Shown here piece after piece: positions 1-32,900 of a stretch of 32,900 bases of DNA. Each line of letters starts with the position of its first letter. The first letter of the stretch is position 1. The notes beneath the pieces were generated by a model. The model was not told where the DNA came from. It saw only the letters and a list, made by a program, of their open reading frames with translations, and searched no databases. The DNA comes from Desulfonatronovibrio sp. (GTDB lineage Bacteria > Desulfobacterota > Desulfovibrionia > Desulfovibrionales > Desulfonatronovibrionaceae). The DNA is taken from contig PWNK01000057.1 of assembly GCA_003557865.1 (NCBI GenBank), positions 1 through 32,900 on the forward strand, written 5' to 3'. Made by a program: the position numbers and the translations under genes.

Positions 1-275
1 ATGTTCAAAACCTGCCTGATCTTTTTGGGGATCAGCCTGTCCAGAATGGTGACCGCAATGTGCCCCCTGACCTGCTGGGTGGGAGCCATGGCCAGGCAGA
101 CGGCCAAGGCTCCCAGAAAGCCGGTGAGTTCGTAGGAACCCCTCAGGGGCTGGTCAACAAAACCGATGACCATGTTGCCGGTGGCCAGGAGCATCATCAG
201 ACACAGAACCACGGCCCCAAGGAAAAGCAGGACTTTGTTGATGAGGCTGGAAAGCCTGTACAGGTATTCAATCAT
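1..275 (-). CDS. TRAP transporter small permease (DctQ-like), partial
   Basis: The reading frame starts at the ATG at 275 and runs off the left edge, so about 91 N-terminal codons are present. The N-terminus begins MIEYLYRLSSLINK, followed by a strongly hydrophobic segment (about residues 15-37) and a second one (about 50-65) ending in the stretch APTQQVRGHIAV. This layout is typical of the four-helix DctQ subunit of TRAP transporters (inner membrane, Na+-driven uptake of carboxylates). Its ATG overlaps the dctP stop codon by one base (TGATG), so the two are translationally coupled. The large DctM subunit is expected further left, outside the window. The family call rests on this layout and on position behind dctP. 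Confidence 0.85.
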   Translation of the reverse strand, partial: MIEYLYRLSSLINKVLLFLGAVVLCLMMLLATGNMVIGFVDQPLRGSYELTGFLGALAVCLAMAPTQQVRGHIAVTILDRLIPKKIRQVLN

Positions 276-1288
276 CAGTTTTGAGAATATTTAGCCTCGT
301 AGTATTCTTTAAGCTCCAGAAGATCAGCCAGGATCTCTTCCGCCGGCAGGTTGTTCCGGACAGCCTCCTGTTTCCAGACATCAACCAGTCCGGCCAGCTT
401 TTCATCTATCAGGGCATATTCCTCAGGAGTAAGCTCGAAAATCCGGCTGTCATAATTGTCCCTGGAGTATTCCAGGGATTTTTCCACCTGGGCGTCCATG
501 TATTCTCCGGTCCACAGGGCCTGTTCCAGTCGCAGTTCATCCATGACCTGCTGGACATCCTGGGGAAGACTGTCCCACTTGTCCCTGTTCATGATCACTG
601 CAAAGGGGTAAACCTGAAGATCAAGTCTGGTGACATGAGGAGTGTAAGCTGCAAAATTAAAGTCCATGAGGACCTCCAGGGAGGAAAGCAATCCCTTGAC
701 CATTCCCCTCTGCAAGGCTTCCGGGGTCTCGGACATGGGCATGTCCACTGGAACGGCTCCCAGGATTTCCAGAATCTGCGATGCCGTACCCGAAGCCCTT
801 ATTTCAATGCCCCTGAGTTCAGCCAGGTTTGTAACGGGCTGCCTGGTCATAAGATTGGAAGGAGCAGTCCCGAACATGGTCAGAACCTTGACTTGCTCAA
901 ACTCTTTGGGCTGATATTTTTCAAAAAGATCCCACAGAACCAAGCTGGCCACCCTGGAAGAAGTAAAGCCCAGGGGCAGTTCAAGCACCGTGGTCATGGG
1001 GAAGACCCCGGGCTGGTTAGACATGCAAATATTTCCAATGTCGGCCTGGCCCTGGATCACTCCCCGGAACATGTTCCTGGCGCCCAGCAGGCTTCCACCG
1101 GGATATGTATCCACCCTTACCTTTCCGCCGGTCCTTTCTTCAACAGCCTCTTTCCATCTCTCCATCTGAACCGAGGGAAAAGTGCTGGCAGGGGGAAAAT
1201 TGGCATAGCTCAGCCTGATGGTTTCGGCCGAAGCCAGGCCATAAGACACCAGGACCAGAAAAACCGTTAAAATCATCTTTTTCAACAT
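275..1288 (-). CDS. TRAP transporter periplasmic substrate-binding protein (DctP family)
   Basis: This 337-residue protein has a Sec signal peptide (MLKKMILTVFLVLVSYGLASA, cleavage likely before ETIRLSY) and then a DctP-type solute-binding domain. Visible DctP hallmarks are the early WKEAVEERTGGKV stretch, LLGARNMFRGVIQGQADIG, and LRGIEIRASG. The Arg in the last stretch matches the conserved family Arg that binds the substrate carboxylate. The start at 1288 is chosen because GGGAGG lies 4-5 nt upstream; an upstream in-frame start at 1324 would add 12 residues ahead of the signal peptide. It is the first gene of an operon with dctQ. The mRNA leader carries a tryptophan-type attenuator, which suggests an aromatic substrate such as tryptophan, a precursor or a keto acid. 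That substrate is inferred from regulation only; DctP sequence alone does not give it. Confidence 0.93.
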   Translation of the reverse strand: MLKKMILTVFLVLVSYGLASAETIRLSYANFPPASTFPSVQMERWKEAVEERTGGKVRVDTYPGGSLLGARNMFRGVIQGQADIGNICMSNQPGVFPMTTVLELPLGFTSSRVASLVLWDLFEKYQPKEFEQVKVLTMFGTAPSNLMTRQPVTNLAELRGIEIRASGTASQILEILGAVPVDMPMSETPEALQRGMVKGLLSSLEVLMDFNFAAYTPHVTRLDLQVYPFAVIMNRDKWDSLPQDVQQVMDELRLEQALWTGEYMDAQVEKSLEYSRDNYDSRIFELTPEEYALIDEKLAGLVDVWKQEAVRNNLPAEEILADLLELKEYYEAKYSQN

Positions 1289-1321
1289 CTCAACCTCCCT
1301 GGATAATAAATGTTTCAACCG

Positions 1322-1361
1322 CAAAAAAAAAGGCCGTCAGACTTAAGAGCCTGCGGCCTGA
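1322..1361 (-). terminator. Intrinsic terminator of the dctP leader (attenuator hairpin 3:4)
   Basis: Read on the minus strand, AGGCCGCAG (1359-1351) can pair with CTGACGGCCT (1340-1331), giving six plus three base pairs around a bulged A. Nine T residues follow at 1331-1323. The hairpin lies about 35 nt ahead of the dctP start codon, inside the leader of the gene it would switch off. That placement is expected for an attenuator rather than for a terminator of an upstream gene, and no upstream minus-strand gene is present. Confidence 0.85.
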
Positions 1362-1484
1362 AAAACATTTAACTGCTTGCTTTTATGAAAGTATCAACTC
1401 TGATTCAGGCCGACTATTGGACATAGTCCACCACCAGTAAAGGCCTGATGTGCTGCACCATATTAATCTGAAGTTCTCTCTCAT
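1323..1484 (-). promoter_or_regulatory. Tryptophan-type transcription attenuator in the TRAP operon leader
   Basis: Four leader segments can pair in mutually exclusive ways. Segment 1 is TCAGGCC (1448-1442), segment 2 CGGCCTGA (1412-1405), segment 3 TCAGGCCG (1361-1354) and segment 4 CGGCCT (1336-1331). Pairing 1:2 gives 7 bp, 2:3 (antiterminator) 8 bp, and 3:4 is the terminator followed by nine T residues. Three consecutive TGG codons (1436-1428) in a short leader ORF sit just after segment 1. A ribosome stalled there for lack of charged tRNA-Trp would cover segment 1, free segment 2 to pair with 3, and permit read-through into dctP. This is the classic trp-leader logic. The pairing is seen in sequence; the response to tryptophan is inferred. 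Confidence 0.72.
1383..1484 (-). CDS. Putative Trp-rich leader peptide (33 aa)
   Basis: The ATG at 1484 opens a 33-codon frame ending with TAA at 1383-1385. It contains four Trp codons: one at codon 9 and a run of three at codons 17-19, inside the stretch SGLYWWWTMSNS. Triple Trp codons are characteristic of trp operon leader peptides. No clear Shine-Dalgarno sequence precedes the ATG, and the predicted promoter would start transcription about at the ATG itself, so translation may be leaderless. A second frame over the same DNA (ATG at 1461-1459, TAG about 45 nt later, just before segment 2) encodes a peptide rich in Val and Leu (RPLLVVDYVQ) and is a possible alternative. The regulatory amino acid is therefore not settled by sequence alone. 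Confidence 0.6.
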   Translation of the reverse strand: MRENFRLIWCSTSGLYWWWTMSNSRPESELILS

Positions 1485-1490
1485 AACAAC

Positions 1491-1520
1491 AGCATAATTT
1501 GCAGATAAAGCATTTGTCAA
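1491..1520 (-). promoter_or_regulatory. Sigma-70-type promoter for the TRAP operon leader
   Basis: On the minus strand a perfect -35 box TTGACA (1520-1515) is followed after 18 nt by TATGCT (1496-1491), a four-of-six match to the -10 consensus. Transcription would begin near 1484, at the leader ATG. The location directly ahead of the attenuator supports it. Confidence 0.6.
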
Positions 1521-1710
1521 GATTTTTTGAGCCGGATTAAAAAAGAAAGATGAGACATTGATCCAGGACCTTGTTGCCCAAAATTGCTTTATACCCCGGG
1601 ATACTCTCTCAAAAACTGGATGCTGGTTGTTCCGGCTGGGGATGAGCGCGGTAGGTTACTTGAAAATTCGGCAGAATGAATTATAATAATCTTGAGCACC
1701 TATTGCCCTT

Positions 1711-1740
1711 TTGACCCTTAACATTTAATCAAAGGATAAT
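1711..1740 (+). promoter_or_regulatory. Sigma-70-type promoter for amrS
   Basis: TTGACC (1711-1716) and GATAAT (1735-1740) are separated by 18 nt, each a five-of-six match to consensus. The start point would fall near 1747, at the edge of the 11-bp inverted repeat. The stretch between this promoter and the divergent one at 1491-1520 (about 190 bp) holds nothing else I recognise. Confidence 0.55.
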
Positions 1741-1745
1741 AGTTT

Positions 1746-1781
1746 GTCGACCCTGATAAATTTGTTATTTTCAGGGTCGAC
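1746..1781. repeat. Perfect 11-bp inverted repeat at the amrS transcription start
   Basis: GTCGACCCTGA (1746-1756) and TCAGGGTCGAC (1771-1781) are exact reverse complements separated by an AT-only-but-one 14-nt spacer. It lies between the predicted promoter and the amrS start codon. In DNA it could be an operator overlapping the start of transcription; in RNA it would be a strong 5' stem-loop. No T-tract follows, so it is not an intrinsic terminator. Confidence 0.6.
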
Positions 1782-1800
1782 CAGCCACTGGGGGGTATCC

Positions 1801-2814
1801 ATGTCCAACGCAATTCTATGGAGAACACAGAAAAAAGACAGAGTACAGTGCATGGCCTGCAGTCATTTCTGCCTCATTGAATCCGGTGAACGCGGCCTTT
1901 GCGGAGTCAGGGAAAACAAAGGCGGAGCGATGCATACTCTGGTCAGAGATAAGGTGGTCGCCCTGAATGTTGATCCTGTTGAAAAAAAACCCCTTTTTCA
2001 TTTTTTGCCCGGCACACTGACCCTTTCCCTGGGCACAATGGGGTGCAATCTTTCCTGTTCTTTCTGCCAGAACTACACCCTGTCCCAGCCGCCCAGAAAT
2101 TACATGCCCATTGAGGGAGAAACAGTCAGCCCTGAAAGAATCATCCGCATGGCTGGGGACTACTATGCTTCAAGTATATCCTACACGTATTCCGAGCCCA
2201 CGGTATTTATTGAGCTGGTCATGGATACAGCTGTGCCGGCCAGGGAAAAAGGCCTCAAGAATATCATTGTCAGCAATGGATTCCAGAGCCAGCAATGTCT
2301 GAGGGAAATGAACGGATACATCGACGCAGCCAACATCGACCTCAAGGCCTTCAGCAACCAGTTTTACCGTGATTACTGCGGTGCGAAACTGCAACCTGTC
2401 CTGGACAATCTGATGGCAATCAAAGAGATGAACTGGTGGCTGGAAGTTACTACCCTGATTATTCCGGGGCTAAATGATTCTAATGAAGAGATTGAAAATA
2501 TGGCCCGTTTTATCTTCAGACAACTTGGCCCAGATACCCCGTGGCATCTGTCGCGCTTTCATCCAACCTTCAAAATGACCGGAATTCAGTCCACTCCCGT
2601 TGAAACCCTGGAAAGGGCTTGGGAAGCGGGAAAAGAAGCAGGGCTGAAGTTTGTCTACACAGGCAATGTCCCAGGACATGAAAAGGAAAACACGTTTTGT
2701 CCCGCCTGCGGCAAACAGATTATTAACAGGTTAGGATTTGATATCAAAGGTTCCCATGTCAACGACATGTCCTGCTCGTTCTGCGGGGTAAAAATTCCGG
2801 GAATCTGGGGATAA
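1801..2814 (+). CDS. amrS: AmmeMemoRadiSam system radical SAM enzyme AmrS
   Basis: This 337-residue protein has the radical SAM cluster motif CNLSCSFC (Cys 82, 86 and 89), preceded by an N-terminal Cys pair region (CMACSHFC, then GLCGVREN). It ends with two CxxC pairs (CPACGK and CSFCGVKIPGIWG). This architecture matches the AmrS family (COG1180, related to pyruvate formate-lyase activating enzymes). The family often occurs with AmrA and AmrB; neither is in this window, and its physiological substrate is not established to my knowledge. The start at 1801 has a GGGGGG run 5 nt upstream. An upstream TTG at 1744 would add residues encoded by the inverted repeat and is unlikely. The gene stands alone, with its own promoter. 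Confidence 0.9.
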   Translation: MSNAILWRTQKKDRVQCMACSHFCLIESGERGLCGVRENKGGAMHTLVRDKVVALNVDPVEKKPLFHFLPGTLTLSLGTMGCNLSCSFCQNYTLSQPPRNYMPIEGETVSPERIIRMAGDYYASSISYTYSEPTVFIELVMDTAVPAREKGLKNIIVSNGFQSQQCLREMNGYIDAANIDLKAFSNQFYRDYCGAKLQPVLDNLMAIKEMNWWLEVTTLIIPGLNDSNEEIENMARFIFRQLGPDTPWHLSRFHPTFKMTGIQSTPVETLERAWEAGKEAGLKFVYTGNVPGHEKENTFCPACGKQIINRLGFDIKGSHVNDMSCSFCGVKIPGIWG

Positions 2815-2862
2815 AGTCTTGGCCTGAGTCTGATCAAGGGGTCTTTGAACACTTTTTTAATG

Positions 2863-3010
2863 TATCTGTTTAGCGCTTTGCATGTGGCACGGGGACTGGC
2901 TCTTCCGGGACCCACTTGCCCCAAAAATAAGACATTTTAAGCACAAAGTGATGCTCAAGTGGGTCCCGGAGTGCCTGTCCCCTGCTTTCCTTAAAAGCGC
3001 TAAACAGATA
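2863..3010. repeat. Palindromic MITE/REP-like element between amrS and motE
   Basis: The element is an imperfect palindrome about 148 bp long. Outer arms TATCTGTTTAGCGCTTT (2863-2879) and their exact complement (2993-3009) enclose a second pair. That pair is GGGGAC followed by TCCGGGACCCACTTG (to 2918), mirrored by CAAGTGGGTCCCGGA (2956-2970) and GTCCCC (2978-2983). The centre is AT-rich. It encodes no protein and lies between the 3' ends of two convergent genes, a usual place for non-autonomous repeats, where it may also stop transcription from both sides. No target-site duplication is obvious. Copies elsewhere in the genome are expected but cannot be checked here. Confidence 0.7.
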
Positions 3011-3014
3011 CTTT

Positions 3015-3653
3015 TTAATCAACAAATGGTGTCTGCAGTTCAGTAAGCAACTCCGACAGCCTGGCAGCTTTTCTGGAATCAACGTGGGTCAGTATGTCAC
3101 CGGCCTGACGTCCGCGCATTCCGGACAGAATTTTGACAGAAATGGTTTCATCCAGGGTTTCCAGAACCTGGGCGGCCTGCTTGGCGTTCATGTTGGAGTA
3201 AACATCCACCAGATGCCTTATTTTCTGGTCCTTCAACACGTCAGCTTCTTCAAGCATTCTGTCCAGACTGGCTTCAAGTCTGGTCAGCTCCTGCAGCTTG
3301 TCATCGATGTCCTGCTGGAGCATACGCAGGTTTCTTTCCCTGCGGTCAAGCTCCGCCTCTCTTGCTCTTATTCTTTGAAGTTCCTGGCTGATATCAACGG
3401 GCTGTTCCTCCTGAACCTCTGTTTCAGGACCCCCTTCAACAGCCATGGCAGTTCTGGCTTCCACAAACAGGGGCTTTACCGCGGTGCCATCGGCTGCTTG
3501 CTCCCCGCTGCCGAACATGGCAAACATGAAGCCGATCTTGATTACTGCCAAGATCATAATAATCTGGAGCAGCCTAGATGGCTTTATGTTTATGACGGAC
3601 CACAGCCATTTCATCGAAGTTCTTCTGTTCTGTTTTTTCCTGTTCATGTTCAA
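3015..3653 (-). CDS. motE: MotE-like flagellar protein (motor-associated chaperone family)
   Basis: The frame encodes up to 212 residues: a basic N-terminus, one membrane segment (about residues 28-47, LLQIIMILAVIKIGFMFAMF) and an acidic linker. A coiled coil follows (about 80-140, rich in Glu, Arg and Leu), then a C-terminal domain with VYSNMNAKQAAQVLETLDE and MRGRQAGDIL. That C-terminal pattern resembles the MgtE N-terminal-like domain of MotE, which assists assembly of the stator protein MotC in some bacteria. The first ATG (3653) lies 80 nt inside fliJ; an internal ATG at residue 14 (3614) would still keep the membrane segment, and neither has a strong ribosome binding site. The overlap with fliJ indicates co-transcription. 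The role is inferred from family and partner gene. Confidence 0.75.
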   Translation of the reverse strand: MNMNRKKQNRRTSMKWLWSVINIKPSRLLQIIMILAVIKIGFMFAMFGSGEQAADGTAVKPLFVEARTAMAVEGGPETEVQEEQPVDISQELQRIRAREAELDRRERNLRMLQQDIDDKLQELTRLEASLDRMLEEADVLKDQKIRHLVDVYSNMNAKQAAQVLETLDETISVKILSGMRGRQAGDILTHVDSRKAARLSELLTELQTPFVD

Positions 3654-4017
3654 ATTTGATTTTCTGTTTGACTTTCAATTTTTCAATGATTCTTTTATCC
3701 CTGCTTTTCTCAAGAAGATACTGACGCTTGGCGCTGACTTCCCTGGCCAATTCTCCAAGCCGTAACCTGGCAAGCCTGAGGTCTGAATTCATTCGCTGAG
3801 TATATCTGTTCCAGAGCCAGATTCGATCCCTGGTCATATTTTCTTTTTTTCTGGATTCCTTCAGGGCCAGCTCCAGCTCATGTTCAAAGTTCTGCACAAG
3901 AACAATCTGATCCTGATACTTTTTTCTGGAACGGACCACCTCCAGTCGGGCTTGTTCTTCAAGGCTAGTCCTGTAATCCAGGACTTTCTGGAGATTATAC
4001 TTAAACACTTTTCTCAT
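3574..4017 (-). CDS. fliJ: Flagellar export protein FliJ
   Basis: This 147-residue, almost fully alpha-helical and highly charged protein starts MRKVFKYNLQKVLDYR. That is the usual FliJ opening, in which a FKY or FRL pattern precedes LQKVLDYR. FliJ is a soluble coiled-coil component of the flagellar type III export ATPase complex with FliI and FliH. In most genomes fliJ follows fliI; here the gene upstream is the divergent moeA, so fliJ-motE forms a detached two-gene unit. The ribosome binding site is weak. Assignment rests on length, helical charge pattern and the motE partner. Confidence 0.8.
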   Translation of the reverse strand: MRKVFKYNLQKVLDYRTSLEEQARLEVVRSRKKYQDQIVLVQNFEHELELALKESRKKENMTRDRIWLWNRYTQRMNSDLRLARLRLGELAREVSAKRQYLLEKSRDKRIIEKLKVKQKIKFEHEQEKTEQKNFDEMAVVRHKHKAI

Positions 4018-4385
4018 GATGGCAACAAGAATAACCTTTGGTCATGGCGCAGTTCACCTTGACAAACTGACTGATGGAAGCCTGACAGATGAACGCCATC
4101 AGCTGCCAAAACCATGGACCTTAAGCTGATGGTCATTTATAAGCATTTTCAGGTTATTTAGTGAAATCTGAACAGAGAATGCAACACATGGTTTTAACTC
4201 AAACGATCACTAATTGCTGTCACCAGAAATCCAGATGGACCGTTGCCGATCACATTGGGCGTCAGACATTTGCCTATCTTCATTCAAAAATCATGCCTTA
4301 TTTTTTGCAAGGCCATGCACTTTTCATTGTTCTGATAAAAGGGTAGTCTTTTTTATCCACTTGAATTTTTCAAAGGTACAGGCCC
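4018..4385. other. Divergent intergenic region fliJ/moeA with a 9-bp inverted repeat
   Basis: This 368-bp region separates two divergent genes and should hold both promoters. A perfect inverted repeat CCATCAGCT (4096-4104) / AGCTGATGG (4124-4132) with a 19-nt spacer is the only clear structure. It lacks a T-tract on either strand, so an operator is more likely than a terminator. I do not see a convincing sigma-70 promoter for either gene, and the short open frames here do not look coding. Confidence 0.4.
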
Positions 4386-6323
4386 ATGGAAAACAAAAGA
4401 AACATATACCTTCAGACTGTCTCCATCAACGATGCCCTGGGTATGATCAAGCAGGCCGTCGATCCTAGAAACGTCTTAAATGTCGAAACCGTTGCTACTC
4501 AGGAAGCAGCTTTCCGAGTCACTGCGCAGCCGGTCTGGGCCAGATATTCCTCCCCGACCTTTCACAGCGCTGCAATGGATGGGATTGCTGTAAAGGCCAA
4601 AAAAACATTCCAGGCCCGGGAGGGAACTCCTGTGACCTTGAAAAAGAATCTGGACTACATTGAAGTCAATACCGGCAATCCCATGCCTGCGGAAATGGAC
4701 TGCGTAATCATGGTCGAAAAAATTGTGCAGCTGGACCCTGAGACTATCCTCATTGAGAGCCCCGCCTTTCCGTGGCAGAATGTTCGCCGCGTTGGGGAGG
4801 ATATCGTGGCCACCGAGCTGCTCATCCCACAGAACCATCAACTTTCACCTTATGATGTAGGCGCTCTGCTCAGTGCCGGAATCTGGGAGGTCAAGGTCAG
4901 GGAGCAGGTCAAGATCCATATTATTCCCACCGGGGATGAAGTTCTTGACTTTACTTTAAAACCCCAGCCAAATCCGGGACAGGTTATAGAAAGTAACTCC
5001 CAGGTACTTTCATCCCTGGCCAGCATGTGGCGATGTGAAATACACAGGACCTCTCCTGTACCCGACAATCCGCAAAGGCTTGAGGCAGCAGTGCGCGAGG
5101 CCCTTGAATCCCCGGCTCATGTAATTGTCATCGGGGCCGGCTCCTCTGCTGGGAGCAAGGATTTCACCAGACAGATCATGGAAGTGTTCGGCTCGGTTCT
5201 TGTGCACGGGATTAAGGCCATGCCTGGAAAGCCTACCGTCATCGGAGTCGCGGAAAACAAAATCATCATCGGAGCCCCCGGATACCCTGTAAGCTCAATT
5301 ATTTGCTTTGAGCAGATTATCAGACCCATTGTTTACTGGCTGTCCAGAAGACACCCCCCTGAGCCGGAAATCATTGAAGCCAGACTGACGAGAAAGGTTC
5401 CTTCAAGGCTGGGTATGGAAGAATTTTTGAGGGTTTCCGTGGGCAGGGTCAATAACGTTTACGTGGCCACACCCTTGCCCCGAGGAGCGGGAATGATCAC
5501 CACCATGACCAGGGCCCAGGGAATAACCCGCATCAGCCAGGACCTGGAAGGCCTTGCCAGAAACAAAACCGTTAAAATCGAGCTGCTGAAACCTGAAAAG
5601 GAGATAGACAGGGTGCTGGTGATAGTGGGCAGCCACGACAATACCCTTGACCTGCTGGCCAATGAACTTATGGGAATTGAAAATCCCATCCACCTTGCTT
5701 CCACCCACCTGGGAAGCATGGGGGGAATTACAGCTGCCAGCGAAGCCTCAGCGCACCTTGCCGGGATGCATCTTTTTGATCCGGAATCCAATGACTATAA
5801 CTTTCCTTTCCTGGCAAAATATGCCCCTGGACTGAAATTTAAACTTATCAATCTGGCAATCAGGCATCAGGGGCTGATAGTGCCACCTGGCAACCCCAAG
5901 AACATCCGGGATATTCATGACCTGGCTGAAAAAAATATTGTCTTCATCAACCGTCAGAAAGGTGCCGGAACCAGAATCCTTCTGGACCATCATCTCAAGA
6001 ATGCGGGCATTTTACCGGACAGCATAACCGGATACGACAAGGAAGAATTTACGCACATGGCAGTAGCGGTCAATGTCCTCAGTGGAGCTGCCGACTGCGG
6101 ACTGGGCATAATGGCTGCGGCCACAGCCCTGAATCTGGATTTTGTCCCCCTGGCCAGGGAAAGATACGATCTGCTTATCCCTGATTACTCTATTGATGAT
6201 CCAAAAGTTGACATTTTGCTCAGTCTTGTCAAATCAGATCATTTTAAGAAAAAAATAAAATCCATGGGAGGTTACGAGACTGATCTGTCAGGAATGGAGA
6301 TGAAACCCGGACAGGGCCTGTAG
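4386..6323 (+). CDS. MoeA-type molybdopterin molybdotransferase fused to a periplasmic-binding-like domain
   Basis: The protein has 645 residues against about 400 for MoeA alone. Residues 1 to about 405 form MoeA: SAAMDGIAV (about 61-69), the IPTGDEV turn, GAGSSAGSKDFT (the metal/MPT-adenylate loop, usually GGVSVGD), AMPGKP and GAPGYPVSS. Residues about 415-640 form a PBP-like domain (PF12727 type) with VGSHDNTLDLLANEL, LASTHLGSMGG, FINRQKGAGTRILLDHHL and a closing lobe with AADCGLG. MoeA inserts molybdate (or tungstate) into adenylylated molybdopterin; the attached domain may sense or present the oxyanion or a cofactor intermediate. Such fusions are known in anaerobes, but their role is unclear to me. 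Start: AAGG at a 9-10 nt spacing. It ends one base before the convergent cobS 3' end. Confidence 0.88.
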   Translation: MENKRNIYLQTVSINDALGMIKQAVDPRNVLNVETVATQEAAFRVTAQPVWARYSSPTFHSAAMDGIAVKAKKTFQAREGTPVTLKKNLDYIEVNTGNPMPAEMDCVIMVEKIVQLDPETILIESPAFPWQNVRRVGEDIVATELLIPQNHQLSPYDVGALLSAGIWEVKVREQVKIHIIPTGDEVLDFTLKPQPNPGQVIESNSQVLSSLASMWRCEIHRTSPVPDNPQRLEAAVREALESPAHVIVIGAGSSAGSKDFTRQIMEVFGSVLVHGIKAMPGKPTVIGVAENKIIIGAPGYPVSSIICFEQIIRPIVYWLSRRHPPEPEIIEARLTRKVPSRLGMEEFLRVSVGRVNNVYVATPLPRGAGMITTMTRAQGITRISQDLEGLARNKTVKIELLKPEKEIDRVLVIVGSHDNTLDLLANELMGIENPIHLASTHLGSMGGITAASEASAHLAGMHLFDPESNDYNFPFLAKYAPGLKFKLINLAIRHQGLIVPPGNPKNIRDIHDLAEKNIVFINRQKGAGTRILLDHHLKNAGILPDSITGYDKEEFTHMAVAVNVLSGAADCGLGIMAAATALNLDFVPLARERYDLLIPDYSIDDPKVDILLSLVKSDHFKKKIKSMGGYETDLSGMEMKPGQGL

Positions 6324-6324
6324 T

Positions 6325-7062
6325 TCAGCCTGCCAGAACAAAGCTCAGAAGCGCGCTCAGCTCGCCCCAGATGATGGCCGCTCCCAGGAAGTCGCCGTTA
6401 ATGCACTGGTTTCTTCGTCCCAAATCGTAGAGTAAAAACACTCCCAGGATCATCAGAGCCAGAGAAACAATAGCCGGATAGATGGGAATAAAAAGTGCTG
6501 AAAACACCATCAGCACTATTAAGTTGCAAATAAATGCCCTGCTTCCTGCTCCCTCAAGAAAAACAGCCCCCAGTCCGGGTCTGGGGTATTTTTTACCTGC
6601 CCAGGCCAGGGCCACCGCGCCGAATCTTCCGGTCATCACAGACCAGACAATGAATGACCATTCTCCTGCCCTCACAACTTCCCCAACCAGAACAACCTGC
6701 CCGCCCAGGCCGAAAATTAGTCCGATTACGCCAAAAACTCCCACATGGCTGTCCTTGACCACAACCCAGAATTCATCCTTTTCAGCCTGGCTGGCCCAGC
6801 CGTCCCAGACATCGGCCCAGCCGTCCCAGTGCAGGCCCCGGGTCAGATAAAAACCCAGGCCGACAATTATCCAGGCCTGTACCAATGGATAATCCCCGGC
6901 CAGCCCCAGGACCCCTGGAATGATCATGGCCAGCCCCAAAATAAGGCCTGCCAGGCAGAACCAGCTCAAAGAAGAAGCCATTGATGCGTTATCAGCATCT
7001 CTTGCGGGGACAATGCGGCTCAGAAAAGAGAGGGCCAGCAGGCATTGTGAGAAATATCTCAA
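6325..7062 (-). CDS. cobS: Adenosylcobinamide-GDP ribazoletransferase (cobalamin synthase) CobS
   Basis: This 245-residue polytopic membrane protein carries LHWDGWADVWDG (about 77-88), corresponding to the family's Asp-rich metal-binding signature (commonly GGLHEDGLADTADG). DSHVGVFGVIGL (usual form DSRIGAFG) and VMTGRFGAVAL follow. CobS joins alpha-ribazole to adenosylcobinamide-GDP, the last assembly step of B12. The signature deviates mildly (Arg for the first Gly, and Trp residues at several places), but the Asp positions are kept. Its ATG overlaps the yitT stop by 4 nt (ATGA), so the two form one transcript. No other cobalamin gene lies nearby. Confidence 0.87.
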   Translation of the reverse strand: MRYFSQCLLALSFLSRIVPARDADNASMASSLSWFCLAGLILGLAMIIPGVLGLAGDYPLVQAWIIVGLGFYLTRGLHWDGWADVWDGWASQAEKDEFWVVVKDSHVGVFGVIGLIFGLGGQVVLVGEVVRAGEWSFIVWSVMTGRFGAVALAWAGKKYPRPGLGAVFLEGAGSRAFICNLIVLMVFSALFIPIYPAIVSLALMILGVFLLYDLGRRNQCINGDFLGAAIIWGELSALLSFVLAG

Positions 7063-7922
7063 AAGACCACCCTCTTGGAAAATCCTTTGCCCAGGACATT
7101 AAAAGTGTTTTCGATTATCACAAAGGCATCAGGGTCATTGGAGAATATTACCTCTTCCAGCCTTTTCAGCTGAAAATTGTTGACAACAGTAAGCACTATT
7201 TTCTTCCTTTCCCCGGTATATGCTCCCCTGCCGTACAGAAAGGTCGAGCCCCTCTGGATCTGTTCTCCGATCATCTTGACCATCTTTTCAGGAATATCAG
7301 TTATTACCAGGACCATTTTGCGCTGGTTGAACATGGCCATTACGTAGTCTGCCACCAGGGCGGTAACAAAAACACTGGTCAAAGAATAAAGCACAAGGTC
7401 AGGCTCAAGAAAAACAAACCCAAAAGCAAAAAGAATCAGGTTAAAGAAAAAACTGCTCTGTCCTATTCTAATATTAAACTTCTGATATAAAACCACGCAG
7501 ATAATATCCAGGCCACCGGTTGAGCCAAAAGATCTGAGACTGATGCCCAGCCCTGCCCCAAGAAGAGTTCCGTAGCTTAAAGCAGCCAGAAAGGGGTCTT
7601 CAATGGGCAGTCTGAGCTCTATAATCTCCAGGAAAAATGCGGTGGCAACCAGCCCGTAGAGGCTGTAAAAAAAGAATCGGCGGCTGACCATCAAAAAACC
7701 GGCAATGAATACGGGAATATTCAAAACAAGCAGCCATATCCCAGGGCTAAGCAGATCGGTGACATAATAAATAAGCAGGCTCAGCCCGGAAAAACCTCCG
7801 GCAATAAATTCATGGTGGATGGCAATGCCGTTGATGCCCAGGGCTATTACCAGTCCAGCCACAGTCAGTATGCTCAGGCACCAGAAATGTCCGTAGATGT
7901 ATTTTTTCATAAGTGCAGACAT
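7059..7922 (-). CDS. YitT family membrane protein with C-terminal DUF2179 domain
   Basis: This is a 287-residue protein with about five to six membrane segments in the first 200 residues (GLVIALGINGIAI, FIAGGFSGLSLLIYYVTDL and others). It ends in a soluble DUF2179 domain of about 80 residues, with VITDIPEKMVKMIGEQIQR and GAYTGERKKIVLTVVNN. The family is widespread and of unknown function, possibly transport. The start at 7922 is supported by AGGAGA 8 nt upstream; an open frame continues upstream to 7991 but lacks that site. It is first in a two-gene unit with cobS (4-nt overlap). Whether it moves a B12 intermediate or only shares the promoter cannot be told. Confidence 0.85.
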   Translation of the reverse strand: MSALMKKYIYGHFWCLSILTVAGLVIALGINGIAIHHEFIAGGFSGLSLLIYYVTDLLSPGIWLLVLNIPVFIAGFLMVSRRFFFYSLYGLVATAFFLEIIELRLPIEDPFLAALSYGTLLGAGLGISLRSFGSTGGLDIICVVLYQKFNIRIGQSSFFFNLILFAFGFVFLEPDLVLYSLTSVFVTALVADYVMAMFNQRKMVLVITDIPEKMVKMIGEQIQRGSTFLYGRGAYTGERKKIVLTVVNNFQLKRLEEVIFSNDPDAFVIIENTFNVLGKGFSKRVVF

Positions 7923-8094
7923 GCAGTTGTTCTCCTGATAATATTTGGTAGAAAGCAAGGGGCTTGTAACTGCATTTTTCTGAGCCGGCAAGCAACTATT
8001 TCTTGACCCATAGCAATGTGTAAACTATATTTATATGTTTTTTTCAAAACATTTTTTCTGAACAAGTTCTGTCAATAAACTTTAAGGATAGATT

Positions 8095-8958
8095 ATGGAA
8101 TTCGAACCAATCACTATGGATCATCAACACAGATTCAATCAGCTTTTGGAGATTACCCCACAGGTTGCCTCTGATTTCAGCTTTGCCAACATTTTCGGAT
8201 GGGCTGAAGAATATGGACTGGAACTGGCTGTTGATGACCACCTTGCCTGGATCAGGCAGAGCATTCCCGAATCAGTCTACTGGGCCCCTGTTGGAGAATG
8301 GGGAATCAACTGGCATAAATATTTTGAAAAAAAACCGGTAAAGACTACAATTGTTCGCATACCCGAAGATCTTGCCCTGATCTGGAAAGAGCATCTGCCC
8401 TGGATAGGCGTTGAACCGGACAGGGACCACTGGGATTACCTGTATTCTGTTCAGGAACTTATCCAGCTCAAAGGGAACAGGTTTCACAAGAAAAAAAATC
8501 TCTATAATCAGTTCATCAAAAACTACGATTTTTCATACGTGGAGCTTGAAAAACAATACATTGAAAAAGCCCTTGCCCTGCAGACTGAATGGTGTCTCTG
8601 GAAGGAGTGCGACGACTCATCCGCTCTGGAAGCGGAAAACCATGCCATCCTCAGGGTATTCAGCCACTGGGATGAACTTATCGGCCTGTTCGGCGCCGGA
8701 TTGATGGTGGGCGAGGAAATGGTGGCATATACAGTGGCTGAGGCCCTTTCCCAAGACACTCTTGTCATCCACTTTGAAAAAGGATGTCCGGGATACAAGG
8801 GGGTCTATCAGGCCATGAACAAGCTATTCCTTGAAAAATCGGCCAGCGGTTTTAAAATTGTCAACAGGGAACAGGACCTTGGTGACCAGGGACTGAAAAA
8901 AGCCAAGGAATCTTACAATCCATTGGGATACCTTAAAAAGTATGTGGCCAGTTTTTAA
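8095..8958 (+). CDS. DUF2156 domain protein (phosphatidylglycerol lysyltransferase C-terminal-like)
   Basis: This soluble 287-residue protein has the DUF2156/COG4866 pattern. It includes an N-terminal SDFSFANIFGWAEEYG segment, GNRFHKKKNLYNQFIKNY mid-protein, and a C-terminal half ending VNREQDLGDQGLKKAKESYNP. The family is built of two GNAT-like folds and is related to the aminoacyl-transfer domain of MprF, but stand-alone members have no firmly known substrate. A clear AAGGA lies 8 nt upstream of the ATG. It is divergent from yitT and convergent with rarA, so it is probably monocistronic. The family call is firm and the function is open. The 75 bp between its stop and rarA show no clear terminator. 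Confidence 0.82.
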   Translation: MEFEPITMDHQHRFNQLLEITPQVASDFSFANIFGWAEEYGLELAVDDHLAWIRQSIPESVYWAPVGEWGINWHKYFEKKPVKTTIVRIPEDLALIWKEHLPWIGVEPDRDHWDYLYSVQELIQLKGNRFHKKKNLYNQFIKNYDFSYVELEKQYIEKALALQTEWCLWKECDDSSALEAENHAILRVFSHWDELIGLFGAGLMVGEEMVAYTVAEALSQDTLVIHFEKGCPGYKGVYQAMNKLFLEKSASGFKIVNREQDLGDQGLKKAKESYNPLGYLKKYVASF

Positions 8959-9033
8959 CTGCAGGCCGCTTCATTCCTGCCCTGCGCAGATCATTGCAGA
9001 GTTAGCTATTTACTACCTGGGCAGTCTGGTCGG

Positions 9034-10236
9034 TTATCTTTTTCTTCTTTTTTTGAGCCACGCCAGAAGCCTGGGTTCCAGACCCTGGTCCTTGGGAAAA
9101 TAAAACTTTTTGCCGCCCACTTCCGGAGGCAGGTATTCCTGGTCAATCCATGACTCTGGATAGGCGTGTGGATATTTATATCCCTGTCCGTAACCCCATT
9201 CTTTGTGCAGGCTGGTGGAAGGATTTCTCAGGTGCAGAGGAACCGGCTTGGGGCCGCTTGTTCTGATTTCCTTCTGGGCGTTGAGATAAGCGGCGTAGGT
9301 GGTGTTGGATTTTGGTGCCAGAGCAAGATAGACTACGGTTTCAGCCAGGGGAATAAATCCCTCGGGCATTCCCACAAAATCCACGGCATGCTGGCAGGAA
9401 ACCGCCATGGGCAGAGCCATTGGTTCGGCCAGTCCCACATCCTCAGAAGCTGAAAGAATAAGTCTTCGGCAGACAAATCTCGGGTCTTCCCCTGACTCCA
9501 GCAGACAGGCAAGATAATACAAAGCCGCGTCGGGATCGCTTCCCCTGATGGATTTTATGAGCGCTGAAGCCAGTTCATAATGATTATCCCCGACACGGTC
9601 GCCCCGGATTACTGCTTCGGGGAGAATAGTCTTTAGTCTCTCCGGCTCAAGGTCTTTTTCATCAAATTCCCGGGCATACTCCATTAGATTGAGAAATGTC
9701 CTGGCATCCCCGCCAGCCAGGGAAGCCAGCATTTCTAGACTTTTCTCTGGCATGCTGGTGTTTATGATTTCCCCGGATCTGGACGCAATCTCCAGCAGTT
9801 CCTCTCTGCTTAAAGACCTGAGCCTCAGGACATTCATTCTGGAAAGAAGTTGTCTGGTGACGCTGAAAGATGGATTTTCAGTGGTGGTGGCCAGAAGAAT
9901 TATTTCCCCTGACTCAAGCAATGGAAGAAAATAATCCTGCTGGGCCTTGGAAAAACGATGCAGCTCATCAAGGATGAGGATTTCATTGCCCGAAAGCCTT
10001 TTTCTAAGTTCAGCCAGTCCTGTTTCAGGGGCACTCAGTCTCAGGTACTGTCTATTCTGAGCCTTGGCCACAATCAAGGCCAGGGTGGATTTCCCGCAAC
10101 CAGGAGGTCCGAAAAAGAGAGTGCTCTGCAGACGTTTTCCCAGAATCATGGCCCTGATTCTGGACTTTAGGTGAGCCTGCCCCACAAATTCTTCAATATT
10201 CTGGGGGCGGATTATTTCTGCAAGGGGCTTTTGCAT
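9034..10236 (-). CDS. rarA: Replication-associated recombination protein A (AAA+ ATPase, MgsA/RarA)
   Basis: The 400 residues carry an AAA+ module with Walker A GPPGCGKST (43-51), Walker B ILILDELH (86-93), sensor-type TTTENPSFSV and the arginine-finger region LLSRMNVLRL. The helical MgsA C-terminal part follows (IKSIRGSDPDAALYYLA, LILSASEDVGLA, HLRNPSTSLHKEWGYGQGYKYPH). RarA acts at stalled replication forks and interacts with SSB. It is last in the run of minus-strand genes that starts at pdxJ, 62 nt behind cimA, with ACAGGA just ahead of its ATG. Length and motifs match the family. Confidence 0.95.
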   Translation of the reverse strand: MQKPLAEIIRPQNIEEFVGQAHLKSRIRAMILGKRLQSTLFFGPPGCGKSTLALIVAKAQNRQYLRLSAPETGLAELRKRLSGNEILILDELHRFSKAQQDYFLPLLESGEIILLATTTENPSFSVTRQLLSRMNVLRLRSLSREELLEIASRSGEIINTSMPEKSLEMLASLAGGDARTFLNLMEYAREFDEKDLEPERLKTILPEAVIRGDRVGDNHYELASALIKSIRGSDPDAALYYLACLLESGEDPRFVCRRLILSASEDVGLAEPMALPMAVSCQHAVDFVGMPEGFIPLAETVVYLALAPKSNTTYAAYLNAQKEIRTSGPKPVPLHLRNPSTSLHKEWGYGQGYKYPHAYPESWIDQEYLPPEVGGKKFYFPKDQGLEPRLLAWLKKRRKR

Positions 10237-10298
10237 ATCCTGTCCGGAGCTGGAACTGAAGAAACACCAGGTTCAACCGTGAAAGTATCCCCGGATTC

Positions 10299-11924
10299 CT
10301 AATCTTTTTCAGCTTCCTTGATGGCCCTGGTCAGCTTTTCCTGATCATCCTTGAACAGCTTGTAGTTTAGAGAGTCCTCAAGGGCCTGACGGCTGGCCTC
10401 AATAATATTATAGGAAACTCCCACTGTAACCCATTGAGATGTGCGGTCAGCTGACTCAATAAGCACCCGCACCCTGGAAGCGGTCCCGGAATAATTACCC
10501 GTTTTGCCCACTGAAAAAACCCGCACCTTGAAATCCACCAGGTGCATCTCGGCCAGAGAGGGATAAAACTTTTCCAGGGCCTTGCGCAGGGAGTTGTCCA
10601 GAGCATTGACCGGTCCTTTGCCTGAAGCTGCGGTATGTTCAAGCATACCGCCCACGCTGACCATTACAGTTGCCTCGGAAACAGGCTCTTCTTCGCGGCC
10701 CCTTTTGGATTCAAGAACCCGGAAGGAATCAATGGTAAAGTATTTCCTGGCCCGGCCAAGAGTCCTGTTTAAGAGCAGTTCAAATGAAGCCTCGGCTGCC
10801 GAATACTCATATCCCTGGCTCTCCAGGTTTTTAAGCTTGGACAAAAGATCCAGAACAAAGGGGTCATCCTTGTCCAAATGGAAGCCATATCTTCTGGCCT
10901 TGAACAGGATGTTGCTCTGTCCGGCCAGATCAGAAAGAAGAATGCGCTGCTTGTTTCCCACCACCCCGGGGACAATATGCTCATAGGTTCTCGAGTTGCG
11001 CCGAACCGCGCTGACATGTATCCCCCCCTTGTGCGCAAAAGCTGATCTGCCCACAAAGGGCTGGCGATGAAAGGCCCCCAGGTTGGCGACCTCAGCCACG
11101 TAGTGAGCCGTGGAAGTCAAGAGACTCAGGTTTTTTTCAGGGATGCACTCAAACCCCATTTTCAACTGCAAGCAGGGAATTATTGAACAGAGATTGGCAT
11201 TTCCGCACCTCTCACCATACCCGTTGATGGTCCCCTGAATCTGGACCGCCCCAAGATCAGCAGCAATAAGGCTGTTGGCCACAGCCAGCTCAGAGTCATT
11301 ATGGGTATGGATGCCAAATACAATTTCCGGAATTCTAGCTTTGACCTCATTGATTATCTCCATGATCTCCAGGGGAGTGGTTCCCCCGTTGGTATCGCAA
11401 AGGATGAGAACATCGGCTCCGCCTTCCAGGGCTTTTTTCAGACAGGAAACGGCAAAATCTCTGTTGGCCTTGAAGCCGTCGAAAAAATGCTCAGCATCAA
11501 AAAAAAGTTCCTTAACTCTGGGGCGCAGGTATGCTAGCGAATTGAATATCAGCTCCAGGTTCCTCTCCAGGGTGGTTCTCAACGCATCATGGACATGCAC
11601 GTCCCAGGTCTTGCCGAATATTGTAACCACATCGGTTTCAGCGCTGATAAGCGACTGGAGGTTGGGATCATTTTCAGGGGTTTTCTTGGCTGGATGGGTG
11701 CTCCCAAAAGCAGTAATCCGTGCTGTTTTCAAGGCATAATTACTGATCTCCCGGAAAAAATTGTGGTCCGTAGGATTTGAAGCAGGCCATCCTCCCTCAA
11801 TATAGTGCACTCCAAGCTCATCCAGCTTGCAGGCAATCCTCACTTTATCCTCAGTAGAAAAATGTACATCTTCAGCCTGAGAACCATCTCTTAAAGTAGT
11901 GTCGTATATCGTTATCTTTTTCAT
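10299..11924 (-). CDS. cimA: (R)-citramalate synthase
   Basis: This 541-residue protein has the HMGL-like TIM barrel with DTTLRDGSQ (Arg12 and Asp13 catalytic), LCDTNGGTTP and metal ligands HTHND (206-210). INGYGERCGN and a C-terminal LeuA-type regulatory domain (from about residue 400) follow. CimA condenses pyruvate and acetyl-CoA into citramalate, the threonine-independent entry to isoleucine. Length above 520 residues and the FGKTWDVHVHDAL stretch favour CimA over isopropylmalate or homocitrate synthase. The regulatory domain suggests feedback by isoleucine. The gene lies downstream of lysC, so two branch-point enzymes of amino acid synthesis are side by side. The ribosome binding site is weak, and a 229-nt leader precedes it. 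Confidence 0.93.
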   Translation of the reverse strand: MKKITIYDTTLRDGSQAEDVHFSTEDKVRIACKLDELGVHYIEGGWPASNPTDHNFFREISNYALKTARITAFGSTHPAKKTPENDPNLQSLISAETDVVTIFGKTWDVHVHDALRTTLERNLELIFNSLAYLRPRVKELFFDAEHFFDGFKANRDFAVSCLKKALEGGADVLILCDTNGGTTPLEIMEIINEVKARIPEIVFGIHTHNDSELAVANSLIAADLGAVQIQGTINGYGERCGNANLCSIIPCLQLKMGFECIPEKNLSLLTSTAHYVAEVANLGAFHRQPFVGRSAFAHKGGIHVSAVRRNSRTYEHIVPGVVGNKQRILLSDLAGQSNILFKARRYGFHLDKDDPFVLDLLSKLKNLESQGYEYSAAEASFELLLNRTLGRARKYFTIDSFRVLESKRGREEEPVSEATVMVSVGGMLEHTAASGKGPVNALDNSLRKALEKFYPSLAEMHLVDFKVRVFSVGKTGNYSGTASRVRVLIESADRTSQWVTVGVSYNIIEASRQALEDSLNYKLFKDDQEKLTRAIKEAEKD

Positions 11925-12153
11925 AGCTAGCCATTCTTATTGATAATTCATATTTGCAAGTTGAAAGTAAAAAAAGGCTGACATTAAGCCAAAAAAAATC
12001 ATAATTTAAGCTGTTCGCCTGGATAAAAATGCTAAATATTGAGTATGGCCGATATACACAGGTGATCCTGGAGAATGTCTGACTTCCAGGAATCATAAAA
12101 GTCGTACATCTTCTGCAGTTATTAAATTAATTGTTCCTGGTCAATCAGCAGGA
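11925..12153 (-). promoter_or_regulatory. cimA leader: hairpins and a possible Ile/Leu-rich short ORF
   Basis: Between lysC and cimA the minus strand holds three items. There is a short ORF (12109-12032, 25 codons) whose second half is rich in Ile and Leu (CISAILNI at the end). There is a perfect 7-bp hairpin TCCTGGA (12091-12085) / TCCAGGA (12072-12066). Close to the gene, a 4-bp GGCT/AGCC stem is followed by about seven to eight T residues (about 11999-11972). These could make a weak attenuator controlling an isoleucine-pathway gene. I do not find a convincing antiterminator pairing, and the terminator stem is short, so this remains a possibility. Confidence 0.3.
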
Positions 12154-13389
12154 TCAGCACTTTTTTGCAGAAGATTCCTGGTCCAGCCCAAAGGCCTCAT
12201 GCAGGGTACGAACAGCCAGCTCTGTATATTTCTCCTCAATCAGACAGGATATTTTTATCTCAGAAGTACTGATTATCATGATGTTTATATTTTCATTCTT
12301 CAGGGCTGAGAAAGCAATGGCAGCCACACCTGAATGATTGCGCATTCCGACCCCGATCACAGAAACCTTGGCTACATCAGCGTCGTACAGAAGGGCAGAC
12401 GCCCCGATTTGTTCCTTGATCTTCTTTAATATGTTCAAGGTCTCTTCCAGATTTCCCCGGGGTACAGTGAAGGTCATATCTGTCTTGCCTCCTCTGCTGG
12501 GATTCTGAACTATCATATCCACAACAATATTCGCCCTGGCAATGGGCTCAAAAATCATGGCTGCCACCCCGGGCTCATCATAAACGTCAACCAGGGTAAT
12601 CCTGGCCTGATCCTTGTCATATGCCACCCCGGAAACCATTGCTGACTCCATGCTTTTATCCTCCTGAACAACTAAAGTTCCGGGCTGGTCACAAAATGTT
12701 GAGCGAACATGAACCGGAACATTGTACTTTTTTGCGAACTCCACCGATCTGATCTGCAGGACCTTGGCTCCCATGCTGGCCATCTCCAGCATTTCCTCAT
12801 AAGCGATTCTTTTAAGCTTTCTGGCCTGGGGACAGATATTGGGGTCCGTGGTATAAACTCCCTCGACATCTGTATATATTTCGCAAAGCTCTGCATCAAG
12901 GGCCGCAGCAAGGGCAACGGCTGAAGTATCTGAACCGCCTCTGCCCAAAGTAGTAATGCGCTGCTCGCAGTCGCATCCCTGAAATCCCGCAACCACCAGA
13001 ACATCATGTCTGTTAAGGGTAGCTTTGATCTTCTCGGCGTCAATGTCCAGGATCCTGGCCTTTCCAAAACTCTTGTCCGTCTGGATGGGTATCTGGAAAC
13101 CAAGCACTGACCTGGCTTTTATCCCCAATTCCTTAAGCAGGATGGTAAACAGGGAAACTGAAACCTGTTCACCCGTGGCCAGCAGAACGTCCATCTCACA
13201 GGGATCAGGTCTCTTGGACCACTTTCCGGCCATTTCTATCAGTCTGTTGGTCTCTCCGGACATGGCGGACAAGACCACCACCACTTTAAAGCCCCTGTCC
13301 AGAACGTGCAGGACCTTTTCCCTGACCTTCTGCATGCACTCCAAGTTTGCAACAGAAGTGCCCCCGTACTTTTGCACCATTAATCGCAT
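12154..13389 (-). CDS. lysC: Aspartate kinase
   Basis: This 411-residue protein has the kinase signature KYGGTSV (7-13), the ATP-binding region TTLGRGGSDTSAVALAAAL, and EIYTDVEGVYTTDPN. Two C-terminal ACT domains follow (about 265-411, with DEPGVAAMIFEPIA and MRNHSGVAAIAFSALKNENINI). It phosphorylates aspartate in the first step to lysine, threonine and methionine, and the ACT domains indicate lysine and/or threonine feedback. The start at 13389 has GAGGAG 9 nt upstream; an in-frame start further up (13431) would add 14 residues with no site. It ends in CKK-type residues (SSAKKC), a harmless tail. It lies between tsaE and cimA. Confidence 0.96.
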   Translation of the reverse strand: MRLMVQKYGGTSVANLECMQKVREKVLHVLDRGFKVVVVLSAMSGETNRLIEMAGKWSKRPDPCEMDVLLATGEQVSVSLFTILLKELGIKARSVLGFQIPIQTDKSFGKARILDIDAEKIKATLNRHDVLVVAGFQGCDCEQRITTLGRGGSDTSAVALAAALDAELCEIYTDVEGVYTTDPNICPQARKLKRIAYEEMLEMASMGAKVLQIRSVEFAKKYNVPVHVRSTFCDQPGTLVVQEDKSMESAMVSGVAYDKDQARITLVDVYDEPGVAAMIFEPIARANIVVDMIVQNPSRGGKTDMTFTVPRGNLEETLNILKKIKEQIGASALLYDADVAKVSVIGVGMRNHSGVAAIAFSALKNENINIMIISTSEIKISCLIEEKYTELAVRTLHEAFGLDQESSAKKC

Positions 13390-13457
13390 CCAGATTTTCT
13401 CCTCATGTGGACACATACCTTTTTGGGGCATCTTGAAAGTGAAAAATTGTTACTCAT

Positions 13458-13973
13458 TTATTCATTTTCATAGTTGGTCGCCCAGGTAAAGCCGGAGATG
13501 CTCTCAAGCATCCTCAAAAGAGCACGATTATCTGTCTCCATCTTCACAGTTCTTCCCTGGTCCTCAAAAGCAATATTTATGAGAAATCTCTCCTCAGGCC
13601 AAAGGCCCCTTGAAAGAAATTCACTCCACTCAACCATGATCAATCTCTGACTGTCCAGAAGCACTTCTTCGCTCTCAGGATCCAGCTCCATGCCCTCCAT
13701 CCGATATAAATCAAAATGGGCTGCCCGGGGTTTTGTGGGATAGATGTTCAGGATATTAAAGCTGGGGCTGCTGACTTCGGCATTTTCTCCTCCGGGCAGA
13801 GCCTTTACCACTCCCCTGATAAGAGTTGTCTTGCCTGCCCCGAGGGGGCCTGTAAACAGCAGGGCGGGATATCTGTCCAGGGCCAGGAGAGCCCTGCCCA
13901 GACATTGCCCCAGAAAATCAGTATGTTCTTCGTCTGAAAGAAAAAATGATAATTTGTTTCCTTGTCTATTCAC
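13458..13973 (-). CDS. tsaE: tRNA t6A biosynthesis ATPase TsaE
   Basis: This 171-residue P-loop protein has Walker A GPLGAGKTT (42-50), SSPSFNILNIY (switch region), HFDLYRM and MVEWSEFL, all typical of TsaE (YjeE). Together with TsaB and TsaD it supports threonylcarbamoyl transfer to A37 of ANN-decoding tRNAs. Partners are not in this window. It sits 68 nt ahead of lysC and 149 nt behind the CBS gene. That 149-nt gap shows a T-rich stretch on the minus strand but no stable hairpin. Confidence 0.93.
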   Translation of the reverse strand: MNRQGNKLSFFLSDEEHTDFLGQCLGRALLALDRYPALLFTGPLGAGKTTLIRGVVKALPGGENAEVSSPSFNILNIYPTKPRAAHFDLYRMEGMELDPESEEVLLDSQRLIMVEWSEFLSRGLWPEERFLINIAFEDQGRTVKMETDNRALLRMLESISGFTWATNYENE

Positions 13974-14122
13974 TCACCAAACCCTGAGCAGCCTGATCAA
14001 TAATACCCTGACCAGAATAGATCCCCATGAAAAACCCTTCTGCGAAAAAAAAACCCATAAAGCCTCGTTTCAGTCTGCAACCAGGAATGGCTGTGCCTGA
14101 ACCAAGCATAAGATATCCAGTA

Positions 14123-14584
14123 TCAGGCCGGTTCCTGCTTCATGAGGGTCTTTAGAACATCTCCCTTACCCACAACCCCTATAAGTTTACCATCTTCCAC
14201 TACTGGCAGTGTGTGGAATTTTTTTCTGACCATTATCTCGGCGAGATCCTCAAGCCCGGTATCCCTGGAAACCCACAAAGGATCCCTGGTCATGGCTTCT
14301 TCTACCCTGGTTGCGGCAATTTTCTTGATTTCTTTTTCAATTCTGGATGAAGAGGAAAAAGGAACCAGACTGTCCAGCAAGGTGAACACCGAAGGCAGGG
14401 GAATCTTTCTCTGCATGGCCACAAGATCGCTCTGACAGATTATTCCCACCAGTTCATTGCGGTTGTTGACCACTGGAATCCCGTTAATATTTTTTTCCAA
14501 AAGCAGCCTTGCTGCTTCCTGAATTTCAGTTTCCGGGCTTAGAGATATGGGATTCCCGGTCATTATATCCTGAGCAGTAATCAT
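14123..14584 (-). CDS. CBS-domain pair protein
   Basis: The 153 residues consist of two CBS domains: about 1-60 (MITAQDIMTGNPISLSPET, INGIPVVN, LVGIICQSDL) and about 90-150 (VEEAMTRDPLWVSRDTGLEDLAE, FHTLPVV, LIGVVGKGDVL). Such stand-alone Bateman modules bind adenosyl nucleotides (AMP, ATP, SAM or NAD) and sense energy state; no catalytic domain is attached. The gene lies 51 nt behind nnrD, whose substrate is damaged NAD(P)H, and ahead of tsaE. The ligand and target are unknown. The ATG has AGGTG upstream. Confidence 0.9.
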   Translation of the reverse strand: MITAQDIMTGNPISLSPETEIQEAARLLLEKNINGIPVVNNRNELVGIICQSDLVAMQRKIPLPSVFTLLDSLVPFSSSSRIEKEIKKIAATRVEEAMTRDPLWVSRDTGLEDLAEIMVRKKFHTLPVVEDGKLIGVVGKGDVLKTLMKQEPA

Positions 14585-14635
14585 GGTTCAAACACCTGTT
14601 TTCTGGAAAAGATAAGATATCTCTTAAATATCAAG

Positions 14636-16213
14636 TTATATTAACGAGTCAGGAAAACAGTTTTCTTCCACTTTCCTAACTCTGGCCATGACCTCCGGCA
14701 GGGCGTCCGCAACCTCTCTGGCCAGATTGCCCCTGAACGGATATCTTTTGGCCAGCCCTTGTCCGGCCAGAGCGTGCCAGTATACCCCGGTATTGGAGGC
14801 ATCAACAGCTCCCAGGCCTTGTGCAAGCAGACTGCCAATGATTCCTGACAGAATGTCTCCAGAACCCCCAATGGCCAGGTTGGGGGCGGCAATTGGAGAT
14901 ACGTATAGGGGGGAATCCTTGCCGGCAATTATGGTGCACGCCCCTTTAAGCACAAGATTTACCCCGAATTCACTTATAAATTTTCGGGAAAAGCCTGTTC
15001 TGTCAGTGTTGATTTCTGCAGCGCTTACATTGAAAAATCTTCCCATCTCACCTGGGTGGGGAGTGAATATGACCTCCTGGCCGTGGGAAAGATTTTTCAT
15101 CATTGATCTGTCTCTGGCAAAAAAATAAAGGGCATCCGCATCAAAAATGGTTTTTGGATGCATTGCGTCCAGATATCCTGTGACAAATCCGCTGGTCTGA
15201 TCCTCTCTACCCATTCCCGGACCAATGACCACAGAGTCGAACTTGTGCAGCACATGTTCAAGATCGGACAGCATTGATTGGTGCCATTGAATTTCATTGC
15301 CCAAAGGCAAGACCATGATTTCGGGCCAGCCGGACCTTATTATGCCTGCCAGACCCGAAGGACAGGCAACAGTCACAAGACCTGCGCCTGACCTTAACGC
15401 TCCAAGGGCCGAAAGTATTGCCGCACCTGAAAGACCCTGGGAACCTCCAACCACAAGCACATGTCCTGCCTGGCCTTTATGCATGGTTTTTCTGGGTCGG
15501 GCTATTTGGTCCAGGACCCGGATTGAAAGCCCGAAGTGCTGCGGAGGATTCTCTTTTTTGATTACATTCGGTATTCCAATCTTGCCCACCGCCAGACAAC
15601 CGACATAATCCCTGGCAGGAGGCTGCAGAAGGCCCAGCTTGGCTTCTTCAAAAGTAACTGTATCATCAGCCTTTACTGCCACCGGACTGGGCCGCCCGGT
15701 TATTCCATCAATGCCCGATGGAATGTCCAGGGATATCACATAACTGTCAATAGCCAGCTTGTTTATGGCCTTGATCCATTTAACAAAATCATCTCTGAGT
15801 TTTCCGGAAAAACCGGTACCCAGAAGTCCGTCAACAATGATATCCACCCGCTTCAGAAAATCCAGATTATACTCGTATAAATACATGAGAGGAATATCCA
15901 GCTTCCGGGCCAGGGAAAGATGATAACCCGCGGCTGCGCTGTACTCCTTGAGTCTCTTGGAATGCAGGACCATGACTTTTACGTCATGGTTCCAGAGATG
16001 CCTGGCCAGGGCAAAAGCGTCTCCACCGTTGTTGCCTGAACCGGCAAAAACCAGTGCTGAACAGCCCCGCAGTCTTTCAAACCTGTACTTGATGACATTA
16101 AGCGCTTCTCTGCTGGCATTTTCCATCAGGATTTCCGGCACAATGCCCATCTCCTCCATGGAGAGTCGATCCCATAGAGCCATTTCTTGAGGCGTTGGCA
16201 AGGGTAAATACAT
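14636..16213 (-). CDS. nnrD: Bifunctional NAD(P)H-hydrate epimerase / ADP-dependent dehydratase
   Basis: The 525 residues form two fused repair enzymes. The N-terminal YjeF epimerase (about 1-215) has FAGSGNNGGDAFALARHL and VDGLLGTGFSG, with IPSGIDG. The C-terminal ribokinase-like dehydratase (about 225-515) has HKGQAGHVLVVGGSQGLSGA, FTPHPGEM and AIGGSGDILSGIIGSLLAQG. Together they repair hydrated NADH and NADPH using ADP. The ATG overlaps the acpS stop (TAATG), so translation is coupled. The size equals other bifunctional forms; nothing is missing. Confidence 0.96.
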   Translation of the reverse strand: MYLPLPTPQEMALWDRLSMEEMGIVPEILMENASREALNVIKYRFERLRGCSALVFAGSGNNGGDAFALARHLWNHDVKVMVLHSKRLKEYSAAAGYHLSLARKLDIPLMYLYEYNLDFLKRVDIIVDGLLGTGFSGKLRDDFVKWIKAINKLAIDSYVISLDIPSGIDGITGRPSPVAVKADDTVTFEEAKLGLLQPPARDYVGCLAVGKIGIPNVIKKENPPQHFGLSIRVLDQIARPRKTMHKGQAGHVLVVGGSQGLSGAAILSALGALRSGAGLVTVACPSGLAGIIRSGWPEIMVLPLGNEIQWHQSMLSDLEHVLHKFDSVVIGPGMGREDQTSGFVTGYLDAMHPKTIFDADALYFFARDRSMMKNLSHGQEVIFTPHPGEMGRFFNVSAAEINTDRTGFSRKFISEFGVNLVLKGACTIIAGKDSPLYVSPIAAPNLAIGGSGDILSGIIGSLLAQGLGAVDASNTGVYWHALAGQGLAKRYPFRGNLAREVADALPEVMARVRKVEENCFPDSLI

Positions 16214-16620
16214 TATTGTCCACCCCCTGAGTTATTGGGAAATAATTTCAGCGATTCAAGGATAACCACTGCAACTGCATTTCTTTGCCCATGACTGATT
16301 GACAGATGTGTCCTGTGAACACCCATCTGCATTGCCCTGGAACGGGCAGGGCCGGAAAACAAAAGCTGCGGCCTCCCGCTGCTGTTGTTGACTATCTCCA
16401 GGTGCTGCAGCGTGATGCCCAGGGCAAAGCCCGTTCCCAAAGCCTTAACCCCTGCTTCCTTGGCCGCGAACCTTGAGGCCAGATGAACTACAGGGAGAGT
16501 TGAGTGCCCTGTCAGCTCCTTGGGGGTAAGTATCTTTTTCGTAAAACGGGTGCCGAATCTTTTATATATGGCCTCTATCCTGTCCAGTTCCACCAGGTCA
16601 AGTCCCACTCCGACAATCAT
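16213..16620 (-). CDS. acpS: Holo-[acyl-carrier-protein] synthase
   Basis: This 135-residue protein opens with MIVGVGLDLVELDRIE (Asp8 is the Mg2+ ligand) and has HLASRFAAKEAGVKALG (catalytic Glu55) and HLSISHGQRNAVAVVI near the end. AcpS transfers phosphopantetheine from CoA to apo-ACP. It lies 2 nt behind pdxJ and overlaps nnrD by one base, giving a pdxJ-acpS-nnrD cluster. The last ten residues (LFPNNSGGGQ) are a Gly-rich tail without known role. Confidence 0.96.
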   Translation of the reverse strand: MIVGVGLDLVELDRIEAIYKRFGTRFTKKILTPKELTGHSTLPVVHLASRFAAKEAGVKALGTGFALGITLQHLEIVNNSSGRPQLLFSGPARSRAMQMGVHRTHLSISHGQRNAVAVVILESLKLFPNNSGGGQ

Positions 16621-16622
16621 AA

Positions 16623-17348
16623 TTAATCCACAAAGGAACGGATTATTCCGGACATGGCTTGCACAGCCTCAGTCATTCCGGTTAACACTGCCCGGGAAAT
16701 GATGCTGTGACCAATGGAATACTCCATAATGCCCCTGACCTTTGAAAAACCGAAAATATTCTGATAATTAAGACCATGTCCAAGGTTAACCTTCAGATTC
16801 AGTTCCTGGGCATGGCTGACTCCGGCGATAATCTTTTCCAGCTCCTTTTGTCTTTCTTTGTAATTCTTGGCCTCTGCATAATGCCCGGTGTGGATCTCAA
16901 CATACTCTGCTCCGGTCCGGGCCGCTGCATCTAACTGATAGCGATCAGCGTCGATGAACAGACTGGTCCTTATTCCAGCTTGGTGAAAGGGATCCAGAAA
17001 GCTCTGCAGAAAATCTTCCCGCCCAAGACACTCCAGTCCTCCTTCGGTGGTCAATTCCTCTCTTTTTTCCGGAACAAGGCAAATCATGTAAGGACATGTT
17101 TTCAGGGCGATGGATTTCATTTCGCTGGTGGCAGCCATCTCCAGATGCAGGTTGGTCTTGAGGACATCCTTGAGCATCTCGACATCCCTGTCCTGAATGT
17201 GCCTGCGGTCTTCACGCAGGTGAACGATTACCCCCATTGCCCCGGCCATCTCAGCCAGATGAGCAGCAGTCACTGGATCGGGCTCATTCCCCATCCTGGC
17301 CTGTCTGATAGTGGCCACATGATCAACATTGACAACAAGTACCGGCAT
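16623..17348 (-). CDS. pdxJ: Pyridoxine 5'-phosphate synthase
   Basis: The 241 residues start [20 protein letters not shown], the PdxJ signature, with [43 protein letters not shown] and [13 protein letters not shown]. PdxJ condenses 1-deoxyxylulose 5-phosphate with 3-amino-2-oxopropyl phosphate to make vitamin B6. GAGGGGG lies about 7 nt before the ATG. It heads the long minus-strand run through rarA, and a good promoter precedes it. Confidence 0.97.
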
Positions 17349-17396
17349 AGCATGCCCCCTCAGGATATTTTAATCAGACAATCATTCACGGCGATG

Positions 17397-17426
17397 ATTA
17401 TCCTTTTGAACTTAGAACATGGTGAA
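17397..17426 (-). promoter_or_regulatory. Sigma-70-type promoter for pdxJ
   Basis: On the minus strand TTCACC (17426-17421) and GATAAT (17402-17397) are separated by 18 nt, matching the -35 consensus in four and the -10 in five of six positions. Transcription would start about 40 nt ahead of the pdxJ ATG. Confidence 0.45.
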
Positions 17427-17583
17427 CAGCTGTATAAACTTTGAATTTTCTCTTACGGTAATCAAAAAGTCAATATAGCAGCTGTCTGTTTCGGGTTGAA
17501 TATTGAATCTGTATAGAAACAGGATTAGATCTTGATCTTAAGGACTCTTTTCTTTAAAGTCCGTTGCAGAAATATGCACAACA

Positions 17584-17600
17584 TGTCAACTATGTTGACA
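17584..17600. promoter_or_regulatory. Palindromic operator-like site upstream of rlpA
   Basis: TGTCAAC-TAT-GTTGACA is a perfect 7-bp dyad around a 3-nt centre, 21 bp before the rlpA start codon. A 17-bp dyad of this kind is typical of sites for dimeric helix-turn-helix regulators. Its right half is also a perfect -35 hexamer, but no good -10 lies at the right distance. A second, wider inverted repeat, CTGTTTC (17486-17492) / GAAACAG (17516-17522), lies upstream. Confidence 0.35.
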
Positions 17601-17621
17601 ATAAAGACCTGATTCAAACGT

Positions 17622-18392
17622 ATGCCAAAACAACGCACCAAGATCATCCTGACGTTCATTCTTCTGATAACACTGACTTGCCTTGCCCTGGGCTGCACCA
17701 AAAAGATCTATCCGCCTCCAGCCCAGCAACAGGACGTCGCTGCAAGGGATACTCCCAAGCCCCCTCCTGCCGGAGACGCTAAACCAGCGACCCAGAGACA
17801 ATACACTGTCCTGGGACAGACATTTACCCCCCTTGACAGCCATGAAGGCTACATGGAAGAAGGGATCGCATCATGGTATGGGCCAAAATTTCACGGTCAG
17901 AAGACCTCTAACGGTGAAGTGTTCAATATGTATGAAATGACTGCCGCTCACCGGGTCTTGCCGATGAACACCAAGATCAGGGTGACCAACCTGGAAAACG
18001 GAAAAACCGTCCAGCTGAGGATTAATGACCGGGGACCATTTGTTAAGGATAGAATTATCGACCTATCCTTTGCCGCAGCCAGAGAAATCGGCATGCTGGG
18101 ACCTGGAACGGCCATGGTCAGGGTGGAAGCTGTTGGCATGAGAACCAAGGCTCAGATTTACGGGGCATTTTATATCCAGGTGGGCTCTTTCTCTTCCATG
18201 GACAACGCCCGCAAGCTCAGAGAAGACCTGCAGAAAATGGGATACTCTGAAACAAGGCTCCAGGAATTTTCCAGAAACAGCAAGCAGTTATGGAGAGTCC
18301 AGGCCGGTGAATTCTCAAACCTTCAGGCCGCTGAAGAGGCTCATTCAAGGCTTTCGGTTGAAAACCCTGGAGCATTCATCATTGCTGATTGA
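17622..18392 (+). CDS. rlpA: Septal ring lytic transglycosylase-like lipoprotein RlpA with SPOR domain
   Basis: This 256-residue protein has a lipoprotein signal peptide with lipobox LALGC (Cys25) and a short Pro/Gln/Ala-rich linker. A double-psi beta-barrel follows (about 70-170: GIASWYGPKFHGQKTSNGE, TAAHRVLPMNTKIRV, LRINDRGPFV, RIIDLSFAAA). A C-terminal SPOR domain covers about 180-256 (FYIQVGSFSSMDNARKLREDL, WRVQAGEFSNLQAAEEA). RlpA cleaves denuded peptidoglycan strands at division sites in Pseudomonas, and SPOR targets it to the septum. The ribosome binding site is poor, but the start is fixed by the signal peptide. The last 14 bp overlap the 3' end of the convergent HU/IHF gene, so no terminator separates them. 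Confidence 0.93.
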   Translation: MPKQRTKIILTFILLITLTCLALGCTKKIYPPPAQQQDVAARDTPKPPPAGDAKPATQRQYTVLGQTFTPLDSHEGYMEEGIASWYGPKFHGQKTSNGEVFNMYEMTAAHRVLPMNTKIRVTNLENGKTVQLRINDRGPFVKDRIIDLSFAAAREIGMLGPGTAMVRVEAVGMRTKAQIYGAFYIQVGSFSSMDNARKLREDLQKMGYSETRLQEFSRNSKQLWRVQAGEFSNLQAAEEAHSRLSVENPGAFIIAD

Positions 18393-18669
18393 TATCCGAT
18401 CTCAGCTTCCTGGAAAGCCTGAACACGACTACCTTGCGCCCTGGAAGGGTTATTGATTCGCTGGTCTGAGGGTTGCGTCCCTTTCTGGGCTTCTTCTCAT
18501 AAGTCTCAAATTTTCCAAACCCGCTGATCAGCAGGGAATTATCCTTGTTTATGGCTTTTTTGATGAGCGAAAGCAGGTGTTCAACCTGATCCTTTACTTC
18601 GGATCTTTTGCGCTCACTTTTCTCATAAATTCTGTCTACCAGATGCGCTTTTGTCAGGGTATTGGCCAT
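18379..18669 (-). CDS. HU/IHF family DNA-binding protein
   Basis: The 96 residues show the full HU/IHF fold: N-terminal helices (MANTLTKAHLVDRIYEKS), LLISGFGKFETYEKKPRKGRNP, then QTSESITLPGRKVVVFRLSRKLR. The Pro in GRNPQTSES is the one that intercalates into DNA. The loop reads KKPRKGRNPQTSES, closer to IHF alpha than to HU, but the paralogue type cannot be fixed from one sequence. It is a nucleoid-bending protein with its own GGGAGA site and probably its own promoter in the 230-bp gap upstream, where I see no other element. Confidence 0.92.
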   Translation of the reverse strand: MANTLTKAHLVDRIYEKSERKRSEVKDQVEHLLSLIKKAINKDNSLLISGFGKFETYEKKPRKGRNPQTSESITLPGRKVVVFRLSRKLRSDINQQ

Positions 18670-18899
18670 AATGATCTCCCAAATTGTTTTGTTGCTTGAA
18701 GCGAAAAAAAGCTCTGTTCAAAGGTCACATAACTATCTGTTTACTCTATTCGCGCCAGCTTCTTGACTGTCATATACTCTTTACTCATCATTATCCTTGA
18801 CTTGTTGCCAGGCTCTAGAGTCGGCATGAAAACTGAAAAGAAACCTGGTTTCTGCGATCTGATTTTATAGAATTCCCCGTTAAGGTTTAAACCCAAAGA

Positions 18900-19316
18900 T
18901 CAACTTGGAATTGCAGATTTAATCTCTTGCGCCACTTTCTGCATTTCATCATTGTCTCTATAGGAACCCTGAGCCCAGAGTGAAAGTCCATCTCCGGCAA
19001 ACCTGGGGATGAGGTGGTAATGGGCATGCATTACCAGTTGACCGGCATCCTTGAAATTATTCATTCCCAGATTGAATCCTCCGGCCTTTAATCCATCCAT
19101 CATGGCCTGTCCCAGTTTCTGCATCGCCAAGTGCATCTCCCCGGCCAGACTCCCCGGCAGGTCAAGCATGTTGACCACATGCGTCTTGGGTATTACCAGA
19201 GTGTGTCCTTTAATTACCGGTGATATGTCTAAAAAGGCCAAAACATCTTCTGTCTCGTAAATCCTGGCGCAGGGAATCGTCCCCTGCACAATCTGACAGA
19301 ATATGCAATCTTTCAC
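18900..19316 (-). CDS. HIT family nucleotide-binding hydrolase
   Basis: This 138-residue protein starts with a Cys pair CIFC (residues 4 and 7, commonly zinc-binding with later His residues). It has the histidine triad HAHYHLIP (97-104, catalytic middle His) and SPVIKGHTLVIPK, close to the Hint/HinT branch that hydrolyses purine nucleoside phosphoramidates. The start codon is GTG, fixed by GGAGG 5 nt upstream. It is divergent from the radical SAM gene and probably monocistronic. Confidence 0.94.
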   Translation of the reverse strand: MKDCIFCQIVQGTIPCARIYETEDVLAFLDISPVIKGHTLVIPKTHVVNMLDLPGSLAGEMHLAMQKLGQAMMDGLKAGGFNLGMNNFKDAGQLVMHAHYHLIPRFAGDGLSLWAQGSYRDNDEMQKVAQEIKSAIPS

Positions 19317-19421
19317 TTAAACCTCCAGGATGCCGGATAGCGATTTTCAAATGTTGAGTTGTGTTAAAAATTCTATATCCAACCTTTGGCTGTTTTGCAA
19401 CCTCCGGATATATTTATTTTA

Positions 19422-20498
19422 ATGAAAAAATCAAAATTATTTTTTCATCAGTTTGCGCACCCAGAACCCCAAAAAAACAAAAAGGCCATCTGGCCGGTGT
19501 TCACCCCTTTTTCCGGATGTCCTTCAAGGTGTATCTATTGCTCGCAGTATGTCCAGACCGGGCAAAAAAGCGTATCCCCGCAACAGGCCGCAAGAAAAAT
19601 GTCTGAGGGGATCCTGTCCAGATTCAATAAAACAGGTCAGCCTGCATCCCTGGGTTTCTTTGGGGGAACTTTCACCGCTATGCGCCAAGAGGAAATGATT
19701 ATTTTCCTTCGCCAGGCCATGTTGCTGAAAAAAGAAGGTGCTGTTGATCATGTTCGCTGTTCAACCCGTCCGGACTTCATCAACCAACGGACACTTTCAA
19801 TTCTTGATGATCATGGTCTGGACATGATCGAACTGGGGATCCAGAGCTTTGACGATAACGTCCTTGCAGGGGCAAGGCGTGGATACTCAGGCAAGGCAGC
19901 CTTGAAAGCCTGCATCCTGGTAAAACAACACGATCTCCAACTGGGAGTGCAGCTTCTGCCTGGGCTTCCTGGTTCAAGCGCTGCATCTTTTTCAACTGAT
20001 ATTACAATTACTTTGCAGATCATTCCCCAAGCAGTCAGAATCTACCCCTGCCTGGTCCTTAAACACACCCCCCTGGCAGCAATGATGAACAAGGGTCTGT
20101 ACAGGCCATGGAGTCTTCAGGCCACGGTCTCCACTTTGTCTTTGGGGCTTCTTCGTCTGTGGAGGGAGGGAGTGCCGGTTATCAGAATCGGCCTTTCCCC
20201 TGAAAAGGATCTCGCGGACAGTCTTATCAGCGGACCATGGCACCCTGCCCTGGGATCCATATGCAGGAGCCTGGCTTTGAAGATGTTTTTGTTTTCCCGG
20301 TTGGCCAGAGTCCAGGCCAGACCCGCAATGATCTACATCCCTGAAAAATGCAGGGATGATTTCTGGGGGCACAGGAAAATGAACGAGCCGTCTCTGATCC
20401 AAAAGGGCATAACCAGGGACATGGTCAGAACCTGGGGCAATAACTGCTTCAGGATTTATTATTCCCGATCCAGTTCAAGCAGCCCTGCTATAGTCTGA
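19422..20498 (+). CDS. Elp3-like radical SAM protein (no acetyltransferase domain)
   Basis: The 358 residues carry the cluster motif CPSRCIYC (Cys 33, 37, 40), GFFGGTFTAM, RCSTRPDFINQ, IELGIQSFDDNVLAGARRGY and LLPGLPGS. This is the radical SAM core seen in Elp3/COG1243-type proteins. The C-terminal part (from about residue 260) is not a recognisable GNAT domain, so the tRNA-acetylating activity of true Elp3 is unlikely; the substrate is unknown. No strong ribosome binding site is visible. ATG at 19422 is preferred over an in-frame TTG at 19386. The Ser-rich end (YYSRSSSSSPAIV) is encoded antisense to the end of thrC (40-bp overlap) and may not be conserved. Confidence 0.82.
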   Translation: MKKSKLFFHQFAHPEPQKNKKAIWPVFTPFSGCPSRCIYCSQYVQTGQKSVSPQQAARKMSEGILSRFNKTGQPASLGFFGGTFTAMRQEEMIIFLRQAMLLKKEGAVDHVRCSTRPDFINQRTLSILDDHGLDMIELGIQSFDDNVLAGARRGYSGKAALKACILVKQHDLQLGVQLLPGLPGSSAASFSTDITITLQIIPQAVRIYPCLVLKHTPLAAMMNKGLYRPWSLQATVSTLSLGLLRLWREGVPVIRIGLSPEKDLADSLISGPWHPALGSICRSLALKMFLFSRLARVQARPAMIYIPEKCRDDFWGHRKMNEPSLIQKGITRDMVRTWGNNCFRIYYSRSSSSSPAIV

Positions 20499-21904
20499 AC
20501 TGCCAGCCGGGTATATTCCTTTTCTGAAAGATTGTTTTTTTCATCACTGCCCAGGACCTGGACAGGCAGATTGATATATTCAGGTCTGGGCTTGATATCA
20601 TACTCCGGTGGAAAGCTGTCTGAAAAATACATTTCCTGAAAACCGCTGAATTTTAGGGCGTGGGCAGTAGCGTCAAGAATGGCCGTATCATTTTCTTCCA
20701 GGAAACCCAGTTCCTTTGCCCGCAGCATTCCGGCCAGGCATTCGCCGCCCTGGGTGCAGGCAATATGTCCATTCTGATTGGCCATGAGCATTCCTTCAAT
20801 AATTGCCTGTTCCTCCACCTGAATCACCCGGAAGCTTCCTGATCCCTGTTCTTTCTCATATCTGGCTGCCAGAGCCCGTACCCTGGGAAATGACACCGGA
20901 TTGCCGATCATAGCTGCCTGCGCGACGCTGGAAATAACCTTGACCGGAGAAAAACTTCTTCTATCTTTTTTTTCATGGTAGTATCTGTAAACCGGATCAG
21001 CATGACTGGACTGAACTCCGAATATCCTTGGAAGTTCTTGGATGATGCCCAGCTCTTTTAACTTGAGAAAGCCGGACATTACAGCCGTAATATTTCCGGC
21101 GTTGCCTATGGGGACAAATAGAACCTTTCCTGCCATGTCCCAGTCATACCATTGGGCCACTTCAAAGTCATAGCTTTCCTGGCCCAGGATCCTCCATGCA
21201 TTCTTGGAGTTCAGAAGGGCCACTCTGAAATTATCAGCAAGATATTCAACCACTTTCATGCAGTCATCAAATACTCCGGGCAGCTCAATAACGTTAGCCC
21301 CGCTGCCGAGAGGCTGAGAAAGCTGCTGGGCTGTGACTTTGCCCTGGGGAAGAATGACCACTGATCTGACAGGCGCACCCACATAAGCCCCGTAAAGAGC
21401 AGCCGAGGCTGAAGTATCCCCTGTTGAAGCACAGATGGTCAGCACCTGTTTCCACCCGTTTTCCCTGACAAGTTTTTTCAGATAGCTGAAGGCACATGCC
21501 ATGCCTCTGTCTTTAAAAGACGCACTGGGATTCTGGCCGTCGTTTTTAAAAGCGAATCTTTGACCAATCCTGGACTCAAGGTGCCTGGCAGCAGGGATGA
21601 CTGGGGTGTTGGCTTCTCCCAGAAAAATAACATCATTTTCTTCCACCACCGGTGCTATAAGTTCATAAAATCTGAAAATTCCCCTGAGACTGATATTTTT
21701 GGTTGCGGCCCGGGAATCAAAAAGATCGCGCCATTCTCTCCCCTTGATGTTCATCAGTTCTTGAAATGAATTGTCCCTCAAAAGAAAGACACCGCCGCAT
21801 TCCGGGCAGGTGTAATGGAGCTTGTCTATGGAGTAAGTTTTGCTGCAGCCAAGGCAGAAATATTCCATAAGCCCCCTGTAGGCGGGAAAACCATTATTGT
21901 TCAT
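20459..21904 (-). CDS. thrC: Threonine synthase
   Basis: This 481-residue PLP enzyme has an N-terminal zinc ribbon (Cys 17, 20, 33, 36: FCLGC and CPEC). The PLP lysine is in PSASFKDRGM (Lys131), with TICASTGDTSASAALYGAY and the phosphate-binding loop PIGNAGNITAV. It converts O-phosphohomoserine to threonine, so it lies on the same pathway as lysC in this window but in a separate transcription unit. The start at 21904 has GAGAG upstream; a TTG at 21940 would add 12 residues and is less likely. It is 41 nt behind ubiA, last in the tyrS-ubiA-thrC run. Confidence 0.95.
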   Translation of the reverse strand: MNNNGFPAYRGLMEYFCLGCSKTYSIDKLHYTCPECGGVFLLRDNSFQELMNIKGREWRDLFDSRAATKNISLRGIFRFYELIAPVVEENDVIFLGEANTPVIPAARHLESRIGQRFAFKNDGQNPSASFKDRGMACAFSYLKKLVRENGWKQVLTICASTGDTSASAALYGAYVGAPVRSVVILPQGKVTAQQLSQPLGSGANVIELPGVFDDCMKVVEYLADNFRVALLNSKNAWRILGQESYDFEVAQWYDWDMAGKVLFVPIGNAGNITAVMSGFLKLKELGIIQELPRIFGVQSSHADPVYRYYHEKKDRRSFSPVKVISSVAQAAMIGNPVSFPRVRALAARYEKEQGSGSFRVIQVEEQAIIEGMLMANQNGHIACTQGGECLAGMLRAKELGFLEENDTAILDATAHALKFSGFQEMYFSDSFPPEYDIKPRPEYINLPVQVLGSDEKNNLSEKEYTRLAVQTIAGLLELDRE

Positions 21905-21945
21905 AACTTTCTCTCGTTGATAAAATGCATCTGTACTCAAAAGGC

Positions 21946-22812
21946 CTATCTCAAAGCAATATCACCAAGTACCCCGCACAGAAGAACAACTGACACCAGC
22001 CCGTTTATGGTAAAGAAGGATACATTTATTTTTTCAAGATTGTCCGGAGATATTATTCTATGTTCAATGAACAAAAATACGGAAACAATAAGGCAGGCCA
22101 GGTAAAAAGGCCAGGCTGCAAAGAGGTTGGCTCCAGAGAGAATAAAAAACAGGGAAGCGTTGACATGACAGAACGCAGAAAGGGCAAAAGCCGTCTTGAG
22201 TCCGAATTTTACGGGGATGGAATAAAGATTATGATGCTGATCAAAGCTGAGGTCCTGGCTGGAGTACAAAATATCAAAACCGGCCACCCAGAAAAGAACC
22301 CCCAGAAATATCAGAAAAGGGGCCAGAGCGAAGGTTGGGTCATAAGCTATCCATCCTGCCAGGGGAGCCAGTCCAAGGACAGAGCCGAGAAAAAAATGAC
22401 AAAGACTGGTGAATCTTTTGGTGAAGCTGTAGATGGCCGACCACCCCAGGGCAAAAAAGGAAAGATAAAAACATAACAGGTTGAGAAAGGCACATGAGAT
22501 AACAAAAATCAGGGCAGTTGCACCCAGAAAAAAATAGGCATCCCTGAGACTGATTTGACCGGTGACCAATGGCCTGTTCCTGGTTCGCTCATTTTCCTTG
22601 TCATATTCAAGATCAGCAACGCGGTTGAAGGTCATGGCAAAGGAGCGGACCGCCACCATAGCCAAAGTCAGAAAAAAGAACACCCTCCATCCGGGCCAGC
22701 CTCCTGCGGACCAGAAAACGCCCATATAAGCGAAAGGAAGGGCAAATATGGAATGCTCCAGCTTAATCATGGAGGCCCAGATCCGGACCTTGTTCAAAAG
22801 AGTCTCAGACAT
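21946..22812 (-). CDS. UbiA family prenyltransferase (quinone biosynthesis)
   Basis: This 288-residue protein has about eight membrane segments. The first Asp-rich motif is NRVADLEYD (63-71, family form NDxxDxxxD) followed by NERTRNRPLV. The second is DILYSSQDLSFD (about 179-190). These bind the prenyl diphosphate through Mg2+. The family includes 4-hydroxybenzoate octaprenyltransferase and MqnP of the futalosine menaquinone route. In an anaerobic sulfate reducer MqnP is the better guess, but this is inference. It begins one base after the tyrS stop and lies ahead of thrC. Confidence 0.9.
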   Translation of the reverse strand: MSETLLNKVRIWASMIKLEHSIFALPFAYMGVFWSAGGWPGWRVFFFLTLAMVAVRSFAMTFNRVADLEYDKENERTRNRPLVTGQISLRDAYFFLGATALIFVISCAFLNLLCFYLSFFALGWSAIYSFTKRFTSLCHFFLGSVLGLAPLAGWIAYDPTFALAPFLIFLGVLFWVAGFDILYSSQDLSFDQHHNLYSIPVKFGLKTAFALSAFCHVNASLFFILSGANLFAAWPFYLACLIVSVFLFIEHRIISPDNLEKINVSFFTINGLVSVVLLCGVLGDIALR

Positions 22813-22813
22813 C

Positions 22814-24022
22814 TTATCCTTCCTTGACCATGATCTTTAAAAACCTTTTTTTCCCGACTTTGATTACATGTTCGCCTGCCGGAAAGACATGTTCAGGGTC
22901 ACTCAGCTTCCTTCCCTGGTAAAGCCCCACTGCGCTCTGGCGGCAAAGCCTTTTTGCCTCTCCTCTGGAAGCGGCCAGGCCGCTTTCCAGAAGAACATCT
23001 ATCAGCTTCTGATTTTCAGGTCCGCTGATATTTATGACGGGAATCTCCTTTGGCAGATGATGCATGGAAAAAACCTGCTTGAAGCTTTCCCTTTCTGCCC
23101 TTCCTGCTTGAGTACCGTGAAAGCGCGAGGTTATCTCCTGGGCCAGCTCTTCCTTACATGTCTTTGGATGAATAATGCCTTTCTGCACATCCTCTCTTAA
23201 GGCCTTGATCTTGTGCAAATCCATGTCCGAAAGCAGTTCATAATATCTCCACATAAGTTCATCGGAAATGGACATTATTTTTCCAAACATTTCAGAAGGA
23301 GGTTCCTCAATGCCTATGTAATTTCCCAAGGATTTGCTCATCTTCTGAACACCGTCGGTTCCTTCAAGAATAGGCATGGTCAGTATGACCTGCGGGTCCT
23401 GTCCGTATTCCCGCTGCATGATTCTGCCCATGAGCAGGTTGAACTTCTGATCAGTACCTCCCAGCTCGACATCCGCCTCAAGGGCAACCGAATCATAACC
23501 CTGGATCAGGGGATATAAAAACTCGTGGATAGCTATTGGCTGATTATCCCGGTATCTCTTTTCAAAATCATCCCTTTCCATCATCCTGGCAACTGTATAC
23601 TTTGAACAAAGTTCAATAAAATCGCTGGCCCCGAACTTATCCATCCACTCAGAATTAAAAGCAATTTCTGTTTTGTCAGGATCAAGGATTTTGAAGATCT
23701 GACGCTTGTAGGTTTCAGCGTTGCGGGCCACCTGTTCACGGGTTAATTTTTTCCTGGTTTCAGATTTGCCTGAGGGATCGCCGATCATCCCGGTAAAGTC
23801 ACCAATGAGAAAAATAACAGTATGCCCCAGATCCTGAAAATGCCTCAGCTTCTGGATGAGTACAGTATGTCCCAGATGAAGGTCCGGAGCGGTTGGATCA
23901 AAACCGGCCTTAACCCTTAATGGCCTGCCTGTGGCCAGTTTTTCTTTCAGCTCCTGTTCATCAATTATTTCAAAGCTTCCGCGCTTGATTAGCTGTACAG
24001 GATCTCGCGGATCAATTACCAT
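22814..24022 (-). CDS. tyrS: Tyrosyl-tRNA synthetase
   Basis: The 402 residues have the class I signature DLHLGHT (47-53, HIGH form), KMSKS (227-231), [13 protein letters not shown] and a C-terminal S4 RNA-binding domain (about 340-400: [29 protein letters not shown], split by the family's usual turn). The motif spacing suits the shorter TyrZ-like branch. AGGAG and AAGGAA precede the ATG. It is tightly linked to ubiA (1-nt gap) and 74 nt behind rny. Confidence 0.97.
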
Positions 24023-24096
24023 TTTCCTTCTACTCCTGAACTGATTTGATCTTCCTGAACATGAAATCCTGCATAAAGGATAACATGCATAATATT

Positions 24097-25656
24097 TTAC
24101 TTGGCGTAACCGACCGCCCGTTTTTCCCGAATTACGGTCACCTTAATCTGACCCGGGTAAGTCATGTTTTCTTCAATCCTGCCGGCAATATCTTTGCATA
24201 ACAAGTGGATTTTATCGTCATCAACCTGTTCACAGTCAACCATAACCCGAACTTCACGCCCGGCCTGAATGGCAAAAGACCTGTTGACACCATCAAAGCT
24301 GGTGGCAATCTTCTCCAGCTCTTCAAGACGGTTCACGTAGTTCTCCAGTAATTCCTTCCTGGCCCCGGGCCTGGCTCCTGACAATCCGTCAGCAGCCTGG
24401 ACAAGTACGGCCAGAATTGTGGTGGGTTGGACATCCTCGTGATGGGCGGCTATGGCATGGATTATCTCCTTGGACTCACTGTACTTTTTGGCCAGATCAG
24501 CTCCTATTACCGCATGCGGCCCTTCAACCTCGTGATCAACCGCCTTGCCCAGGTCGTGAAGCAGCCCTGCTCTCTTGGCTTTCTTCTGGTCTATTCCCAG
24601 TTCAGCTGCCATTATACCGCATAGAAACGCAACTTCTATGGAGTGCTGTAGAACATTCTGGGAAAAACTGGTCCGGTAGTGAAGATGGCCCAGAAGGCGG
24701 ATCAGTTCAGGATGAATCCCGTGAACCCCGACATCAAAAGTAGACTGTTCGCCGATTTCACGAAGCCTGACGTCCATCTCCTGCTTCACCTTTTCCACAA
24801 TATCTTCAATCCTTGCAGGATGTATGCGACCGTCGCTGATAAGACGCTCCAGTGACTGCTTGGCCACTTCCCTTCTCAAAGGGCTGAAGGCCGAAAGAAC
24901 AACTGTTTCCGGGGTGTCATCTATGATAAGATCTACGCCTGTGGCAGCTTCAATGGCCCTGATATTGCGTCCTTCCCGTCCAATAATTCTCCCTTTCATG
25001 TCTTCGCTGGGCAATTCAACGGTAGAGACGGTATGTTCTGATACGTAATCCCCGGCGTATCTCTGGATTGCCAGGGACAGGATCTCCTTGGATTTTTTTA
25101 CAGCCGCCTCATGGGCCTGCATTTCTATTTGGCGGATCATTTTTGCAGCCTCATGCCTGGTCCTGCTTTCAATATCCTCCATAAGCCTAATTTTTGCTTC
25201 ATCCCTGGTCAGGCCTGATATTTCCTCGAGTTTGACCGTTTCCTGTTCAATCATTTTTTTCAGATTCTGTTCTTTGTCATCCAAGGCTCTTTCCTGTTTA
25301 GCCACTTTGTTCTCCCAGGTAACAACCTCACTTTCCTTCTGGGTCACTTTTTCCAGCTTTTTCTCAAGGCGTTCTTCTTTTTCCTGAAGCCTGATTTCCT
25401 GCTTTTTAAGCTCTTTTTCCCTTTCCCTGGTCTCTCTTTCAAACTCCTTCTTCTGTTTAAAAATCTCGTCCTTGGCCTGCAGAAGGAGTTCCTTTTTATG
25501 AGCCGCAGCCTCTTTTCTTGCCTCTTCCAGTATCTTGCTCGCCAATTTCTGATTGTCGCGCATCTCCTTGTTTAAAAAATATTTTTGCGCGGCGAACCCG
25601 ATTATGGACCCTACACCCACAGAGATGAGGGCTGTTATAGCAATAGCGCTCCACAT
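24097..25656 (-). CDS. rny: Ribonuclease Y
   Basis: The 519 residues show all RNase Y parts in order: an N-terminal membrane anchor (1-25), and a long charged coiled coil (about 30-195). A KH domain follows ([19 protein letters not shown], from 222), then an HD domain ([15 protein letters not shown], His367-Asp368) with [31 protein letters not shown] split over the active site. RNase Y is a membrane-bound endonuclease that starts mRNA decay. Length and motifs are standard. AAGGAG is placed ideally before the ATG, just after an AT-rich stretch. It lies downstream of the 6S RNA gene. Confidence 0.97.
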
Positions 25657-25895
25657 GGCTTACTCCTTATTATATATGTTGTTTTCCCTTGAAGCCAGAA
25701 AGATAAACAAACTGACCACAGGAAATTGAAATGTTAAGAATGTCCCGGAAACAATTGAACTGTTTTTTGATGGAACGATTCTGAGCAGGACGGGCCATAC
25801 TCAGATCCCAGCAAGAGGAGCGCCTTATGAACCAGAGAAACCCGGAAAAGGCAGTTGATGTGACTTGATCAGTCAGCAGGTCTGGCTGAAAGAAG

Positions 25896-26076
25896 AGTCC
25901 CCGGCAGGCCGTGTGGGAACTTATTTTGAACCTCGTTATTATAAGTGGACGCCAGAGCAACTCCTTCAGGCTCCCCCGAAAAAACCGGGGTCTGCTCACC
26001 AAAGCTGCACAACAGCACCCATGAGGTTAGTGTTGGCTCAAAATAAATTGCCTTCATCACGAACCAGCCAGGGATT
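25896..26076 (-). ncRNA. ssrS: 6S RNA
   Basis: The minus strand folds into a 6S-like rod of about 180 nt. A terminal closing stem pairs TCCCTGGC...GG..CGTG (5' side, from 26074) with CACGGCCTGCCGGGGA (25913-25898), with G-U pairs. An inner stem TTATTTTGA / TCAAAATAA follows, and near the tip TTGGTGAGCA precedes a CCCCG/CGGGG hairpin and GAGCC. The TTGGTGAGCA...GAGCCT block is shared with E. coli 6S RNA in the same position. Location directly behind zapA is the classic ssrS context. 6S RNA binds the housekeeping RNA polymerase as a promoter mimic. Ends are good to about 10 nt. The remaining 230 bp up to rny shows no gene or clear terminator. Confidence 0.85.
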
Positions 26077-26101
26077 ATCGTCAAAAACATTTCTGTCTTT
26101 A

Positions 26102-26374
26102 TCACTTACTAGTCCCAAGTCGATCTATTTTCTGCAGAAGCTCATTAACCCTGCTTTCCAGGGCTGCGAGCTTCTGGTCAGAGTAAAGATAATCATCAGC
26201 CAAACCAAGAGCAAGAAACACCAGCAGCCTTTCCTTGCTCAGCTTATTTCCTCTTTGTTCAAGTTCAGCAAAACGCTCCTCAACTAATTTCCGCGCCTGC
26301 TCGACTCTTTCCTGACCGGCGTCAGTACTGAACATCAAGTCCAGGCCCAAAATATGAATATTATAACCCGGCAT
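26102..26374 (-). CDS. zapA: Cell division protein ZapA
   Basis: This 90-residue protein starts MPGYNIHILGLDLMFSTDAG (N-terminal beta-rich head) and continues with a helix containing RVEQARKLVEERFAELEQR. It then has LSKERLLVFLALGLADDYL and a coiled-coil tail. This matches ZapA, which cross-links FtsZ filaments in the Z ring. The start overlaps the stop of the small coiled-coil ORF upstream by one base (TGATG). 6S RNA follows, as in gamma-proteobacteria. Confidence 0.9.
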   Translation of the reverse strand: MPGYNIHILGLDLMFSTDAGQERVEQARKLVEERFAELEQRGNKLSKERLLVFLALGLADDYLYSDQKLAALESRVNELLQKIDRLGTSK

Positions 26375-26550
26375 CAGGATATTTCATCATCTATCTTTTG
26401 CAACAGGTCATTGACCCTCTCTAAAACCTGGTTGCTTTTATGGCGTTCATTTTCCAGTTCTTTTTTGAGGGAAAGATTCTCCTGTTCAATCCTTTGCTTG
26501 ATCTCAAGCAGGGATTCAACCTTTTGAATTAATTTTTCTACTGCTTCCAT
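26374..26550 (-). CDS. Small ZapB-like coiled-coil protein
   Basis: A 58-codon frame starts at ATG 26550 and ends in TGA overlapping the zapA ATG. The protein (opening MEAVEKLIQKVESLLEIKQ, ending LLQKIDDEIS) is one continuous amphipathic helix with Leu/Ile/Val heptads and no Cys or Pro. Size, composition and translational coupling to zapA suggest a ZapB-like partner at the Z ring. Sequence this short and repetitive cannot prove the family. It lies 20 nt behind glmU. Confidence 0.75.
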   Translation of the reverse strand: MEAVEKLIQKVESLLEIKQRIEQENLSLKKELENERHKSNQVLERVNDLLQKIDDEIS

Positions 26551-26570
26551 GATATAATTTTAATTTCATT

Positions 26571-27965
26571 TTAATTATTTTTCAAGGGATTTTTGGATAT
26601 CAGATTTTTCTGTCTAGCCCGCGCAATGGCCAGAGATTCCTGAGGCACATCCAAGGTTATGGTCGACCCTGCTCCTATCATGCTCCTTTCCCCGATTCTG
26701 ACCGGAGCAACAAGGGAAGTGTTGCTGCCGACAAAAACTTTTTTCTCAATGGTTGTAACGTGCTTGTTTTTCCCGTCATAGTTGCAGGTTATGGTACCGG
26801 CTCCTATATTCACTTCACTGTCCATCCTTGTATCTCCAATGTAGGAGAGATGACTGACCTTGCTGTATTTTCCAATGGATGAATTCTTAATCTCAACAAA
26901 ATTACCAGCCTTGGCTCCCTCGTGTATCACTGTACCCGGCCTTAATCTGGCAAAGGGACCAACCTTGGCTCCTTCTTTGATATCAGACCTGTGAACATGT
27001 GAAAAGGAAAAGATCTCGCAATTATTCAGTGAGCTGTCTTCAATATAGCAGTAAGAGTTGACAACAGTTGATTTACCCACAAATGAATCCCCATAAATCT
27101 CACATGGACCAGTGATGTCCGCCCCGGGTTCAACAACCGTTTTGGGACCTATGCGGACCTGATCCCTGTTTCTGATTATTACCCCCTGGGAGATCAACCT
27201 GTCCAAAATCATGGATCTGAGATACTCCTCCTGTTCAACAAGCTGTCTCGGGTTATTGATTCCCAACAGTTCAGGACAATTGCCCGCAGATACCGAAATG
27301 GCCCTCATGTTCCGCTCACTGGCCAGCGATATCAACTGGGTTATATAAAATTCCTGCTGCCGGTTATGATCATCAAGCTCATGAATAATTCTGGCCAGAG
27401 ATGAAACCCTGAAGAGGTATATGCCTGAATTGACCTCTCCAGAGTCTGGACCATGAAGCTGTTCATCATAGTCCTTGGATTCAATGACTGCCCGGACATG
27501 GCCGAGCCTGTCCCTGACTACTCTTCCGTAGTCATCAGGATTGTCAAGGTTCAGGGACAAAAGCCCTAGGTCGGCTCGGACATTGCTGACTTCTGAGATC
27601 AGCTGCCTCAGGTTGTCCTGTGAGACCAGAGGCGTGTCCCCGTTGGCCACCACCAGCCACCTGGCTTGGGTGGCCTCAATGATCGGCCAGGCTATCTGCA
27701 GGGCGTGGCCTGTTCCCAGCTGCCTATCCTGAAGAATAAAGTCATTATTTTCATCAGGGAACGCTTCCTCCACAAGCCCATGACCATGACCGGTAACCAC
27801 GAATGTTTTCAAAAAGTCCATTCGACTCAAGGTCTGCAGAAGGTACCAGAGCATGGGTTTTTTCAAAAGCTTATGCAGGACTTTAGGCCTATCCGACTTC
27901 ATTCTTGTTCCCTTGCCTGCTGCCAGTATCAGCGCAGTCACGTCTTTACTGCTGAATTGTTCCAT
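26571..27965 (-). CDS. glmU: Bifunctional UDP-N-acetylglucosamine pyrophosphorylase / glucosamine-1-phosphate acetyltransferase
   Basis: The 464 residues have an N-terminal nucleotidyltransferase (LILAAGKGTRMKS, RPKVLHKLLKKPML, LGTGHAL, VANGDTPL). The C-terminal left-handed beta helix (from about residue 265) has RLRPGTVIHEGAKAGNFVEIK, SHLSYIGD and INIGAGTITCNYDGKNK in the family form. GlmU makes UDP-GlcNAc for peptidoglycan and lipopolysaccharide. ATG 27965 has AAGGAC 4-5 nt upstream; an in-frame TTG at 28010 would add 15 residues. It starts the glmU-zapB-zapA-ssrS-rny run, right after the atp terminator. Confidence 0.95.
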   Translation of the reverse strand: MEQFSSKDVTALILAAGKGTRMKSDRPKVLHKLLKKPMLWYLLQTLSRMDFLKTFVVTGHGHGLVEEAFPDENNDFILQDRQLGTGHALQIAWPIIEATQARWLVVANGDTPLVSQDNLRQLISEVSNVRADLGLLSLNLDNPDDYGRVVRDRLGHVRAVIESKDYDEQLHGPDSGEVNSGIYLFRVSSLARIIHELDDHNRQQEFYITQLISLASERNMRAISVSAGNCPELLGINNPRQLVEQEEYLRSMILDRLISQGVIIRNRDQVRIGPKTVVEPGADITGPCEIYGDSFVGKSTVVNSYCYIEDSSLNNCEIFSFSHVHRSDIKEGAKVGPFARLRPGTVIHEGAKAGNFVEIKNSSIGKYSKVSHLSYIGDTRMDSEVNIGAGTITCNYDGKNKHVTTIEKKVFVGSNTSLVAPVRIGERSMIGAGSTITLDVPQESLAIARARQKNLISKNPLKNN

Positions 27966-28019
27966 TTTGTCCTTCAAAGGTGTCAAGGCATGATAAATAT
28001 TAGAATCCAAGGCTGTCTA

Positions 28020-28051
28020 CAAAAAAAGCCCCGTCAGACGGGGCTTTTTTC
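28020..28051. terminator. Bidirectional intrinsic terminator between atpC and glmU
   Basis: GCCCCGT-CAG-ACGGGGC (28028-28044) is a perfect 7-bp GC-rich stem with a 3-nt loop, flanked by seven A residues on the left and six T residues on the right. On the minus strand it ends the atp transcript; on the plus strand it would also work, but no plus-strand gene leads into it. Confidence 0.93.
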
Positions 28052-28077
28052 GGCAAACTAAATATTGAGACCGCTAT

Positions 28078-28506
28078 TTAAAGAGAGCAGGTTCCGGCAC
28101 TGACTGCGCTTTCCCTGCACCTCATGCGATGCATGGATCTGGCCATTGCAGCCCTGGCCCTGGCGTAATCAATCTCTTCTTGCTGCTGACTGATACGCTG
28201 CTCAGCCTTTTCTCTGGCTTTTCTGGCCCTTTCCACGCTAATTTCTTCAGCCTTTTCAGCCACTTCTGCTAGCACAGTAACCTTGGTGGGAGTAACCTCG
28301 GCAAAGCCTCCTGCAAGAAATATATAGTAGCGCTTTCCGTCTTTTTTGTAGAACAGACTCCCGATACCCAGGGCGGAAAGGAAGGGAATGTGGCTGGGTA
28401 ACACGCCAAACTCGCCATAGACCCCCGGGGCGCCGACATACTCAACCTCTTCTGAGAGAAGGTTTCGGTCCGGGGTCACAATTTCCAATTTTATCAAGTT
28501 AGCCAT
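28078..28506 (-). CDS. atpC: ATP synthase F1 subunit epsilon
   Basis: This 142-residue protein has the N-terminal beta sandwich (MANLIKLEIVTPDRNLLSEE, PGVYGEFGVLPSHIPFLSAL, FLAGGFAEVTPTKVTVLAE) and C-terminal helices (EEISVERARKAREKAEQR). It couples the rotor stalk to the catalytic head and can inhibit hydrolysis. The last about 15 residues (RCRESAVSAGTCSL) contain two Cys and extend past the usual end. AAGGTGA precedes the ATG; it is 17 nt behind atpD. Confidence 0.95.
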   Translation of the reverse strand: MANLIKLEIVTPDRNLLSEEVEYVGAPGVYGEFGVLPSHIPFLSALGIGSLFYKKDGKRYYIFLAGGFAEVTPTKVTVLAEVAEKAEEISVERARKAREKAEQRISQQQEEIDYARARAAMARSMHRMRCRESAVSAGTCSL

Positions 28507-28523
28507 AATTTCACCTTTTTTGT

Positions 28524-29936
<1,413 letters not shown>

Positions 29937-29949
29937 TTATAGCCCCCTA

Positions 29950-30825
29950 TTATCCTTGTTTCAGCGCTTCTGCGCCGCCTACTATATCCATTAATTCTGA
30001 AGTAATTGCCGCCTGTCTGGCCTTATTATAGACCAGAGTCAGCTGTCCCACCAACTCATCGCAATTTTTGGTTGCATTATCCATTGCCGTCATCCTGGCC
30101 GCGTGTTCACTGGCGGACGTGTCAAGCATCCCCCTGTACATCCTGACTTTGACGTACCTTGGCAGCAACTCGGCCAGAAGACCTTCCACAGAAGGCTCAA
30201 AAATATACTGGCTGGGTGCTCCTGCCTGACCTTCAGCATCTTCCTGCTCCACAGGGAGAATCTGTTGGGCCAGGGGGACCTGCTTGACCATGGACACAAA
30301 CTGACCAAAGACAATATGAGCCTCGTCCAGCTCAAAGTCCAGGTATTTGCTGATGACCATCGTTCCCGTTTCATTGGCCAGCTGAAAATCAAAGGTGTTC
30401 ATGACATCGGGATAGCTTTCCAGTATTTCAAATCCCCTTTTGCGAATAAAATCGCGTCCCTTTTTGCCTATGCAGATAAACTTTACTTCTTTTCCCTCTT
30501 CCTTTTTTTTGTTGGCCAGTTTAAAGGCCGTCTGACAGAGGTTGACATTAAAGCTGCCGCAAAGACCTTTATCTGAGGTGATCAAAATGACGCCCACGGA
30601 TTTGATCTCTTCTCTCTTTTCAAGAAGAGGGTGAGCGCTTGAATCCACCCTGGAAGCCAGGTCGGAAAGGACATCGGTATATTTTTCAGCATAGGGACGG
30701 AAACGTTCAATGCGTTGCTGGGCGCCGCGAAGCTTGGCCGAGGCCACCATATTCATGGCCTTGGTAATCTGCTTGGTCTTTTTGACCCCGCCGATTTTTC
30801 TTTTTATCTCCCTTAAAGGTGCCAT
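29950..30825 (-). CDS. atpG: ATP synthase F1 subunit gamma
   Basis: The 291 residues begin MAPLREIKRKIGGVKKTKQI, the typical N-terminal coil, with ITSDKGLCGSFNVNL. The C-terminal helix holds AARMTAMDNATKNCDELVGQL and ITSELMDIVGGAEALKQ. This is the central rotor shaft. GGGAG lies before the ATG; the gap to atpA is 12 nt. Confidence 0.97.
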   Translation of the reverse strand: MAPLREIKRKIGGVKKTKQITKAMNMVASAKLRGAQQRIERFRPYAEKYTDVLSDLASRVDSSAHPLLEKREEIKSVGVILITSDKGLCGSFNVNLCQTAFKLANKKKEEGKEVKFICIGKKGRDFIRKRGFEILESYPDVMNTFDFQLANETGTMVISKYLDFELDEAHIVFGQFVSMVKQVPLAQQILPVEQEDAEGQAGAPSQYIFEPSVEGLLAELLPRYVKVRMYRGMLDTSASEHAARMTAMDNATKNCDELVGQLTLVYNKARQAAITSELMDIVGGAEALKQG

Positions 30826-30837
30826 TTATAACTCCCG

Positions 30838-32346
30838 TTATGCCTTAAAAGTCTTTTTAAACTCATCAATGGCCGCTGCGATCTTCTTGTCCAGATCATC
30901 ACTAATGTCATGCTTTTCTTTGATCTCCCTGAGGATATCTGATTTCTGACTGTGCATGAACTCCAGGATTTCCGATTCAAACCTTGATACAGCCTCAACA
31001 GGAATATCATCCAGGTAACCCTTGGTTCCGCAGTAAAGCGATACCACCTGCTCTTCTGCCGGCATCGGCTTGTACTGGGGCTGCTTAAGTAATTCAACCA
31101 GCCTTTCACCCCTGGTCAACCTTCTCTGGGTCGCTTTATCCAGGTCAGAACCAAACTGGGCAAATGCAGCCAGTTCGCGATACTGGGCAAGGTCCAGACG
31201 CAGGGTACCTGCAACTTTCTTCATGGCCTTGATCTGAGCAGCACCCCCGACCCTGGAGACTGAGAGACCAACGTTAATGGCAGGCCTGATCCCTGCGTAG
31301 AAAAGGTTGGGCTCCAAGTAAACCTGTCCGTCAGTGATGGAAATAACGTTTGTGGGAATGTATGCGGAAACGTCGCCGGCCTGAGTTTCAATGATGGGCA
31401 GGGCTGTCAGAGAACCTGCGCCATGCTCGTCGCTCATTTTGGCAGCCCTTTCCAAAAGTCTGGAGTGCAGATAAAAAACGTCGCCTGGAAAAGCTTCACG
31501 TCCCGGGGGACGTCTGAGAAGCAGGGACATCTGTCTGTAGGCAACGGCCTGTTTGGAAAGGTCATCGTACATAATTACCGCGTGCTTTCCGTTTTCTCGG
31601 TAATATTCACCCATGGTGCAGCCGGAATAAGCGGCGATAAACTGCAGGGATGCAGGTTCTGATGCAGTGGCTGATACAATGGTGGTATACTCCATGGCCC
31701 CATGCTTCTGCAATGTGTCATATACCTGGGCTACCGTGGATTTTTTCTGACCAATGGCAACGTAAATGCAAAAAACATCAGTTTCTTTTTGAGCCAGGAT
31801 TGTGTCAATACAAATGGCTGTCTTGCCGACCTGACGGTCACCGATGATCAATTCGCGCTGACCACGACCGATGGGGGTCATGGAATCGACTGCCTTGAGA
31901 CCGGTATACATGGGCTCATGCACTGATTTCCTTGGAACAATGCCCGGCGCCTTAACCTCTACCAGTCTTGTATCTTTCTGGGAAACAGGCCCTTTTCCAT
32001 CCAGAGGGTTGCCCAGGGGGTCGATAACTCTGCCGACAACTGCATCTCCCACGGGCACCTGAACAATCTTGCCGGTCCTCTTGACCAGGTCGCCTTCCTT
32101 GATTCCGGTGTCCTCTCCAAGAAGGGCGCAGCCTACGCTGTCTTCCTCCAGATTGAGCACCATTCCCATCACCCCTCCGGGAAACTCAAGCAATTCCATG
32201 GCCATGACGTTTTCCACGCCGTATACGCGGGCTATGCCGTCACCAACCGAGAGAACAACACCAGTTTCACTCATTTCAACGCGCTTTTCGTAATTCTTAA
32301 TCTGACCTTCAATAATCTGGCTGATTTCTTCTGCTTTTATTTGCAT
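30838..32346 (-). CDS. atpA: ATP synthase F1 subunit alpha
   Basis: The 502 residues have [20 protein letters not shown] at the start, Walker A GDRQVGKT (169-176) and [22 protein letters not shown]. It is a non-catalytic nucleotide-binding subunit. The ATG at 32346 is used; a GTG four codons upstream is in frame, but the GAGGGG site would be too close to it. The gap to atpH is 4 nt. Confidence 0.98.
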
Positions 32347-32350
32347 AGCT

Positions 32351-32900
32351 CTACTCACCCCTCTTTATGTTTTCTTTGAGAATTTGCAGTTGTGCCCTGA
32401 TGCTGGCGTCCAAAACTTTATCTCCAACCTTGAGCATCAGTCCGCCCAGTATCTCCTGATCCACATTGTAATCAAGAACAACCTTAAGTCCGGACTGCTT
32501 CTCCAGTTTAGTGACTATTTCCTGTTTCATGTTATCAGGCAGCTTTATTGCAGTTACTATCTCCCCTCTTACAACTCCTTCAAACTGGTCCAGAAGTTTG
32601 GCATAATACATCTGGATTTCCGACAGACAATCCAGTCTGCCTTTATCAGCCAGGAGATAACAGAAATTGCTCACCACCTGACTGGGTTTGATTTTAGTAA
32701 AAAGCTGTTTCAGGATTTTTTTCTTTTCATCCACGTTGAATATTGGATTCTTGAAAACCCTGACCAGTTCCGGAGCGCTCTCCAAGACGCCGGCTATGTT
32801 CGCCAGGTCCTGTCCGTAGGCCTTCAACTCCTTTTCCCCCTGCTTCTGACCAAGGGCAAACAGGGCTTTGGCGTATCTTCTGGCAACAATGTTTCCTATC
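32351..32900 (-). CDS. atpH: ATP synthase F1 subunit delta (5' edge truncated)
   Basis: The reading frame is open from the stop at 32351 to the window edge, giving about 183 residues that begin [18 protein letters not shown], the usual delta/OSCP N-terminus. The base at 32900 is a G in third codon position, so the missing start is probably ATG cut by the window edge. The C-terminal domain has [23 protein letters not shown]. Delta links F1 to the peripheral stalk. An internal TTG at 32827 is not the start. atpF is expected next to the right. Confidence 0.95.

Follow-up and report, generated by a model that had tools for sequence, protein, structure and literature searches.

In the Desulfonatronovibrio sp. 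genome studied here, the TRAP importer genes dctPQM are very probably controlled by a ribosome-mediated, tryptophan-sensing transcription attenuator, and the importer would take up indole-type or related aromatic acids that could feed the tryptophan supply. The window (the whole stretch of DNA analysed, 32,900 nucleotides) is one contig of this draft genome of 1.80 Mb. A first-pass annotation, made from the sequence alone, had described a promoter, a short ORF with three consecutive Trp codons and one more, four pairing segments and a run of nine Ts in front of dctP. All of them were confirmed at the positions given there, on the minus strand between 1520 and 1323. The leader and the genes that follow it comprise:

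1491..1520 (-): sigma-70 type promoter TTGACA-18-TATGCT, with -35 TTGACA at 1520-1515, an 18-nt spacer and -10 TATGCT at 1496-1491 (promoter scan, 10/12 matches; same position and spacing in relatives)
1383..1484 (-): leader ORF of 33 codons, predicted leaderless, ATG at 1484-1482, stop TAA at 1385-1383, peptide MRENFRLIWCSTSGLYWWWTMSNSRPESELILS (conserved form in 17 loci)
1458..1460 (-): single Trp codon ahead of the run, codon 9 of the ORF (L013 and L004 likewise have Trp there)
1442..1448 (-): segment 1, TCAGGCC, partner of segment 2 (1:2 duplex -14.3 kcal/mol, shuffle p 0.027)
1428..1436 (-): Trp codons 17-19 (TGG-TGG-TGG), the putative sensor (TGGTGG is a nearly invariant column block in the alignment)
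1404..1412 (-): segment 2, CGGCCTGAA, partner of segment 1 or 3, core CGGCCTGA at 1412-1405
1354..1362 (-): segment 3, TTCAGGCCG, partner of segment 2 (antiterminator) or 4 (terminator), core TCAGGCCG at 1361-1354
1336-1331 (-): segment 4, CGGCCT, partner of segment 3
1323..1359 (-): intrinsic terminator, hairpin 1359-1331 (3:4) and T9 at 1331-1323 (ViennaRNA -19.1 kcal/mol; conserved in relatives)
1300-1294 (-): dctP ribosome site AGGGAGG
278..1288 (-): dctP, TRAP solute-binding protein (PF03480, 143.6 bits; structural relatives 4nap, 4n6d, 4pgn)
1..275 (-): dctQ, cut by the contig end (PF04290)

Two features go beyond the first-pass annotation. The leader ATG lies only 6 nt past the -10 box, which places the predicted 5' end of the leader mRNA at the AUG or within a few nt of it, and the stop codon of the leader is located between segments 2 and 3. 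Segment 2 lies 12 nt past the Trp run, and the intrinsic terminator stands between the leader ORF and dctP, the first structural gene. The 3:4 hairpin was not called by the automated terminator scan, probably because its stem has a one-base bulge. In relatives, a dctQ-sized and then a dctM-sized gene are found downstream of dctP, corresponding to the operon dctPQM.

The idea that dctP orthologues might sit beside trp genes was not borne out in the neighbourhoods inspected (raw ORF lists). Downstream genes vary among relatives and no trp gene was recognised there, and neighbouring genes were rejected on these grounds as an explanation of the leader element. On its other side (window 1801-6323), dctP is adjoined by two further genes, one for a divergent radical-SAM protein and the other for a MoeA protein that carries a fused PBP-like domain, and neighbours of the radical-SAM/MoeA type recur in genus relatives.

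Conservation of the leader in the order

Searching with DctP (P0001) at E <= 1e-60 gave matches in 84 of the 247 genomes of the order, and a class-level search returned matches from the same order only. Judged by DctP, the closest relatives that bear a name are assemblies of Desulfonatronovibrio, at 83-86% identity. Upstream regions were read for these matches and for some 35 homologues of another collection, a few loci representing the same genome twice. A Trp-rich leader was detected upstream of dctP in 17 loci, distributed over 5 of the 6 lettered families sampled (f1, f2, f3, f5 and f6) and one other deltaproteobacterial assembly (L007).

The tandem Trp codons of the short predicted ORF read WWW in the window and WW, WWW or W.W across the 17 homologous leaders. 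Outside the Trp run the peptides are very different, with an almost constant spacing, as in L013 (MEANIRSAWPNEYALYWWRRLYIARPEPDQGIV), L004 (MQGTNRSAWHIEYGLYWWRTIDISRPEPVQDNV) and L045 (MRNKAGSFLSEHGLNWWWPLNNSRPGTDQKSA), or in L046 (MKKLNFQTAALDFSWTGFWWWRSRICCGLKGAL), L089 (MRRTQFSHTFLAPVSTAWWWQWWRVSCGLAGICR) and L051 (MTQNNCLDLFLPPRVQAWAWRFWPQVKCGPNRGGL). The start codon is located 4-10 nt past the -10 box. The Trp run begins at +45 to +54 in 15 of the 17 leaders (near +50), and in most of them the leader stop is found at +90 to +105 (near +95) and the T-run at +144 to +162 (near +153). The window, L013, L046, L049, L054 and L089 have the ATG exactly 6 nt past the -10 hexamer; judging from the promoter position, the 5' ends of their transcripts are expected to coincide with the AUG or adjoin it. 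Segment 2 usually lies 9-20 nt past the Trp run, so that a stalled ribosome would leave it free. In L004 the distance from the leader to dctP is longer by about 250 nt, and the internal spacing of the leader is unchanged.

The test named in the first-pass annotation, whether orthologous leaders lack the Trp codons or the alternative stems, came out in its favour. Of the 6 same-genus genes examined (window included), 5 retain tandem Trp codons together with the antiterminator, the terminator and the distances between the elements, and the same features are kept in members of several other families of the order. The attenuator is common in families related to the window; it is absent from most Desulfovibrionaceae-type (f5) orthologues, and for this reason the element is not universal. 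In the f5 regions inspected, the terminators found ahead of dctP appear to be those of the preceding gene. The same-genus locus L043 (78% identity) retains the attenuator terminator, preceded by unrelated sequence with no recognisable promoter, leader ORF or Trp codons. From the lack of a leader in most f5 orthologues and in L043, we infer that the transporter works without it there. In a tree built from 117 DctP proteins, presence of the attenuator required 6 changes versus 16 with shuffled labels, and none of 500 shuffles gave a value as low.

Pairing potential and proposed mechanism

In the window leader, the 2:3 duplex reaches -17.2 kcal/mol (shuffle p 0.003). Across the relatives an alternative antiterminator is present as pairing potential, which is weak in several of them: the 2:3 duplex outperformed shuffled spacers (p <= 0.01) in 9 of the 17 leaders and was non-significant in L045, L054, L056, L118, L119, L121 and L007, and for L013 the script chose the wrong hairpin. 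In a 13-leader alignment (A1), 87% of the 2:3 cells pair, versus 25-56% when the segments are slid by 1-3 columns. The 3:4 cells of the same alignment are paired at 82%, and still at 72% when slid by +1. Matching differences were observed in segments 1/2/3, which read CAGACC/GGTCTG/CAGGCC in L046 and TGGACC/GGTCCA/TGGGCC in L051. Covariation was weak relative to column shuffles (28 of 500 as high, for cells with both sides changed). Its modest level is explained by the near-invariance of the GGCC core, which is what would be expected of a segment with two required pairings. The mutually exclusive pairings and the conserved spacing support the earlier description of a trp-leader architecture in front of a TRAP operon.

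We propose that transcription begins at or adjoining the leader-peptide AUG. When charged tRNA-Trp is scarce, the ribosome would stall at codons 17-19 and cover segment 1, leaving segment 2 free to pair with the emerging segment 3. The 2:3 pairing would block the 3:4 terminator, and dctPQM would be transcribed. When Trp is ample, the ribosome would pass segment 2 and reach the stop codon between segments 2 and 3. Owing to this location of the stop codon, 3:4 could then form, and transcription would end before dctP.

Folding with the ribosome footprint masked supports this scheme: segment 3 paired with the zone of segment 2 at 0.81 when the ribosome was placed at the Trp codons and at 0.25 when it was placed on segment 2. 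L049 scored low in this calculation (0.14). The simple fold of the window leader still favours the antiterminator both without a ribosome (0.75) and with the ribosome masked at the stop codon (0.77). As segments 2 and 3 are separated by about 42 nt, of which about 30 would be inside the ribosome, we argue that a ribosome at the stop codon would block 2:3 sterically, a step on which the proposed scheme then depends.

The transporter and its substrate

DctP is 53-56% identical over its whole length to two crystallised proteins, Dde_0634 of Oleidesulfovibrio alaskensis G20 (4nap, 4pgn, 4pgp) and Desal_3247 (4n6d), and belongs by sequence and fold to the same TRAP subfamily. The phmmer matches to these solved members, 4n6d (402 bits), 4pgn/4pgp and 4nap, have E-values of 2e-119 to 3e-105. 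The predicted model of DctP (pLDDT 90.7) superimposes on 4nap with Z 46.1 and an rmsd of 1.1 over 310 residues at 53% identity. The subfamily does not carry the attenuator throughout, most sampled orthologues of the Desulfovibrionaceae type being without it. The 4nap structure presumably holds D-tryptophan, and 4pgn/4pgp indole pyruvate and indoleacetate. Binding of indole-3-acetate by Dde_0634, the 4nap protein, has been reported (PMC9973260), and a review names indole acids as ligands of TRAP proteins identified in the EFI screen (PMC5812351). The first-pass statement that the substrate of this TRAP system cannot be read from sequence was therefore too strong, the nearest solved relatives being known; its guessed substrate class, which included indole compounds, agrees with the reported ligand. 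The native substrate of the window DctP would then be an indole compound, by extension from proteins that are only 53-56% identical.

The imported acid (indole-3-acetate, indolepyruvate or similar) would be converted to tryptophan or would spare it. The genome has a trp operon, a gene for the alpha subunit of indolepyruvate ferredoxin oxidoreductase (iorA) detected above its curated cut-off, and several phenylacetate-CoA-ligase-like genes below their cut-offs. In anaerobes, arylacetates can undergo reductive carboxylation to aryl-pyruvates, which can then be transaminated.

The same transporter may also have a catabolic setting. In several Desulfobacterales-type loci (L011, L012, L016, L018, L020, L027-L029 and L031), an out-of-frame ORF, WQPMMWAGP..., recurs upstream of dctP. 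It looks like a shifted reading of a gene of the xanthine dehydrogenase/aldehyde oxidoreductase type, and the presence of such a gene near dctP would suggest this setting.

Alternative explanations

Short ORFs with WW do arise randomly: in the 300 nt upstream of each of 116 dctP homologues, 2.76 are expected per 116 regions when no terminator is required. A GC-rich repeat with TGG codons next to an ordinary terminator is nevertheless an extremely improbable origin of the leader. A tandem-Trp short ORF with a strong terminator was observed upstream of 13 of the 116 homologues against 0.04 expected from dinucleotide shuffles, and only 4 of 5000 such shuffles of the 300 nt upstream of dctP in the window produced this combination. 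These counts, together with the single geometry shared by 17 loci, rule out a chance origin. The second DctP gene of the same genome (L001, 35% identical) has no Trp leader upstream. When the genome was searched for TGGTGG with a T-run at the right distance, the raw matches (48) equalled those of the reversed control (48); on informal inspection by eye, only the dctP and tyrA-trpE sites among them resembled attenuators. A different concern is that the terminator could belong to a constitutive leader or small RNA whose Trp-rich ORF is translated with no control of read-through. A leaderless ORF on a transcript terminated after about 160 nt would indeed resemble the trans-acting rnTrpL of Sinorhizobium meliloti (PMC7298713). 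We consider it very improbable that this is all the element does, because relatives conserve segment 2, the antiterminator, and its distance from the Trp run, neither of which a plain small RNA would need, and because the element lies shortly upstream of dctP in nearly all cases. Roles as a small RNA and as a cis-attenuator are not exclusive.

Accepting a real Trp attenuator, the transporter might import some other compound (an aromatic keto acid, an arylacetate, anthranilate or Trp itself) or serve electron or carbon metabolism, tryptophan acting as a proxy. The phenylacetate-CoA-ligase-like genes would fit such a use, as would the next structural neighbours of DctP beyond Dde_0634 and Desal_3247, aromatic-acid TRAP proteins that bind coumarate, cinnamate or 4-hydroxyphenylacetate. 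These neighbours share only 19-27% identity with DctP, however, far below the two closest structures. The ligand reported for Dde_0634 and the nature of the sensor codons, which are Trp and not Phe or Tyr, also speak against it, and we hold this possibility to be rather unlikely compared with import of an indole-type acid for the tryptophan supply.

Comparison with known Trp leaders

The dctP leader resembles the E. coli-type trpL (Rfam RF00513, Trp_leader) in its tandem-Trp peptide, its alternative 1:2, 2:3 and 3:4 pairings and its U-run terminator upstream of the regulated genes. It differs in its target, a TRAP transporter in place of biosynthesis, in its leaderless ORF, and in a longer peptide (about 33 codons) whose stop codon falls between segments 2 and 3. 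RF00513 did not match the leader at its gathering score, nor up to an E-value of 5, and no leader family of Rfam was found at gathering or permissive thresholds; matches to suhB, S-element and Thr_leader were weak, far below gathering scores, and were discarded. In S. meliloti trpL, the transcript starts with the leader-peptide AUG and rnTrpL acts in trans (PMC7298713). The dctP leader is similar in its predicted AUG-initial transcript and in its proposed attenuation by Trp codons, whereas the S. meliloti leader regulates trpE(G), encodes a 14-residue peptide and has trans roles that have been shown (PMC7298713).

No Trp-attenuated TRAP transporter was found in the open-access literature searched, nor was Trp attenuation in Desulfovibrio. 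The mechanism itself is already known; what is new, as far as this literature shows, is its target, its leaderless form in this order and the proposed substrate. TRAP transporters are numerous and their physiological substrates mostly unknown, and a Trp attenuator indicates what the cell employs one of them for, with no binding assay needed. This assigns a purpose to a subfamily known from crystal structures (Dde_0634, Desal_3247) and provides a testable link between environmental indole acids and the tryptophan supply of sulfate reducers. Ribosome-mediated attenuation in this order thereby gains leaderless leader peptides and a transporter target.

A probable second Trp sensor at the tyrA-trpE junction

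In the same genome (contig C42, L125:7080-8100), ALWWWRNEKNPGGQ forms the end of a prephenate-dehydrogenase-like gene, with a terminator next and trpE after it. We found the same arrangement throughout the order: in 30 of 30 loci (L144-L173), tyrA has WW or WWW near the C-terminus, with a few codons after it, and a terminator T-run is located 54-105 nt past the stop codon. The trpE gene lies downstream in 27 of the 30, and no trpE match was detected within the stretch examined in the other three. Outside the order, none of 10 tyrA homologues had a Trp run at its C-terminus or a trpE in the stretch examined. As in the dctP leader, tandem Trp codons are followed, about 82-106 nt further on in nearly all loci, by a terminator and then by the regulated gene, with the difference that the Trp codons here sit at the 3' end of a complete enzyme gene and not in a free-standing ORF. 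In Desulfovibrionales, the C-terminus of tyrA seems to act as the Trp leader peptide for the trp operon as well. Antiterminator pairing is clear in some loci (L161, L162) and non-significant in many, which makes this leader a strong lead and not a proof.

Tentatively, and with somewhat less than even confidence, we suggest that in much of Desulfovibrionales one Trp-starvation signal, read by tandem Trp codons, switches on Trp synthesis through the codons built into the 3' end of tyrA, upstream of trpE. Many members would use it also to switch on the indole-acid TRAP importer, through the leaderless attenuator of dctPQM. Scavenged indoleacetate or indolepyruvate could then yield Trp via a reductive indolepyruvate ferredoxin oxidoreductase and a transaminase.

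Apart from the dctP leader, the window contains a 6S RNA (RF00013, 97.9 bits) at 25894-26077 on the minus strand.
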